From an uncultured Bacteroidaceae bacterium (GTDB taxonomy: Bacteria; Bacteroidota; Bacteroidia; Bacteroidales; Bacteroidaceae), in assembly GCA_944320785.1 (NCBI GenBank), contig CALUIR010000001.1, forward strand, positions 186,001 through 250,000: a stretch of 64,000 nt of DNA, read 5' to 3'. Position numbers and translations under genes: made by a program. The notes under the pieces were generated by a model. That model worked only from the letters and a program-made list of their open reading frames with translations. It did no database searches and was not told the DNA's origin. Shown piece by piece: positions 1 through 64,000 of the stretch. How positions within the stretch are numbered: position 1 is the first letter of the stretch; every line of letters begins with the position of its first letter.

Positions 1-435
1 ACCGTCATGCGGAACAATATCGTTCTGATGGAAAGGCGCTTCACAATTGGGAGACATTTCACAAATGACAAGTTCTCCATCTTGGGCAAGCAACGAACGG
101 ATTTTGGATAGTTCAGCCATTATATCTGCCACATGATGGAAGGAAAGGAAATAATAAATCAAGTCATAAGAACCGCCCATTGAATGAATGGTGCTGCAAG
201 CAACGGCAACCTGACGGTTGTGCCGCCACCGATGCCGTTGGCCGTCAACCACAGATTGCGAAACATCAATCAATGTCATCCTTTCACCAAGTGCGCACAT
301 GCAGGCAGCCGCAATCCCGTAACCGCACCCCACATCAAGGATACTGCGGTAAAGGAATGGATGATGCGCCTTTACTGCCTCATAAAACAATTGCCCCAAA
401 GCCTGCTGGCCGGTTGCCCAATTTACGATTCCCAT
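1..435 (-). CDS. class I SAM-dependent methyltransferase, 3' end cut by window edge
   Basis: The 145 visible residues form a Rossmann-type methyltransferase. Motif I reads LDVGCGYG at about residues 36-43, and DLIYYFLSFHHV at about residues 95-106 fits the strand after motif III of small-molecule or peptide methyltransferases. The C-terminus lies beyond position 1. ATG at 435 is 12 bp past the stop of the upstream peptidase. The same frame stays open for about 18 codons further and includes TTG codons, so a start that overlaps the peptidase is possible. It is the last visible gene of the radical SAM cluster, which suggests a tailoring role such as N-, O- or C-methylation of the peptide product. 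The substrate is not visible from sequence. The family is clear and the role is inferred. Confidence 0.8.
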   Translation of the reverse strand, partial: MGIVNWATGQQALGQLFYEAVKAHHPFLYRSILDVGCGYGIAAACMCALGERMTLIDVSQSVVDGQRHRWRHNRQVAVACSTIHSMGGSYDLIYYFLSFHHVADIMAELSKIRSLLAQDGELVICEMSPNCEAPFHQNDIVPHDG

Positions 436-446
436 CTTCAGATGCT

Positions 447-1499
447 TCAAAATGTCCAATCGGGCGGATTCACGGGAAAGTCCGCATCAAGATGAAGGAG
501 GAATGATTCCAACAACTTAATGCAAGAACCTATATCCTTCAAAGAGCATTGTTCGTAATGCGTATGCATGTATTTGCACGGAATGGAAATATCGGCCACG
601 GCTGTTCGAGGAGAAAACAATTGGATGCGCGAACTGTCCGTTCCTCCGGTTATATTACGCCCTACAGCCATCTGCAAAGGTATATCCGCCGTATGTGCAA
701 CGCTTTCCAACGCTTGGCGAAGCACAGGATTGCTGTCCGCATTGCGGTAAAGGACACTGCCATCACCCAACTTCGGCAAATGTTTCTTGTCCATTTGGCA
801 AGCATCTGTCACATCCACATTCAAACAAACAGCAGGCATTGTGTTTTGTGCAAGCACGGCCATTCCCCTCAACCCTATTTCTTCTTGCACAGTCGTTGCA
901 ACAGAAAGATGGACATGATGCAATTTGCCCGCCAAATGGCGGAACACTTGTGAAAGGACAAACACGCCCACCCGGTCGTCAACGGCTTTTGAAATGAGCG
1001 TATCTCCTATGACACGTGCATTGGGACTGAATGTGGCAACATCACCGAGACGCACCCACTGCATTGTTTCCTCCTTGCTTTGGCTGAAAATGTCAATGAA
1101 ACAATCATCCATGTCGGGAACGGCATTGTTGTTCCCCGCAGCGCGCGACACGACAATTCCCGGCCGGATGCCTTGAAATGTATGGATTTCCACCTCCTGC
1201 CCTATGGCATGCAAAAGAGCCATGCCTCCCAGTTTCCTTAGCCTCAACAATCCGTCATCACAATATCCTGTCACCTGCAGGCCAATTTCGTCAATGTGCG
1301 CAGAAAGCAGAATCCGATAATCCCCTCCGGCATTGGATGCAACAAGAGTGTTGCCTATCATGTCTGCCACCACTTCATCCGCACAAGCAGAAAGATATTG
1401 ACGGAAAAGCGCACTTGGCCGATGTTCATCCGAAGAAGCACCTGCCGCCTGCAATAATGCAAAAAGAAAATCTTTATCCATGCAATCCTTCCCCATCAT
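447..1499 (-). CDS. M42-family metallo-aminopeptidase
   Basis: 350 residues, the usual size for the M42 (tetrahedral aminopeptidase/FrvX) family of cytosolic two-metal peptidases. Visible motifs are LLSAHIDEIG (His68 and Asp70, metal ligand and catalytic support), KAVDDRVG (bridging Asp), TVQEEIGLRG (catalytic Glu-Glu pair) and a C-terminal GGTDSSRI with IPCKYMHTHYE, which supplies the last metal-ligand His region. The ATG overlaps the stop of the dehydrogenase gene as ATGA, so the two are probably translationally coupled. M42 enzymes trim peptides from the N-terminus. Inside a gene set with a peptide precursor and maturases, a plausible job is leader removal or degradation after other cleavage. 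That role is inference, since M42 genes also occur alone as housekeeping peptidases. Confidence 0.9.
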   Translation of the reverse strand: MMGKDCMDKDFLFALLQAAGASSDEHRPSALFRQYLSACADEVVADMIGNTLVASNAGGDYRILLSAHIDEIGLQVTGYCDDGLLRLRKLGGMALLHAIGQEVEIHTFQGIRPGIVVSRAAGNNNAVPDMDDCFIDIFSQSKEETMQWVRLGDVATFSPNARVIGDTLISKAVDDRVGVFVLSQVFRHLAGKLHHVHLSVATTVQEEIGLRGMAVLAQNTMPAVCLNVDVTDACQMDKKHLPKLGDGSVLYRNADSNPVLRQALESVAHTADIPLQMAVGRNITGGTDSSRIQLFSPRTAVADISIPCKYMHTHYEQCSLKDIGSCIKLLESFLLHLDADFPVNPPDWTF

Positions 1500-2221
1500 A
1501 ATATTCCCGCATTAATGTGGATCTTCTCACCCGTGATGCAATAACTTTTCTCACTTGTAAGATAATCAATCGTATTTACCACAGAATCCGTGTCAATGAG
1601 TTGCCCAAGGGCGGATATCGATTTCAATCCTTTTGTCAGCCGGTCGTTCACGGTGGAACGCATCCCTATATTCATCAGCCCAAGCACTACGGTATTTGAA
1701 CGGATGCCGAAGCGCCCATATTCATAAGCAGTGTCTTGCGAAAAGGTTTCAATGGCTGCTTTCGTGGCTCCTATCATCGAAAGGCCATAAAACGAACGGT
1801 GGGCGCATATCGATGAAACATGCACGATAATCCCTCGCGTCTTATGCCGCAGGAAATTGTTAATCACCATTTTCGTAACCACAATAGGCGCAACCGTGTT
1901 TATCATCACCATCTTTGCCATTTCTTCCGCTTGGATGCGATGGACAAGTTCCTTATAAAGAATTGCTGCATTGTTTATGAAAACATCTATCTTTTCCTCG
2001 CTTAGGTGAAGGGCTGCTTCCAAACGGCTCTCCATGCCGGACAAATTGCCCAAATCAAATGGACACCATTTCAAGGCACTGCCAAATTCATTCATAAGCA
2101 TTTCCAATTCATCGCTCATGGTACGGCTAAGCCCTATGACCCGGCATCCTTTCTGCAAATAATGCCCGGCAAGCTTCAAGCCCAATCCACGCGATATTCC
2201 TGTTATAAATACGGTCTTCAT
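1496..2221 (-). CDS. short-chain dehydrogenase/reductase without catalytic Tyr
   Basis: 241 residues from the ATG at 2221, which overlaps the upstream radical SAM stop as ATGA. Upstream codons in the same frame lie inside that gene. The Rossmann dinucleotide motif TGISRGLG (residues 7-14) and the NNAAIL structural motif (83-88) are intact. In the catalytic region the Ser of HVSS (about 137) and the Lys of GATK (154) are present. The position four residues before the Lys, normally the catalytic Tyr, is Ile150. A nearby Tyr145 is not at the canonical spacing. Classical oxidoreductase chemistry is therefore doubtful. It may be a non-catalytic NAD(P)-binding member, or it may use a shifted residue. 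The genetic context points to a tailoring or regulatory role in peptide maturation. Confidence 0.88.
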   Translation of the reverse strand: MKTVFITGISRGLGLKLAGHYLQKGCRVIGLSRTMSDELEMLMNEFGSALKWCPFDLGNLSGMESRLEAALHLSEEKIDVFINNAAILYKELVHRIQAEEMAKMVMINTVAPIVVTKMVINNFLRHKTRGIIVHVSSICAHRSFYGLSMIGATKAAIETFSQDTAYEYGRFGIRSNTVVLGLMNIGMRSTVNDRLTKGLKSISALGQLIDTDSVVNTIDYLTSEKSYCITGEKIHINAGIL

Positions 2222-3546
2222 GATTTTAGATTGTTTTGTTTCAGAAAATGGCAATACTCCCGCAAACCGCCTGCTCCTTCGGCTTTGCACCGTTCTTCCA
2301 AACGTTGCAACAACGTTTGGAGGATCATCCCTTTGGTAAACCGGCACACTTCATCAAGGTATTCCTCGTCATAGAGATCGTTCGGACACATGCAACCGCC
2401 CGCGCAATGCCATTTGGCAAAACACTTTTCACATTTTGCAAACGAATAGACATTGATGCCGTTGATGCGTTGGAACTTTTCTTCATCTATCTCTACCCCT
2501 TTCGCATCCACCTTGCCATAAACGCGTTGTGCATACATCTTTTCTTGCGGAGATGAGATGCAGTAACAAATGGAAAGGTCTCCTTGCGGTGTAAGTGTCA
2601 GCTTGCTGGGGCATCCTCTTGTCAAAAGAGAATCGACATTTTTAAAAATGCGGCAAGTGACATTCTTGCCCACCATTTGAGCCATATTCCTTGCTGCAAA
2701 AAAATGTTCCAAGTATTTGTCATAAAACAAGCCTAATTCCCCGGAAGTGGCAAACAATTCATTCGACACGACAGGTTCAAACACCATGTCTGTTATCTTC
2801 GGGAAACGTGTATCCATGAATTGGAACATTTCCGTCATGCGCTCCACGGTGTCCGGAGTAATCGTGGCATTCACCACCGGCACCAATCCGCTTCCGCAAA
2901 GTTTGTCAATCGTATTGCACACTTGGTTGAAATGCTTGCGGTACTTATTCTGTACTTCCTCAATGATGTCGAAAGAGATATTGGGAAGAACCTGGCAATC
3001 TTTCAGGCAACGGATAATGCCATCGTTCATGATAGACCCATTGGTCGTCAATGTCATCAGCAAGTTGAAGCCATGCCGCAAGGCCAATGCATGGGCATAA
3101 CGGATGCCATGCTCCACCAACGGCCACGACAAAAGAGGCTCTCCCCCTCCAATGAAAGAAAGACTGAGATGGCGTTCGCTCAAACGTTGCGGATTGATGA
3201 AATATTCCAAAGCTTTATCCAGCGTTTCTTGCGACAACGAAACGTTGCTCCTGCCTTTTGCCGAATAGCAATAAGAACAACTGAAATTGCAAGCATGGTT
3301 GGGCAGGACAGACATTTTCTGCAAATCGCCCGCCGCGTTCACTTTGCTCAATAAGCGGCTGGCATCGCCATCAACTACAAGTTCCGGCAATACATCCGGC
3401 AATTCTTCCAATCCTTCTTTATCGGCCACAAGCATTTTGCCTGCCAATGGGGAATAAACAAGGCAATATGCCTCATCTGCTGCTTCCAAATAAGAACCGA
3501 TAGGTATAAGGAATATGTTATTACGGTACAATATCTCTGTATTCAT
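2218..3546 (-). CDS. radical SAM/SPASM peptide maturase, fifth paralogue
   Basis: 442 residues. The radical SAM cluster motif CNFSCSYC has its ligands at Cys86, 90 and 93, followed by the GGGEPLLSW SAM-binding motif. The C-terminal half carries an auxiliary-cluster (SPASM-type) cysteine set: RGC, ICYC, KCEKC, WHCAGGCMC and a final EVC. An N-terminal domain of about 80 residues contains a YSPLAG motif shared with the four other copies in this locus and could bind the leader peptide. SPASM enzymes typically modify ribosomal peptides by thioether, C-C or epimerisation chemistry. Its ATG overlaps the stop of the 176-residue gene as ATGA. It is separated from the other four maturases by that gene. 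The reaction cannot be read from sequence. Confidence 0.9.
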   Translation of the reverse strand: MNTEILYRNNIFLIPIGSYLEAADEAYCLVYSPLAGKMLVADKEGLEELPDVLPELVVDGDASRLLSKVNAAGDLQKMSVLPNHACNFSCSYCYSAKGRSNVSLSQETLDKALEYFINPQRLSERHLSLSFIGGGEPLLSWPLVEHGIRYAHALALRHGFNLLMTLTTNGSIMNDGIIRCLKDCQVLPNISFDIIEEVQNKYRKHFNQVCNTIDKLCGSGLVPVVNATITPDTVERMTEMFQFMDTRFPKITDMVFEPVVSNELFATSGELGLFYDKYLEHFFAARNMAQMVGKNVTCRIFKNVDSLLTRGCPSKLTLTPQGDLSICYCISSPQEKMYAQRVYGKVDAKGVEIDEEKFQRINGINVYSFAKCEKCFAKWHCAGGCMCPNDLYDEEYLDEVCRFTKGMILQTLLQRLEERCKAEGAGGLREYCHFLKQNNLKS

Positions 3547-4073
3547 CCCTTGGTTGATTTAAAGTCCAAATATTCTTGTTTAATTTCCGCATCAGGCAAT
3601 GGATGATCTTTCCGAACCAAGATGAAAGCGTTTTCTTCAAACATTGCCACCGAACGCAAATTCCACTCCTCCAACAAAGGAGCAAAGAAATACCGGTAAA
3701 GCTTCAATTTGCGGGAAACACCCTTTCCGGTTTCATTGTCTTCGTAGCTTCCACTGATAACCATCGCGCTTTTAGAATCATCTTCCATAAAATGCCTGAC
3801 GAAGATGGCAAGGCAAGTCACAGCCAATCGGCGCATATTGACTGCAAAACCTTCCCTGCTGGTGAACCGGCGGAAGCAACGTTCATCATTTTCAAACATT
3901 CTCGGGAAAATGTCTGTAATATACAAATAATCACGGAAACGATAAGAACGGAAAATGTAATCCAGCACTTCTTGCCGGTTGACACAAGGCACCGTAAGGA
4001 CATAATCCACTGTTTCTTCAAACGGGAATTTTCCTTTCTCCTTCTTATCGAAACTGTATTCAAATAGCTGCAT
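3543..4073 (-). CDS. unknown 176-residue protein between radical SAM genes
   Basis: I do not recognise a family. ATG at 4073 is chosen because it lies 13 bp after the preceding radical SAM stop at 4087; a longer frame would run into that gene. The protein is soluble and charged, with no signal peptide or membrane segment. The C-terminal third (LKLYRYFFAPLLEEWNL, then AFILVRKDHP) has a strand-helix-strand feel that could fit a GNAT-like fold, but no acetyl-CoA motif is clear. It sits inside the maturase block and overlaps the next radical SAM gene by ATGA, so it is very likely part of the same pathway. Confidence 0.65.
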   Translation of the reverse strand: MQLFEYSFDKKEKGKFPFEETVDYVLTVPCVNRQEVLDYIFRSYRFRDYLYITDIFPRMFENDERCFRRFTSREGFAVNMRRLAVTCLAIFVRHFMEDDSKSAMVISGSYEDNETGKGVSRKLKLYRYFFAPLLEEWNLRSVAMFEENAFILVRKDHPLPDAEIKQEYLDFKSTKG

Positions 4074-4086
4074 ACGAAACAAACAA

Positions 4087-5391
4087 TTAAAGGTTTCCTG
4101 TATCTTCACGCAAAGCGTGCTGCAAACGACGGGTAAGAATCTCTTTTGTGAAACTTCTTGTCCAATCGCAAATGATGTCAAGCTGCTCTCGGTTGTAGAT
4201 AGATGCTTGCGCCAAACATCCCCCTCCGCAATGCCACTTCACGAAACATTGGGCGCAAGCTTCGCGGGCATTAATGTCGTGAGCAATCAAGCGAGAGAAA
4301 CGTGCGGCATCAAGATGAACCGTCCCATCCTCATCAACCTTCCCATAAACAAAATCTTCGTATCCAGGCTCTTTAGATGATGATTTCCGATGGCAAATGG
4401 TAATCGTCCCTTCCGGGGTAAGGCACATTTCACCCCCGCAATAATGTTCAATGAGCATGTCTGCATACTTAGAGGCGAGTACATACACATCTATGCCCAA
4501 ATCACGGCCTGTGGCCTCTGCTTGAAAGAAATAATGCGTGAAGTCCGCATAAAACATTTCCATCGTCTTCCGTTCGGAGAAAATATCCGGGTCTTCCACT
4601 ATCTGCAACTTATATTTCTTCACAAGAGGGAAAAGGCGATGCATTTCCATCACCATTTCATTCAAACGAAAGACATTGGCAGGTGTGATAATCGATTTTA
4701 TGGTTATATCCACTCCTGCATCCATGTATTTTGCAACGGTTTCCACCACTTTCCCGTAATGTTGCCTTTGTTGGTTCTGGATTTCTTCAAGCACCTCGAA
4801 TGAAACGCCAAGCGACACTGCATTCTCTACCATTACCCGTGCCAAGTTCTCATCATACAATGAGCCATTGGTTGTAAGCCCTATGCCCAAATTGAATCCT
4901 TGTTCTTTAGCCCGTCTCCGGGCATGGACAATAATTTCAGCCGTCAGTCCCGGAGAAAGGAAAGGTTCTCCGCCTCCCAAAATGGCAAGCCAAAGGTCTG
5001 TAAGCGAAGTGCGGTGTTTATCGATGAAATAATCAATCATGGCGATTGCTTTTTCACGCGTCAAAGTCTTATTTTGCCGTCCTTCTGAAGAATAGCAATA
5101 ACTGCATCTGAAGTTGCACCGATGCGTTGGCAAAATAGTAAGTTTGTGTATCTCGCTTGGAGAATGCTTTGCCGGTATAGTCCTGCGCCCTTTCCTTTCA
5201 TGATTGATATATGCGATAAGTTCTTCCGCTTCACGGTCTTCAGAAGATGTGGCCAGATGATTTTCCAATCGCTTCACTTCATCTGAAGCCATTGGCATCA
5301 TCAATCCTGAAAGCGGCGCATACACCAAGAAACCGTCCTCTAATGGCAACGGATAAATCTCTTGTTCATATAGATGGTGAAATTGAACCAT
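4087..5391 (-). CDS. radical SAM/SPASM peptide maturase, fourth paralogue
   Basis: 434 residues. The [4Fe-4S]-SAM motif CNFRCSYC lies at Cys92, 96 and 99, followed by a GGGEPFLSP SAM-contact motif. Auxiliary-cluster cysteines occur as HYCGGEMC, TICHRKS, REACAQC, WHCGGGC and a last IICDW. The N-terminal domain is about seven residues shorter than in the sister copies and carries VYAPLSG. The gene starts 4 bp after the upstream paralogue ends. The five copies look like products of old tandem duplication: the architecture is the same but the sequences are clearly diverged. This suggests each acts at a different site or step on the peptide. The specific chemistry is unknown. Confidence 0.9.
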   Translation of the reverse strand: MVQFHHLYEQEIYPLPLEDGFLVYAPLSGLMMPMASDEVKRLENHLATSSEDREAEELIAYINHERKGRRTIPAKHSPSEIHKLTILPTHRCNFRCSYCYSSEGRQNKTLTREKAIAMIDYFIDKHRTSLTDLWLAILGGGEPFLSPGLTAEIIVHARRRAKEQGFNLGIGLTTNGSLYDENLARVMVENAVSLGVSFEVLEEIQNQQRQHYGKVVETVAKYMDAGVDITIKSIITPANVFRLNEMVMEMHRLFPLVKKYKLQIVEDPDIFSERKTMEMFYADFTHYFFQAEATGRDLGIDVYVLASKYADMLIEHYCGGEMCLTPEGTITICHRKSSSKEPGYEDFVYGKVDEDGTVHLDAARFSRLIAHDINAREACAQCFVKWHCGGGCLAQASIYNREQLDIICDWTRSFTKEILTRRLQHALREDTGNL

Positions 5392-5395
5392 ATCG

Positions 5396-6742
5396 CTAAA
5401 TGTTTGTAATCCCTAAAAGTTGCCTGATGCTTTGACCTTGTTCTTTCTTAAAACTGGCATCCAACCGTTTAAGCAAGATTTCGGTTATTGCATAAGCCGT
5501 AAATCTGCACACAGCCTCAAATTGCTCCTCGTTGTAATTCATCCGGTACATCATGCATCCGCCTGCACAATGCCACCGGGCAATACAGGAATGGCATCGT
5601 GGAAGCAGGAAATTCTCCTTATCAATAAAAGACTTGAACTTGCCTGTATCAAAAGCCAACTGCCCGTTGCGAATCTCACCATACACGACTTTCTGATAAG
5701 CAGCCTCACGGGGCGAGGAGACACTATGGCAAATCGATATCTTCCCTTCCGGCGTAAGGCAAAGTTTTCCTTGGCAATAACGTGGAAAAAGCTTCTCTGC
5801 TTTACGCACCACATTGCAATCCAGCGTCATCCCGTATTTCTTGCACAACTCTTTGGCCTTAAAAAAATTATGAATGAACTTTTGGTAAAAAGCATCCAAC
5901 CTTTCTGAATCAGGGAAAATATCGCTGCTCATCGCCGGGTCAAAGTTGAGATGGCGGATGCCTGGATAAGAAGCAGCAACCGTATCTGCCATTTCCTCCA
6001 TCCTGTCCACATTCAAGCCGGTGATTACCGAACTAATATTAGGAACGATGCCCATGTCAAGCAAAAGCCGGATATTCTGTGACACTTTATGAAAGCTTCC
6101 CCGTTGGCTGTCCTGCACATCAGGCAAGATTTCGAATGACACCCCAACATTCACATCTTGCTCCTTCAATTCATGGGCGATATCGGAGGTAATAAGAGTA
6201 CCATTGGTCATCAGGAAGATGTCGAGTGTGAAGCCTTGCGCAACTGCTCTTTGCCGACTGTAGCCCAAAATGAACCTTAACTTTTCCCACGACAGAAGCG
6301 GCTCGCCTCCACCGGATATGAAGATTGACAAGTGACGGCTGCTTGTACGGCGGCAATCAATGAAGTAGTCAAGCATAATTTTAAGATGACTTTCATCTAT
6401 CTCCATTTTGGAACGACCTTTTGCCGAATAGCAATAAGCGCAAGACAAGTTGCAAGTAAGATTTGGAAGGATGGACAGGCGCGTAAATTGGGAAGGTTCT
6501 TCCACGATGCTGCTTCTGTAATCCTCCGAGTTTTCCTTCAACTGCGCCCAAAGTTCTTCCATTTCTTCGTCGTCTCCGTTCTCGACAAATGCTTCAAGAC
6601 GTTGCACCGTATCAGCATCTGCAAGGAAAAAGACTCCTGCAAGGGGCGCATAAACCAAAAAGACTTTCCCCTCTTCGATTCCATAATGGCGGGACAAGTC
6701 TGCCAATTGTATGTTATGGTCATTAAGATTCGGCACCTGCAT
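5396..6742 (-). CDS. radical SAM/SPASM peptide maturase, third paralogue
   Basis: 448 residues from ATG at 6742. This start puts the shared YSPLAG-type motif (VYAPLAG) at the same residue, about 31-36, as in three sister proteins. A further ATG at 6772 would add ten residues. The radical SAM motif CNLSCAYC is at Cys97, 101 and 104, with GGGEPLLSW after it. The C-terminal auxiliary-cluster set is RYCQGKLC, SICHSVS, PRCHSC, WHCAGGC and AVCRF. The gene overlaps the end of the preceding paralogue by 20 bp, so the two are probably translationally coupled. Role inferred: one of five maturases for the cluster's peptide. Confidence 0.9.
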   Translation of the reverse strand: MQVPNLNDHNIQLADLSRHYGIEEGKVFLVYAPLAGVFFLADADTVQRLEAFVENGDDEEMEELWAQLKENSEDYRSSIVEEPSQFTRLSILPNLTCNLSCAYCYSAKGRSKMEIDESHLKIMLDYFIDCRRTSSRHLSIFISGGGEPLLSWEKLRFILGYSRQRAVAQGFTLDIFLMTNGTLITSDIAHELKEQDVNVGVSFEILPDVQDSQRGSFHKVSQNIRLLLDMGIVPNISSVITGLNVDRMEEMADTVAASYPGIRHLNFDPAMSSDIFPDSERLDAFYQKFIHNFFKAKELCKKYGMTLDCNVVRKAEKLFPRYCQGKLCLTPEGKISICHSVSSPREAAYQKVVYGEIRNGQLAFDTGKFKSFIDKENFLLPRCHSCIARWHCAGGCMMYRMNYNEEQFEAVCRFTAYAITEILLKRLDASFKKEQGQSIRQLLGITNI

Positions 6743-8042
6743 GTTCCAAAATATTTTGTCCTGCCATTTCATTCAGCAATGCCACTAATGAGAACTTCTG
6801 CTGAAAACGGCACATTGTTTCGAGCATTTCCTTAGAATACGTTTTCGCATGATAAAGGCAACCACCGGCACAATGCCATTTCAGGAAACATCGGTGGCAT
6901 TTTTCCTGCTTGTTGTCGCTTGCCTCTACCAAACGACGGAATTTCCCAGTGTCAAACACAACTGTTCCATCCTCCACACGTCCATAAACGAAATCAGGAT
7001 AAAGCGTTTCCTTGGGCGACGACACAAAAAAGCACATGCTCAGTGTCCCTTGCGGAGTGAGGTCAAAACCTCCGGCGCAAGCCCTCATCTTGATTTGCTC
7101 CAAATTGTGGTATTTAATACTGCTTACACATAGGCCAAACTCTTTCCCGATTCCCTTTGCCTGAAAAAAATGCAACGTGTAATCATCATAAAAAGATTGC
7201 AGTTCTTCTGCTGTCTGAAAAAGATTGCCATCCACAACATAATCAAAACTCAATCGTTTCAATTTCGGGAAACGACAATGGACCTCTCTTACCATCTCCT
7301 CTTGCCTCATCACATTAAAGGGGGTGATGACAGAATTGATAGTAGGAATAATGCCGTGTTCAAGCAAAGTGTCAAGTGTTTGGCACACCTTAGCATAATG
7401 CTTCCTTTGCACATTTTGGACATCTTCCAAAATATCAAAAGAAATATTCGTTTTTATATTATATCTTTGAATAAATTCTATGATTTCATCATTCATGACC
7501 GAACCATTCGAAGCAAAGGAATAATGCATTGTAAAGCCTTGGCGGCCTGCCAACTCCTCTGCATGCAAAATTGCCATTCGCACTTTGCTCCACGACAACA
7601 GCGGCTCTCCTCCTCCGCCAAAAGAAACATAAAGATGCCGCCTCTTTGTCCGCCGGGCATCAATAAAGAAATCAAGGACAGCACGCAGCGTGCCTTCATC
7701 CAATTCATCATGCCCATGCCCCTTCGCTGCATAACAATAACTACAAGAGAAATTGCAGATATTGTTAGGCAAGACAGTCAGCGCATAAACCTCGCCAGGA
7801 CTGTTGACATAATTAGGAACCGGCTTTTCCTGTTCATTCACAAGGCACTGCATTTCCGCATCCAAGAAATGCCCGTTTGTTTCCAGTTCTTCTTTAAGAC
7901 GCGACAGTTCATTCTCGTCCACAGGAACAATATGATGAGACAAGGGAGAATAGATGATGTATGATGATTGTGCATACGGCAAAAAATCAGCCACACGCAC
8001 CGGGAAAAGATTCCTTTGATAAAACAAGTCCAAATCGGCCAT
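6723..8042 (-). CDS. radical SAM/SPASM peptide maturase, second paralogue
   Basis: 439 residues. The core motif CNFSCSYC is at Cys96, 100 and 103. SAM-binding GGGEPLLSW follows. The auxiliary cysteines are MRACAGG, SMCFF, EKCHRC, WHCAGGC and TMCRF. Compared with its sisters, one cysteine of the first auxiliary pair (xxCxGxxxC) is replaced (ACAGGFDL), so cluster ligation may differ. The N-terminal IIYSPLSH motif aligns with YSPLAG in the others. The start codon follows the stop of the upstream paralogue with no spacing, which points to tight translational coupling within the maturase block. Confidence 0.9.
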   Translation of the reverse strand: MADLDLFYQRNLFPVRVADFLPYAQSSYIIYSPLSHHIVPVDENELSRLKEELETNGHFLDAEMQCLVNEQEKPVPNYVNSPGEVYALTVLPNNICNFSCSYCYAAKGHGHDELDEGTLRAVLDFFIDARRTKRRHLYVSFGGGGEPLLSWSKVRMAILHAEELAGRQGFTMHYSFASNGSVMNDEIIEFIQRYNIKTNISFDILEDVQNVQRKHYAKVCQTLDTLLEHGIIPTINSVITPFNVMRQEEMVREVHCRFPKLKRLSFDYVVDGNLFQTAEELQSFYDDYTLHFFQAKGIGKEFGLCVSSIKYHNLEQIKMRACAGGFDLTPQGTLSMCFFVSSPKETLYPDFVYGRVEDGTVVFDTGKFRRLVEASDNKQEKCHRCFLKWHCAGGCLYHAKTYSKEMLETMCRFQQKFSLVALLNEMAGQNILEHAGAES

Positions 8043-9410
8043 TTATATGCTCTCCACCGCTTCTTTTAATGACATGTTGCAATATTTCCGATATTCCTTG
8101 TCAAGGTTGCGCAACAACATCCGTTTGCAGAAATTGCGCATGTACCGGCAAATTTCATCACGAATAGCTTGATTGTAGGTATGCTTGTGTACCATGCAAC
8201 CTCCTGCACAATGCCATTTGGCCCAACATGACGAACATTGCGGGTAATGGTAAACATTTAGGCCAATAAGATGGTTGAACTTTTCACGGTCAATCTCCAC
8301 ACTTCCATCCAAATTCACCTTGCCATAAATGCTTGCACTGTAACCCGCATCCGCAGGTGCGCCCACACGGCTGCATACACTAATCTCACCGTACGCTGTA
8401 AGCGTATTATCGCCCGGGCAAAAACGCTGGATAAGCAAATTAAAGTTACGGTAAGCTGAACAGTCCAGCAAAAGGCCGTGTTGGGCAGCATAATCATGGG
8501 CTTCAAAAAAGTTATCGATATATTGCTCGTAAAAGGCTCTCACATCAAGAGGATCTGTCATCCTTTCCGGGTCGGTAACATATTCCATCATCACTTCACG
8601 CGTCCCGGGAAACTTCTCAAGCACTTCTTCAATCATGCGTTTCATCAACGATATGTTGTCTTTCGTGATGCATGCGCGAAGCTGGGGACGGATGCCTTCT
8701 GAGATAATCCAACGAATGTTTTCGCTCACCTTTTCATAATGGCCTCGTTGAAGGTTTTGAATATCCTCTAAAATTTCAAATGAAATCGATACCGGTATCT
8801 TGTATTTTTTAATCACATCGATCATCTCTTGGGTAAAGATGGAACCGTTGGTCACGATATTGATATCTATGCCACGGAATCCCATTTGCATGACCCGCTC
8901 ATTCGAGTATTCAATGATAAAGCGGACCAAATCCCACGACAACAAGGGTTCGCCTCCGCCCAAGATAGATATGGCCAGTTTATTGTCAGCACTTACCCGC
9001 TTATTATCCACAAAATGGTCCAAGGCGGCTTTCAGCAATTCTTTGGTGATAACTTTGCCGGAACGCCCATGTGCCGAATAACAATAACTGCATTTGAAGT
9101 TGCATACATTATTGGGCAAGACAGCCATCCGGGTATACTTGTCAGGGTCTTCCGCAAGAGGCGCAGGCTTTTTGCGGTTCTCAAAGTCGGTGAGCGCATC
9201 CATTGCCTCTACAACGTCTTCAGGCAAAGTTTTTCTATTCTCCGGATGCAACAGGTATTGTTCCATGGGCTGGAGATATGCTTGTTTCACCAAGATAGCT
9301 TTGTCAGTCAAAGGAGAATAAACAAGGCTGAGTTCATCCGGCATCTTCCCGAACTCGTCTCCTACCGGTATAGGGAATATATCATTCTCAATTAATTTAG
9401 CATACTGCAT
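8043..9410 (-). CDS. radical SAM/SPASM peptide maturase, first paralogue
   Basis: 455 residues, the first radical SAM gene after the precursor in the direction of transcription. CNFKCSYC lies at Cys103, 107 and 110, and GGGEPLLSW follows. The auxiliary-cluster cysteines are RFCPGDN, SVCSRV, PQCSSC, WHCAGGC and EICRY. The N-terminal domain contains LVYSPLTD. It starts 4 bp after the two-TM membrane gene, so the membrane protein and maturases are presumably made together. Like the others it is a cytosolic SPASM-type enzyme. Which bond it makes on the Cys-rich peptide cannot be told from sequence. Confidence 0.9.
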   Translation of the reverse strand: MQYAKLIENDIFPIPVGDEFGKMPDELSLVYSPLTDKAILVKQAYLQPMEQYLLHPENRKTLPEDVVEAMDALTDFENRKKPAPLAEDPDKYTRMAVLPNNVCNFKCSYCYSAHGRSGKVITKELLKAALDHFVDNKRVSADNKLAISILGGGEPLLSWDLVRFIIEYSNERVMQMGFRGIDINIVTNGSIFTQEMIDVIKKYKIPVSISFEILEDIQNLQRGHYEKVSENIRWIISEGIRPQLRACITKDNISLMKRMIEEVLEKFPGTREVMMEYVTDPERMTDPLDVRAFYEQYIDNFFEAHDYAAQHGLLLDCSAYRNFNLLIQRFCPGDNTLTAYGEISVCSRVGAPADAGYSASIYGKVNLDGSVEIDREKFNHLIGLNVYHYPQCSSCWAKWHCAGGCMVHKHTYNQAIRDEICRYMRNFCKRMLLRNLDKEYRKYCNMSLKEAVESI

Positions 9411-9414
9411 GACA

Positions 9415-10125
9415 CTATTGTTTTAAGTTCATATTCTTTAATCCACAGCTATTGAGCAACCGATGGATTTCGTTCTCGATTTTATTGTTTGATTCAAATT
9501 CAGATTTTCCTTGGTACATATCATTATTCAAAATACTGGAGATATGGAACAGTTCCTCGGACAACACCACCGAGAAACAAAACAACCTATTGTTCACCTC
9601 GACAGACCTTTGATGCCCGCTTTGCAGGATTTCGCTTTGGTAAACATCTCTGATTTTCAATTCACGATACTTATTAAAGATATTCGACACACAAGCCATT
9701 ACATTCAAAAATGTTTCATCTTCCATGTGCATACGCAAATAACCAAATTGAAAGATCAATGAACTAAGCGATGTGACATTCTCATAAGCTTTTTTGTCAT
9801 TTCCCCTCAGGCTTCTCTGAAGCATCGTGGCAATGATGTTTCCCAATTCTTCCAAGAACGCATAATAGGTTTCCTGCTTCTTCTCAAATTGCCTCATATG
9901 CCTTTCCTTGGAACTTTCCACCTCTGTTTGCCGGTTCAGCAGGATTGCTGTCACTGCAATCGTTATCAACATGCCAACAAAAGCGCTCAAAATAGCAACA
10001 ACGCCATCCGAAGTTTTCTCGGAAGGTATTGACAAACTATCTGCATAGACAATGACTAACGATAGCAACATTACCATTATCAGAATAACGCTCCACGAAA
10101 TGGCGCTTCGGTTGATGAAAAACAT
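9415..10125 (-). CDS. two-TM membrane protein with cytoplasmic helical domain, unknown
   Basis: 236 residues. There are two hydrophobic segments near the N-terminus (about residues 11-28 and 43-64), separated by a short loop. A long charged, mostly helical region follows (KERHMRQFEKKQETYY and onward) without recognisable catalytic motifs. The arrangement resembles bacterial membrane anchors with a cytosolic helical domain. It is the first gene after the terminator that follows the precursor, and lies 4 bp upstream of the first radical SAM gene. Possible roles are tethering the maturase assembly at the inner membrane, or immunity. Both are guesses from context. I do not recognise the family. 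Confidence 0.7.
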   Translation of the reverse strand: MFFINRSAISWSVILIMVMLLSLVIVYADSLSIPSEKTSDGVVAILSAFVGMLITIAVTAILLNRQTEVESSKERHMRQFEKKQETYYAFLEELGNIIATMLQRSLRGNDKKAYENVTSLSSLIFQFGYLRMHMEDETFLNVMACVSNIFNKYRELKIRDVYQSEILQSGHQRSVEVNNRLFCFSVVLSEELFHISSILNNDMYQGKSEFESNNKIENEIHRLLNSCGLKNMNLKQ

Positions 10126-10153
10126 TCCTTCAAATTTTTAAAGTGAAAACAAA

Positions 10154-10194
10154 GAGGGGGAAGTATCCGCGCCTTAAAACGCAGATACCCCCTC
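10154..10194 (-). terminator. intrinsic terminator/attenuator after the precursor gene
   Basis: On the minus strand a 7-bp GAGGGGG/CCCCCTC stem (10188-10194 with 10154-10160) is extended inward by TATC/GATA and GCG/CGC pairs with a small bulge, capped by TTTTAAGG, and followed by TTTGTTTT. It starts 8 bp after the precursor stop and ends 28 bp before the next start codon. Partial read-through would make far more precursor than maturase, a common RiPP arrangement. Confidence 0.85.
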
Positions 10195-10201
10195 CATCAG
10201 A

Positions 10202-10291
10202 TTAGTTGTTGCATTGGCAACCGCCGCATTGGTCACAGCAACCATATGCGTTCGTGTTAGTGTCTTTTACTTTGAAAACTTTTGTCAACAT
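10202..10291 (-). CDS. 29-residue Cys-rich putative RiPP precursor peptide
   Basis: The reading frame runs from ATG at 10291 to TAA at 10202 and encodes 29 residues. The N-terminal half (residues 1-16, MLTKVFKVKDTNTNAY) looks like a short leader and the C-terminal half holds five cysteines: GCCDQCGGCQCNN, with Cys at 18, 19, 22, 25 and 27. It lies between the SH3 gene and the maturase block in the same orientation and is followed directly by a strong terminator, as expected for an abundantly expressed precursor. Five Cys alongside five radical SAM/SPASM genes suggests thioether or related crosslinks. The C-terminal residue is Asn, as in the MccA substrate of the ThiF-like enzyme MccB. No family match could be checked. 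Translation is inferred from context, composition and frame. Confidence 0.75.
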   Translation of the reverse strand: MLTKVFKVKDTNTNAYGCCDQCGGCQCNN

Positions 10292-10348
10292 AGCAATTTC
10301 ACTTTAACATTAGTTCCTACTCTGTTAGGGCTTTTCGGAATCCGCCTT

Positions 10349-11053
10349 TTATCTTTCTTCCTTTTTCTTCAAATAATCCGCACTTGCGTATGCCTCCGCG
10401 CCATTGTACTTAATCTTGGCAAATCCATTGGCCATGCCATACACCTCCACAGCATCACCGAATTTCAAACTTCCTACCACCTCTGCGTTAAGGTCAGGCG
10501 CAGAACGTACATTCAGGGAAGACCTTGCCGTGCAATAATACAATGTAGTTTGAGGCGCAGCCGTTTCCGTTTTCACAGACCATGGACGCTCAGGCAAGGC
10601 GCTCACGCCGGCAAATATTCCCACGACTGCCAATGCAATCAGGAAAGTTGTGCCGGAATAAAATATGTAACGGATAATCGCAAGAAGAATATTGCTTATC
10701 CATGTAAAGATGCCGACCACAATCATGGCGGCATAATAGACGATTCCCCCTAAAAGGATGCCTGCCACAATTCCCCAAAACAAGCCCAACGATATCAGCC
10801 ATATAAGGAAAGATATGCCCATGCCTGCCAACAGCACAATGGAAAAGATGCTCGTGATTCTTTCCGAATAATCTGCAAACCAGTTTCCTATATTGCCGAT
10901 AAAGCTGTCAAAGCGGTTCCAAACCGTTCTCCGATAAACGTGAGTTCCTGTGTTATGGCTGATGGGAATAGGGCCGGGGCCAAGAGGAGTCCGTATCTCC
11001 CCTTGCTCCATGTCAATGCTGATGCCGCTCGGCAATCTTATCATCTTAGCCAT
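10349..11053 (-). CDS. membrane protein with C-terminal bacterial SH3 domain
   Basis: 234 residues from ATG at 11053, which is 14 bp after the ThiF gene stop; an earlier start would overlap that gene. The N-terminal 75 residues are soluble. A hydrophobic block of about 90 residues (roughly 75-170) follows and could form three to four membrane spans. The C-terminal segment (about 175-230) is an SH3b-type domain with the typical LNVRSAPDLNAEVVG start and an AYASADYLK end. SH3b domains often bind peptides or peptidoglycan. It ends 57 bp before the precursor peptide. In this setting it could hold or export the product, or recruit the conjugation enzymes to the membrane. This is inference. Confidence 0.8.
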   Translation of the reverse strand: MAKMIRLPSGISIDMEQGEIRTPLGPGPIPISHNTGTHVYRRTVWNRFDSFIGNIGNWFADYSERITSIFSIVLLAGMGISFLIWLISLGLFWGIVAGILLGGIVYYAAMIVVGIFTWISNILLAIIRYIFYSGTTFLIALAVVGIFAGVSALPERPWSVKTETAAPQTTLYYCTARSSLNVRSAPDLNAEVVGSLKFGDAVEVYGMANGFAKIKYNGAEAYASADYLKKKEER

Positions 11054-11067
11054 AACCGTAGTACTTG

Positions 11068-12303
11068 TCAATAATTCCTGCATTCGTGGCAATCGCAACT
11101 CTTTGGGAATTTCACGCCATACCACTGCAATATGGTCGGCTTTTTCCGCCCCGGATTATGATTGAACGGCGCCCAATTGGCAAAATGCAATTCACGGCGG
11201 TTGGCCCACATGTAGAAATCATAATCCAATTCCTTGTCCAGTGTCGTGATCAGGCATTCCGTTCCTCTCGACAATTCCTGAATGGCCAATTTGACGACCA
11301 TCGTGTTGATAGGAGCGATGTCGGTAGACAAACCGACTTGCACCATGGCATCCGCATCTTCTTCTGAAGTGTAAGCAGGAATCACACCTGTTTCCCGCGC
11401 CCTGCGCAAATCTGTGATTTCTTCCTCTTGCGTGTACCACTGGCTTCCCTTCAAGCAAGCATAACAAGGTCCTCCGGGACGCACCCTCAACACATCTCCG
11501 CCTTCTGCACGGGTGACAGCCCGCCCGAACAGTCCCGTTTTCTTATGTTTTATAATCAAAGAGTTCAACAGATATCTGCTGGGAAGGCTGTCTGTAGCTG
11601 CTATCACCAAATCTGTTCCCGACACAAGCTGTTCTATCAAAGGAATATCCTTCATGATGTCAACAGGATGCGTGCTGATATTGGCATAAGGATTCTTGCC
11701 CAAGATGGCATCACGGACAATGTTTGTTTTCAATCGTCCCAATTCATTGACTCCGGCAATATGACGGGCAATGTTATGCAACTCCAAACGGTCGAAGTCC
11801 ACTAACGCAAAATTGCCGACTCCTGCCTTGGCCAGTTCCACGGCTATCGTTGCACCTCCGCTGCCCAACCCCACAATCAGCACATGCCTCTTTTCCAACG
11901 CCCCAACTTCAATCAGGCCTTTGCTGCGCGTATAAAGGTTGCTCTTGTCAGGCACATATTCAATCCGGACGCAACGGGCTGAATCATTGGGTACAAATGC
12001 GCGCTTCAGCAGCCGCCCGTTCTCCATGCAAAAGACAACCACCATGCCTAACCGCGCCATGGACGCGTCTTGGTTCATCAGATTTCCCGCAAAACATTCG
12101 GCATTTTCGTAATCTGCCTTGCAGGCTGCCTTCAAGAACAGGCAAGCCACTGCATAGCCGGAAGGGGCTATTTGCGGATATTCCAAATAAGCATGGTACA
12201 CGTCTTCCCCTTTCCATTCATAGGCAACCCCCAATTGGGAACCGGCAGAAGAATTGACGAACTTCTGTATCTGGTATTGGTAAAGGTAGAGCAGGCTTTC
12301 CAT
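11068..12303 (-). CDS. ThiF/E1-like adenylyltransferase
   Basis: 411 residues. The Rossmann ATP-binding motif VGLGSGG (144-150), the VDFDRLELHNIARH segment (Asp169 and Asp171 with following Arg) and the GRLKTN Lys region mark a ThiF/MoeB/E1-type enzyme, which adenylates the C-terminus of a small protein or peptide. A zinc site is likely from CYAC (280-283) and CHEC (405-408) near the end. The N-terminal ~135 residues are an extra domain that I do not recognise. E1 enzymes in bacteria act in sulfur transfer, ubiquitin-like conjugation, or MccB-type peptide adenylation. With E2-like and JAB genes upstream and a tiny peptide downstream, either conjugation or peptide C-terminal activation is possible. 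It begins 12 bp after the 67-residue gene. Confidence 0.9.
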   Translation of the reverse strand: MESLLYLYQYQIQKFVNSSAGSQLGVAYEWKGEDVYHAYLEYPQIAPSGYAVACLFLKAACKADYENAECFAGNLMNQDASMARLGMVVVFCMENGRLLKRAFVPNDSARCVRIEYVPDKSNLYTRSKGLIEVGALEKRHVLIVGLGSGGATIAVELAKAGVGNFALVDFDRLELHNIARHIAGVNELGRLKTNIVRDAILGKNPYANISTHPVDIMKDIPLIEQLVSGTDLVIAATDSLPSRYLLNSLIIKHKKTGLFGRAVTRAEGGDVLRVRPGGPCYACLKGSQWYTQEEEITDLRRARETGVIPAYTSEEDADAMVQVGLSTDIAPINTMVVKLAIQELSRGTECLITTLDKELDYDFYMWANRRELHFANWAPFNHNPGRKKPTILQWYGVKFPKSCDCHECRNY

Positions 12304-12315
12304 GTCAAGGCATGT

Positions 12316-12519
12316 TTACAATAATGTATAATAGTCTTTCTTTGCGATTTCAGTGGCCTTGATGCCGTCCACTTTATCAACTTGGGAAGCCGGGACAGCC
12401 ACCAATTCCCCGTCATCATTCATGACTAATTCAACACCGCGATTGCCATCATGCTGGTCTTTGATGACTTGGCTCACATCCGTGCAGTCATCTGCTTGGT
12501 TTTTCTTGAAGAAGCTCAT
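12316..12519 (-). CDS. 67-residue acidic protein, possible ubiquitin-like or carrier partner
   Basis: A small acidic protein (MSFFKKNQADDCTD start, DYYTLL end) placed between the E2-like and E1-like genes, 12 bp from the latter. That is the position of the ubiquitin-like modifier in several bacterial E1/E2/JAB operons. The centre (VELVMNDDGELVAVP) could form a beta hairpin, but 67 residues is short for a full beta-grasp fold and there is no C-terminal Gly-Gly. It might be a minimal modifier, a scaffold or a second peptide substrate. Coding is supported by tight spacing and frame. Function is unknown. Confidence 0.6.
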   Translation of the reverse strand: MSFFKKNQADDCTDVSQVIKDQHDGNRGVELVMNDDGELVAVPASQVDKVDGIKATEIAKKDYYTLL

Positions 12520-12557
12520 CGAAATATCTTTTTAATGTTCAACAATCTCAAAGGCAT

Positions 12558-12980
12558 TCATCCCGCTGCCGTCGTCAAATATTTATCAAGCGGATAACCG
12601 GTCTTCAAATGATTCTCATAGACCTCAAGCCACACCCTGACCTTGACAACCACTTGATAAAGGTAAACGCCCGGATGCCATTGGGATGCCCCATAATGGC
12701 AAATGCGCGTGCATCCGTTCTCGCCGCCCAAAGTGTGCATGGGATGGCTTGCATCCAACATCGGATTCCCGGAACGGTCCAACAAAGGTTTCGGGTTTGT
12801 GATGAACACTTTAGGCACTTCATACGGATGATTGGCCAAATCTATCCTCACGGTATAAATCTTTTTGGAATTGGTTTGAAGCGCAATGGTCAACGTATTG
12901 CTCGTCAACTTGAACTGCTTGACTGAAAATGCTTGCGAAAGCAAGTAAAATTCGTCTTTTAATCGTTCTTCTGTCATCAT
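12558..12980 (-). CDS. E2-like (ubiquitin-conjugating fold) protein
   Basis: 140 residues. The pattern of strands with HPYEVPKVFI (51-60), then ASHPMHTLGGENGCTRIC with Cys90 and Cys94, then QWHPGVYLYQVVVKVRVWLEVYENHLKTG, resembles bacterial E2-like families that accompany E1 and JAB genes: a strand-turn with Pro, a His-containing approach to a catalytic Cys, then the long helix. Cys90 or Cys94 would be the thioester-forming residue. The ATG overlaps the JAB gene stop (ATGA). Assignment is by motif pattern and gene neighbourhood, not by alignment. An inactive UEV-like role cannot be ruled out. Confidence 0.7.
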   Translation of the reverse strand: MMTEERLKDEFYLLSQAFSVKQFKLTSNTLTIALQTNSKKIYTVRIDLANHPYEVPKVFITNPKPLLDRSGNPMLDASHPMHTLGGENGCTRICHYGASQWHPGVYLYQVVVKVRVWLEVYENHLKTGYPLDKYLTTAAG

Positions 12981-13900
12981 AGCCTGATGGATTTAAAGTA
13001 ATGAATAAATGCTTCTGACAGGCTCATCCCTTCTGTCGTCCATTCCGGGACAAAGCTGCATTGGGGCTTCTTGCTTTTGAGGGCCAAAAGTTTGGGCGCC
13101 TCCTTCGGGAAAGCCGCACCGAAAACGAATTTGTAAGGAACCATTGAATCCATGATGCGCACTTCCACCGTAGCATCATCAACCTGGAAGATGGAAACGG
13201 CATCAAACTCTGCTTTCAGGAACTTGACAATAGCGGCAAATTCCTTCCGGTTCTCCGCAACAGACAACCAATAGCCAGGTGCAAACACAGGCCGTTCCTG
13301 CCGGCCCAGCTGTCCGTCGTCTGCCAACTTGCAGGCATCGAGCGGCATCATGCAGGGTTCGCCCGACGGCTCATACACCAAATCGCCATGCATGTTGTCG
13401 TATGTCTTGCGGAACGGGCTGTCGCCATCCAGCACAACCCACTTCAATTTCACATAATATCCTTTGCTATCATAGCGGAAAGCATTGACCGTGGATTTCC
13501 CATGACGGTAATTGCCTATCAGCAAAATGAAACTCGGAAGATGGCATTCTTTCATGCCGGACAACGTGGAATCAGTATCACCGCTGCTGGGTTCGGCCAA
13601 GCCCAACGAATGATGCGAATGCCACGAACCAATATGATGCAAGGCATGCTCTTTCACCAGATAGTCCGCATTTTTATCCAAGAATGCGAAATCCTGCCTG
13701 AAATGCGTTGGCTCATGCACCGCTTTCGGGCCAGGCCCTACCACATAATGAATGAACGGGATGCCAAAAGGTGTCCACAGCCCGAACAAGTTCCCGCCTG
13801 TTTCCCTGCGTGGCGATTCCAAAATGCACTTGGAAAGATAATCCAATTCACTCTGGTAGGTGATGATTTTCCCTGTGTTCGTCATACCGGCATCCGACAT
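12977..13900 (-). CDS. JAB/JAMM metallopeptidase with C-terminal E2/RWD-like extension
   Basis: 307 residues from ATG at 13900. An in-frame TTG at 13954 would add 18 residues, and another ATG lies at 13885. The JAMM zinc motif is complete: Glu33 in RRETGGN, then HSH (His94 and His96) and SSGD (Ser105 and Asp108), i.e. HxHx8SxxD. JAMM enzymes cut isopeptide or peptide bonds after ubiquitin-like proteins. The C-terminal ~90 residues (VSIFQVDDATVEVRI, YKFVFGAAFPKEAPKL) look like an E2/RWD-type alpha/beta domain without an obvious catalytic Cys. It is the first gene of the operon. In this cluster it could process the small protein or the modified peptide. Confidence 0.85.
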   Translation of the reverse strand: MSDAGMTNTGKIITYQSELDYLSKCILESPRRETGGNLFGLWTPFGIPFIHYVVGPGPKAVHEPTHFRQDFAFLDKNADYLVKEHALHHIGSWHSHHSLGLAEPSSGDTDSTLSGMKECHLPSFILLIGNYRHGKSTVNAFRYDSKGYYVKLKWVVLDGDSPFRKTYDNMHGDLVYEPSGEPCMMPLDACKLADDGQLGRQERPVFAPGYWLSVAENRKEFAAIVKFLKAEFDAVSIFQVDDATVEVRIMDSMVPYKFVFGAAFPKEAPKLLALKSKKPQCSFVPEWTTEGMSLSEAFIHYFKSIRL

Positions 13901-13996
13901 TGTTTCTATCCTTATCCATGCACCTATGATTGCCGTTTTGCCATAAATCCGCAATAATCTTTATTTTATCTGCGGGAAATGCCATTATTCATATCA

Positions 13997-14059
13997 TAGT
14001 TTTGCAAGTTTCTCGAACTTTTAGTAAATTGTATGCATTTACGCTCTAATGCAAAACTA
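13997..14059. repeat. 10-bp perfect inverted repeat around the cluster's leader region
   Basis: TAGTTTTGCA at 13997-14006 is the exact reverse complement of TGCAAAACTA at 14050-14059. Each arm contains a TAnnTTTG box, pointing inward toward each other. In the minus-strand transcript the arms could partly pair across a 43-nt loop, or they could be two operator half-sites. Confidence 0.5.
14051..14059 (-). promoter_or_regulatory. Bacteroidetes -7 box for the E1/E2/JAB-RiPP operon
   Basis: The minus strand reads TAGTTTTGC, a match to the Bacteroidetes -7 consensus TAnnTTTG. It leaves a leader of roughly 145 nt before ATG 13900. A good -33 TTTG is not evident (TTTATTTTC lies in that area). It is the only well-matched box between metH and the cluster. 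Confidence 0.55.
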
Positions 14060-14179
14060 CAAAAAAGAAAATAAAGTTAACTACATTTCAAGAAGAAATA
14101 CCCGTTTCATGCTGAAGAACATAAAACAGGAACATGAAGCCTTTCCTTCACAAAAAGGCAAAAGGACCGTGACTTCCGC

Positions 14180-16933
14180 TTAAAACTCCAAATGGAGACG
14201 CTGGCGGCGGGCTTCTTCCAAGGAGACTTTCGGCCTTTCACGGGAGGCTGCTTCCTCCCGCAGGCGGGCATGTTCCCGATTGATTTCGTCCACATAGCCG
14301 GCTTTCAAGGAAGGGTTCATCAGTTTTCCTGCTATCAACGCCACTTGCGAGGCATCACGTGCGTAAATGACCGGGCCGCTGTAGGCCGGGGCTATCTTCA
14401 AGGCCGTGTGCAATGGCGATGTCGTGGCCCCGCCAATGAGCAAAGGCAACCGCAATCCTGCTTTCTCCAGTTCCGACGCCACATGCGCCATCTCTTCCAG
14501 CGACGGGGTAATCAGCCCGCTCAAGCCGATGATGTCCGCTCCATCTTCCTTGGCGCGCCGGACAATCTCGCCGGCAGGCACCATCACGCCCAAGTCGATG
14601 ATGTCGTAATGATTGCACGACAGCACCACCGAAACGATGTTTTTCCCGATGTCATGCACATCGCCTTTCACGGTGGCCAGCAGGATTTTCCCTGCGGGAC
14701 GGAATCCTTGCTTCTTGCTTCCCTCAAGGTAAGGTTGCAAGAAGGCAACCGCCTTCTTCATCGTGCGGGCGGCCTTGATGACCTGCGGGAGAAACATCTT
14801 CCCGCTCCCGAACAAATCGCCCACACGGTTCATGCCTGCCATCAAAGGCCCCTCGATGATGTCCACCGGCCGGCGGCATTGCGCAAGCGCTTCCTGCAAG
14901 TCTTCTTCCAGGAAACTGCTGTCGCCTTTCACCAAAGCATGCGCCAGACGTTCTTCCAACGGCGCATGGCGCCAAGCCATTGCATCACCCTGCGGCTTCG
15001 CGGCTGCCGTCTCGCGGCTTAATGCGTCCGCTATTTCCACCAAGCGTTCGGCAGCATCCGGCCTGCGGTCCAGCACCACGTCCTCAATCCGTTCCAACAC
15101 ATCGGCGGGAAGGTCGTCATAAAGCACCGAAGCCCCCGGGTTGACAATGCCAAAGTCCATGCCTGCCTCGATGGCATGGTACAAGAACACGGCATGCATC
15201 GCCTCACGGATGTAATTGTTTCCCCGGAAAGAAAACGACAAATTGCTGACCCCGCCGCTGACGTGCGCCCCCGGAAGATGTTCCTTTATCCAGCGGGCCG
15301 CCCGGATGAAATCCAAAGCATACGCGGCATGTTCCTCCATGCCGGTCGCCACGGCCAAGATGTTCGGGTCGAAAATAATGTCAAGCGGGTTGAAACCCAA
15401 TTCATCCACCAGCAAATGGTAAGCTCTCTCGCAGATTTCCACCTTGCGGCTGAAGGTGTCGCCTTGCCCGCGTTCATCGAAAGCCATCACGACAACGGCT
15501 GCCCCGTAACGCTGGATGAGCCGCGCACGCCGCAGGAACTCGCCCTCCCCTTCTTTCAAGGAGATGGAATTGACAATGAGTTTCCCTTGCAGGCATTTCA
15601 GCCCGGCTTCAATCACTTCCCATTTCGAGGAATCAATCATCACCGGCACCCGCGCAATGTCCGGCTCCGAGGCAATGAGGTTCAGGAAATTCACCATCTC
15701 CTGCCCCGCATCCAAAAGGCCGTCGTCCATATTGATGTCCAGCACCAATGCGCCGTCGGCCACCTGCTTGCGGGCAACGGCCAGCGCTTCCTCGTAATTT
15801 TTCTCCTTGATCAAGCGGAGGAATTTGCGGGAACCGGCCACATTGCAGCGTTCTCCCACGTTGACGAAACGGATGTCCGGCGTTACCTCCAAGGCTTCCA
15901 AGCCGGAAAGCGCCGTATGCGGCAAGGACGCAACCGGCACATGAGGCGCAGCCCCCTCCACCAAGGAAGCGAAACGGGCGATGTAAGCATCCGTCGTGCC
16001 GCAGCAGCCTCCGACGATGTTCACCCAGCCTTCATCAATGCATTCTTTCAACTCCCCGGCCATTTCCTCCGGGCTTTGGTTGTATTGCCCCATGCTATCG
16101 GGCAAACCGGCGTTCGGATACAGGCTGACGTAGCAAGGCACCCGTTGCGCCAGTTCCTTCAGGAAAGGTTTCAGTTGGCGCGCCCCGAAAGAACAATTCA
16201 AACCTACGGAAAAAGGACGGGCATGTGCCACAGATGCGAGGAATGCTTCCAATGTCTGCCCGGAAAGCGTGTGTCCCGCCACGTCGGACACCGTGACGGA
16301 AAGCATCAGCGGCAGCTCGCGTCCCGCCTCCTCCATGCACTGCCGTGCCGCAAAGATGGCGGCTTTGGCATTCAACGTATCGAAAATCGTCTCCACCAGA
16401 AAGGCATCCACGCCGCCTTCCATCAAAGCTTTCATCTGCTCCATGTAGGCAGCGGCCAGTTCATCGAAGTGCAACGCCCGGCTGGCAGGGTCGTTCACGT
16501 CCTGCGACAAAGAACAAGTCTTGTTGGTCGGTCCGATGGAACCGGCCACGAAACGGGGTTTCCCCGGCGTGCGCCGCGTGTATTCATCGGCCATCTGCCG
16601 GGCCAGCGCGGCGGCCTTCACATTGATTTCATACGCCCATTCCCCGGCGTTGTAATCGGCCAAAGAAATTTTTGTGGCGTTGAACGTGTTGGTCTCAATG
16701 ATGTCTGCGCCCGCCTCCAGGTATTTGCGGTGTATGTCGGCCACCACGTCCGGGCGCGTCAGGCACAGCAAGTCGTTGTTGCCTTTCTGCACGCCCGGCA
16801 AATGCCGGAAACGTTCGCCCCGGAAATCTTTTTCCTCCAGATGATAGCCCTGTATCATCGTCCCCATGGCCCCGTCGAGCAAAAGAATCCTGCGGGACAC
16901 TTCCTGAACCAATGTACCCTCCATCGCTGACAA
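14180..16933 (-). CDS. metH: cobalamin-dependent methionine synthase lacking the reactivation domain
   Basis: 917 residues. Domain order is homocysteine-binding (about 1-325, zinc Cys in GLNCSFGAR and GGCCGTT), methyltetrahydrofolate-binding (about 350-610), the cobalamin cap (about 650-740) and the cobalamin-binding domain (GDVHDIGKN with the cobalt-ligating His; [11 protein letters not shown]). It ends at the linker ([17 protein letters not shown]) where the ~300-residue AdoMet-dependent reactivation domain of E. coli MetH (about 1227 residues) would begin. It transfers the methyl of 5-methyl-THF to homocysteine in the cytosol. Reactivation would need a separate protein. It starts 3 bp after smpB. 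Confidence 0.97.
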
Positions 16934-16936
16934 TCC

Positions 16937-17389
16937 TTAATGTTTAAACATGCGGTCCATCTCGCGCCGGTCGTCTTTCTCCTTCAGCGCCTGGCGCTTG
17001 TCGTACTGCTTCTTCCCTTTTGCAAGGGCAATCACCAGTTTCGCCAGCCCTTTCTCGTTGATGAACAGGCGCACCGGCACAATGGTGAAGCCGCTTTCTT
17101 TCGTGGCACGTTCCAATTTGGCCAGTTCCTTCCGGTTCAGCAGCAGCTTGCGGTCGCGCCGCGAGTCGTGGTTGTTGTAGGAACCATAAAAATATTCGGC
17201 GACGTGCATCCCTTTCACCCACAATTCGCCACGCATGAAATAGCAATACGTGTCGGCAAGGCCGGCCTTTCCTTGCCGGATGGACTTTATTTCCGTGCCA
17301 GTCAGCACGATGCCCGCCGTGTAGGTGTCAACCAGTTCGTAATCAAACGTGGCACGTTTGTTCTTAATATTCACAGGAGAGGGTTTCAT
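16937..17389 (-). CDS. smpB: SsrA-binding protein SmpB
   Basis: 150 residues, the usual length. It has the SmpB hallmarks: [10 protein letters not shown] near the start, [14 protein letters not shown], the central [16 protein letters not shown] region that binds tmRNA, and a basic tail with KGKKQYDKR and a terminal [10 protein letters not shown]. It delivers tmRNA to stalled ribosomes in trans-translation. It lies 3 bp downstream of the Yip1-like gene and 3 bp upstream of metH, so it shares their transcript. No tmRNA gene is seen in the window. Confidence 0.97.
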
Positions 17390-17392
17390 CTT

Positions 17393-17968
17393 CTAATCCA
17401 ACCAATTCATCAGTTTGTCAAACACAAAATCTATCAATGCCGGGCAGGCAATCAGCAGCACGGAAGCCATCACGGTGTAGGGCAATTGCCTGTTGTCGGC
17501 TATCGCCACCAACACGCGGACGCCTTCCCACACGACATACACGAGGTAGAACTGCAAAATCCAACTCAAGATGAGAAAGCCCGGGAACAAGCCCACGATG
17601 ATATCCAGCAAGAAAGTGACGACCAAGGAATACCCGCCCAACTGCTGGGCCTGCTGCACATCGTCTTCCTGCCCGAACAGCTTCATGCCCAATTGGTTGA
17701 TGCCATACGCAGCGAGGAAATAACCGCCGAAAAGCGAGACAAAGACCGCGCAACAGGAGGTCATCGCACGCTGGAAGACCGGTGCCGCCAGCCCGTCGCC
17801 CGCCAACAAGGTGCCGATGAACACGGACAAGCCGCACAACCCCATCATGGGATAGACGAAAGCCGACAGCACACGCCGCCGGTCTTCCTCCTCCGCAATC
17901 TCTTTCCATGCCTTGCCCGGAACTGTCAGCAAAAGGATGGCCCGATGCAATAATCCCTTATAGTCCAC
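17393..17968 (-). CDS. Yip1-domain inner membrane protein
   Basis: 191 residues. GTG at 17968 is preferred because it follows the lipoprotein stop by 4 bp and gives a sensible N-terminus (VDYKGLLHRAILLLTVPGKAW). The start LLTVPGKAWKEI followed by about five hydrophobic spans (AFVYPMMGLCGLSVFIG, SCCAVFVSLFGGYFLAAYG, LVVTFLLDIIVGLFPGFLI and others) is typical of bacterial Yip1/YIF1-type proteins in Bacteroidetes. The function is not established. It is co-transcribed with an upstream lipoprotein, smpB and metH. Confidence 0.8.
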   Translation of the reverse strand: MDYKGLLHRAILLLTVPGKAWKEIAEEEDRRRVLSAFVYPMMGLCGLSVFIGTLLAGDGLAAPVFQRAMTSCCAVFVSLFGGYFLAAYGINQLGMKLFGQEDDVQQAQQLGGYSLVVTFLLDIIVGLFPGFLILSWILQFYLVYVVWEGVRVLVAIADNRQLPYTVMASVLLIACPALIDFVFDKLMNWLD

Positions 17969-17972
17969 TGCC

Positions 17973-18683
17973 TTATTCCAACTTATATTTGCAATACCTG
18001 TATTGCGTCTCGCTCTGGTAGTCTTTTGCCACCTTGGCAGCCACGGCAATCACAATGGAGTCGCCCACAGGGCGGATGCCTTCTGCCTCCAAATCCCCAG
18101 CTTCAGGCAGGCGGAAGCTGTTGTACGAAGAAGCGATGCCCAAATAGCCCTCGTTCTTGTAAAGGTTCGTGTTCAAGCGCATGTACAACGTGTCGTTGCT
18201 CACCTTTTCTTTCACCATGTCGATGAAAGTGCGGCGGTACACATAATAATTGGCCGCCGTCGTCACATAGTCGCCATACGCCCAAATGCTGGAAAACGAC
18301 GAGATGGAATCATTGCGCAACGTGTCTTGCTGCGTGCAAAGGTCCTTGGTCTCTATCGGGAAAGCGCTGCTGCTGTAAACCAAATCGATGTAATAAATGC
18401 CGTTTTCGCCTTGGGCCAGCGATTCATCGTCTTGGTAGGAATACACAAGGAAAGCCCTTTTCACGTTGTCGAGGCGAACCATCCCGATAGATTCCAACGA
18501 AGGGAAGTAACGGTCGCCGGACATGTCCTGAATCAGTTCATAGCCGGAAGCAGAAGCGGCGCTTTTCTGCACCGTGAAGAAACTGCCGAAAACAGGCGTG
18601 TTTTCTTCATTGTCCAAACAAGAGGCAAACAACACGGAAACTACAGCCAACACGGCTGCCCAACACAAAGATTTCATTTTCAA
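17973..18683 (-). CDS. NigD-like lipoprotein
   Basis: 236 residues with a lipoprotein signal peptide (MKMKSLCWAAVLAVVSVLFASC, lipidation at about Cys22). The body is beta-rich, with NVKRAFLVYSY and GIYYIDLVYS segments of the kind seen in NigD-like Bacteroidales lipoproteins. It is probably periplasmic or at the outer membrane. It is first in the operon that runs through Yip1, smpB and metH, with a good promoter 27 bp upstream. The molecular role is unknown. The family call is by overall look. Confidence 0.65.
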   Translation of the reverse strand: MKMKSLCWAAVLAVVSVLFASCLDNEENTPVFGSFFTVQKSAASASGYELIQDMSGDRYFPSLESIGMVRLDNVKRAFLVYSYQDDESLAQGENGIYYIDLVYSSSAFPIETKDLCTQQDTLRNDSISSFSSIWAYGDYVTTAANYYVYRRTFIDMVKEKVSNDTLYMRLNTNLYKNEGYLGIASSYNSFRLPEAGDLEAEGIRPVGDSIVIAVAAKVAKDYQSETQYRYCKYKLE

Positions 18684-18709
18684 TAAATACGTTTTTTAGG
18701 TTAGGAAAT

Positions 18710-18718
18710 GCAAAAATA
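18710..18718 (-). promoter_or_regulatory. -7 box upstream of NigD-like/Yip1/smpB/metH
   Basis: The minus strand reads TATTTTTGC, a full TAnnTTTGc match, 27 bp before the lipoprotein ATG. Confidence 0.65.
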
Positions 18719-19147
18719 CAAAAAGATAAAACACGCCGGCGTTTTTTACCTTTTTTCTTTCAGTAAATGCATCTGTGCGCCAAATATTGCATCGCCGCGC
18801 CACAAAAAAAAATAAAGCCCGCAAGCCGGGTCACGCGGGAACTGCCTCGCCCATGCACTTGGCCACAAGGAAAACTCCATGCAGCAAAAATCGGAACTTC
18901 ACCTGAAAAGCAAGCGCATTGCATGGATGAAATTTCAATCTTCACATAGAAAAATTCCAAGACGATTAGTAATCGTCAAGCCATACGATTAGTAATCGTA
19001 CAAGCAAAAGCTCATGATGTTTTTGAAAATGCACTTAGAAGATTTGCGGAACCATCAGCAGGATTCCGCCCAACCTTCGGGAAAACCCGGCGGAAACCTC
19101 CAAAGAATTTCAGGAAAACTTGAAGATGCAAAATCCATAGAATATCG
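18719..19147. other. gene-free spacer with GC-rich mosaic sequence
   Basis: No gene is seen. From about 18780 to 18950 the sequence is a mosaic of short degenerate pieces of the kind CCCATGCA-n-GGAAAACTCC, resembling the spacers at 33.9-34.2, 43.4-43.7 and 52.7-52.9 kb. It then runs into two palindromes (18961-19000) and a GC-rich stretch up to the promoter at 19148. Confidence 0.5.
18961..19000. repeat. two 17-bp palindromes, 23 bp apart
   Basis: GACGATTAGTAATCGTC (18961-18977) and TACGATTAGTAATCGTA (18984-19000) share a 15-bp core and each has perfect 8-bp arms around a central G. They lie about 150 bp upstream of the restriction-modification promoter and could be regulator-binding sites, or a small relative of the palindrome arrays at 33995 and 43525. 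Confidence 0.75.
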
Positions 19148-19156
19148 TATCTTTGC
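19148..19156 (+). promoter_or_regulatory. -7 box for the restriction-modification operon
   Basis: TATCTTTGC matches TAnnTTTGc and lies 30 bp before the endonuclease ATG at 19187. A weak CTTG at 19119 could be the upstream element, but its spacing is long. Confidence 0.65.
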
Positions 19157-19186
19157 ACTCATCAAATAATCTTGAGATAAGACCTT

Positions 19187-20288
19187 ATGACCTATTTTGA
19201 AACAATCAAGAAATTAGCGGCAAATATACCTGCTGAACTGGTGGATTTCTCGCAAGAAAGAACACCAGCCAATGCTCCCACCCAAGCTTCATCCAATTTT
19301 ATCACGAATAAAGAACAAGGAGATTGGGCAGAGCATCTTATCATGCAAGCCATAAACGATGCTTCACATAATTATATAGCAGTCCATTATGGCAAAAATG
19401 ACGATTTGGTAGCAGGCGACACTGGTTTTGACGCATTCTACCAAGAGTTTCAAGACGAATTAGACACCATAGGGAAACGCCCAGACTTGTTGATATTTAA
19501 AAAGGCCGATTTCAGAGATGATTTAGGCTTCGACATCAGCAAAATTCCACACCACAAAATTGACGATTATGTCAAAAAAAGCCATAGCTGGCATCGAAGT
19601 AAGGTCAAGCGCTTTTCTTATTGAAAAATATGAAAGGTCAATGACCGAAAGGACAGAGCAGAACATCGCCCGTGCAATGAAGTTGAAAAACGATATCTTA
19701 TCATCTTACAGCAACTTGCTCAACCATCCGTCACGTTTAAATTATATCAATGTCCTTAATGCCATAAATCCGGAAACAATCCACATTTCAGATTTTAAAG
19801 TACCCGGATGGCGTTCCACAAATGCATTAACGGAATTAAACAGCAAACTGAAAGAATTAAAAAGCTGCATCAAGGAAATCCAAAAAAGAGATTATCTGTC
19901 AATCACACCGAAAGTAGAAGATATCAAAGTTGTATATAAATGGATTGAGACATTTAATGTGCCTCATTGCTATTTTCAAGTATTTTTTGACAAGGTATAT
20001 GGTATATCATTTAAACAAATACTAAGTATTATTTCTGATAGCGACAACGAAGGAAGTGTCTTTTCAATAGAACAAGATACCAAAAACCAAAACAAGACGA
20101 CCATAAAAATCCGTTCCAACGCAGGATGCGAAATAGCCTACAAAGTAGACGAACCTTGCCACCACAGCGTAAGGAAGGAAATGGGGCGAGGAAGGCTGCT
20201 GTTCTATGTGTCATTCCAAGGCGGCATGGCATATCTGGATTTGGACAACTTGAAATCAATGCTAAGCATAAAAGACGACGAATTTTAA
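19187..20288 (+). pseudogene. AccI-like type II restriction endonuclease, frameshifted
   Basis: Two overlapping frames together make one protein of about 366 residues. The first (19187-19624) stops at 145 residues after running out of frame. The second continues the sense from DDYVKK into [18 protein letters not shown] and runs to TAA at 20288. The break is a run of seven A (19574-19580); six would keep the frame. EVRSS with the preceding charged strands fits a PD-(D/E)xK-type endonuclease active site. Size and the adjacent gamma-type adenine methyltransferase suggest the AccI family, a call not checked by search. As sequenced the enzyme should be inactive unless slippage at the A7 restores the frame. 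Confidence 0.75.
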
Positions 20289-21865
20289 TGGAAATCAGCA
20301 ACAACATAGAATCCGAGTACTCTTCCACGGTTTCATTTGAACACAGGAAAAAATACGCCCAGTTCTTCACACCTATTGAAATTGCGGATATCATGGCAGA
20401 ATGGCTGCTTGGGAACAATGCATTATCCAAGGTCCTGGAACCGGCTTTTGGGTTAGGAGTGTTTTCCAGAATCTTACTGTCCAAGAAGCCGCATTTGTCC
20501 ATAACAGGATATGACATTGACGATGCCATCTATGAGAAGGCATCAAATGCGTTCAAAGATTCCCGTTGCATCAATTTAATTTTGGAAGATTACATCAGCA
20601 ACGACAATAATTGGGACGAAAAATATGACGGCATCATATGCAATCCCCCCTATTTCAAGTTTCATGATTATGACAACAAATGCCTTATCCCAAAGGTCAA
20701 CCAGAAGCTTGGCACCCGGCTAAATCTCCATACAAATCTTTACGCCCTGTTCTTGCTGAAATCGATTCACCAGCTAAAGAGGAATGGACGATGTGCCTAC
20801 ATTGTCCCTTCCGAATTTTTAAATTCAGACTACGGGGTGAACATAAAGAGCTATCTGGTCCAATCAAAAAAGCTCCGGCACATCATCGTTTTCAATTTCA
20901 AAGAAAACGTTTTTGACGATGCCCTGACAACATCCGCCATCATACTGTGCGCGAACGACGAGTTTGCCGACACGATAGCATTCTCGCATATCAATGACGC
21001 CACTGGATTTGGAAGAATAAAGGAAATCGTTTCTTCGTACCCCAATACCAAATATTCAGACTTCACCTACGACAGCAAGGACATACACGCTGATGTGAAA
21101 TGGAAAAGCTATTACGCGCCGACAGAAGTACCCAATTTCAAAAGCCTTGTTCCATTTACGGCATACGCCAAAGTGATGCGCGGCATCGCAACTGGGGCTA
21201 ATGAGTATTTCTCGTTCAACTTGTCAAAAGCAAGAAACACTGGAATTGACATGGCAAACATGCAACCATGCATTTGCCATTCTACGGATGTCCGTGGGCT
21301 CTGCTTCACGCCCGATGATTTCAACACGCTCCTAAACAGCAACAAGAACGTATATATATTGAATCCTATAAACAAACAAGACAAAAAACTAAATGCATAT
21401 ATCAGCGAAGGGGAAAAACAAAAAATAAACCAAAGACACCTTACCTCCAAACGCATCCCGTGGTATTCCATGGAGAAACGGGCGCCTTCTCCCATTTGGG
21501 CCAACGTGTTTAATCGGAACGGATTACGATTCGTAAGGAACGAAACGCCAACCATGAACCTCACGACATTCCATTGCATATACGTCAACAACAACCTGTT
21601 CGGGGTTGATGCAGACTTATTATTCGCCTATTTAATATCCGATACGGCAAAAACATTTTTCTCCACATCCGGGAGAGAATACGGCAACGGATTAAACAAA
21701 TTTGAACCCAATGATTTGAACAAGTCGCTGATGCTTGACATTGGCAGCCTGAGCGAAGCCCAAAAAGAGAGACTCAGAAGCATCTACCAACAAAACAAGA
21801 AGAACGATGATTTGTCATACATCTGTGAAATAGACTCTATCCTAATCGACAATTTTTCCAATTAA
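20288..21865 (+). CDS. N6-adenine DNA methyltransferase of the AccI-like system
   Basis: 525 residues from ATG at 20288, which overlaps the endonuclease stop as TAATG. Motif I is VLEPAFGLGVF (SAM binding, gamma-class order), preceded by FTPIEIADIMAEWL. Motif IV is IICNPPYFKF, the NPPY of N6-adenine enzymes. The C-terminal half is the target-recognition region, as in TaqI-type enzymes. It would protect DNA from the adjacent endonuclease. Since the endonuclease is frameshifted, it may now act as a solitary methyltransferase. AT-rich codon use unlike the flanking genes suggests horizontal acquisition. Confidence 0.9.
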   Translation: MEISNNIESEYSSTVSFEHRKKYAQFFTPIEIADIMAEWLLGNNALSKVLEPAFGLGVFSRILLSKKPHLSITGYDIDDAIYEKASNAFKDSRCINLILEDYISNDNNWDEKYDGIICNPPYFKFHDYDNKCLIPKVNQKLGTRLNLHTNLYALFLLKSIHQLKRNGRCAYIVPSEFLNSDYGVNIKSYLVQSKKLRHIIVFNFKENVFDDALTTSAIILCANDEFADTIAFSHINDATGFGRIKEIVSSYPNTKYSDFTYDSKDIHADVKWKSYYAPTEVPNFKSLVPFTAYAKVMRGIATGANEYFSFNLSKARNTGIDMANMQPCICHSTDVRGLCFTPDDFNTLLNSNKNVYILNPINKQDKKLNAYISEGEKQKINQRHLTSKRIPWYSMEKRAPSPIWANVFNRNGLRFVRNETPTMNLTTFHCIYVNNNLFGVDADLLFAYLISDTAKTFFSTSGREYGNGLNKFEPNDLNKSLMLDIGSLSEAQKERLRSIYQQNKKNDDLSYICEIDSILIDNFSN

Positions 21866-21932
21866 CTCCTGCCCGGATTGCCCGCCTGCAATATTCATCT
21901 CTCGTTTTGCCGGTTCTTTCGTTTTATTGTCC

Positions 21933-21941
21933 TATCTTTGC
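21933..21941 (+). promoter_or_regulatory. -7 box for the transporter-fbp genes
   Basis: TATCTTTGC, a full consensus match, 30 bp before ATG 21972. TTTG at 21906 lies 23 bp upstream, slightly longer than usual spacing. Confidence 0.65.
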
Positions 21942-21971
21942 AAGATTAAAGGAAAAACAGCAGGACGCTTC

Positions 21972-23633
21972 ATGGAATGGATTAGCAACTTGTTTCTGGA
22001 ACAATCGGCCTTGCAGGCCATCATTGTCATCGCACTGATTTCTGCCATCGGGCTGGCATTGGGGAAAATCCATGTCATGGGCGTGTCGTTGGGCGTCACG
22101 TTCGTGTTCTTCGCCGGGATATTGGCCGGGCATTTCGGGCTGTCCATCCACCCGGAGATGCTGAACTATGCAGAAAGTTTCGGATTGGTGCTGTTCGTCT
22201 ATGCATTGGGGCTGCAAGTAGGCCCCGGATTCTTCAGTTCCTTCCACAAAGGCGGGGTGAGGCTGAACATGCTGGCCTTGGCCGTTGTCCTGGCCGGAAC
22301 CGCAATGGCCATCGCTTTCCACTATGCATCCGGCGTGTCCATGCCCGACATGGCAGGCATCCTTTGCGGCGCCACGACCAACACGCCGGCTTTAGGGGCA
22401 GCACAACAGACGTTGAAGCAAATAGGGATGGAAAGCAGCGGTGCCGCGCTAAGCTGCGCGGTGACCTATCCATTGGGCGTGGTGGGCGTCATCATCGCGC
22501 TCATCGCCCTCCGCAAGCTGTCAGCCCAAGACGGCAATGCCGTGCCGGCGGAACATGAAGACGCACACAACACGTACATTGCCGCATTCCAGGCACACAA
22601 CCCTGCCATCTTCGAGAAAACAGTGAAAGACGTGGCGCAATGGGGACACGTCCCATTCGTCATTTCACGGATATGGCACAACGGGAAGGTATGCATCCCC
22701 ACCTCTGCCACCATCATCCACGAGGGCGACCGCCTGCTTGTGATTACTGCCGAAAAAGATGTGCCTGCACTGACCATCCTGTTCGGCGAACAGGAAAACA
22801 CGGACTGGAACAAAGATGACATCGACTGGAACGCCATCGACAGCCAACTGGTGTCGCAACGCATCATCGTGACCCGCCCCGAAATCAACGGGAAAAAGCT
22901 CGGTTCACTGAAATTGCGCAATCATTACGGCATCAACATCAGCCGGGTGTACCGCTCCGGCGTGCAACTGCTGGCAACGCCCGGGCTAATCCTCCAGATG
23001 GGCGACCGTCTCACCGTGGTAGGCGAGGCCGCCGCCGTCCACAATGTGGAAAAAGTATTGGGGAATGCCGTGAAAAGCCTGAAAGAGCCCAACCTCATCA
23101 CCATTTTCATCGGCATCGTGCTAGGGCTGGCGTTAGGCGCCATCCCCATCCACCTGCCCGGCATCAACGTGCCGGTGCAACTTGGATTGGCTGGAGGCCC
23201 CATCATTGTCGGCATCCTCATCGCCACTTTCGGGCCGCGCCTGCACATGGTGACCTATACCACCCGCAGCGCCAACCTGATGCTAAGGGGCATCGGACTG
23301 ACCATGTACCTCACCTGTCTGGGATTAGACGCAGGAGAACACTTCTTTGAAACGGTATTCCGGCCCGAAGGCCTGGCATGGATAGGCATCGGGTTCGCCA
23401 TCACGTTCGTTCCCGTAGCCCTCATCGGCTTCATGGCCGGCCGGCTCATGAAGCTGGATTTCGGCTCCACATGCGGCATGCTGTGCGGAAGCATGGCCAA
23501 CCCCATGGCGCTGACATACGCCAGCGAAGTCGCATCCAACGACAACCCGGCAGTGGCGTATGCCACCGTTTACCCCCTGTCCATGTTCGCAAGAGTCATC
23601 ATCGCCCAAGTGATGCTCCTGTTTTTCCTATAA
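21972..23633 (+). CDS. AspT/YidE/YbjL-type transporter with two RCK_C domains
   Basis: 553 residues from ATG at 21972. An upstream in-frame start would lie inside the promoter. About five N-terminal membrane spans (IIVIALISAIGLALG onward) are followed by a central soluble region with two TrkA-C/RCK_C-like modules (KVCIPTSATIIHEGDRLLVI and GVQLLATPGLILQMGDRLTVVG), then about five more spans with the duplicated GGPIIVGILIATFGPRLHM and TCGMLCGSMANPMALTYA motifs. This is the duplicated AspT antiporter architecture. The substrate is unknown; related proteins exchange aspartate and alanine. fbp follows 22 bp downstream. Confidence 0.9.
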   Translation: MEWISNLFLEQSALQAIIVIALISAIGLALGKIHVMGVSLGVTFVFFAGILAGHFGLSIHPEMLNYAESFGLVLFVYALGLQVGPGFFSSFHKGGVRLNMLALAVVLAGTAMAIAFHYASGVSMPDMAGILCGATTNTPALGAAQQTLKQIGMESSGAALSCAVTYPLGVVGVIIALIALRKLSAQDGNAVPAEHEDAHNTYIAAFQAHNPAIFEKTVKDVAQWGHVPFVISRIWHNGKVCIPTSATIIHEGDRLLVITAEKDVPALTILFGEQENTDWNKDDIDWNAIDSQLVSQRIIVTRPEINGKKLGSLKLRNHYGINISRVYRSGVQLLATPGLILQMGDRLTVVGEAAAVHNVEKVLGNAVKSLKEPNLITIFIGIVLGLALGAIPIHLPGINVPVQLGLAGGPIIVGILIATFGPRLHMVTYTTRSANLMLRGIGLTMYLTCLGLDAGEHFFETVFRPEGLAWIGIGFAITFVPVALIGFMAGRLMKLDFGSTCGMLCGSMANPMALTYASEVASNDNPAVAYATVYPLSMFARVIIAQVMLLFFL

Positions 23634-23655
23634 ATGCAAACTAATTTTCCACACC

Positions 23656-25650
23656 ATGAGCGAATACAACCATATCACACCGGAAAACATCCTGAGCGAC
23701 CTGCGATACCTTCAACTGCTGTCGCGCAGCTTTCCCACCGTGGCGGATGCTAGCACCGAAATCATCAACCTCGAAGCCATCCTCAACCTGCCCAAAGGGA
23801 CGGAACATTTCCTGACCGACCTCCACGGGGAATACGAGGCTTTCCAGCATGTGCTGAAAAATGCTTCGGGCGCCGTGAAAAGAAAGGTGAACGAAATATT
23901 CGACAACACCTTGCGGGAATCGGAGAAAAAGGAACTATGCACCCTGATTTACTACCCGAAAGAAAAGCTGGAATTGGTGAAGAACGCAGAGCCGGACATC
24001 GAAGACTGGTACCGCATCACGCTGAACCAACTGGTGAAAGTATGCCAGAACGTGTCATCGAAGTACACACGTTCAAAGGTGCGCAAATCGCTCCCGCCCG
24101 AATTTTCCTACATCATCCAGGAACTGCTGCACGAATCGTCCATGGAACCGAACAAATACGCATACATCGACGTCATCATCAACACCATCATCAACATCAA
24201 GCGGGCAGATGATTTCATCATCGCCTTGTGCAATTTGATTCAACGGCTCACCATCGACTCGCTGCACATCGTGGGCGACATCTACGACCGTGGCCCCGGC
24301 GCACACATCATCATGGACACGCTTTGCAATTACCACAACTTCGACATCCAATGGGGAAACCACGACATCCTGTGGATGGGAGCCGCAGCAGGCAACCTTT
24401 GCTGCATCGCCAACGTCATCCGACTTTCCATGCGCTATGCCAACCTTGCCACATTAGAAGACGGCTACGGCATCAATCTGCTACCCTTGGCCACCTTCGC
24501 CATGGATACATACGCCGACGACCCATGCACGGTGTTCATACCCAAGACATCCTGCACGGACAACACCTACAATGAGAAAACCATCCGGCTGATTTCGCAA
24601 ATGCACAAGGCCATCACCATCATCCAATTCAAATTGGAACAACAAATTGTGAACCGCCGCCCGGAATTTGAAATGAAAGGCCGCAACCTGTTGGACAAGA
24701 TTGACTACCAGAAAGGCGTGCTACGGTTAGGCGATGAAGAATACCCGCTGAAAGACTGCCGGTTCCCGACTATCCACCCGGACAACCCCAGCGAACTGAC
24801 CGAGGAAGAAGACGAACTGATACGGAAACTGCACCATTCGTTCCTCAGCAGCGAAAAGCTCAAAAAACACATGCGGTGCCTCTTCGCCCATGGAAGCATG
24901 TACCTCGTATGCAACAGCAACCTGTTGTTCCACGCCTCTGTCCCCCTCAACGAAGACGGAAGCATGAAACATGTGCGCATCCAAGGCAAGGAATATTGGG
25001 GGAAAAGCCTGCTGAGAAAGGTGGACCAACTGATACGGACGGCTTACTTCGATGAAGAAGACAACGAAGAAAAACGTTTCGCCATGGACTACATCTGGTA
25101 CCTGTGGTGCGGCAAAGACGCGCCTCCTTTCGACAAAGACAAGATGGCGACATTTGAACGCTACTTCATCGAAGACAAGAAGCTGCACAAAGAAACGAAA
25201 GGATATTATTACACGCTACGCAACGAAGAAAAGGTATGTGACATGCTGCTCGATGAGTTTGGCGTGACGGGGCGGCACAAACATATCATCAACGGGCATG
25301 TGCCGGTGAAGACCATCAAAGGGGAAAACCCGATAAAAGCCAACGGGAAACTGCTCGTCATTGACGGGGGATTCTCTAAAGCCTACCAGCCGGAAACCGG
25401 CATCGCAGGATATACCTTGGTGTACCACTCACGAGGCATGCAACTGGTGCAGCACGAACCTTTCACCTCTACCCAAAAAGCCATCGAAGAAGGGCTGGAC
25501 ATCAAGTCCACCACCATCGTCGTGGAACTCAGCTCGCAACGGGTCATGGTGAAAGACACGGACAAAGGGCAGGAACTGAGGACACAAATCGAAGACCTCA
25601 AGAAACTGCTGTACGCTTATCAAAACGGGTTCATTAAAGAAAAGAAATAG
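23656..25650 (+). CDS. fbp: class III fructose-1,6-bisphosphatase
   Basis: 664 residues, the length of the Firmicutes/Bacteroidetes class III enzyme. Calcineurin-type phosphoesterase motifs are visible: FLTDLHGEYEAF, HIVGDIYDRGPG (metal ligands), WGNHDILWMGA (Asn-His) and later HIINGHVPVK and LLVIDGGFSKAY. It converts fructose-1,6-bisphosphate to fructose-6-phosphate in gluconeogenesis in the cytosol. It is probably expressed from the transporter promoter, with the bile salt hydrolase gene 20 bp downstream. Confidence 0.97.
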   Translation: MSEYNHITPENILSDLRYLQLLSRSFPTVADASTEIINLEAILNLPKGTEHFLTDLHGEYEAFQHVLKNASGAVKRKVNEIFDNTLRESEKKELCTLIYYPKEKLELVKNAEPDIEDWYRITLNQLVKVCQNVSSKYTRSKVRKSLPPEFSYIIQELLHESSMEPNKYAYIDVIINTIINIKRADDFIIALCNLIQRLTIDSLHIVGDIYDRGPGAHIIMDTLCNYHNFDIQWGNHDILWMGAAAGNLCCIANVIRLSMRYANLATLEDGYGINLLPLATFAMDTYADDPCTVFIPKTSCTDNTYNEKTIRLISQMHKAITIIQFKLEQQIVNRRPEFEMKGRNLLDKIDYQKGVLRLGDEEYPLKDCRFPTIHPDNPSELTEEEDELIRKLHHSFLSSEKLKKHMRCLFAHGSMYLVCNSNLLFHASVPLNEDGSMKHVRIQGKEYWGKSLLRKVDQLIRTAYFDEEDNEEKRFAMDYIWYLWCGKDAPPFDKDKMATFERYFIEDKKLHKETKGYYYTLRNEEKVCDMLLDEFGVTGRHKHIINGHVPVKTIKGENPIKANGKLLVIDGGFSKAYQPETGIAGYTLVYHSRGMQLVQHEPFTSTQKAIEEGLDIKSTTIVVELSSQRVMVKDTDKGQELRTQIEDLKKLLYAYQNGFIKEKK

Positions 25651-25669
25651 CAAATAAGAAACAACTGCC

Positions 25670-26755
25670 ATGAAAACAAACATCAAAACAGCCATCCTGA
25701 TGGCAATAGCTGGAATAGCATGCACGGCAGAAAGCCATGCATGCACAGGCATCACACTGAAAAGCCAAGACGGCGCCACTGTCTTGGCACGCACCATTGA
25801 ATGGGGAGGCAGCGACCTGAACAGCCAATACGTGATTGTGCCGCGAGGATACGAGTCGCAATCACTCACTCCAGAAGGAAAAAACGGAATGAAATTCACC
25901 GCACAGTGGGGATACGTCGGGTTAGCGGTGGAGCAAAAGGAGTTCATCGCCGAGGGCATCAATGAAGCAGGCTTGTCAGCCGGGCTGTTCTACTTTCCCA
26001 ACTATGGGGAATATGTACCGTATGACCCGGCACAAAAAGAAAAGAGCATCAACGACCTCCAATTGGCAAGCTGGATATTGGGAAAATGCGCCACCGTGGA
26101 TGAAGTGAAAGAAGCAGTAGGAAACGCCCGCATCATCCAGCTCGACCCACGGGCATCCACCGTACATTGGCGGTTCGCTGACGCAACAGGACGGCAAATC
26201 GTACTGGAAATCATTGGAGGGGAAGCAAAATTCCACGAAAACAAATTGGGCGTGCTGACCAACTCACCGGGCTTTGAATGGCAACTGACCAACCTCAACA
26301 ACTATGTCAACTTGTTTCCCGGCAGCGCGCCAGGCCAGCAATTAGGGGAAACAAAGCTGGCTTCCTTCGGAGCGGGAAGCGGGTTCTTGGGAATGCCGGG
26401 CGACATCACCCCGCCCTCACGCTTTGTGCGCGCCGCCTTTTACCAAGCCACTGCGCCACAACAAGCCACCGCATTGGAAACCGTGCTGCAATGTTTCCAA
26501 ATACTGAACAACTTCGACATACCTGTAGGCATTGAGTTTGCCGCAGGAAAAATACCGGCACACATCCCCAGCGCCACGCAATGGACTTCGGCCACCGACA
26601 TTGCCCACCGCCGCATTTACTTCCGTACCATGTATGACAGCACCATCCGCAGCATCGACCTTCGGGAAATAGACTTCGGGAAAGTATCCTATCGCGCAGA
26701 GCCATTGGACACAGTCAAGCAACAACCCATTGTCCCTGTCCCAATCACGGAATAA
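25670..26755 (+). CDS. bile salt hydrolase/choloylglycine hydrolase family protein, secreted
   Basis: 361 residues. A signal peptide ends at SHA, placing Cys25 at the mature N-terminus as the Ntn nucleophile (ACTGITL). Arg41 in LARTIEW, Asn in VLTNSPGFEWQ and Arg in PPSRFVRA match the active-site set of bile salt hydrolases and penicillin V acylases. Glu44 stands where classical bile salt hydrolases have Asp21. In gut Bacteroidales such enzymes remove glycine or taurine from bile acids in the periplasm. The substrate here is inferred; acyl-homoserine lactone or penicillin V activity is possible. The gene follows fbp by 20 bp. Confidence 0.92.
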   Translation: MKTNIKTAILMAIAGIACTAESHACTGITLKSQDGATVLARTIEWGGSDLNSQYVIVPRGYESQSLTPEGKNGMKFTAQWGYVGLAVEQKEFIAEGINEAGLSAGLFYFPNYGEYVPYDPAQKEKSINDLQLASWILGKCATVDEVKEAVGNARIIQLDPRASTVHWRFADATGRQIVLEIIGGEAKFHENKLGVLTNSPGFEWQLTNLNNYVNLFPGSAPGQQLGETKLASFGAGSGFLGMPGDITPPSRFVRAAFYQATAPQQATALETVLQCFQILNNFDIPVGIEFAAGKIPAHIPSATQWTSATDIAHRRIYFRTMYDSTIRSIDLREIDFGKVSYRAEPLDTVKQQPIVPVPITE

Positions 26756-26824
26756 CCACTACCGCCTGCGGGCATCCTGCTGGCATGCCTGCAAGCTCTT
26801 TCCATTCCCAAATCTCCATGTCTT

Positions 26825-27907
26825 ATGAACAAAACCCTCACTGCACTGCTGCTTCTCTTCATTTACGCGCAAACATCCGGCGCACAACAGAAAATCACCC
26901 TGCTCTTTGCTGGCGACCTCATGCAGCACCAAGCTCAGATAGATGCCGCCCGGACAGACAGCGGATACTGCTATGACGAATGTTTCAAATACGTGCGTGA
27001 TGAAATAGAAAAGGCCGATATCGCCGTTGCCAACCTTGAAGTGACGTTAGGAGGAAAGCCCTACAGCGGATACCCGCGCTTCAGCGCACCGGATGAATAC
27101 CTTCACGCCATCAAAAAAGCAGGATTCGATGTGCTGCTCACAGCCAACAACCATTGCCTGGACACCGGGAAAGACGGTTTGGAAAGGACGTATGCACAAT
27201 TAGATGCCGCCCGAATACGCCATGCCGGCACTTATCCCGACTCCATCAGCCGCCAAAAGCAATACCCGCTGTGCATCCGAAAGAACGGATTCACCATCAT
27301 TTTCCTGAACTACACTTACGGCACCAACGGAATCGAAGAACAACAGCCAAACGTAGTGAACCGCATCGACAAAAAGACAATCCTTCAAGACATACGCCAA
27401 GCAAAAGCCTTCCGTCCCGATGCCATCATCGCATGCATGCACTGGGGCATCGAATACCAATCCCTGCCTGAACAGGGAACAAGAGAAATGGCAGACTGGC
27501 TATTGGAGCAGGGGGTCACTCATGTCATCGGGACACATCCGCACGTGGTGCAACCCATAGAGGTGAGAAACAATCCCCATCATCCCGACAAGAACGTCGT
27601 AGCGTACTCCTTAGGCAATTACCTGTCCAACATGTCAGCCAAAGGAACTGATGGCGGCATCATGGTGAAATTGGAACTGGCCAAGACACAAGGCATCACG
27701 CGGCTTTCATCCTGCTGTTATTCATTGGTGTGGACTTCACGCCCCGCCATCAGCAGCAACAAGAACTTCATTATCTATCCTGCCAATGCAACCCCTGAAC
27801 GGCTCTCCCCGGAAGAACAACAGCGGATGAGCGCCTTCATGAAAGAAACGCGGAAACTCATGAACATGCACAATAAAGGGGTTATAAACGAATATCCCAT
27901 CCAATAG
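26825..27907 (+). CDS. CapA-family (PGA synthesis-type) phosphoesterase-like protein
   Basis: 360 residues with an N-terminal signal peptide (MNKTLTALLLLFIYAQTSGAQ). CapA-fold motifs are present in order: LLFAGDLMQH, VANLEVTLGG, LLTANNHCLDTG, ACMHWGIEYQ and GTHPHVVQPIE, the metal-binding set of calcineurin-like CapA proteins. In Bacillus, CapA helps export poly-gamma-glutamate. In Bacteroidales many CapA proteins stand alone and their function is not known. It lies 70 bp after the bile salt hydrolase gene. Confidence 0.9.
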   Translation: MNKTLTALLLLFIYAQTSGAQQKITLLFAGDLMQHQAQIDAARTDSGYCYDECFKYVRDEIEKADIAVANLEVTLGGKPYSGYPRFSAPDEYLHAIKKAGFDVLLTANNHCLDTGKDGLERTYAQLDAARIRHAGTYPDSISRQKQYPLCIRKNGFTIIFLNYTYGTNGIEEQQPNVVNRIDKKTILQDIRQAKAFRPDAIIACMHWGIEYQSLPEQGTREMADWLLEQGVTHVIGTHPHVVQPIEVRNNPHHPDKNVVAYSLGNYLSNMSAKGTDGGIMVKLELAKTQGITRLSSCCYSLVWTSRPAISSNKNFIIYPANATPERLSPEEQQRMSAFMKETRKLMNMHNKGVINEYPIQ

Positions 27908-28026
27908 GGGCAAAGGCCAAGGAATTTTCATTGCCGGAAATAGGAAAACCGGAACAACATTACGGAAATACAAGTCACCCGGCTTCAGAAAATATTCCAT
28001 TACTTCGCACCTAAAACCTTCTTTGC

Positions 28027-28938
28027 ATGGAAAAAGACACTACCACCGTAAATACAGGAAGCACCCATTTGCAAGGCATTGCCACTTACCACGATGACCG
28101 GCTGGCCATCATCGACAACCCGTCCAAGGAACTTCCCCGCAACAAGCCTGTGCGGACAAATGCCTTCATCGCCACATTATGCCTGAAGGGCGCAGGCACC
28201 GTATGCATCAACGGGGAGAGGCTCATCGTCCACGCGAACGAACTGATGGTTTACCCTCCCAACACGATTGTGGAACACGCCGACGCCAGCAAAGACTTGG
28301 AAATCCGTTGCCTTTATATTTCGCCGGAATACATGAAACAATTGTTCACCCTTGCGAAAAACCCGCTGGAGGCAAAACTGTTTTTCGAGCAGAACCCGAT
28401 TCTCAACCTGCATCCTGAAGAAGTGGAACTGTTTTGCCAATACTACGACCTGCTTCGGAAGAAACTGACCTGCCCTCCTTACAGGAACCAGCGAAAAGTG
28501 ACAAACGCCCTGCTGCAGGCTTTCCTCTATGAGTTCCAGAACATCATGGACCGCTTCATCCATATCCGGCCTGCCCGCTATAATGCTGCAGAAAGCATCT
28601 GCCACGCTTTCCTTGAACTGCTTGCCTCCTCGTATCCCAAGAAAAGGACTGTAAGCGACTATGCCGACCGACTGTGCATCACACCCAAATACCTGTCGGC
28701 CGTATGCAAAGCCACAACCGGGAAAACGGCTTCCGACATCATCAACCGATATGTCGTGGAAGACATCCGCCGCCTGCTGAAGCAACCGGGAAAAAGCATC
28801 AAAGAAATCGCCAACGAACTGGACTTCCCCAACCTTTCTTTCTTCGGAAAATACGTGAAGAAGCATTTAGGCACATCGCCCACGCAATACCGGAATGCCA
28901 ACATGAAAAAAGGAGAATTGCCCGTTCCTGCTGAATAA
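28027..28938 (+). CDS. AraC-family transcriptional regulator
   Basis: 303 residues. The N-terminal ~150 residues are cupin-like (LCLKGAGTVCINGERLIVHANELMVYPPNTI). The C-terminal ~100 residues are the double helix-turn-helix of AraC proteins (VSDYADRLCITPKYLSAVCKATTG, then IKEIANELDFPNLSFFGKYVKKHLGTSPTQYR). It senses a small ligand and binds DNA in the cytoplasm. It stands alone, convergent to susCD. Target genes are not identifiable from the sequence. Confidence 0.93.
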   Translation: MEKDTTTVNTGSTHLQGIATYHDDRLAIIDNPSKELPRNKPVRTNAFIATLCLKGAGTVCINGERLIVHANELMVYPPNTIVEHADASKDLEIRCLYISPEYMKQLFTLAKNPLEAKLFFEQNPILNLHPEEVELFCQYYDLLRKKLTCPPYRNQRKVTNALLQAFLYEFQNIMDRFIHIRPARYNAAESICHAFLELLASSYPKKRTVSDYADRLCITPKYLSAVCKATTGKTASDIINRYVVEDIRRLLKQPGKSIKEIANELDFPNLSFFGKYVKKHLGTSPTQYRNANMKKGELPVPAE

Positions 28939-28945
28939 GGCAAAA

Positions 28946-28984
28946 GCAAGGGCAAGCCGCGCCTCCCGGCGTGCCTGCCCTTGC
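28946..28984. terminator. hairpin between araC-type gene and susD
   Basis: GCAAGGGCA (28946-28954) pairs with TGCCCTTGC (28976-28984) around a GC-rich loop, between two convergent genes. The minus side runs into CTTTTGCC, and there is no strong T tract on the plus side. Confidence 0.55.
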
Positions 28985-29004
28985 CACATCTGAAATGATC
29001 AAAG

Positions 29005-30672
29005 CTATTTCTTCAACGAAGGATACAGGGAGGTATCCACTGCCGGATAAGGGGCATACATCTTGCTGTCGTCCCACGTGCCGGTCACTTGCACCCGTTC
29101 TTGCAAATACAACTCATCCACCGTCACCAAGTCTGCCTTGTCCGGGTTCTCACGCAACCATTGCTTCACCACCTCTATTTCCGGATTCTGCAAACGATAC
29201 TCGAAATAATCCTTCAAACGGTTCATGCGCCGCTGGTCATGGTAACGGGTCGCCACATTGCCACGATAATAACCGGCTATTTCCCATCCATGCTCATTAT
29301 AAGCTGCCTCCGCCAATTCATCATAGCTCATGCCCTCTGAATAATAATTATAAGTGGCATCATTCCATTTTCCGTCAGCACGTCGGCGAACCAAGTTCAG
29401 CAATTGGATGGCCTTTGCCTTGTCGCCTTGTCCGGCACGTCCCACAGCCTCAGCATACCACAAATACACTTGGGACAAACGTATGAAAGCAGCCGTCTGA
29501 TCGCTCCACCCGTCGGCCTGTGCGCTGTAGCTCTTCGTCTGGTCATACTCCACCTCATCGTTGGCAAAAGCGAACATCACGTAGTAAGGGTTGTTGCAAT
29601 TGGTCACATTGTCGTAAAACCAAGGAACCACTTTTGCATCTTGGTTATGGTAATACACATCTCCGAAAATAGCTTTCTTGCGTGGCCCTGCCGGGAAGTC
29701 TGCCCAGAACTTTATCTCTGCACGCATGTCACTGAAGCCTCCGGTTTCCTCCGGCAGTTCGGCCAAGCCACGGGCTGCCTGCGAGGCATCGCCTGTGCCG
29801 AAGTCTTTCGTGAAATAAACGCCCAAGACGAGTTCCGTGTTGCTTTTGTTGTACTGGCGGGAATAAACCTTCCAATATTCATCAAACAATTGGTAATAAT
29901 AGGTGCCTTTCTCCACGTCATCGATGACTTCCTTTGCCTTGTTGGCCGCCATGACATAATATTCCGTGCCTTTGTTCAGGGGCCATCCCGCCATCGTGAG
30001 GTACACTTGCGCCAAGGTAGCTTGCGCGGCGGCCTTGTTGGCAATGGTGTACACGCCATTGATGCACCACGGCTCTGTGGTGTAATGTTCTGGAAGGTAG
30101 TTCTCCGCAAATTCCAAATCGCTCACGATGAACTTATAGACATCTTCCTCGGAACTGACCGTGGCCTCGATGTTGATTTCATTCTTCTCGATGATGGGCA
30201 ATTCACCCCAACAGCGCACCATCCAGAAATAAAAGTATGCCCGCCAGAAGCGCGCTTCGGCGATGGCGAAATTGATGTCGTCCTCGGTCACGCCCGGCGT
30301 TTGCGCCACGCCGTTGATGATGTAGTTGGCCGCCTTCACCACCGACCACATGCAACTCCAGCAACCCACGCCGCTAGTCATCATCGGATTACCGTCGTTG
30401 GAAATGAACTGGTCCCAATCCGTGAAGTTGCTTTTCGAAACAATGCTTGTCATGTCATCGCCTTTCAGCAACGGGGCATAGATACCGATGTAGCCGCTCG
30501 CCATCTTCACCTGATAATACAAGGCATGGATGGAGCCTTCCAAGTCGGACGGCTCGGTGAACGATTCCAGGTTCGTCATCTGCCCTTTGGGGTCTTCTTC
30601 CAAGAAGTCACTGCACGAAGCAGACAGCAAGCCCATCATGCAAACCCCTGCCAGAATATATTTCGTTTTCAT
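29005..30672 (-). CDS. SusD/RagB-family outer membrane glycan-binding lipoprotein
   Basis: 555 residues. Lipoprotein signal with lipidation at about Cys20 (GLLSASCSDFLEEDP, the classic SusD start). Helical SusD body with FAIAEARFWRAYFYFWMVRCWGELPI, the tetratricopeptide-type segment that contacts SusC, and a C-terminal ERVQVTGTWDDSKMYAPYPAVD. It captures a polysaccharide or peptide at the cell surface and hands it to SusC. It lies 18 bp after susC, so the two are co-transcribed. No glycosidase, sulfatase or sensor gene is next to the pair, so the substrate is unknown. Confidence 0.96.
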   Translation of the reverse strand: MKTKYILAGVCMMGLLSASCSDFLEEDPKGQMTNLESFTEPSDLEGSIHALYYQVKMASGYIGIYAPLLKGDDMTSIVSKSNFTDWDQFISNDGNPMMTSGVGCWSCMWSVVKAANYIINGVAQTPGVTEDDINFAIAEARFWRAYFYFWMVRCWGELPIIEKNEINIEATVSSEEDVYKFIVSDLEFAENYLPEHYTTEPWCINGVYTIANKAAAQATLAQVYLTMAGWPLNKGTEYYVMAANKAKEVIDDVEKGTYYYQLFDEYWKVYSRQYNKSNTELVLGVYFTKDFGTGDASQAARGLAELPEETGGFSDMRAEIKFWADFPAGPRKKAIFGDVYYHNQDAKVVPWFYDNVTNCNNPYYVMFAFANDEVEYDQTKSYSAQADGWSDQTAAFIRLSQVYLWYAEAVGRAGQGDKAKAIQLLNLVRRRADGKWNDATYNYYSEGMSYDELAEAAYNEHGWEIAGYYRGNVATRYHDQRRMNRLKDYFEYRLQNPEIEVVKQWLRENPDKADLVTVDELYLQERVQVTGTWDDSKMYAPYPAVDTSLYPSLKK

Positions 30673-30690
30673 ATTCTTATATATTATGCT

Positions 30691-33600
30691 TTAGAATCCT
30701 AACTTGACTGTAAATGTGAATGTCCGTGCCGACGGATAGCTGCCGTAGTCCAATCCCAGTTCCTTATCGGACACCGCGCCAGTGGTCGTGGCAGACGTAG
30801 TGGAAGCTTCCGGGTCAAGCCCTTTGTACTTCGTAAGGGTGAACAAGTTCTGTGCGCTCACGCCCAACGTGATGTCAGCAAACTTCGTCACTTTCCGAGG
30901 CAACAGGTAAGACAGGCTGATGTTCTGCAAGCGGAGGAAATCAGCATCTTCCAACCATTGCGAGGAACGCGGCGTGGAACGGTTCAGGGAGTTTGAACTG
31001 CTGGCAAATTCCGCATCCGCCTTGTTGGCCACCACATCCCAGTTCTTTTCATACCCTTCCTTGGAAGTGATGAAACGGCTTTCGGGAATCATCGTCGTCA
31101 TGGCAAAACGGGTCACATTCAAACGTTGGAAGCCGGTGCTGGCCCTGAAGAAGATGTTCAGTTCCCAGTTTTTGTAGGTAAGGGTGTTGTTCCATCCCAG
31201 GTTCCATTTCGGGATGGGGTTGCCCATCACCACGCGGTCAGCATCCACCGGCGAGGTGGTCGTGCCGCCATCGGCTGTCTGGTAAAGATTGGCGCCGTTC
31301 TCATCAAAACCTACCCATTTGAACAAATTGAAGTTGCTGATGGGCAATCCTTCTTTCATAATGAACACGTTGCCCTCCATCAGGCCGCCACGGGTGGCAT
31401 CGGGAATCAGATAATCTTCGCCGTCCAAGTCCGTCACCTCTGTTCTCAAATAAGATGCCGTGAAAGAAGTGTTCCATTCAAAGTCGAGGGTGCGCACCGG
31501 CGAAGCCTCCAAGGTGAACTCCCAGCCCGTGCTGTACATTTCGCCCACGTTGCTCCAGTACGAACCGCCACCGTTGAAGTAAGGGATAGTCTTGGCAAAA
31601 AGGAGGTCGCGGGTGTTCTTCTTGTACCAGTCCACGGTGAGGAACAGGCGGCGGTTCAGCATGCTGATGTCGATGCCTGCGTCATACGAGTAGGTCTTTT
31701 CCCACGTCAGGTCGGGGGAGGCATACGTGCTTTCCCAATAGCCAGGATAAAGCGAACCTGTGCCATAGGAATAGTTGGCCAACGTAAGCAAGCCCAACGT
31801 GCCGTATGCATTGATGGCTTGGTTGCCAGTCACGCCGAAGCTGCCGCGCAACTTCAGGTCTTGGAAGATGTCCTGCCCTTGCATGAAGTCCTCCTGCGCG
31901 ATGTTCCAAGCCACGGCTGCGGATGGGAAGTACCCCCACTTGTGGTTCATGAACTTGGATGAGCCGTCAGCGCGGATAGTGCCGGTCAGGTAATAACGGT
32001 TCTTGTAGTTGTACATCACGCGGGCAAAGGCCGACACCATGGACTCTTTCGAGTAATTCGTGGCGCCGGTCAGTCCGGACTGCACGGAATTGATGTTCCA
32101 GTAGCCTGTCTTCTCCGACAAGAGGTCCTGCCCGCTGACACCCACGTTCTTGTATTCCTGCATGTAGATTTCAAACACGCCGGTAGCCGTCAGGTTATGC
32201 CCGTTGAAATCCTTCTGCCACGTCAGGTTGTTGGTCTCTTGGTAGGTGACGGTGCGGTTCATGCTGTTGCCCATGCTGCTGATGGCACTCGGCTCGCGCT
32301 TCGTGGACGAGAAAGAATAACTGGACGCATTCAAAAGGTTGAAGGCGCCTTGAGCTGAAAAAGTCAGCCCGTCGATGATATTGAAACGGAAGTCCACGTA
32401 GCCCTTCACATTGTAGTTCTCGCCATCAGAATCATTCACTTTCAACGCGCCGTAAGGGTTGGCGCTGATGGAGCAGTAAGGATCGCGCTGATACACTCCG
32501 TTCTCGTCCGTCAGGTCCATGGCAGGCGAATAGTTGGCCATCACCATGAGGTCGGCGCCCGTGTTGTGCGTGGTCTCCGTGGAGCCTTCGATGTTGGTCA
32601 CCACGTTCAACCAGTCGGTCACCTGCGAATCCATGTTGGCATGGAATCCGATACGCCGCAGCTTGGATTCCGCCGTCATGCCCGTCTGGTTCAGGAACAG
32701 TCCCGAAACCATGTATTTGTTCCTCGCGCTGCCGCCGGAGATGCTCAGCTTGTAATCCTGCGAAATGCCCCTTTGCAGCATCAGGTCCTGGTAGTCCACA
32801 CCCTTTGTGCCGTTGCGGAAGGCTTCCATGTCCTCGGCGGAGAACCGGGTGTCCGTCATCTGCTCCAAAGCCTGCGCGTATTCGTAAGCGTTCATGATGT
32901 CAAACCGCTTTGGAAAGTTCGACAGGCCGATTTCGCTGCTTATCTGCACCTGAGGCCTCCCGACCGAACCACGTTTCGTGGTCACCAATATCACGCCGTT
33001 GGCACCGCGCGAACCGTAAATTGCCGTAGAGGAAGCATCCTTCAGCACTTCGATGGAAGCAATGTCTGCAGGGTTGGTCACACTGCCGCCTATCACGCCG
33101 TCCACCACCCACAGCGGGTCGTTGCCGAAATTGATGGACGACACGCCACGGACGCGCACGTTGGCTTCCGCGCCCAACTGGCCTCCCGTGTAGGAGGATG
33201 CCTGCACGCCTGCCATGCGCCCTTGCAGGATTTCCGTCACGTCCTTTACCGGCTGCGCCTTGAACTGCTCGTTCGTCACCGAACTGACCGCCCCCGTCAG
33301 GTTACTCCGCTTGGCAGTGCCGTAACCGATGACGACCACTTCCTCCAACGTCTCAGTGTCTTCGCTCATCACCACCCGCAGGAACCTTTGCCGCCCAACC
33401 GGCACTTCCTGTTGCGTATAGCCCAGATAAGCGAAAGTCAACACGGCGTTGCGGTCCACGTCGATGGCGAACTTCCCGTCAATGTCCGTCGTCGTCCCCT
33501 TCGTTGTGCCGTTCACCACGATGGTTACGCCGATAATCGGTTCCCCATCCTTGTCAGTCACAATGCCTTGCACGGTCTGCACGCGCTGCTTGTCCGCATC

Positions 33601-33711
33601 ATTCACCTCCGTATTCTCGTCTGCCGGAGAACCACCGTCCGGCAAAGCTGCCCAGCCGCTCCCCGCAGACAATATCCAAAAAGAAAAGATGCCCAATACA
33701 AATTTCTTCAT
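30691..33711 (-). CDS. SusC/RagA-family TonB-dependent outer membrane transporter
   Basis: 1006 residues. After a signal peptide comes a carboxypeptidase-D-like regulatory domain (about 45-125, GIVTDKDGEPIIGVTIVVNG and FAYLGYTQQEV). The TonB plug follows (LQGRMAGVQASSY, NVRVRGVSSINFGNDPLWVVDGV, IEVLKDASSTAIYGSRGANGVILVTT). The C-terminal barrel ends in an aromatic residue (TFTFTVKLGF). It imports the ligand bound by SusD using TonB energy. There is no N-terminal STN domain, so an anti-sigma partner is not expected. The promoter is about 92 bp upstream. Confidence 0.97.
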   Translation of the reverse strand: MKKFVLGIFSFWILSAGSGWAALPDGGSPADENTEVNDADKQRVQTVQGIVTDKDGEPIIGVTIVVNGTTKGTTTDIDGKFAIDVDRNAVLTFAYLGYTQQEVPVGRQRFLRVVMSEDTETLEEVVVIGYGTAKRSNLTGAVSSVTNEQFKAQPVKDVTEILQGRMAGVQASSYTGGQLGAEANVRVRGVSSINFGNDPLWVVDGVIGGSVTNPADIASIEVLKDASSTAIYGSRGANGVILVTTKRGSVGRPQVQISSEIGLSNFPKRFDIMNAYEYAQALEQMTDTRFSAEDMEAFRNGTKGVDYQDLMLQRGISQDYKLSISGGSARNKYMVSGLFLNQTGMTAESKLRRIGFHANMDSQVTDWLNVVTNIEGSTETTHNTGADLMVMANYSPAMDLTDENGVYQRDPYCSISANPYGALKVNDSDGENYNVKGYVDFRFNIIDGLTFSAQGAFNLLNASSYSFSSTKREPSAISSMGNSMNRTVTYQETNNLTWQKDFNGHNLTATGVFEIYMQEYKNVGVSGQDLLSEKTGYWNINSVQSGLTGATNYSKESMVSAFARVMYNYKNRYYLTGTIRADGSSKFMNHKWGYFPSAAVAWNIAQEDFMQGQDIFQDLKLRGSFGVTGNQAINAYGTLGLLTLANYSYGTGSLYPGYWESTYASPDLTWEKTYSYDAGIDISMLNRRLFLTVDWYKKNTRDLLFAKTIPYFNGGGSYWSNVGEMYSTGWEFTLEASPVRTLDFEWNTSFTASYLRTEVTDLDGEDYLIPDATRGGLMEGNVFIMKEGLPISNFNLFKWVGFDENGANLYQTADGGTTTSPVDADRVVMGNPIPKWNLGWNNTLTYKNWELNIFFRASTGFQRLNVTRFAMTTMIPESRFITSKEGYEKNWDVVANKADAEFASSSNSLNRSTPRSSQWLEDADFLRLQNISLSYLLPRKVTKFADITLGVSAQNLFTLTKYKGLDPEASTTSATTTGAVSDKELGLDYGSYPSARTFTFTVKLGF

Positions 33712-33802
33712 CCTTATTCAAAATTAAAAACAAGACTTGAGAAAGCAATTTCCATACCACGCATGCAATTGCGCCGGGGCACAATACCAATACATTCATA
33801 TA

Positions 33803-33810
33803 CAAAAATA
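33803..33810 (-). promoter_or_regulatory. -7 box for susCD
   Basis: The minus strand reads TATTTTTG, a match to TAnnTTTG, about 92 bp upstream of the susC start. Confidence 0.55.
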
Positions 33811-34216
33811 TACAATAAGAATGAATGTCCCATGCCACCAACCGCATGAATGTGGAATTGAGGAATTAATCCACACGGGAATGCCCAATACGTTACAAAA
33901 CCGCCCGATGCTCCCGCACAAGGATTCCAACCCGCCCGCATGGAAAGCCCTGCTCGCCCGCATGCAAAATCCCGTTCATGCGGCCAACTTCTATATCTTT
34001 AGGCTAAGGATACACATCTCTAGCCTAAAGATGCACATCCTCAGGCTGGGGATACACATCCTTAGCCTAAGGATGAACTTTCCGCCCGCATAACCGGAAC
34101 TTCTTGCCCGCATGACAGGAACTTCCCAGCCCGGCAATTGGATTTTCCCTCCGGGGCAAGCCCTCCACGGCACTCTTTTTGCAGCGACAAAATAAGATTT
34201 AAAAAATTGCGTTATA
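33811..34216. other. gene-free spacer with GC-rich mosaic and palindrome array
   Basis: No gene is seen between susC and rpoD. The spacer contains repeated short pieces such as CCCGCATGGAAA, CGCCCGCATGCAAAATCCC and CCCGCATGACAGGAACTTCC on both sides of the palindrome array. These resemble pieces in three other spacers of the window. Confidence 0.5.
33995..34074. repeat. array of four 17-bp palindromes with 21-bp period
   Basis: Units start at 33995, 34016, 34037 and 34058. Each is an inverted repeat of the form ATCyyyAG-S-CTrrrGAT, with four bases between units. The central base alternates G, C, G, C. Arms differ by transitions that keep G-T pairing on one strand. A second array of the same design lies at 43525-43604. 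Confidence 0.9.
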
Positions 34217-34249
34217 ATTGGGATAATGGACAAATTGTCGTAATTTTGC
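34217..34249 (+). promoter_or_regulatory. promoter of rpoD
   Basis: TAATTTTGC at 34241 is a -7 match, with ATTG at 34217-34220 giving the usual 20-bp spacing. It lies 23 bp before the rpoD ATG. Confidence 0.65.
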
Positions 34250-34271
34250 CACCCAAATTTGTTTTATAGGA

Positions 34272-35132
34272 ATGAGACAATTAAAGATTACCAAAAGCAT
34301 CACGAACAGGGAAAGCGCATCGCTCGACAAATACCTGCAAGAGATTGGTCGCGAAGACCTTATCACGGTAGAAGAAGAAGTGGAACTGGCACAGCGCATC
34401 CGCAAAGGCGACCGTGCCGCATTGGAAAAGCTGACACGCGCCAACCTGCGCTTCGTGGTCTCCGTGGCAAAGCAATACCAGAACCAAGGGCTGAGCCTCC
34501 CTGACCTGATCAACGAAGGCAACTTGGGGCTGATAAAAGCCGCAGAGAAGTTCGACGAGACACGCGGGTTCAAGTTCATCAGCTACGCCGTTTGGTGGAT
34601 TCGCCAGTCTATCCTGCAAGCATTGGCCGAACAAGCCCGCATCGTCCGCCTCCCCCTCAACCAGGTAGGCTCCTTGAACAAAATCAGCAAAGCGTTCTCC
34701 AAGTTCGAGCAGGAAAACGAACGCCGCCCCTCGCCGGAAGAATTGGCAGAGGAACTGGAGATACCGGTGGACAAAATATCAGACACGCTGAAAGTGTCAG
34801 GCAGGCACATCTCTGTGGATGCCCCGTTCGTGGAAGGCGAAGACAACAGCCTGCTTGACGTATTGGTAAACGATGACTCCCCCATGGCCGACCGCTCCCT
34901 CGTGAACGAATCGCTCTCCAAGGAAATTGACCGCGCCCTCTCCACGCTGACCGAAAGGGAAAAGGAAATCATCCAGATGTTCTTCGGCATCGGCACGCAG
35001 GAAATGACCTTGGAGGAAATCGGCGACAAGTTCGGCCTGACCCGCGAACGCGTTCGCCAAATCAAGGAAAAAGCCATCCGGAGGCTGCGGCAAAACTCAC
35101 GCTGCAAGTTGCTCAAATCCTATTTAGGATAA
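34272..35132 (+). CDS. rpoD: primary sigma factor, Bacteroidetes type
   Basis: 286 residues, the short primary sigma factor of Bacteroidetes, which lacks region 1.1 and the non-conserved insertion. Region 1.2 ([12 protein letters not shown]), region 2 ([39 protein letters not shown] and the Trp-rich [13 protein letters not shown]), region 3 and region 4 ([29 protein letters not shown]) are all present. It directs RNA polymerase to the TAnnTTTG promoters seen throughout this window. It has its own promoter and terminator. Confidence 0.97.
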
Positions 35133-35164
35133 ACCCGATACGGCAGAACGCCGCCCAAAACGCC

Positions 35165-35202
35165 AAGGAGGTTAAGCACATAACCTCCTTTTTCGTTTTT
35201 TT
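35165..35202 (+). terminator. intrinsic terminator of rpoD
   Basis: A perfect 10-bp stem AAGGAGGTTA/TAACCTCCTT with a six-base loop, followed by TTTTTCGTTTTTTT. Confidence 0.92.
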
Positions 35203-35226
35203 AAATCGCCCTTTACATATTTTTTT

Positions 35227-35235
35227 TACCTTTGC
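35227..35235 (+). promoter_or_regulatory. -7 box for the small secreted protein and clostripain genes
   Basis: TACCTTTGC, a full consensus match, 25 bp before ATG 35261. Confidence 0.65.
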
Positions 35236-35260
35236 ACCCACTATTTGTTTTACCACATTT

Positions 35261-35644
35261 ATGAAACACATCCTGTTAATCCTTGGTTTGCTAAGCCTTT
35301 GCGCATTCCCCTCTTACGGCAAAGGCAAACAGAAGCCCGTGTACGTGTTCGGCGTTTCCACCTCGTTCACCGACTCCATCGTCTATCGCACCGAGATACA
35401 ACTGCTGGACAGCGTCTATTTGGACGAAAACAAGTTCCTGCCCGAAAGGTACACCTACTCCTACCAGATGAAAAACTACCTGGAATACGACAAAGGGCTG
35501 AAGGACCGCACCTGCGCCATCTACTTCCACAACGACCGCGCCAAACTCAACAAAACCCTGCAAAAGCTGCTGGCTCGTTTCAAGAAAAGCAACACGCCCG
35601 TGCAACTCATCAATGCCGCCGACTTCCAGTTCAAAAAGGAATAG
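35261..35644 (+). CDS. small exported protein of unknown function
   Basis: 127 residues with a clear signal peptide (MKHILLILGLLSLCAFPSYG). The mature part is alpha/beta in look, with repeated short strands (VYVFGVSTSFTDSIVYRTEIQLLDSVYL) and a helical ending. I do not recognise a family beyond small Bacteroidales exported proteins. It lies 9 bp upstream of the clostripain-like gene and shares its promoter. Confidence 0.75.
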   Translation: MKHILLILGLLSLCAFPSYGKGKQKPVYVFGVSTSFTDSIVYRTEIQLLDSVYLDENKFLPERYTYSYQMKNYLEYDKGLKDRTCAIYFHNDRAKLNKTLQKLLARFKKSNTPVQLINAADFQFKKE

Positions 35645-35653
35645 CATCTTGGC

Positions 35654-36832
35654 ATGGCAAGGTTCCTGTACATAACCGGCCTCCTGCTCCTGCTCGCATC
35701 GTGCCACCACGATGAAGCAGAAGACAACAATACTCTCGCCCCGCGCACCATATTAATCTATATGATGGGCGAAAACTCCCTCGCCTCCTACATGCAATAC
35801 GACATCGATGAAATGAAGCAGGCCGTGGCCGAAGGCTCCTTGCAAGGTTGCAACCTGCTCGTCTGCCAAGACGGGACGCGCCGCCCCGCCTTGTTCCGCA
35901 TCCGCCAGCACAATGGGAAAGCCGTGGCAGACACCATCCGCCGCTACGACACGCTCCTGTCCACCGACCCAAACGTGCTGCGCAGCGTGATGGACGAAGC
36001 CTTCCAAAAGTTCCCCGCTTACAGCTACGGGCTGGTGCTGTGGTCGCACGGCGATGGATGGCTGCCCGATGACAGCCGCGAGAAAATCGCCACCCGCTGG
36101 ATTGGCACAGACCAAGGCAACAACGGCCCAAAGCTGGAAGTTGAAGAACTGTCCAGCGTGCTTTCCCAATACCCGAAACTGGATTTCCTCTTCTTCGATG
36201 CCTGCTTCATGCAAACCATCGAAGTAGCCTACACCCTCCGCCCTTATGCCCAATACATCATCGGGAGCGTCACCGAAACGCCGGGCATCGGCGCCCCTTA
36301 CCACCACGTGCTGCGCCATCTCTGTGCCCCCGAATGCGACATGGCCTCCGTTATCGGCAGTTACTACAGCTACTACACCGACCCGCAGACCATCAACGGA
36401 CAGTTTCCCGATGGATGGGCGTATGGTTGCGCCATCTCAGCCATCCACTGCGACGCGCTGGATGCCCTCACGGCAAAGACAAAAGAAATCATCGCCGCAG
36501 CCGACTTCGACAACGCCGACTTCCGCAACGTGCAGTGCTACGACATGAGAAGCCTGCCCTACTACTATGACTTCAACGGATTCATCCACGCCATCGCCAC
36601 AGACAACCAATACAGGGAATGGAAGGACTTGCTGGAGGCATGCATCCCGGAAAGCTTCCGGGCGGCCACCTCTTCCTGCTATTCCGCCTACCTCCCCGGA
36701 TCATTTCCCATTGACACGGAGCAATACAGCGGCATCTCCACCTATATTCTCCAAGACAACGACGGTTATGCCGCTGCCAACGCGGCATACGAACAGTTGG
36801 ATTGGTACAAAGCGGTGTATCCCCACCCCTAA
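35654..36832 (+). CDS. clostripain-family (C11) cysteine peptidase lipoprotein
   Basis: 392 residues. Lipoprotein signal MARFLYITGLLLLLASC, lipidation at Cys17. The caspase-like fold of C11 peptidases is shown by ILIYMMGENSLASYM, the catalytic His in LVLWSHGDGW and the catalytic Cys in LFFDACFMQTIE. C11 enzymes cut after basic residues and often mature by self-cleavage. The substrate here is unknown. Its location would be the outer membrane or cell surface. Confidence 0.92.
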   Translation: MARFLYITGLLLLLASCHHDEAEDNNTLAPRTILIYMMGENSLASYMQYDIDEMKQAVAEGSLQGCNLLVCQDGTRRPALFRIRQHNGKAVADTIRRYDTLLSTDPNVLRSVMDEAFQKFPAYSYGLVLWSHGDGWLPDDSREKIATRWIGTDQGNNGPKLEVEELSSVLSQYPKLDFLFFDACFMQTIEVAYTLRPYAQYIIGSVTETPGIGAPYHHVLRHLCAPECDMASVIGSYYSYYTDPQTINGQFPDGWAYGCAISAIHCDALDALTAKTKEIIAAADFDNADFRNVQCYDMRSLPYYYDFNGFIHAIATDNQYREWKDLLEACIPESFRAATSSCYSAYLPGSFPIDTEQYSGISTYILQDNDGYAAANAAYEQLDWYKAVYPHP

Positions 36833-36873
36833 AAAAACATCCCTCCATCCAAACACTGTGGCGAATTAAGCCC

Positions 36874-36882
36874 TACCTTTGC
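36874..36882 (+). promoter_or_regulatory. -7 box for the GNAT-nitrilase gene
   Basis: TACCTTTGC, 20 bp before ATG 36903. It also shows that the in-frame codon at 36879 is not the start. Confidence 0.7.
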
Positions 36883-36902
36883 ATGCGATTAAACAATATT
36901 TC

Positions 36903-38441
36903 ATGGAATCAATGCACAAAATCAACAAGGTCGAATTAAGAAACCTGCAATTAGAAGATTATACGCAACTGGCTCAGTCATTCAAAAGAATCTATGCCGA
37001 CTCTGATGTGTTTTGGACGAAAGACCAAATCAAAAAACTCATTGACATATTTCCAGAAGGGCAAGTCGTCACCGTAGCCGACAGCAAAATCGTAGGCTGC
37101 GCACTTTCCATCATCGTTGATTATGATTTAGTGAAAAATGACCACACTTACGCCAAAGTAACAGGTAATGAAACTTTCAACACCCATAATCCCAAAGGCA
37201 ACATCTTGTACGGCATTGAAGTATTCATCCACCCCGAATACCGTGGGCTACGTCTTGCTCGACGCATGTACGAATACCGAAAGGAACTATGCGAAAAGTT
37301 GAACCTGAAAGCCATCATGTTTGGCGGGCGCATCCCGAACTACCACAAATATGCCGATCACATGCGCCCCAAAGAGTATATTGACAAAGTGCGTTCACGC
37401 GAAATCTACGACCCGGTACTCACGTTCCAACTTTCAAATGATTTCCACGTACGCAAGGTCATGAGGAATTACCTCCCCAACGATGAGGAATCCAAACACT
37501 ATGCCACTCTCCTGCAATGGGATAATATCTACTATCAGCCACCCACACAGGAATATGTGGACAAGAAAACGACCGTCCGGGTCGGGCTTGTGCAATGGCA
37601 GATGCGCCCTTACAAAACGCTCGATGACGTGTTCGAGCAAGTGGAATTTTTCGTGGATGCTGTCTCCGACTACAAAAGTGACTTCATCTTGTTCCCCGAA
37701 TACTTCAATGCGCCACTCATGGCCAAATTCAATCACTTGGGAGAAGCACAAAGCATCCGGGGGCTAGCACAGTACACCGAGGAAATCCGGGAACGGTTCG
37801 TCAATCTTGCTATCAGCTATAACATCAACATCATCACGGGAAGCATGCCCCTCATTAAAGATGATGCCCTTTACAATGTAGGATTCCTTGTCAGAAGGGA
37901 CGGTTCCTACGAAATGTACGAGAAAGTTCATGTCACTCCGGATGAAATCAAAAGTTGGGGACTCTCAGGCGGAAAAATGGTCAAGACTTTCGACACGGAT
38001 TGCGCCAAAATAGGCGTGTTAATCTGTTACGATGTGGAATTCCCGGAACTGTCACGCATCATGGCCGACCAAGGGATGCAAATTCTCTTTGTCCCGTTCC
38101 TCACCGACACACAAAACGGATATTCGCGAGTCAGAGTCTGCGCCCAAGCCAGAGCCATTGAAAACGAATGTTTCGTGGTCATTGCAGGCAGTGTCGGAAA
38201 CCTTCCACGGGTACACAACATGGACATCCAATATGCCCAATCCGGAGTGTTTACGCCTTGCGATTTCGCATTTCCAACTGATGGGAAACGTGCCGAAGCC
38301 ACTCCAAATACGGAAATGATTCTCGTATCCGACGTAGACCTCAACCTGCTGAATGAACTACACACCTATGGAAGCGTACGCAACCTGAAGGACCGCCGCA
38401 ACGATCTTTATGAATTAAAAGTAAAGAAACCAAGAGAATAA
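36903..38441 (+). CDS. GNAT acetyltransferase fused to nitrilase-family amidohydrolase
   Basis: 512 residues. Residues about 1-200 form a GNAT domain (acetyl-CoA loop RGLRLARRM after IEVFIHPEY). Residues about 220-510 form a carbon-nitrogen hydrolase with the full triad: Glu in LFPEYF, Lys in YEKVHV and Cys in LICYDVEFPE. The enzyme may cut an amide and acetylate an amine in linked steps. This fusion occurs in Bacteroidetes and other bacteria, but its substrate is not settled. The start is set by the promoter at 36874. A bidirectional terminator follows. Confidence 0.92.
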   Translation: MESMHKINKVELRNLQLEDYTQLAQSFKRIYADSDVFWTKDQIKKLIDIFPEGQVVTVADSKIVGCALSIIVDYDLVKNDHTYAKVTGNETFNTHNPKGNILYGIEVFIHPEYRGLRLARRMYEYRKELCEKLNLKAIMFGGRIPNYHKYADHMRPKEYIDKVRSREIYDPVLTFQLSNDFHVRKVMRNYLPNDEESKHYATLLQWDNIYYQPPTQEYVDKKTTVRVGLVQWQMRPYKTLDDVFEQVEFFVDAVSDYKSDFILFPEYFNAPLMAKFNHLGEAQSIRGLAQYTEEIRERFVNLAISYNINIITGSMPLIKDDALYNVGFLVRRDGSYEMYEKVHVTPDEIKSWGLSGGKMVKTFDTDCAKIGVLICYDVEFPELSRIMADQGMQILFVPFLTDTQNGYSRVRVCAQARAIENECFVVIAGSVGNLPRVHNMDIQYAQSGVFTPCDFAFPTDGKRAEATPNTEMILVSDVDLNLLNELHTYGSVRNLKDRRNDLYELKVKKPRE

Positions 38442-38447
38442 AAAAAT

Positions 38448-38473
38448 CAGGTGCGGATGGTTGTCCGCACCTG
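38448..38473. terminator. bidirectional terminator between GNAT-nitrilase gene and nadC
   Basis: A perfect 10-bp stem CAGGTGCGGA/TCCGCACCTG with a six-base loop. On the minus strand it is followed by ATTTTTTT, so it fits nadC best; the plus-side gene stops 6 bp before it. Confidence 0.9.
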
Positions 38474-38504
38474 AATATCTAAAAGATGGCACTATCATGA
38501 CATT

Positions 38505-39353
38505 TTAACAAGCCTTGAAACTCATATCCAACCCTTTTACGGAATGCGTCAAAGCACCCACTGAAATGAAATCCACCCCACATTCGGCATAATCCCGAAG
38601 CGTGTCGAAAGTAATGCCACCTGACGACTCTATCTCATACTTCCCATCCACCATCGCCACTGCTTTCTTGGTCAATTCAGGCGTAAAGTTATCTAACATG
38701 ATACGATTTACACCACCGATACGAAGCACCTGCTGCAACTCTTTCAAATTGCGCACTTCAATTTCTATCTTCAAATCCTTGCCTTTCGACACACAATAGT
38801 CTTTTGCCCTTTGGATGGCTTTATCAATTCCTCCTGCAAAATCAATATGATTGTCTTTCAGCAATATCATGTCAAACAAGCCGATGCGATGATTCACACC
38901 TCCGCCAATCTTCACTGCCATTTTTTCCAAGACACGCATGCCCGGCGTAGTTTTACGAGTATCTAACACCCGCGTTTTTGTTCCTTCCAAACGTTTCACA
39001 TACTTGCGTGTCATGGTAGCAATGCCGCTCATGCGCTGCATCACATTCAACATCAAACGTTCGGTCTGTAGCAAAGAACGCACCCTTCCTTCTACTACCA
39101 TGGCCACATCACCCGGATGAACTTCGCTCCCATCTTCTATCAACACCTCCACCTTCATCGACGGGTCAAAACGATGAAATATCCTTTTGGCCACCTCCAC
39201 GCCTGCCAGCACGCCGTCCTCCTTTATCAACAACCTTGACTTTCCCATGGCATCTTCTGGTATGCACGATAAAGTCGTATGATCACCGTCACCGATATCC
39301 TCGGCAAAAGCCAAGTCAAGCAACCTGTCTATCAATTCTTCTTCGGTATTCAT
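38505..39353 (-). CDS. nadC: nicotinate-nucleotide pyrophosphorylase
   Basis: 282 residues, typical length. Characteristic motifs are EDIGDGDHTTLSCIPEDA, ERLMLNVMQRMSGIATMTRKYV, RVLDTRKTTPGMRVLEKMAVKIGGGVNHR and IMLDNF with SSGGITFDTLRDYAECGVDFISVGALTHS. It makes nicotinate mononucleotide from quinolinate and PRPP in de novo NAD synthesis. It is monocistronic in this window, with its own promoter and terminator. Confidence 0.97.
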   Translation of the reverse strand: MNTEEELIDRLLDLAFAEDIGDGDHTTLSCIPEDAMGKSRLLIKEDGVLAGVEVAKRIFHRFDPSMKVEVLIEDGSEVHPGDVAMVVEGRVRSLLQTERLMLNVMQRMSGIATMTRKYVKRLEGTKTRVLDTRKTTPGMRVLEKMAVKIGGGVNHRIGLFDMILLKDNHIDFAGGIDKAIQRAKDYCVSKGKDLKIEIEVRNLKELQQVLRIGGVNRIMLDNFTPELTKKAVAMVDGKYEIESSGGITFDTLRDYAECGVDFISVGALTHSVKGLDMSFKAC

Positions 39354-39389
39354 CTTACTATTTCTTTATTACATTTATATAATAATGGT

Positions 39390-39398
39390 GCAAATATA
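39390..39398 (-). promoter_or_regulatory. -7 box for nadC
   Basis: The minus strand reads TATATTTGC, a full consensus match, 36 bp before the nadC start. Confidence 0.65.
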
Positions 39399-39483
39399 CG
39401 CCTTTTCCTCTTTCCACTGGGAAATGCTTCTGCCTAAAACCATAAATTATCCTAATAAGCATGGCGACACCTTGATTTTCACC

Positions 39484-39491
39484 TATATTTG
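39484..39491 (+). promoter_or_regulatory. -7 box for the nitronate monooxygenase-like gene
   Basis: TATATTTG matches TAnnTTTG and lies 21 bp before ATG 39513. Confidence 0.6.
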
Positions 39492-39512
39492 GATCCATTA
39501 AACAAAATACCC

Positions 39513-40463
39513 ATGAAAATGAATAGGATATGTGAACTTTTCGGCATACAATACCCCATCATCCAAGGTGGAATGGTGTGGTGCAGCGGCTGGCGATTGG
39601 CATCCGCAGTGAGCAACGCAGGAGGATTAGGCTTATTGGGAGCAGGATCCATGCACCCTGAAACCCTGCAGGAACATATCCGCAAAATGAAAGAGGCCAC
39701 AGACCGTCCTTGGGGCGTAAACATTCCTTTGATGTATCCAGAAATTGACACACTGATAAACATCCTCATTGAAGAAAAAGTCAGCATCGTATTCACTTCC
39801 GCCGGAAGCCCGAAGAAGTACACCCGGCAACTGCACGATGCAGGCATGAAAGTGGCACACGTCGTATCAAGCAGCCTTTTCGCCAAAAAATGTGAAGAAG
39901 CGCAAGTGGATGCCATCGTGGCTGAAGGCTTTGAAGCCGGCGGACATAACGGACGAGAGGAAACCACCACATTGACACTGATTCCTCAAGTACGGCAAGC
40001 GACTTCCCTCCCGCTGATTGCAGCCGGAGGCATTGGCAGCGGGCATGCCATGCTGGCTGCCATGGCACTTGGAGCAGAAGGCGTGCAGATAGGCACGCTT
40101 TTCGCCCTCTCCGCTGAAAGTTCGGCATCCCCGGCTTTCAAGGAGCGATGCCTTGCCCTGCCTGAAGGAGGCACGATGCTCTGCCTGAAGAAACTGTCAC
40201 CCACCCGGTTGGTGAAAACCCCGCTTTACGAGAAGATTGAAGCAGCCGAAGCGCAGGGTGCAACCAGCGATGAACTCCGTACCTTGCTAGGCAAAGCTGC
40301 CGCCAAACGGGGCATCTTCGAAGGCGACCTTGACCAAGGTGAATTAGAAATAGGACAAATTGCTTCTGCCGTCCGCGAAATTAAACCTGTCCGTGAAATC
40401 ATGGACGCTCTATTGGATGAATTCCGACAAATACAGGAAGACATGCACAACATCCGTTTCTGA
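39513..40463 (+). CDS. nitronate monooxygenase/FabK-like flavoprotein
   Basis: 316 residues from ATG at 39513. The TTG upstream lies in the promoter. TIM-barrel FMN enzyme with PIIQGGMVW at the start, AGGLGLLGAG, AEGFEAGGHNG (the signature shared by nitronate monooxygenases and FabK enoyl-ACP reductases) and LIAAGGIGSGHAMLAAMALGAEGVQIGT. It could detoxify nitronates or reduce enoyl-ACP. The two cannot be separated by eye. The gene is followed by rlmH 17 bp later, likely co-transcribed. Confidence 0.88.
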   Translation: MKMNRICELFGIQYPIIQGGMVWCSGWRLASAVSNAGGLGLLGAGSMHPETLQEHIRKMKEATDRPWGVNIPLMYPEIDTLINILIEEKVSIVFTSAGSPKKYTRQLHDAGMKVAHVVSSSLFAKKCEEAQVDAIVAEGFEAGGHNGREETTTLTLIPQVRQATSLPLIAAGGIGSGHAMLAAMALGAEGVQIGTLFALSAESSASPAFKERCLALPEGGTMLCLKKLSPTRLVKTPLYEKIEAAEAQGATSDELRTLLGKAAAKRGIFEGDLDQGELEIGQIASAVREIKPVREIMDALLDEFRQIQEDMHNIRF

Positions 40464-40480
40464 CCATCCACCGGCCTGCC

Positions 40481-40954
40481 ATGAAAATCACCATGCTTGC
40501 CGTGGGGAAGACCAACAACCCCCACTTCTTGCCCGGCATACAGGAATATGCCCGGCGAATCAGCCGTTATCTGCCATTCGAAGTGGAAACCGTGCCGGAA
40601 CTGAAGAATACCAAAAAGCTTTCTGAAGAACAGCAAAAGGAGAAAGAAGCAGACCTGTTGCTGAAAGCGTTCCAGCCGGGCGATTACATCGTGCTGCTCG
40701 ACGAGCAGGGCAAAGAGTTCCGCTCCACCGAGTTCGCCGCATGGATGGAGAGACGCGCATCGGCAGGGACAAAGCGGCTTGTGTTCGTCGTCGGCGGGCC
40801 ATACGGTTTTTCCCCACGGGTTTACGCTGCCGCCCATGAAAAGATATCCCTTTCGAAAATGACCTTCTCCCACCAAATGATACGTCTCCTGTTCGTCGAG
40901 CAGACATACCGGGCCATGACCATCCTTCACCACGAGCCTTACCACCACGAATAA
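40481..40954 (+). CDS. rlmH: 23S rRNA (pseudouridine1915-N3)-methyltransferase
   Basis: 157 residues, the normal length for the SPOUT-family enzyme RlmH. The knot region LVFVVGGPYGFSPRVYAAAHEKISLSKMTFSHQMIRLLFVEQTYRA and the C-terminal HHEPYHHE are diagnostic. It methylates pseudouridine 1915 in helix 69 of 23S rRNA. It probably shares the transcript of the upstream flavoprotein gene. Confidence 0.97.
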   Translation: MKITMLAVGKTNNPHFLPGIQEYARRISRYLPFEVETVPELKNTKKLSEEQQKEKEADLLLKAFQPGDYIVLLDEQGKEFRSTEFAAWMERRASAGTKRLVFVVGGPYGFSPRVYAAAHEKISLSKMTFSHQMIRLLFVEQTYRAMTILHHEPYHHE

Positions 40955-41072
40955 GAACAACCACCCCGGCACACGGCAAAACGGAACAATAATTCCACTT
41001 CTCGCACTAATTAATGCACACCTGCAGGCTGCATTATCCATAATATTGCAACCGAAATCAATACCAATTACC

Positions 41073-43343
41073 ATGAACAAATTATTTACATTCATCTTGG
41101 GCATGTTCCTCATGGGTGCCAACATCCAAGGAACGCACGCCCAATTGTCATCTTACGACCAGAACCGCCCGGTAGGCTTCGGCGCGAACACGACCGGGGG
41201 CGAAGGCGGACAAAACATCACCGTCACCACGGCCGACGAACTGGCCGAAGCCTTGGAAATGGACGGCAAGCACATCATCTACATCAAGGGGGAAATCGAA
41301 GTCAATGAAATGATCAAGGTCCGCGTGGAGGACAAGACCATCCTCGGCCTGCCCGGCTCGGTGCTGACCAACCCAAACCGCGACAAGAACGGATCAGGCA
41401 TCCTTTATTTCCAAAAAGAATCCAACAACGTCATCATGCGCAACGTCACTTTCAAGAGTGCCGGGGCATACGACGTGGACGGTAACGACAACTTCACCCT
41501 CGATGGCGCCACGAACATTTGGGTGGACCATTGCGACTTCCAAGACGGCGTGGACGGCAACTTCGACTGCAAGAGCGCATCGGACAACGTGGCCGTCACT
41601 TGGTGCTTGTTCCAATACCAGATTCCTCCGCAAGCAGGAGGTTCAGGAGGTTCCGCTGACCACCGCTTCTCCAACTTGTGGGGTTCCAGCGATGAAGCCA
41701 CAGAGGACAGAGGCCATCTGCGCACCACTTTCCAGTTCTGCCATTGGGACAACTGCAAGGGCCGCATGCCGCGTGTGCGCTTCGGCCAAGTGGACATCGC
41801 CAACTGCTACTACACGCCAGTAGAAGGCGCTGCTTCCGTGCAATGCGGAAACGAGTCCAGCATCAACATCCGCAACTGCGTGTTTGAGGGCGACCAAGAC
41901 CCGTGGAAAGACCATACCGAAGGTTCTTACTTCCACCTCAGCGAGACGGGCAGCATCTTTGACGGCTGCGAGCGCCCCAACGACTTCGGCGATGGCGATG
42001 CTTTCACGCCGAGCTATCCACTGAATGTCATCCCGGCTGACGAGGTAATCGCCGCCGTGACCGGCGAACGCGGCGCAGGCGCCACGCTGAACGTGGTGGA
42101 GAACGAAGGCGTCATCACCGATGGCAGCGAGACTCCTGAACCAGAACCAGAGCCGGAACCCGAACCGACCGAAACCCGCACATGGGACTTCACCACTTGG
42201 AGCGCGGAGACGATTGCCAACATCGAGGCAGACGCAACCAACTGGGAATTCTACAATAACACAACCGACAGATACCACAATTTAACAGAGATGAGCGGCA
42301 CACTGACAGCCAACAACACTGCCATCGCCGAAACTGACGGGTTGGCATTTGGCACACTGAAAGCAGACAAAATACGCATCAACAACGATGGAGACAATAG
42401 CATCCAACTGAATGGCAGCAAATTGGCCATTACTGTACCAGACTGCCAAGCCGGCGACATTGTCACCATCGATTTCAAAAGCGGGAAGAGTACAGAAACA
42501 CGCGGATGGACTGTCACCAACGCCACCGTGAGCGAAGGCGAAGGGATTATGGAAAGAACGAAGCAATCTTTCACTGTAGCAACCGATGGCGACATCACTT
42601 TCAGCACGACAAGTGGATTGAACGTCTATGCCATCTCCGTTGCCACACAGGGTGAAAGCCCCGACCCTGAACCTGAACCCGATCCGGACCCACAGCCTGA
42701 AGAAAGCCGCACGTGGGACTTCACCGCATGGAGTATGGAAACGGTGGACAACCTTGCCGCCGACGCCACCAACTGGGCTTTTGAAACCGGGAAGGACCGC
42801 TACAACAACGTGACCGTGATGAGCGGCACGCTGGAAGCCAACGGCGTGGCAATTGCTGAAACCGACGGCTTGGTATTCGGCAACCTGAATGCAAGCAAAG
42901 TCCGCATCGACTACGGCAGCGGCAGACTGCAGCTGAACGGGGGCAACCTGACTGTCACCATCCCGGGCTGCAAGGAAGGCGGCATCGTGACCATCGACTT
43001 CAACACGGCAAGCGGCAACGGCGAAGCACGCGGCTGGACCGTGACGAACGCCACCGTGAGCGCCGGCGAACTCATCAGCGAGCGGACGCAACAGTCGTTC
43101 ACCGTGGCCACTGACGGCGACATCACCTTCAGCACCACCGGCGGGCTGAACATCTACACCATTACCTACAAGGCACCGGACGCCACCGGCATTCGCGAAG
43201 CCGCAGGCGACGACGAAGTGGCCCGCACGGAGTACTACTCCATCAGCGGCATGCGCCTCGACCAGCCGCAGCAAGGGCTGAACATCGTGAGGACCATCTA
43301 TAAGAGCGGAAAGACGGAGACGACGAAAGCCTACATCCGTTAA
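41073..43343 (+). CDS. secreted PL1-type pectate lyase with duplicated C-terminal modules
   Basis: 756 residues from ATG at 41073. After a signal peptide (about 1-24) comes a pectate lyase beta-helix (about 30-350) with NIWVDHCDF (calcium and catalytic region), GNFDCKSASDNVAVTWC and GRMPRVRFG. A Pro-Glu linker, a module of about 160 residues (from about 367, TRTWDFTTWSAETI), a second Pro-Asp-Glu linker and a second copy (from about 543, SRTWDFTAWSMETV) follow; they may bind carbohydrate. The end (YYSISGMRLDQPQQGLNIVR) resembles Bacteroidetes C-terminal sorting-like tails. It cleaves pectin homogalacturonan by beta-elimination. A perfect terminator follows. Confidence 0.93.
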   Translation: MNKLFTFILGMFLMGANIQGTHAQLSSYDQNRPVGFGANTTGGEGGQNITVTTADELAEALEMDGKHIIYIKGEIEVNEMIKVRVEDKTILGLPGSVLTNPNRDKNGSGILYFQKESNNVIMRNVTFKSAGAYDVDGNDNFTLDGATNIWVDHCDFQDGVDGNFDCKSASDNVAVTWCLFQYQIPPQAGGSGGSADHRFSNLWGSSDEATEDRGHLRTTFQFCHWDNCKGRMPRVRFGQVDIANCYYTPVEGAASVQCGNESSINIRNCVFEGDQDPWKDHTEGSYFHLSETGSIFDGCERPNDFGDGDAFTPSYPLNVIPADEVIAAVTGERGAGATLNVVENEGVITDGSETPEPEPEPEPEPTETRTWDFTTWSAETIANIEADATNWEFYNNTTDRYHNLTEMSGTLTANNTAIAETDGLAFGTLKADKIRINNDGDNSIQLNGSKLAITVPDCQAGDIVTIDFKSGKSTETRGWTVTNATVSEGEGIMERTKQSFTVATDGDITFSTTSGLNVYAISVATQGESPDPEPEPDPDPQPEESRTWDFTAWSMETVDNLAADATNWAFETGKDRYNNVTVMSGTLEANGVAIAETDGLVFGNLNASKVRIDYGSGRLQLNGGNLTVTIPGCKEGGIVTIDFNTASGNGEARGWTVTNATVSAGELISERTQQSFTVATDGDITFSTTGGLNIYTITYKAPDATGIREAAGDDEVARTEYYSISGMRLDQPQQGLNIVRTIYKSGKTETTKAYIR

Positions 43344-43369
43344 ACCTCCGCCGCACATAGGCCGCAACC

Positions 43370-43413
43370 GGGCGGGAAGCTTCCTTTCTTGTGGAAGCTT
43401 CCCGCCCTTTTTT
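43370..43413 (+). terminator. intrinsic terminator of the pectate lyase gene
   Basis: A perfect 15-bp stem GGGCGGGAAGCTTCC/GGAAGCTTCCCGCCC with an eight-base loop, then TTTTTT. Confidence 0.95.
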
Positions 43414-43708
43414 ACACCTTAAGAAATCTGCCTGCCCCATGCCCCCGCACAAAAAATTGCCCTCCCCATGCAGCAAACCCGGCCTACCCGTATGGAAAAC
43501 CCGTTTCGCCCCGATGAAAAGTTCATCTTTAGGCTAAGGATGCATATCTTTAGCCTAAGGATGTGTATCTTTAGGCTAGAGATGTATATCCTTAGGCTAA
43601 AGATAAAGAATCCATCCGCAAAAACCGGGCTTCCTGCCCAGCCATCCTGCTTTTCCTTGCCGCCCGGACGCGCCAGACGCACCGCCGCTTGGTTTGAAAG
43701 GCAGGCAT
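43414..43708. other. gene-free spacer with GC-rich mosaic and palindrome array
   Basis: No gene is seen. Mosaic pieces such as CCCCATGCAGCAAACCCGG and CCCGTATGGAAAACCCG precede the palindrome array, and CCGCAAAAACCGGGCTTCC follows it, as in the spacer at 33.9-34.2 kb. Confidence 0.5.
43525..43604. repeat. second array of four 17-bp palindromes with 21-bp period
   Basis: Units start at 43525, 43546, 43567 and 43588, each of the form ATCyTTAG-S-CTArrGAT. The third unit here is the exact reverse complement of the second unit at 34016. Same unit length, unit number and period as the array at 33995. Confidence 0.9.
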
Positions 43709-43740
43709 AAAAAAATCCCGGCACACAAGCAGTGTCCGGG
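43709..43740 (-). terminator. intrinsic terminator of the mutL-NlpC/P60 genes
   Basis: On the minus strand CCCGGACAC pairs with GTGCCGGG (one bulged A) and is followed by ATTTTTTT. It lies 26 bp after the NlpC/P60 stop. Confidence 0.85.
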
Positions 43741-43765
43741 AAAAGCATCGAACGAAGAAAGCCGT

Positions 43766-44554
43766 TCAATCCATCCGCTTGATGAAGCGGAGGTGGTGGG
43801 TCCGGAAGCCCCGTTCCACACTGTAGATGCCCTCGCTGTCCAAGAGGTCGAAATGCACGTTGCCCGACGCATGAAGCACCCGCCCCCCGCCGGCCACGAA
43901 GCCCACGTGGGAAATCGAGCCGTCTCCGTGGTCGAAGAAAGCCAAATCGCCCGGCCTCGCGTCTTGCAGGAAAGGCACCAGCACGCCCTGCTCCGCTTGC
44001 TGGCAGGCATTGCGCCGCAAGGGGATGCCGTGGATGCGGAACACCACCTGCGTCAACCCCGAACAATCGATGCCCATCGCGTCTTTCCCGCCCCACAAGT
44101 AGGGACAGCCCAAAAAGCGCGATGCCGTGTCCATCACGCTCTCGGCCACCGGCGCCACAGCCGCCACGCGGGGATCAAGCAAGCGGTAGCGCGAAGCCCC
44201 CACGCGGAAGCTCCCGTCCGGGCGGTAGCCCGGCAGCTGGCTGCCCCCGGTGAGCAGCAAATGCCGCCCCGCCGCTTCGTCCACCGCCTCGGCATAGTAC
44301 GCGGCCACCACGGGCTGCGCCAGCGGGTCGTAAGCCGCATACTCCTCCTCATCCACAGGCGTGAGCATCTTCGTGGTCACCCACCCCTCGTAACCGTCGG
44401 CCTTGTTGCGCACATGCGCCCACGTGCGGTCGTGTTCATACACCCGGCAGGCATCGCCGAAAAGCAACTCAGTCGTCATCTCAGCCCCGTCCTCAGGGCT
44501 GCGCCGCACAGGGATGACGGGCAAGAAACAGAAAGCATAGTCCATACGTTCCAT
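43766..44554 (-). CDS. NlpC/P60 cell-wall endopeptidase with SH3-like N-terminus
   Basis: 262 residues from ATG at 44554, 10 bp after mutL. The N-terminal ~130 residues are SH3-like (WAHVRNKADGYEGWVTTKML). The C-terminal NlpC/P60 domain has catalytic Cys in GIDCSGLTQVVF, His in ISHVGFVAGGGRVLHAS and GDLAFFDHGDG. The layout matches the YkfC-type dipeptidyl-peptidase VI fold, which cleaves gamma-D-Glu-diamino acid bonds of peptidoglycan peptides. No signal peptide is evident, so it may act on recycled muropeptides in the cytosol. Confidence 0.9.
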   Translation of the reverse strand: MERMDYAFCFLPVIPVRRSPEDGAEMTTELLFGDACRVYEHDRTWAHVRNKADGYEGWVTTKMLTPVDEEEYAAYDPLAQPVVAAYYAEAVDEAAGRHLLLTGGSQLPGYRPDGSFRVGASRYRLLDPRVAAVAPVAESVMDTASRFLGCPYLWGGKDAMGIDCSGLTQVVFRIHGIPLRRNACQQAEQGVLVPFLQDARPGDLAFFDHGDGSISHVGFVAGGGRVLHASGNVHFDLLDSEGIYSVERGFRTHHLRFIKRMD

Positions 44555-44564
44555 TTTCCGATAA

Positions 44565-46424
44565 TCATTTAAATAAACGTTCGATTTCTTCTTCTCGGAT
44601 GACAGCCACCACCGTGCGCCCTTCCGGGGAATAGTTCGGCACCGGGCAGGCGAACAAAGCATCCACCAACGAAGCCATTTCCTCATCGGACAAGGCCTGC
44701 CCATACGGGATGGCCACTGCCTTGGCCATGGACAAAGCCAACGCACGGCGCACCTCATCACGCACGTCGCTGCCCGCCTCCATGGCCGTATGCACCATGC
44801 CGCGCAGCAACCCGGCGGCATCCAGCCCTTCGATGCCCGCCGGCACGCCATTGACGGAATACGTGCCGCCGCCCAAGTCGCCAAGGTCGAAGCCGATGGC
44901 CGACAATTCCTCGCGGATGCCATCCAAAGCCACCGATTCGGACACGGAAAACTGCACCGCTTCGGGGAACAACATTCCCTGAGACGCCCCTCGCCCCTCC
45001 TCCTGCATGGCCAGGTAACGGTCGAACAGGATGCGGACATGGGCCCAATGCTGGTCGATGAGCATCAGGCCCGACTTCACAGAAGTCACCACATAACGCC
45101 CCTTGAACTGATAATACAGCGATGATTTCCCCTCAGGCGCACCACCAAGGGAGGCTGCCGCCACGTTCCCGCCGCCCTGTGCCGAAGAGGCTTCTTCTCC
45201 CTCCTGCGGGAAAAGCCCGCCCTCCTGTTCCCGGCGTGAAGCAATACCCTCATACAAACGCTCCCACTCCACGGCAGGCCGCACATAACGTGCCGGCGAA
45301 GCCGTGTCGCCCGATGCGTCAAAAGGATTGTAAGCAGGATTCGTGCCGGTCTTAGGCATCCCGGCAAACGAATCCGGGGCAAACGCCGGGATGTCAGGCA
45401 TCCCTTCCGTATCGAAATCGATGGCAGGCACGGCATTGAACCGCCCTAACGCTTCCTTCACCGCCGCCGCCAGTATTTGCCAAATGGCCTGCTCGTTCTC
45501 GAACTTGATTTCCGTCTTCGTGGGATGAATGTTCACATCGATGTCCGCCGGATTCACCTCAAAGTAAATGAAGTAGGACACTTGTTCGCCGGCAGGCACC
45601 AAATGCTCATACACCCCCATCACCGCCTTGTGGAAGTAAGGGTGGCGCATGTAACGGCCATTGACGAAAAAGTATTGGTAGGCACCCTTCTTCTTGGCAA
45701 ACTCCGGCTTGGCCACAAAACCGCTTACGGACACCAGCCCCGTCTCCACCTCCAAGGGAAGCAACTGCTGTCCAAGTCTCTTACCGAACACGCTGAGGAC
45801 ACGCTGCTTCAATGGGGAAGCAGGCAGGTTGAACAGTTCCACATCATTGTGATGAAGCGTAAAGGCCACATCGGGATGCACCAGCACGATGCGCTCAAAC
45901 TCAGCCAGGATGTTGTTCAGTTCCGTCTGGTTGGACTTCAGGAACTTCCGGCGCGCCGGCACATTAAAGAAAAGGTTCTTCACGGAGAAGTTGCTTCCTT
46001 TAGGGCAGGCAATAGCTTCCTGTGACTCCACCTGCGAACCAGAAAGGAGGATGCGAGTCCCTAACTCCTCCCCTTCTTGGCGGGTTTTCAGCTCCACCTG
46101 CGCCACCGCTGCAATCGATGCCAACGCTTCTCCCCGGAACCCCATCGTCCGCAAGGAAAACAGGTCTGCCGCTTCCTTGATTTTTGAAGTCGAATGCCGT
46201 TCGAAGGCCAGACGGGCATCCGTAGGCGACATGCCTTTGCCGTCATCGATGACTTGGATGCATGTCCGCCCTGCGTCGGTAACCAAGACATGAACCTCAT
46301 GTGCCTCTGCGTCAATGGCATTCTCCACCAGTTCCTTCACCACCGATGAAGGACGCTGGATGACTTCGCCTGCCGCGATTTGGTTCGCGACCGAATCAGG
46401 CAACAAACGTATAATATCACTCAT
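44565..46424 (-). CDS. mutL: DNA mismatch repair protein MutL
   Basis: 619 residues. The N-terminal GHKL ATPase is complete: [42 protein letters not shown] and [12 protein letters not shown]. The C-terminal dimerisation domain has [15 protein letters not shown] where endonuclease-type MutL proteins have DQHAxxExxxxE; the first conserved Glu is Val here. It links MutS mismatch recognition to strand removal. It begins 30 bp after a small membrane gene, in a long minus-strand run. Confidence 0.97.
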
Positions 46425-46454
46425 GCTGTCAATTTGCTAATTGTCAGGAATGCA

Positions 46455-46751
46455 TCAGAAGGTCCACTCGCCGGTGACCAAGTAATGCATGACGTATAAT
46501 AGGATAAGGATGGCTATCAGCAGCTTGCCGTAACTCCACGAAGAATTGCCGCGTGCCTTCTTCCTCTTCAGATGCGTCGTCCCCTCCACGAACTTGCCCC
46601 GAATGTCCTCAGGATTGAACGCTTTAGGCGGCAACATGCCTAATTCCCGCTTGGCATTCTCTTTTATCTTCTCAAGTTTCTCCTTGCGTTCATCCACGTA
46701 AATATATTCATGATGAAATCCCCGTGGCTTCCTCATGCTGAACATTCCCAT
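46455..46751 (-). CDS. small membrane-anchored protein of unknown function
   Basis: 98 residues. A charged N-terminal region with a likely coiled segment (DERKEKLEKIKENAKREL) precedes one C-terminal membrane span (KLLIAILILLYVMHYLV). I recognise only the type, a short tail-anchored protein. It sits between mutL and the OstA-like gene, with 3 bp to the latter, in a run of envelope-biogenesis genes. Confidence 0.7.
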   Translation of the reverse strand: MGMFSMRKPRGFHHEYIYVDERKEKLEKIKENAKRELGMLPPKAFNPEDIRGKFVEGTTHLKRKKARGNSSWSYGKLLIAILILLYVMHYLVTGEWTF

Positions 46752-46754
46752 AAA

Positions 46755-48416
46755 CTATTCCTTTCTTAATAAATCAGAGTTAGGCAAAGGTATGGATTTC
46801 CGTTCGGATTTCTTCAGTTCCTGCCCGGCTTTTTTCCCACGCCAAACAAATATATCCTGCTTGTCCCTAGGCCGGATATAGTCGAACCACGCAAAGTTAT
46901 CTAAATAAAGTTCCCCTAGAGGAATCTGGTCCATCGGATAAACCACACCATTGGACTTCGAGTTCATCAGTATCTTCACAATCTTCCGCTCCTTTAGAAA
47001 CATGTTCAATATGCTGGTCTCCGACACATTCATGCCAATCATCGTACTGTCTTCTTCCTCTAAGTAATACACCACATGCACGCTCCCCAACACATCTATC
47101 TTGTAAGGGTCATTGTCCCTGAAATAAGCTTTTATCTCCTTCCCGTTCACTTGGTTGTAATGCACAGTATCCTTTCTCTCTACCGTCAACGTCTGATTAA
47201 TGATATGCGCCCAGTCAATAGTGCTGTCGTTCATGTAAACCCTGATTTCCTCGCCAAGCAATTGCTGTTCCCCGCTCCATACAATCGGATCACGGTACAT
47301 CGTCAGGCAAGTATCCACCGTGGAAAACACCAAAGAATCGCATACGGCTTGCAATTGTTCGCCATACACCCTCACTTTGTGGTAAGCATACATGTGCTTA
47401 TAGGCAGAATCAGTATCCAAGCAAAACGACTTCATTTTCAACGTATCGGCATGCATGAACAAGCTGTCTGCTTGCGAGTAATCCACTGCAACGGCTCTTT
47501 TTGTAGCCACTGCATCCTGCCTCAATTCGTCATAAAAGCAATAATCCCCCGTCATCATATTCTTGCTCACCGTGTCATTCATCACGATATGGTCAAAAGC
47601 CTCACCATATCCTTTCGCACGGTTATAATACAGGCTGTCGCCGGTCAGTTTCTTCCCTCCGTTCATCAAGACTGAACGCGCCAACAGTTCCGCCTCTTCT
47701 GTGGCTGTATTATAAAAACCAAGTTCTGAATAGATATGGTTCTCATCGCTTACAATATCAGACGGTCCAAGAATATTGGCTACCTTTGTGGCAGTATTGT
47801 ATTTCAACGTGTCAGAGGTCAACGTGAACTGGGGATTCACCAACTTCACCTCCCGGTTAAAAGCTGCCACTTTCGTTTCCGGGCTATATTCCCCCCAATC
47901 CGAAGTCAACACATTTTCCTCATCCGTCAAAGTGCCTCCCTCAAAATAATACCCCAGATTAAGGATGCGGTCGTAGTTCAAACTGTCAGTCAACAATGTG
48001 GTATTGCGATTCTCCATGCGGACATTCTCCCGCACCATCGCTATTTGGCTGTTCCCATCATAAAACAAATAATCGCCATAAAGGAACAACGTATCGCCTT
48101 GGTTCATCTTCACCTGCCCGAAAGCCTCTAAAGAATTGGTTTTGCTGTAAAAATAAGCGCTATCGCAATACATGTAAACGCTGTCGTGCCTGAATACCAC
48201 ATTTCCCTCCACAATTTGGGCATCGGGATTCTGTTTCTTGTCAAACCGCAACAAATCAGAATGCAGCAGATACACCAATGTTTTCTTTTTAGGCTCGACA
48301 GACTGGCTTTGGGCAGACAGGCACAAACAAAACAAGCACAAGACGCCTGTCCATCCAATGACATGCCTGCTTCTAGATACCGTATTCCTATTCCGTTTCA
48401 TTGCCGACCTCATCAT
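46755..48416 (-). CDS. OstA/LptA-like protein of outer membrane biogenesis
   Basis: 553 residues with a signal peptide (through about residue 37). Repeated beta-strand segments of the LptA/OstA jellyroll kind are seen, for example NPDAQIVEGNVVFRHDSVYMYCDSAYFY, LEAFGQVKMNQGDTLFLYGDYLFYDG and RENVRMENRNTTLLTDSLNYD. It likely works in LPS transport through the periplasm. Its ATG overlaps the stop of the SurA-like gene as ATGA, so the two are coupled. Confidence 0.88.
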   Translation of the reverse strand: MMRSAMKRNRNTVSRSRHVIGWTGVLCLFCLCLSAQSQSVEPKKKTLVYLLHSDLLRFDKKQNPDAQIVEGNVVFRHDSVYMYCDSAYFYSKTNSLEAFGQVKMNQGDTLFLYGDYLFYDGNSQIAMVRENVRMENRNTTLLTDSLNYDRILNLGYYFEGGTLTDEENVLTSDWGEYSPETKVAAFNREVKLVNPQFTLTSDTLKYNTATKVANILGPSDIVSDENHIYSELGFYNTATEEAELLARSVLMNGGKKLTGDSLYYNRAKGYGEAFDHIVMNDTVSKNMMTGDYCFYDELRQDAVATKRAVAVDYSQADSLFMHADTLKMKSFCLDTDSAYKHMYAYHKVRVYGEQLQAVCDSLVFSTVDTCLTMYRDPIVWSGEQQLLGEEIRVYMNDSTIDWAHIINQTLTVERKDTVHYNQVNGKEIKAYFRDNDPYKIDVLGSVHVVYYLEEEDSTMIGMNVSETSILNMFLKERKIVKILMNSKSNGVVYPMDQIPLGELYLDNFAWFDYIRPRDKQDIFVWRGKKAGQELKKSERKSIPLPNSDLLRKE

Positions 48417-49774
48417 TTAACCCAACCTGGATATTTGAAGTCGCAATTCTTCCAATTATCGTTAATGCGCACATAAGTCGTCTTTTGTTTTTCCACAATC
48501 CACTTTTCCAGCTTTTCTTCTTTCAACTTATCCACCATCATCTCCCTCAAACGCTGGTAATCATCACGGATATTCGCTTTATGGCCTTCCACCTTGGACT
48601 TCAGTTTCACAATGGCACACACTTCCTTTCCATTCGATTCATTGGTATATACGAACGGCTCTGATATTTCGCCAACATTCATCTTATCCACCACCTTGGC
48701 AATATCCTGAGGCAATTGCTGCATTTCAAACTTGGATGTCCCATCGTAAGGATTCTGCATCAACCCGTGGTTATTTTTCGTATCCTTGTCTTGTGACAAA
48801 TAGGTTGCAGCATTGTCAAATGTGAACTTGTCATTCCGTATATCGTTCGCGATGGAATCAAGCCGGGAAATAGCCGCTTCTTGATCTTCTTCTGACACTT
48901 TAGGTTTCAACAATATATGGCGGCAATTCACCCTGTCTCCCCTTTTCTCAATCAACTGTATGATGTGAAAACCGTATTCCGTCTCCACAATCTTAGACAC
49001 TTTTTTCGGATCGGTAAGATTAAAAGCCACATTAGCAAACTCAGGCAAAAGTTGCCCCTTGCCCATGAAACCCAATTCACCTCCCCGGCGAGCACTTCCG
49101 GGATCCTCCGAATAAAGCAAAGCCAATGTGGAAAACTGTGTCTCCCCGGAATTGATGCGTTCCGTATATTCACGCAATTGCGCTTTTACGCGTTCAATCT
49201 CTTCAACCGGAATTTTCGGTTCTTGCACGATAATCTGCACTTCCACTTGAGTAGGAATGAACGGTATGCTGTCTTCTGGCAGTTGGCTGAAATAATAACG
49301 CACCTCAGCCGGTGTCGTTTTTATGTTGTTTGTCAACTCCTCCTTCATGCGCTGCACGGTTAGTCCCTCACGAACATTTTCCCGCATGGCCTCCCGTATC
49401 TGAGTCATGGATTTATTAAAATATTCTTCCAATTTTTCCCTTGTGCCAACGGAACGGATATAACTGTTAATCGTACTTTCCACCTGCTGGATTACTTCTG
49501 AATCAGTCACCTCAATACTATCTATCGCCGCCTGATGCAAAAACAGTTTCTGAATGGCCAGCTGCTCTGGAATGATGCAATAAGGGTCGCCATCAAATTT
49601 GTATCCTTCGTATTGAGCGCGCAAACGTTCTTCCTCCACATCCGACTTCAATATTGCCTCATCGCCAACTACCCAGACCACTTCATCAATGACATTGTCT
49701 TGTGCGCATATTATGGCTCCATTGCCTATCAAAAAAGATAAAGCAGCACAAACTAATAACCTCAATTTACTCAT
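48413..49774 (-). CDS. SurA-type periplasmic peptidyl-prolyl isomerase
   Basis: 453 residues. Signal peptide (about 1-24), a SurA N-terminal chaperone region (VIDEVVWVVGDEAILKSDVEEERLRA) and two parvulin-like modules (FSTLALLYSEDPGSARRGGELGFMGKGQL with GFHIIQLIEKRGDRVNCRHIL; then a second, degenerate one). It helps fold outer-membrane beta-barrel proteins. It forms a run with two other SurA/PpiC-like genes upstream and the OstA-like gene downstream. Confidence 0.93.
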   Translation of the reverse strand: MSKLRLLVCAALSFLIGNGAIICAQDNVIDEVVWVVGDEAILKSDVEEERLRAQYEGYKFDGDPYCIIPEQLAIQKLFLHQAAIDSIEVTDSEVIQQVESTINSYIRSVGTREKLEEYFNKSMTQIREAMRENVREGLTVQRMKEELTNNIKTTPAEVRYYFSQLPEDSIPFIPTQVEVQIIVQEPKIPVEEIERVKAQLREYTERINSGETQFSTLALLYSEDPGSARRGGELGFMGKGQLLPEFANVAFNLTDPKKVSKIVETEYGFHIIQLIEKRGDRVNCRHILLKPKVSEEDQEAAISRLDSIANDIRNDKFTFDNAATYLSQDKDTKNNHGLMQNPYDGTSKFEMQQLPQDIAKVVDKMNVGEISEPFVYTNESNGKEVCAIVKLKSKVEGHKANIRDDYQRLREMMVDKLKEEKLEKWIVEKQKTTYVRINDNWKNCDFKYPGWVK

Positions 49775-49782
49775 ACTCCATT

Positions 49783-50625
49783 CTAATAATAAATTATCAC
49801 CTTCTCCTTCATGGCTTCATCCAGCAAACCCGTCTTCACGTCTTCAATAAAGGAAATTCTTTCCATATTAACCAGCATCTCTGTTGCTGTTGCATAAGCA
49901 TATTCATAAGGTGCGACCTCTCCAACCGGCAAAAAATCTCCAACATTCAAAAAATAATAATTCGCCGAATCCTTCAACTCAATATGCCCTTTTTCTTTCA
50001 AACACGACTCAACATTCGATACAGATAACGGAAGCTTTGCTACCACATCCTTTACTGGCAGCCACCTATCGTAAAAGTAATTATAATCCACAGCATGCTG
50101 GAGGCTGTATTTCTCCAAAAACTCCACATCGGCGGAAGAACTTCTCGTATAACTGCGCCGTACCTTGTCGATTCCGGGCGCATTGAGTGGAACCTTGATG
50201 AAGACACCTTTCATCAAAGGCTGATCCGTAACGAACAGGTCCTTGTTTGCCTCATAATATGCCTTGACTTCCTCGTCCGATATATTCTCGGCCAATTTTT
50301 GTTCAATCAGATTCTGCTGGTAAGCATGTATAACCAGTGATTTGCGGTAGTTCTCCACTAATTTTTCCACCACATCGCTATGGGGGACATTCCGGCGGGC
50401 TTTTTCGTAAACCAAAGCGTTCTTCACCCATTCTTCAACAAAATGCCCGGCAAAAGCTGCGCTGTCCGCCTTTGAAAGGCCAACAGGCACCGCCGCATTC
50501 AAATCCTCTCTATAGAGGAACTCATCCCCTACTTTCACCAAAGGAGTTTTGCCTTTATGGTCATACGTCGGGCTGCAAGCCACATTCAAGCACAACAATA
50601 ACAATAAAACCCCTTCCAGTCTCAT
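49783..50625 (-). CDS. PpiC/SurA-like lipoprotein without a clear isomerase domain
   Basis: 280 residues. Lipoprotein signal MRLEGVLLLLLCLNVAC, lipidation at about Cys17. The next part resembles SurA N-terminal helices (LVKVGDEFLYREDLNAAVPVGLSKADSAAFAGHFVEEWVKNAL), but the parvulin core motif (GGxxGxxxxxx) is not visible. It is probably a periplasmic chaperone. It lies 8 bp upstream of the SurA-type gene. Confidence 0.8.
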   Translation of the reverse strand: MRLEGVLLLLLCLNVACSPTYDHKGKTPLVKVGDEFLYREDLNAAVPVGLSKADSAAFAGHFVEEWVKNALVYEKARRNVPHSDVVEKLVENYRKSLVIHAYQQNLIEQKLAENISDEEVKAYYEANKDLFVTDQPLMKGVFIKVPLNAPGIDKVRRSYTRSSSADVEFLEKYSLQHAVDYNYFYDRWLPVKDVVAKLPLSVSNVESCLKEKGHIELKDSANYYFLNVGDFLPVGEVAPYEYAYATATEMLVNMERISFIEDVKTGLLDEAMKEKVIIYY

Positions 50626-50684
50626 TCATTCATCCTATTTTTTTCCTGTAATTGCTGACGAAGATAACGCATTCGCCCTTCCCG

Positions 50685-52616
50685 TCAGTGGTTATTGACG
50701 GTTTTTAAAACTTCTTCATCTATTTCAACCTTGTACTTTGCCCTCAAAGATTTCACCCATTCTTCTTCTAAATAATTCTGGTAGTCAGCAGTGACAGGGC
50801 CACGGACATCCTTGTAATTTTCAGGTCCTTTCTTCAACAATTTTCCATAAACACCTGTTACAGGGAATCCTTCAAAAGGTTCAAAAGCACCTTCCTTAAA
50901 TACTAATTTGTCCACATACGGGTCATCCCCTTTCACATACAGATGCAATTTCGAAGCCTGAATGGCAGATACAGAATCCGTATTGAATGTTTCGCTGAGT
51001 TTTTTACTCCACTCATCTTCTGCCCATCCGTTTTTCTTCAAAGCTTTCTTTGCATTTTTCAGCACTTTGGAATCCGCGCAATGCAAGACAATGCCTTTGA
51101 ATTTTGGCGTGTCCCATACATAATCCTGCTTGTTTTCCTCATAAAAGCGTGCCAAACCAACTTCGTCTTTCGATGCCTTATCCCACACATTCCGGTTGCT
51201 GATTTCAAACAACAAGATGCCATCGCGGTATTCTTGCATCAAGTGGCCGAAGTCGGGGTACTTTTCTTCCAAGCGGCTGTCTTCATAAATCAGCACTTGG
51301 TTATTGACATATTGCTCCAGCAAGCGGTCAATCTGTCCGCTCATATTTTCCGCCCATTCGACAAAACCTTGAGCCGGATACCCCTTACCTGCCATTACAA
51401 AAAGATTACCCACAGCCTGCGGCTTTTCCGTCACCGTAGAATCACCAGCAATTTCACCGAGCCGTGCCAACGTAGCTTTTGCAGAAGCAATTCCCGCATC
51501 GTCCGGCAGGAAACCATATTCCTGCTTCAAACGCGCCACAAGGGCTTCCACTCCTTTGTTGCCTTCACCCATCCGATTCAGGCGGCGCATTATTTCCTCC
51601 TTTTTCTCCTCAAAAGGTTCCAACTGCGCACGATCCATCACTTTGACAATATGGAAGCCTGCCGCTGTACGGAACGGTTTGGAGATTTCACCTTTCCCCA
51701 AAGAAAAAGCCACATCTTCAAACTCTTTCATCGTCTGATGCACGCCGAACCACGGCAATGCCCCTCCACGAATCCCCGTGCTTTTATCATCGGACTCCGT
51801 CTTTGCCAATTCCGCAAAATCGCCGCCAGCCTCCAATGCGTCATAAATAGAGTCTATCTTTGCCTTGGCCTGCGCTTCCTGTTCAGGAGCAGCGTTTTGC
51901 GGGACACGCTTGAATATGTGGGCAGCCAGTACCCGCCCGATGTCAGGACGACGGTCTGTGACTTTTATCACATGGAAGCCAAAGTCGGTACGGACGGGTT
52001 CGCTTACTTCGCCGGGATGCAAGGCGTATGCCGCATCTTCAAAAGGACGTATCATCTGGAGAGCAGTAAAATAGCCCAAATATCCCCCGTTTCTAGCCAC
52101 TGAAGGATCCTCAGACACCTCACGTGCCAACACCTCGAAATCTTCTCCCGCCAAAGCCCGTTGGCGCGCCAATTCGGCACGGTTATAAGCATCAGCAATT
52201 TCTTCCTCTGAAGCATTGGGTTGCACCCGGATAAGAAGATGGTAAGCTTCGATGTTCTCTTTCAAACGATTGTAGGTAGTAAGGGCGTTTGCTTCGTCCA
52301 CCGAGGCATCCGTCAGGTATGCCTGCGCTAACTGGCGGCGGTAACCGTTGAACTCTTTGCGGAAAGCCATGGTCGTATCCAGTCCCGCTTCCTCTGCCGC
52401 AGCCACTTTCAACTTGAAATTAACGAAAAGGTCCACATATTCATCCAAACTTTTCTGGTCCAACCCGTTGTTCGCGTTATTCTTATTATAAATGTATTCA
52501 AACTCTGATCGAGTGATGTCCTTGCCGTTAATACGCATCAAAACAGGGTCATTCTCTTGCGCCTTGGCAAAAGCCCCGCACGCCAAAACGGTGAAAAACA
52601 AAATGGTCTTCTTCAT
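50685..52616 (-). CDS. peptidyl-prolyl isomerase with two parvulin domains
   Basis: 643 residues. Signal peptide (to about 18), SurA-like N-terminal helices, and two parvulin domains: EDFEVLAREVSEDPSVARNGGYLGYF with FGFHVIKVTDRRPDIGRVLAAHIF, and GDFAELAKTESDDKSTGIRGGALPWFG with AGFHIVKVMDR. A long C-terminal chaperone part follows. Periplasmic folding of outer membrane proteins is the likely role. It is the first of three related genes in the run. Confidence 0.93.
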   Translation of the reverse strand: MKKTILFFTVLACGAFAKAQENDPVLMRINGKDITRSEFEYIYNKNNANNGLDQKSLDEYVDLFVNFKLKVAAAEEAGLDTTMAFRKEFNGYRRQLAQAYLTDASVDEANALTTYNRLKENIEAYHLLIRVQPNASEEEIADAYNRAELARQRALAGEDFEVLAREVSEDPSVARNGGYLGYFTALQMIRPFEDAAYALHPGEVSEPVRTDFGFHVIKVTDRRPDIGRVLAAHIFKRVPQNAAPEQEAQAKAKIDSIYDALEAGGDFAELAKTESDDKSTGIRGGALPWFGVHQTMKEFEDVAFSLGKGEISKPFRTAAGFHIVKVMDRAQLEPFEEKKEEIMRRLNRMGEGNKGVEALVARLKQEYGFLPDDAGIASAKATLARLGEIAGDSTVTEKPQAVGNLFVMAGKGYPAQGFVEWAENMSGQIDRLLEQYVNNQVLIYEDSRLEEKYPDFGHLMQEYRDGILLFEISNRNVWDKASKDEVGLARFYEENKQDYVWDTPKFKGIVLHCADSKVLKNAKKALKKNGWAEDEWSKKLSETFNTDSVSAIQASKLHLYVKGDDPYVDKLVFKEGAFEPFEGFPVTGVYGKLLKKGPENYKDVRGPVTADYQNYLEEEWVKSLRAKYKVEIDEEVLKTVNNH

Positions 52617-52995
52617 GAATCGTACTTCAATATAAGTTTTAATATGAAATCAAGTTTTTATTCAACGGCGAAAATAAACAAAAATTGCTTATCCTGCCAT
52701 TTAATTCCCGCATTTTCTTTATTTTCTTTCGCGCCCCTTCATTTTAGCGGGAAAGAAGTTCCGCCTGCCCCAACAAAAAACTTCCGTTTGTCCGCGTGGA
52801 AAATTCCAATCACCCGTGCAAACGGAAATTTCTACACGCATGAAACCAACTGCCCCACATGGCGGGGAAAACATTGCCTGCCAAAAGGAAGTCGTCGCTC
52901 CGCCACACAGGACAAAAAACAAGACAGGAGTTGGCCTTTTTGCACAACTCCCATCCTGTCACCATGCTCTCAAGCCGCCAAAGCGGCAACAAGCT
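52617..52995 (-). other. gene-free spacer; contains terminator-like hairpin
   Basis: Mosaic pieces of the kind CGCGTGGAAAATTCC and CACGCATGAAACCAAC lie at 52740-52870. A hairpin at 52923-52960 (minus strand GGAGTTG/CAACTCC plus outer GACA/TGTC, then TTGTTTTTT) fits a terminator for the gene at 52996. A possible -7 box for the isomerase gene (TATTTTCG, minus strand, 52669-52676) is imperfect. Confidence 0.55.
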
Positions 52996-53745
52996 TCAAT
53001 TTTCTGCCACCGGCTCCTTCTTCACCAATTCAAAGAAGCCGCTAATCTCCTGCTGGTCGATGGCTTGGCGAACGTTGTAACGCTTCACCTGCGGCTCGTA
53101 TCCGCTTTTCACCACCTTGACCTCTATCTGCACGTCACGGGAATTTTCATACGTCAGCCCCAAGATGTTAAACGCGCGCGTTTCCTCATAAGGAGTGGTC
53201 ATCAGGTACGTCTCGTTCGTATTCTTCACTACCTGCGGGATACTTGAAATGACTCGCCAATAAATACGCGCCCCGCGAGGCTCCGAGTCAAAATACCACC
53301 GCAGGATAGTACCTTCCAATGCCGTTTTACCGGGATTGTCGCGACTCACCATCTTCCCGGCTTCACCAGCCACGATGGCCGGATCATCCACATAAGCTTT
53401 CTGCCTGAATTGGTAAGACAGCACGCCTTTGATTAAGTCCTGATGCGTGAAAGTGACTTCCTCCCAATGGCCGTTTTTCGCAAAGCCCAGTTTCACCGGC
53501 TCGTAAGATGCCGAAGCTTTCCCTGCGGAATAAGTGGTCGTAAGCCTCAAAGGAAGTTCCACTACGCAAGGAGTGGTTCCCACCTTGCTCCCGTTCAAAA
53601 TCACATCCGCGCCCGAAGGGTCGGACGTGACAGGAACGCCCAATTGCACTGCTGTGGTCACAGTTCGTGTTGAATTACAAGCCGACAACAGCAACAAGCC
53701 GGCAATAGCAACGACAGGAAAATATTTGTTCACAAATTTGTTCAT
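52996..53745 (-). CDS. PEGA-like exported lipoprotein, paralogue of the next gene
   Basis: 249 residues with a lipoprotein signal (MNKFVNKYFPVVAIAGLLLLSAC). A PEGA-type beta segment follows (VPVTSDPSGADVILNGSKVGTTPCVVELPLRL). The C-terminal ~110 residues are nearly the same as in the neighbouring gene at 53797 (for example GARIYWRVISSIPQVVKNTNE, then PYEETRAFNILGLTYENSRD and a QAIDQQEISGFFEL end). The N-terminal halves differ. It is probably on the outer membrane facing the periplasm. The function is unknown. Confidence 0.75.
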   Translation of the reverse strand: MNKFVNKYFPVVAIAGLLLLSACNSTRTVTTAVQLGVPVTSDPSGADVILNGSKVGTTPCVVELPLRLTTTYSAGKASASYEPVKLGFAKNGHWEEVTFTHQDLIKGVLSYQFRQKAYVDDPAIVAGEAGKMVSRDNPGKTALEGTILRWYFDSEPRGARIYWRVISSIPQVVKNTNETYLMTTPYEETRAFNILGLTYENSRDVQIEVKVVKSGYEPQVKRYNVRQAIDQQEISGFFELVKKEPVAEN

Positions 53746-53796
53746 AAAGATGCGTTTTTTAATTGGTAATTAGATTGTTTATGCCTCTACAGGCGG

Positions 53797-54591
53797 TCAG
53801 TTCGACTTGGGAATCAATTCAAAGAATGTGCTGATTTCCTGCTGGTCGATGGCTTGGCGCACGTTGAAGCGTTTCACTTGGTCCTCATACCCGCGTTTCT
53901 GCACCTTGATTTCAATCTGCACGTCTTTTGAGTTTTCATACGTCAGGCCCAAAATGTTGAACGCACGGGTCTCCTCATAAGGAGTGGTCATCAAATAAGT
54001 CTCGTTCGTGTTCTTCACCTGCTCCGGCACGCTCGATATGACGCGCCAAAACAGCCTTGCGCCGCGAGGGTCGGAATCAATGTACCATCGGATTATCGTC
54101 CCTTCCAGGTCAGTTGCTCCAGGATTGTCCCGTGTCACAGCTTCAACCGGCTGGACAATTGCTTGCTGCGCGGGATACACCGAAGGGCTACCGGCTCCGC
54201 GCATCTTCAAGTCCAAATAATAATGGTTCTGCGACGGACACATGATAGCCCCCGTTGCCGCGTCAATCACAAAGCCTATCGGTGCCAAGATGTTGGCAAT
54301 AGCCGTCCCGTTGAATTTCCGGTCAATCGTAAAAGCATACGGTTCATAACTATGGGAAGTAACGGTCACATCCATACTGCTGTACCCCGGCTTCACCTTG
54401 AGCTTGTATGGGAGCGTGACACCTTCGTACAGTTTGTTCCCAGCAGCTATTGTCACCGGCTCCTTTACCTGGTCGTTGGCCAACACAACCTTCCCCTTTT
54501 TCCCGTAAAACATAGAAGCGCACGAAGTCAAGGCCAGTACCGAACAACACATCAATGCATAAGAAAAACTTCTCATCGGATTCATTTTCAT
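53797..54591 (-). CDS. PEGA-like exported lipoprotein, paralogue of 52996-53745
   Basis: 264 residues from ATG at 54591, chosen because it begins the lipoprotein signal (MKMNPMRSFSYALMCCSVLALTSC). The N-terminal half has a PEGA-like region (LYEGVTLPYKLKVKPGYSSMDVTV) and the segment ILAPIGFVIDAATGAIMCP, seen in Bacteroidales proteins with PEGA-type repeats. The C-terminal domain matches the paralogue downstream (YIDSDPRGARLFWRVISSVP). Tandem duplication followed by divergence of the N-terminal half is likely. Confidence 0.75.
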   Translation of the reverse strand: MKMNPMRSFSYALMCCSVLALTSCASMFYGKKGKVVLANDQVKEPVTIAAGNKLYEGVTLPYKLKVKPGYSSMDVTVTSHSYEPYAFTIDRKFNGTAIANILAPIGFVIDAATGAIMCPSQNHYYLDLKMRGAGSPSVYPAQQAIVQPVEAVTRDNPGATDLEGTIIRWYIDSDPRGARLFWRVISSVPEQVKNTNETYLMTTPYEETRAFNILGLTYENSKDVQIEIKVQKRGYEDQVKRFNVRQAIDQQEISTFFELIPKSN

Positions 54592-54737
54592 TTTGTCTCT
54601 TGTCGTTAAGGATGCCAACCATGCCTGAACACCTTGACATCCATCGTTATACATTCCGTTTAAAACAAATGAGATTGCCCCGAAACCTTCTCCTTTTCCT
54701 CCCATACATACATAAAAAAAGCGTGGACAATCTCTTT

Positions 54738-54865
54738 TTCCTGTCTTTGAGGTCTTCGACTACCTGGCAATCAGATAAATGAGTAAAGCCCACGCCGGAT
54801 AGGCGTGAGCGTTCTCGCTTTACTCTTGATCGCCGTTGAAGTTGTCGAAGTTTCAAAGACAAGAA
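54738..54865. ncRNA. candidate structured RNA or long imperfect inverted repeat
   Basis: About 125 nt fold into one rod of nested helices: GTCTTTGA/TCAAAGAC (54743-54750 with 54853-54860), TTCGAC/GTCGAA (54755-54760 with 54844-54849), GGCAATCA/TGATCGCC with one mismatch (54766-54773 with 54827-54834), GAGTAAAGC/GCTTTACTC (54781-54789 with 54817-54825) and CACGCC/GGCGTG (54791-54796 with 54802-54807). No frame here looks coding. It could be a small RNA, the leader of the gene at 53797, or a decayed mobile element. The strand is undecided, and the rest of the 54592-55039 spacer shows nothing I can name. Confidence 0.4.
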
Positions 54866-55039
54866 TACAAGCTAAACGCTTTTCCCAATATTTCAAGATG
54901 TATGTATCAAATTATCTCCTTACTTTTTCATAAGCCGTTGTTTTAAGTGCTGCATATTTGCACATTGGTTAATATTGTTTTATGCCTGCAAATATAATCA
55001 GATTTTGATAAAAAACGTTTTTATCAATCACTTTCTTGC

Positions 55040-55073
55040 AAAAAAAGCCGTCCCTGACCTTTCTCGGGACGGC
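55040..55073 (-). terminator. intrinsic terminator of guaB
   Basis: On the minus strand GCCGTCCC pairs with GGGACGGC (8 bp) and is followed by TTTTTT. It lies 18 bp after the guaB stop. Confidence 0.92.
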
Positions 55074-55090
55074 CTCCATGTTTTCATTTC

Positions 55091-56641
<1,551 letters not shown>

Positions 56642-56676
56642 TTATGATTAAAGAATGAATTTGCAGTCCTTCCACC

Positions 56677-57669
56677 CTATCGGACATATCCACGCTGTTT
56701 CACCATCTGAATCGTGCCGTCATCATTGTAATACAGCCGGTCCACGCATATCGAACGCAGTGCAGGGTCATGGGACAGTTCCATCGTGTGGTAGAAAGCA
56801 AACCACTGCCCTTTGTATTCCACAATCGAACCTTGGTTCGTGAAGCAGTCAGACCCTCCCATATAGATTCCTTTGTATTCCCAAGGGCCTAACGGGGAAT
56901 CGCTGACGGCATACCGCATGCAATTGTACCCTTCCATGCCGTCATTCCTTGACGGATCATGGTTGTCTGCATACGACAAATAATATTTGCCGTTGTACTT
57001 ATGCACCCATGCCGCTTCATGGAAGTCTTCCAAGCCTTCCATCACCTGCATCTCGCCATCCAGTTCCATCATGTTGCCTTTCAGCTTGCCGCCTTTGCAC
57101 ACTCCGCCACCGCCATTATAAATATACGCCTGGCCATCATCATCAACAAAGACATGAGGGTCTATCAACGGGTCCATCCCTTCAATGTAGCCTTGCACGG
57201 TGAAGTTGGCCGCCGGTTCCTTGCTTGTGGCAACGCCAATCTTCCAGGTATGGTTCCAGTCCGTCTCACTCGGATGCGGGAAATAGAAATAATAAGTGCC
57301 GTTCTTATATGCGCAGTCCGGCGCCCACATGAAGCCGCCTTCCTTGCGGCCCCAAGGCACTTGCGATGCATTCAGTATCTCCCCGTGGTCTTTCCAATGA
57401 ACCATGTCGTCCGTGGAGAACACGTGGTAACGGTCCATCAAGTCGCAACCTCGAGGAGGATCCATGTCATGGGAAGCATATACATACAAACGGCCATCCT
57501 CCCAGACGCGGGCTGAAGGATCCGCCGTGAAAATGTGGCGGACAAAAGGATTCGGAGCCAAACTGCCAATTGTTGCAGACCCCGTTGCCTGCGGCTCATT
57601 GGGATGCTGCCGCGAAGAAGCGCATCCAGCCAAAACCAATGCACAAATGAAAAAAATGCCTTTATTCAT
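56677..57669 (-). CDS. GH43-family glycoside hydrolase lipoprotein, downstream copy
   Basis: 330 residues. Lipoprotein signal MNKGIFFICALVLAGC, lipidation at about Cys16. Five-bladed propeller of GH43: the catalytic Asp region TADPSARVWEDGRLYVYAS, the mid Asp in DPLIDPHVFVDDDGQAYIY and the general acid Glu in EAAWVHKYNGKYYLSYAD. GH43 enzymes release arabinose or xylose from plant polysaccharides such as arabinan or arabinoxylan. A second copy with the same architecture lies 8 bp upstream. The C-terminal ~100 residues differ from the sister copy. Confidence 0.92.
   Translation of the reverse strand: MNKGIFFICALVLAGCASSRQHPNEPQATGSATIGSLAPNPFVRHIFTADPSARVWEDGRLYVYASHDMDPPRGCDLMDRYHVFSTDDMVHWKDHGEILNASQVPWGRKEGGFMWAPDCAYKNGTYYFYFPHPSETDWNHTWKIGVATSKEPAANFTVQGYIEGMDPLIDPHVFVDDDGQAYIYNGGGGVCKGGKLKGNMMELDGEMQVMEGLEDFHEAAWVHKYNGKYYLSYADNHDPSRNDGMEGYNCMRYAVSDSPLGPWEYKGIYMGGSDCFTNQGSIVEYKGQWFAFYHTMELSHDPALRSICVDRLYYNDDGTIQMVKQRGYVR
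57035..57627. repeat. 593-bp near-identical block shared by the GH43 pair, left copy
   Basis: It matches 58027-58619 at a constant offset of 992 bp. I see two differences over 593 bp, one changing Gly to Asp and one changing Ser to Pro. Outside the block the two genes drop abruptly to clearly diverged sequence. Confidence 0.95.
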
Positions 57670-57677
57670 AATATCTG

Positions 57678-58670
57678 CTATTTACGTTGTTCAACCATCT
57701 GAATCGTACCATCTTCGTTATAATACAAACGGTCCACACATATCGAACGCAACCAATCATGATGCGACACAGCACTATTATGATAAAATGCAAACCATTC
57801 CCCTTTATATTTCACGATTGAACCATGGTTGGTAGCACTGTCGGTGGGCTTCATGTAAATCCCCATGTGTTTCCACGGCCCTAAGGGAGAGTCACTCATG
57901 GCATACCGCATGCAGTTGTCTCCTTCTATCCCATCATTCCATCCATCTTCATGATTGTCAGAGTAAGACAAATAATACTTCCCTTTATATTTGTGTACCC
58001 ACGCCGCCTCGTGGAAATCTACCAAACCTTCCATCACCTGCATCTCGCCATCCAGTTCCATCATGTTGTCTTTCAGCTTGCCGCCTTTGCACACTCCGCC
58101 ACCGCCATTATAAATATACGCCTGGCCATCATCATCAACAAAGACATGAGGGTCTATCAACGGGTCCATCCCTTCAATGTAGCCTTGCACGGTGAAGTTG
58201 GCCGCCGGTTCCTTGCTTGTGGCAACGCCAATCTTCCAGGTATGGTTCCAGTCCGTCTCACTCGGATGCGGGAAATAGAAATAATAAGTGCCGTTCTTAT
58301 ATGCGCAGTCCGGCGCCCACATGAAGCCGCCTTCCTTGCGGCCCCAAGGCACTTGCGATGCATTCAGTATCTCCCCGTGGTCTTTCCAATGAACCATGTC
58401 GTCCGTGGAGAACACGTGGTAACGGTCCATCAAGTCGCAACCTCGAGGAGGATCCATGTCATGGGAAGCATATACATACAAACGGCCATCCTCCCAGACG
58501 CGGGCTGAAGGATCCGCCGTGAAAATGTGGCGGACAAAAGGATTCGGAGCCAAACTGCCAATTGTTGCAGGCCCCGTTGCCTGCGGCTCATTGGGATGCT
58601 GCCGCGAAGAAGCGCATCCCATCAATGCTAATGCATAAATGCAAATAGCATAAAGGTTTTTTCTCATCAT
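57678..58670 (-). CDS. GH43-family glycoside hydrolase lipoprotein, upstream copy
   Basis: 330 residues from ATG at 58670, giving the same length as the sister protein. A further ATG at 58676 is possible. Lipoprotein signal MMRKNLYAICIYALALMGC. The catalytic regions are the same as in the sister copy (TADPSARVWEDG, LIDPHVFVDDDG, EAAWVHKYKGKYY). Residues from about 25 to 220 are all but identical to the sister copy, while the last ~100 residues (DNHEDGWNDGIEGDN, YMKPTDSATNHG) differ. This could change the substrate pocket while the catalytic core stays the same. Confidence 0.92.
   Translation of the reverse strand: MMRKNLYAICIYALALMGCASSRQHPNEPQATGPATIGSLAPNPFVRHIFTADPSARVWEDGRLYVYASHDMDPPRGCDLMDRYHVFSTDDMVHWKDHGEILNASQVPWGRKEGGFMWAPDCAYKNGTYYFYFPHPSETDWNHTWKIGVATSKEPAANFTVQGYIEGMDPLIDPHVFVDDDGQAYIYNGGGGVCKGGKLKDNMMELDGEMQVMEGLVDFHEAAWVHKYKGKYYLSYSDNHEDGWNDGIEGDNCMRYAMSDSPLGPWKHMGIYMKPTDSATNHGSIVKYKGEWFAFYHNSAVSHHDWLRSICVDRLYYNEDGTIQMVEQRK
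58027..58619. repeat. 593-bp near-identical block shared by the GH43 pair, right copy
   Basis: Partner of 57035-57627. The sharp edges of identity within otherwise diverged genes are the mark of recent gene conversion. Confidence 0.95.
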
Positions 58671-58746
58671 ACTCATTTTGCACAAACATCTCCTATTAAG
58701 CAAGATGTCACTGGTTAGACATTAGGTTTATAAAAAAAGAATCAAG

Positions 58747-58754
58747 CAAAAATA
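58747..58754 (-). promoter_or_regulatory. -7 box for the GH43 pair
   Basis: The minus strand reads TATTTTTG(C), about 77 bp before the start at 58670. The rest of the spacer between recQ and this box shows nothing else clear. Confidence 0.6.
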
Positions 58755-58876
58755 GGGAGAAAAAGCATCCAATCCCGCTTTTAAAGACTATTTCCAAAAT
58801 ATTAGCACAAAAAAGGAAAATGGCGGCAAACATGATTCATGCTTGCCGCCATTGCCAAAGGTCATGGGCTTCTAAA

Positions 58877-61057
58877 TCAATTTGCCATTTCAGATATGAA
58901 CTTAATCCGCACCAGACGGATTTCATCCTCCGTGTAATCGTCCCCCAATTCTTCTATCGCATCTTCAAGCCTATCTGTGGATGATTCCCTGAAATAATCA
59001 TAAATGTCCTGCATGTGGTCTTCATCCATGATTTCATTCAGGAAATAGTCAATATTCAGTTTCGTTCCTGAATAAACGATTGCCTCAATCTCGTCCAACA
59101 GTTCCGGGAATTCAATGCCCTTGGCCACGGCAATGTCATCCAATGCCACTTTGCGGTCGATGCTCTGGATGATGGAAACTTTCAGTTTCGACTTATTGGC
59201 CACCGTCCGCACGCGGAGATCTTCCGGGCGTTCTATCTCGTTCTCGTCGCAATGCTTCTTTATCAAGACGCAGAACTCTTCCCCGTAACGTTTCGCTTTT
59301 CCTGCGCCTACGCCCGGTATGTTCTGCAATTCCTCCAAAGTAACCGGGTAAATGGTCGCCATCGCTTCCAATGAAGGGTCTTGGAAAATCACATACGGAG
59401 GAACCCCTAATTTCTTCGACAGTTTCTTCCGCAAGTCTTTCAGCATGGAATAAAGCACTGGATCCACCGCACACGAAGCGCCTCCGCGCATGGGCGCTTC
59501 TTCGCTTTCCTCATCAAAATCGTTATCCTCTGTAATCTTGAAGGATTTGGGATTTTTCAAGAAATTGCGGCCTTCTTCTGTCACTTTCAAGATGCCGTAA
59601 TTTTCCACTTCCTTGGACAGGTAGCCTGCTATCAGGGCTTGGCGTATCACGGCATTCCAATATTTGTCCTCTTGGTCCATGCCTGAGCCAAACACCTCCA
59701 GATCTTCATGCTTATGCGCCAAGACTTCCGTGGTCTCCTTCCCCAAAAGGACATCAATCACGTAGTCTGCCTTGAAATTCTCTTTCAGCGCTAAGATAGC
59801 CTCTATCACAGCACACAATGAATCTTGCGCCTCAATCTGCTTCTTGGGATTCAGGCAATTGTCGCAGTTCCCGCAATTGTCTTCCGTGTATTCTTCCCCG
59901 AAATAGTGCAGCAAAGTCTTTCTCCGGCAGATGGAGGATTCCGCGTAAGCCGCCGTTTCCTGAAGCAATTGCTTGCCTATCTCCTGTTCCGCCACGGGCT
60001 TTCCCTGCATGAACTTCTCCAATTTCTGCAAATCTTTGTTCGTATAGAAGGTGATGCATAAGCCCTCGCCGCCATCACGCCCGGCACGTCCCGTCTCCTG
60101 ATAGTAGCCTTCCAGGCTTTTTGGAATATCATAATGAATGACAAAACGCACGTCCGGCTTGTCGATTCCCATTCCGAAAGCAATGGTTGCCACAATCACA
60201 TCCACCTTTTCCATCAGGAAATCATCTTGGTTCTGAGTCCGGGTCGCCGAGTCCATTCCGGCATGGTAAGCACGCGCGTTGATGCCGTTCGCCTGCAATA
60301 TCTCAGCCAATTCCTCCACTTTCTTCCTGCTCAGGCAATAGATGATGCCTGATTTCCCGGAGTTGGCTTTTATGAACTTGATGATGTCCTTGTCCACATT
60401 GTTGGTTTTGGGCCGCACCTCATAATACAGGTTGGGGCGGTTGAATGAAGATTTGAACACCTTTGCATCCACCATTCCCAGATTCTTCTGTATGTCGTGC
60501 TGCACTTTCGGCGTGGCGGTTGCCGTGAGGGCTATCAGCGGTGCTTTCCCAATCTCATTGATGATAGGGCGTATCCGGCGGTATTCCGGGCGGAAGTCAT
60601 GCCCCCATTCGGAAATGCAATGGGCTTCGTCCACGGCATAAAAAGAGATTTTCACGGTCCGCAAAAACTCCACGTTCTCATCTTTCGTCAATGATTCGGG
60701 CGCCACATAGAGCAGTTTCGTCTTGCCCGACAGGATGTCCGACTTCACTTGGTCAATCGCGCCTTTGTTCAACGACGAATTAATAAAGTGCGCCACCCCG
60801 TCTTCCTCGCTGAAATTGCGCATCGCGTCCACCTGGTTCTTCATCAAAGCGATAAGGGGAGATATCACAATCGCCGTTCCTTCCATCAACAAGGAAGGCA
60901 ATTGGTAACAAAGGGATTTCCCTCCGCCGGTAGGCATCAGCACAAACGTGTCATTGCCATCCAGCACATTTTGAATGATAGCTTCTTGATTTCCTTTAAA
61001 TTTATCAAACCCAAAATGCTTTTTAAGTTCCTCTGCTAAATTTATCTTCTCTGCCAT
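58877..61057 (-). CDS. recQ: ATP-dependent DNA helicase RecQ
   Basis: 726 residues. Helicase motifs are intact: Walker A in MPTGGGKSLCYQLP, DEVH-type box DEAHCISEWGHDFRPEY, TATATP and QETGRAGRDG. The zinc-binding RecQ-Ct region is seen in CRRKTLLHYFGEEYTEDNCGNCDNC, then a winged helix and an HRDC domain (YVIFQDPSLEAMATIYPVTLEELQNIPGVG). A C-terminal extension of about 100 residues follows. It unwinds DNA in the RecF pathway of recombination repair. Confidence 0.96.
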   Translation of the reverse strand: MAEKINLAEELKKHFGFDKFKGNQEAIIQNVLDGNDTFVLMPTGGGKSLCYQLPSLLMEGTAIVISPLIALMKNQVDAMRNFSEEDGVAHFINSSLNKGAIDQVKSDILSGKTKLLYVAPESLTKDENVEFLRTVKISFYAVDEAHCISEWGHDFRPEYRRIRPIINEIGKAPLIALTATATPKVQHDIQKNLGMVDAKVFKSSFNRPNLYYEVRPKTNNVDKDIIKFIKANSGKSGIIYCLSRKKVEELAEILQANGINARAYHAGMDSATRTQNQDDFLMEKVDVIVATIAFGMGIDKPDVRFVIHYDIPKSLEGYYQETGRAGRDGGEGLCITFYTNKDLQKLEKFMQGKPVAEQEIGKQLLQETAAYAESSICRRKTLLHYFGEEYTEDNCGNCDNCLNPKKQIEAQDSLCAVIEAILALKENFKADYVIDVLLGKETTEVLAHKHEDLEVFGSGMDQEDKYWNAVIRQALIAGYLSKEVENYGILKVTEEGRNFLKNPKSFKITEDNDFDEESEEAPMRGGASCAVDPVLYSMLKDLRKKLSKKLGVPPYVIFQDPSLEAMATIYPVTLEELQNIPGVGAGKAKRYGEEFCVLIKKHCDENEIERPEDLRVRTVANKSKLKVSIIQSIDRKVALDDIAVAKGIEFPELLDEIEAIVYSGTKLNIDYFLNEIMDEDHMQDIYDYFRESSTDRLEDAIEELGDDYTEDEIRLVRIKFISEMAN

Positions 61058-61095
61058 TTATGTATTACAATTTACTTATCTTCCTATTATGCAAG

Positions 61096-61103
61096 TAAAG
61101 ATA
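61096..61103 (-). promoter_or_regulatory. possible -7 box for recQ
   Basis: The minus strand reads TATCTTTA, one base off TAnnTTTG, 39 bp before the recQ start. Confidence 0.4.
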
Positions 61104-61174
61104 GGAAGAATTTGGGATTCTTCTTCCTTTCGCCCGCTTTTTTTTGAATAAAAAAACGGGCGGCCTTGCAACGG

Positions 61175-62434
61175 TCAGCTGTTTTGCAAACGCGAAAGGT
61201 TGGTTTTCCCCAACTGCTCCTTTGCGTAATCCAACGTCACTTCGTATTCTTTTATCTGCTTCGACGGGATTTCGAACATCACGTCCATCATGATGGTTTC
61301 CACGATGGACCGCAGTCCTCTTGCCCCTAATTTGTATTCGATGGCCTTGTCCACGATGTACTCATACACTTCCGGCTGGAACGACAGTTTCACGTGGTCC
61401 ATCTCCAAGAGCTTCACGTATTGCTTGACGATGGAGTTCTTGGGCTCGGTCAGGATGGCACGCAGCGCGTTGCGGTCCAAAGGGTTCAGGTAGGTCAGCA
61501 CGGGCAGGCGTCCGATGATTTCCGGAATCAGTCCGAACGACTTCAGGTCCTGCGGCGCAATGTATTGCATCAAATTGTTCTTGTCTATCTGCGCTGCCCT
61601 CTGCTGGGCGTTGTAACCCACGACATGCGTGTTGAGCCTTTGGGCGATTTTCTTCTCGATGCCATCGAAAGCCCCGCCGCAGATGAACAATATGTTCTTT
61701 GTGTCCACTGGAATCATCTTTTGTTCCGGGTGCTTGCGCCCGCCTTGGGGAGGCACGTTCACCACGGAGCCTTCCAGCAGTTTCAACAATCCCTGCTGCA
61801 CGCCCTCGCCGCTCACGTCCCTCGTGATGGACGGATTGTCGCCCTTCCGGGCAATCTTGTCGATTTCATCAATGAAGACGATGCCTTTTTCGGCTTCCGC
61901 CACATTGTAGTCCGCCACTTGCAGCAAGCGGGTGAGGATACTTTCAATGTCTTCCCCCACATAGCCGGCCTCAGTCAGCACAGTAGCATCCACAATCGTG
62001 AAAGGCACATGGAGCATTTTCGCGATGGTGCGGGCCAGCAGCGTCTTTCCCGTGCCGGTATTCCCCACCATGATGATGTTGGACTTCTCGATTTCCACAT
62101 CGTCGCCATCGTTCTTTTGCAGCAAACGCTTGTAATGATTGTACACCGATACGGCAAGGTAACGTTTCGCATCGTCCTGCCCTATGACATACAAATCCAG
62201 GAATTGCTTGATTTCAACCGGTTTCGGCAGTTCCTGCAAGTTCAGCGTTTTCCCGGACTTCGCCGCCTTGTCTTTGTTGGTTATTTCCTGGGCTATCTCG
62301 TAGGCCTGCAATGCGCAACTGTCGCAGATGCAACCATTGAGCCCGGTTATCAGGAAACCCACTTCCGTTTCCGGGCGGCCACAAAAGCTACATGTCCTTT
62401 TTGCGCCCCTGTTTGTTGTTTTCGAATTTTCCAA
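61175..62434 (-). CDS. clpX: ATP-dependent Clp protease ATP-binding subunit ClpX
   Basis: 419 residues from TTG at 62434, matching the usual ClpX length. ATG at 62494 would add 20 residues that are not typical of the family. It has the N-terminal zinc finger (CSFCGRPE with CDSC), Walker A in [11 protein letters not shown], Walker B in [11 protein letters not shown], the pore-loop region and sensor-2 [10 protein letters not shown]. It unfolds substrates for ClpP. clpP is not adjacent here. Confidence 0.96.
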
Positions 62435-62543
62435 TGTGAACCTATACTTATTTATATATGCACAAAAGTTCCCGCCCAACAGCCGTAACGCCATCCTGCA
62501 CAGAAACCCGCATGCATGCAGTTTTTCCTCGTTTTTATATGGG

Positions 62544-62551
62544 CAAAAGTA
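62544..62551 (-). promoter_or_regulatory. -7 box for clpX
   Basis: The minus strand reads TACTTTTG(C), a full match. The transcript would carry a leader of about 100 nt to TTG 62434. The 62435-62796 spacer holds this box and the lptB promoter; otherwise I see nothing. Confidence 0.6.
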
Positions 62552-62768
62552 CGATAGTTTTTTGAATCCACGAAACTTTAACGATTTTTATTCATGGTGC
62601 GGCAGTCAAAAGGAAAGCAAATCCCGCTTCCCTTGCCCCGCGCATCCTTGAAGGCATGCCGGGCTTCTAAAGAAATGTTCCCAAAGGTTTTCGCGAAGAC
62701 AGGATGCGGTTCGGCAATACCAAGTTTGAAAACTTTGTTTTCCACTTGCCATTGCACTCACCTTTCGC

Positions 62769-62776
62769 TATCTTTG
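62769..62776 (+). promoter_or_regulatory. -7 box for lptB
   Basis: TATCTTTG(C), with CTTG at 62745 giving 20-bp spacing, 20 bp before the lptB ATG. Confidence 0.65.
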
Positions 62777-62796
62777 CCGCCTAAAGCATTTACAGC

Positions 62797-63609
62797 ATGT
62801 CAGAAGAAACGAACGACAAGGCAGCCGCCGCTCCACAGGGAGGAGAAGGAAAAATGGTGCTGCGCACGGAGGAATTAGTAAAGAAGTACGGGAAACGAAC
62901 CGTGGTGAACCACGTGTCTATCCACGTGAAGCAAGGGGAAATCGTCGGGTTGCTGGGGCCCAACGGCGCGGGGAAGACCACCTCTTTTTATATGACCGTG
63001 GGGCTCATCACCCCCAATGAAGGCCGCATCTTCCTGGACGACCTGGACATCACCAAATATCCTGTCTATAAGCGGGCGCAGGCAGGCATCGGCTATCTGG
63101 CGCAAGAAGCGTCCGTGTTCCGCAAGATGAGCGTGGAGGACAACATCTCGTCCGTGCTGGAGATGACCAACAAGCCCAAAGAATACCAAAAAGAGAAATT
63201 GGAAAGCCTCTTGGACGAATTCCGCCTGCAAAAAGTAAGGAAGAACTTGGGCGACCAATTGTCCGGGGGCGAACGGAGGCGGACGGAAATCGCGCGCTGC
63301 CTGGCCATCGACCCGAAGTTCATCATGCTCGACGAACCTTTTGCCGGCGTGGACCCCATCGCCGTGGAAGACATCCAGCACATCGTGTGGAAACTGAAAG
63401 ACAAGAACATCGGCATCCTCATCACCGACCACAATGCGTTGGAAACACTCCGCCTCACGGACCGGGCCTACCTCCTGTTTGAAGGGAAAATCCTGTTCCA
63501 AGGAACGCCGGAAGAACTGTCGGAAAACCCGGTGGTACGCGCCAAGTACCTGGGCACGAATTTCGTGCTGCGGCGGAAAGACTTTCAACTGACTGCCGGA
63601 GAGAAGTAA
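62797..63609 (+). CDS. lptB: LPS export ABC transporter ATP-binding protein
   Basis: 270 residues. ABC ATPase with Walker A in [12 protein letters not shown], signature [16 protein letters not shown], Walker B in [13 protein letters not shown] and switch His in ITDHNALE. The sequence around [21 protein letters not shown] is typical of LptB. A 20-residue N-terminal extension rich in Ala and Gly precedes the domain. It powers LPS extraction from the inner membrane with LptFG. It overlaps the convergent CPBP gene by 25 bp at the 3' end. Confidence 0.95.
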
Positions 63610-64000
63610 CGCCTCCGCAAAACATACAGGCAGGCGGCAGCCACCAAAACGCCGGCCACGGCATAGCCTGCATGGCTTTCCACCGAACGGACGGCTTCCA
63701 CGGCCTTCGCCCCCTCATTGAAGGCGACAGGGGTAAAAAGGATGACGCACAAATTGTTGAAAACATGCGCCGCGACAGGCACCCACAGGCTTCGGCTCCA
63801 CACGAACAAATAGCCCAACAACGCGCCCAGCACCATCCGAGGCACAAAACCAAAGAACTGGAGATGCACGGCGCTGAACAAGACGGCCGTCAGCCAAACG
63901 CCCGCATGCACGGAACGCGTGCCTTGCATGATTGTTTTCTGTAAAACGCCCCGGAAAAGCAATTCCTCGCCCACACCGGCCAGAACGGCCATGACCAACA
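63585..64000 (-). CDS. CPBP-family intramembrane metalloprotease, 5' end beyond window
   Basis: The C-terminal ~138 residues are visible. The conserved EExxxR motif ([13 protein letters not shown]), the second motif [32 protein letters not shown] and the third HVFNN ([13 protein letters not shown]) are those of CAAX-protease/bacteriocin-processing (CPBP) enzymes. The start lies beyond 64000. The substrate is unknown. Its 3' end overlaps lptB convergently by 25 bp. Confidence 0.88.

Follow-up and report, generated by a model that had tools for sequence, protein, structure and literature searches.

The window analysed here, 64,000 nucleotides from an uncultured gut bacterium of the Bacteroidaceae, carries a minus-strand gene row in which radical SAM enzymes and a short cysteine-rich peptide, as in a RiPP pathway, stand beside E1, E2 and JAB proteins, and the question it raises is whether these genes form one system. 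We conclude that the row is made up of two separable modules, a RiPP pathway and an E1/E2/JAB conjugation core. That both sit in one operon-like row on a recently exchanged island and are coupled there is an explanation that, taken as a whole, we regard as evenly balanced between right and wrong.

The gene row and its two modules

All features of the row lie on the minus strand. A JAB/JAMM isopeptidase of 325 residues (12977..13954; true start probably 3' of the TTG) is followed by an E2 of 140 residues with the UBC fold and catalytic C94 and H82 (12558..12980), by the small protein p67, a candidate conjugated modifier with the C-terminus KKDYYTLL (12316..12519), by a 411-residue E1/ThiF-type adenylating enzyme (11068..12303) and by a membrane protein with a C-terminal bacterial SH3 domain (10349..11125; true start probably about 70 bases 3' of the GTG). 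Next come the 29-residue RiPP precursor MLTKVFKVKDTNTNAYGCCDQCGGCQCNN (10202..10291), a terminator-like hairpin immediately 3' of its gene (10159..10192; -27.8 kcal/mol, z -5.9) and a 236-residue membrane protein with N-terminal hydrophobic segments (9415..10125). The radical SAM/SPASM enzymes rS1 (8043..9410), rS2 (6723..8042), rS3 (5396..6772) and rS4 (4087..5391) precede p213, a conserved 212-residue protein without a Pfam match (3543..4181; true start probably internal), and a fifth such enzyme, rS5 (2218..3546). The row ends with a short-chain dehydrogenase (SDR; 1496..2347, true start probably about 126 bases 3' of the GTG), an M42 aminopeptidase that is a candidate leader trimmer (447..1499) and a methyltransferase (1..459), which is 198 residues in full and is completed beyond the window in L021. 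The row read in the preliminary description, from JAB through to the methyltransferase, is real, with every listed gene confirmed and in order; p213 had been missing from that list.

The 29-residue precursor and its radical SAM cassette

Relatives of the 29-mer (for example ...GCCDHCGGCQCNN) adjoin matching radical SAM enzymes in six genomes beyond the sister genome G001, with matching precursor and enzyme sets in G063, G336 and G804 and related sets in G790, L036 and G633. These counterparts rule out a chance open reading frame. The 29-mer has the pattern G-CCDxCGGCxC-NN, with five cysteines. Of the seven 29-mer-type precursors, those of the window, G063, G336 and G804 end in C-N-N; that of G790, whose genome has a conjugation core, terminates in C-K-D. 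Synonymous and replacing codon changes over the whole 29-mer stood at 11:7, 10:6 and 7:11. A strong hairpin lies immediately 3' of the precursor gene in all seven loci, where it would keep transcription of the enzyme genes below that of the precursor gene. We conclude that, as had been proposed, the 29-mer and the radical SAM enzymes form one peptide-maturation pathway, with the arrangement by which radical SAM RiPPs are recognised: a conserved short precursor adjoining conserved SPASM maturases.

A short cysteine-rich precursor beside a SPASM radical SAM enzyme is also found in ranthipeptide/SCIFF-type RiPPs (CteB, PapB and Nif11-like maturases), and the best partial NCBIfam matches of the enzymes were indeed PapB, SCIFF and Nif11 maturases, with 5wgg the best PDB match. 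However, the present cassettes differ in having p213 and SDR partners and four to six radical SAM paralogues for a single 29-mer-type precursor, as seen in five genomes. All five SPASM enzymes of the window fell far below the NCBIfam cut-offs, the best score among the best 25 families per enzyme being 116.5 of 340 bits (PapB). The number of enzymes need not equal that of cysteines: G804 has four SPASM enzymes for five cysteines and L036 two for six. It was also seen that in G063 p213 and the rS4 counterpart form one fused protein, that p213 is a separate gene in G336 and G804, and that the cassette membrane proteins, compared across loci, had no recognisable likeness.

From these assignments, rS1-rS5 would act on the 29-mer, probably forming thioether or similar cross-links at its cysteines, the M42 aminopeptidase would remove the leader, and the SDR and methyltransferase would tailor the peptide. 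As no exporter was found in the gene row and the core is conserved, the product probably acts inside the cell, in a role closer to that of a cofactor or metal ligand than to that of a bacteriocin.

The conjugation core and its small protein

E1, E2 with its catalytic cysteine and the JAMM isopeptidase are all present in one row with intact catalytic residues. The E1 cysteines C280, C283, C405 and C408 resemble zinc ligands, and the C-terminal domain of JAB may, on a weak match, be RWD/UEV-like. The fold of E2 is predicted, and by this fold and by PADLOC profile the nearest relatives are the CBASS E1/E2 proteins; the E2 sequence gave no convincing match against the PDB, and its Foldseek search was by itself weak (FANCL, 0.023). 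BubCD stood first by E-value in the Foldseek list for the E1 model. E1 is also related to MccB (E 4e-16, with Foldseek matches as well), which adenylates a short peptide.

E1, E2 and JAB are homologous to Cap2/Cap3 of type II CBASS. In contrast to type II CBASS and CdnG-E2, E1 and E2 are here separate genes, a small protein stands in place of the CD-NTase, and the gene for an SH3 membrane protein is present, frequently with that for a ClpA-like ATPase and in some cores with a RiPP cassette. Pfam detected no CD-NTase among the proteins of the row, and SMODS (PF18144) was absent from the window's own genome (84% complete) and present in one of the 22 core genomes searched, own included (G819, a genome-level match); with no SMODS CD-NTase, CBASS proper was ruled out. 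Sets of E1, E2 and JAB genes are shared with Bub and with types 6a-6e of the bacterial operons in Iyer et al. 2006 (PMC1779556), but none of the five types described in section 14 of that paper includes this gene set or radical SAM genes. Bub/Bil and types 6d/6e encode a beta-grasp ubiquitin-like protein; p67 had no match in Pfam, NCBIfam or PADLOC.

We kept 46 of 68 loci as core loci, the other 22 (L072-L093) being partial generic ThiF matches. A small protein belonging to the core is present in 45 of the 46, with or without RiPP genes, and is naturally fused to E1 in four. A hand count placed G-[FYW]-A at or near its end in 36 of the 46 loci (31 stand-alone, four E1-fused, one inner repeat), the tail survey finding none in L054; an alternative count of 32 of 40, with two of 42 rows removed as out of frame, leans high because the reading frames were selected by C-terminal pattern. 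A Gly/Ala end fails as a rule, since the small proteins of the window and of its three closest relatives terminate in DYY plus one to three residues. In the AlphaFold model of the natural fusion L049 the p67-equivalent region is predicted with moderate confidence as a helix and a single hairpin, and the junction is below pLDDT 50. We infer that p67 is the modifier of the core. The module would then work like Cap2/Cap3, with p67 replacing the nucleotidyltransferase: E1 would adenylate the p67 C-terminus after trimming by JAB, C94 of E2 would accept p67 as a thioester and join it to a target, and JAB would reverse the attachment.

Several further features of the core loci were noted. A ClpA-like ATPase is often among their genes, dynamin-like GTPase candidates were read from the sequences of other cores, and a relaxase-like gene, read by eye, lies upstream of the core in G011. 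A distant relative adjoins nuclease-domain and TIR-domain genes on a conjugative Bradyrhizobium plasmid. An N-terminal motif, [YF]N..TGxF, is common to core proteins (19 of 231 near E1 versus 1 of 564 elsewhere) and is only a lead, because the pattern was picked after looking.

Linkage of the cassette to the core

RiPP cassettes recur beside the core. In five cis loci (window, G001, L027, L028 and L036) the cassette is found at the same place, directly 3' of the SH3 gene, and begins with a short precursor-like reading frame, with enzyme sets that differ; in the window, G001 and L036 the precursor gene immediately follows the core, and the enzymes and precursors of L027 and L028 are unlike those of the window and were not matched by the enzyme profile. 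As read from the drawn E1 tree, where the label count compared eight labelled rows, the cis cassettes occupy two places, which may reflect two acquisitions, or a single one together with losses. In three more core genomes the cassette lies on a different contig (in trans); these cases are few and come from draft assemblies whose core contigs are short (G063, 4.2 kb with 4% contamination; L030, 5.1 kb; L044, 9.6 kb), and the core of G063 has a different membrane protein, not of SH3 type. Seeds aside, the enzyme profile matched 3 of 44 core genomes versus 2 of 389 core-less genomes of the order (p=0.0085), a post hoc comparison framed after the first matches and unmatched for habitat; it was counted at 1e-40, and all its matches also pass 1e-60.

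The preliminary description had held that modules found apart in related genomes with independent promoters, along with a 29-mer that is not conserved, would refute one system. The modules are found apart: the cassette is in cis at 4 of the 46 core loci, only 29 of which show at least 8 kb beyond E1, and cassettes occur in three genomes without a core match (G217, G336 and G633), the surveys for these scoring at most four candidates per genome at 1e-60 in one case and using 1e-40 in another. The 29-mer, on the other hand, is conserved. We conclude that the modules co-occur more than would be expected and that they are likely coupled, by a mechanism that we infer; their repeated joint occurrence hints at a link between them that has not been described.

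A potential explanation that would not need to invoke shared function is that mobile modules met by accident, through common island hot spots and a gut Bacteroidota habitat. We consider this possible but somewhat unlikely. Each module also occurs alone, the controls were not habitat-matched, the block looks recently exchanged, in support of the island suggested earlier, and there are mobile contexts such as G011 and the Bradyrhizobium plasmid; against this stand the constant cassette position at two tree places with differing enzymes, the enrichment in trans too, and the finding that all five matches within the 46 core genomes have SH3-type cores (5 of 19 versus 0 of 27), G063, outside that set, being the non-SH3 exception.

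An immune system is unlikely. In such a system the core would regulate phage defence, as in CBASS, and growth would be stopped by an effector, either the cross-linked peptide or its SH3 membrane partner. No SMODS CD-NTase was found in the genome, the cassette also occurs without the core, and the phages and viral contigs searched for the core gave only weak partial ThiF matches (one phage record and one viral contig), even though the CBASS kinship of E1 and E2, the nuclease and TIR neighbours of the distant relative and the dynamin-like candidates would fit such a role. Less probable still is the earlier suggestion that E1 activates the C-terminus of the matured 29-mer, E2 attaches the peptide to a protein and JAB frees it: the MccB kinship, the C-N-N ends and the precursor directly behind three cores favour it, but cores own a small protein even without nearby RiPP genes, C-N-N is retained in G336, which gave no core match, and not in core-bearing G790, and the cassettes of G063, G336, G804, G790 and G633 are not beside a core. 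Of the preliminary description, the pathway, the recurrence of cassettes beside the core and the island are supported, and the action of E1 on the 29-mer is not supported.

For the two-module explanation, the SH3 membrane protein would most likely couple the RiPP and conjugation modules, a tentative proposal and the weakest step. Points against this explanation are the many core loci without a cassette, the differing cassettes of L027 and L028, the DYY tails of the small proteins, the codon ratios of the 29-mer and the low pLDDT at the fusion junction. A cross-linked five-cysteine peptide that is cargo or acceptor of the E1/E2 reaction, reversibly through JAB (joined, for example, to p67 or the SH3 protein), is quite improbable; if true, a peptide made by radical SAM enzymes would modify proteins reversibly, with JAB taking it off again.

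Both halves are apparently new variants. The one pairs a conserved 29-mer with four to six paralogous radical SAM enzymes, and its row showed no exporter; in the other, a CBASS-like E1/E2/JAB core seems to use a small protein other than ubiquitin as its modifier. A search of the PubMed Central open subset found no paper that joins peptide natural-product chemistry and ubiquitin-like signalling. The gene set is small and testable, and the repeated meeting of its modules, if functional, would join these two kinds of biology.

Gene row and island

The gene row lies on the minus strand at positions 1-13954 of the window, with overlaps or short gaps between genes. In transcription order it begins with JAB, E2, a 67-aa protein (p67), E1 and a membrane protein with a C-terminal bacterial SH3 domain, continues with a 29-aa Cys-rich peptide (the 29-mer), a membrane protein and four SPASM radical SAM enzymes, and ends with a 212-aa protein (p213), the fifth SPASM enzyme, SDR, M42 and a methyltransferase. 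The gene names in the preliminary description were consistent with Pfam, NCBIfam, PADLOC and structure results. Past the window edge the row goes on with 204-aa and 387-aa proteins, neither with a Pfam match, and a DUF1963 protein. Pfam scans of the row proteins, including those beyond the window, gave no ABC transporter or C39 peptidase; cassettes (RiPP gene sets) of other genomes were checked for these by eye only.

The island, which spans roughly -4.0 kb to 14.0 kb, shows 97-100% identity in 500-base bins to G001, the sole same-genus genome reached for this comparison; its edge bins show 91% and 95%, and the flanks 86-91% on the metH side and 72-93% on the far side. As had been noted from the sequence, GC content is lower in the block (41-49%) than in metH (54-58%). 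Next to the island, some 4.6-8.3 kb beyond the first base of the window at L021:10702-14383 (G000:C1, our locus extended), are two neighbouring DNA-methylase-like genes and, on the opposite strand, an HNH-like gene (names by sequence reading). This stretch looks like a separate insertion because it has no counterpart in the G001 stretch fetched.

Association of RiPP cassettes with the E1/E2/JAB core

RiPP genes stand directly behind the SH3 gene, short ORF first, in the window, G001 (locus L026) and loci L027, L028 and L036, and such cassettes were found in 4 of the 17 SH3-type loci having at least 1.5 kb past SH3. The L027 cassette comprises M42 and two radical SAM enzymes, one SPASM-like and the other of B12 type, and that of L028 comprises three SPASM-like enzymes, a B12 radical SAM enzyme, YcaO and M42; both contain a second, different precursor candidate (...DVSE..A-W...HP..D; alignment by eye). 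The E1 tree places the window, L026, L027 and L028 in a single clade (100/100) and L036 elsewhere, grouped with the cassette-less L035 and L041. At L040:12474-13541 a core has a radical SAM enzyme flanked by its E1 and ClpA-like genes, and no RiPP precursor was noticed there.

A 29-mer-type cassette stands on a separate contig in three core genomes (G063; G790, of L030; G804, of L044), and a fourth, G806 (of L046), has a weaker relative. An enzyme profile built from the window's five enzymes and two of L036 matched 4/393 order genomes (our own, G063, G217 and G336). In tests with few genomes, short contigs and habitat-unmatched controls, framed after the first matches were seen, it matched 5/46 core genomes vs 2/389 core-less order genomes (Fisher 1.9e-4), or 3/44 vs 2/389 with the two profile-seed genomes left out (Fisher 0.0085); 1/395 core-less family genomes and 0/60 fully scored order controls matched. 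All matches within the 46 were in genomes with SH3-type cores (5/19 vs 0/27, p 0.0085; 3/17 without seed genomes, p 0.051). In G063, which is outside the 46, the membrane protein behind E1 differs from the SH3 type.

The 29-mer and its relatives

The 29-mer is identical in G001, which carries little weight on its own. The precursors of G063, MITKVVKVKETKKNAHGCCDHCGGCQCNN, and G336, MITVVFKVKTVKKGVYACCDHCGGCKCNN, adjoin the best matches of rS1, rS2, rS4 and rS5 (four of the window's five SPASM enzymes) and p213, at 34-51% identity, and in G336 also SDR. In G804 the precursor is MITEVFQVKDTQVNAYGCCDHCGGCQCNN, accompanied by four enzymes as well as p213, SDR and M42. Related precursors occur in G790, together with six enzymes, and in L036 and G633, where each is accompanied by two enzymes, M42 and a radical SAM of B12 type (G633 names by eye). 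Changed core codons of the precursor, given as synonymous:replacing, were 7:1 between the window and G063, 3:1 for G804 and 2:2 for G336; over the full precursor gene the counts were 11:7, 10:6 and 7:11, respectively. A strong hairpin lies directly 3' of the precursor gene in 7/7 loci (window, G336, G063, L036, G804, G790 and G633), with z of -4.0 to -6.3 in the bases after the stop codon despite differing sequences. We infer cross-linking chemistry for the enzymes from their nearest families (5wgg, PapB and SCIFF profiles).

The G217 match is a stand-alone cluster of different make with several Cys-rich ORFs; at L121 (G217:C23) it comprises M42, two SPASM-like enzymes and a run of four distinct Cys-rich precursor candidates.

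The small protein and the proposed mechanism

Across loci the small protein of the core (p67 in the window) is 56-162 aa long, carries a hairpin-like LVFxPxTGEFxxV stretch and has G-[FYW]-A at or near its end in 36 of the 46 loci; in L032, L049, L052 and L071 a natural in-frame fusion joins it to the N-terminus of E1. CBASS Cap2 links CD-NTase to targets through Gly or Ala at the C-terminus, with no ubiquitin fold involved (PMC10097602), and because of this precedent and the G-[FYW]-A ends the small protein is a candidate, and a likely one, for the conjugated species. That step is weaker for the window and the three relatives closest to it, where the protein ends in DYY followed by 1-3 residues. 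In L055 a 103-aa, tandem-like small protein lies between the E2 and E1 genes, with unit one ending GFA and unit two IFGG. A [YF][ND]xxTGx[FLIW] motif, a pattern picked after looking, occurs at the N-terminus of membrane or other core-row proteins (L031, L035, L037, L040, L044, L049, L051-L056, L060-L063, L067 and L071) and within the small protein too; it is possibly a docking or target tag.

In Type II CBASS the Cap2 substrate is CD-NTase, whereas in the window row the small protein would take its place; a profile search found no SMODS CD-NTase in our genome's contigs, and one in 1 of the 22 core genomes searched, our own included. A Bradyrhizobium plasmid (L122, NZ_CP088281.1 249799-256169) encodes JAB, a 155-aa protein, ThiF (38% identity over 71% of the window E1), a dsDNA-nuclease-domain gene and a TIR-domain gene, and is possibly a proteobacterial relative in a defence-like setting. 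The other-type cores of L037 and L042 are followed by large proteins reading as dynamin-type GTPases.

Searches of the open PubMed Central subset found no paper that brings radical SAM RiPPs and E1/E2/JAB together, and no occurrence of the peptide strings queried; what they did return included a paper on tRNA modification and the 2006 survey described next. None of the five E1/E2/JAB operon types in the available text of Iyer et al. 2006 (PMC1779556) resembles the window row, and the available text of a 2023 Bacteroidales RiPP survey (PMC10352776), which reports many radical SAM areas, does not contain the word ThiF.

The preliminary description was right in what it observed, and this is more conserved than it could know. 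Its suggestion that E1 activates the 29-mer is unlikely, given the C-N-N end, kept in G336 where there is no core match, and the core's own small protein in nearly all loci. We conclude that the most apt description of the row is of two modules whose association is real but unexplained, in which the radical SAM enzymes would cross-link the 29-mer, p67 would be the species activated by E1/E2 and, as the least certain step, both modules may meet at the SH3 membrane protein.
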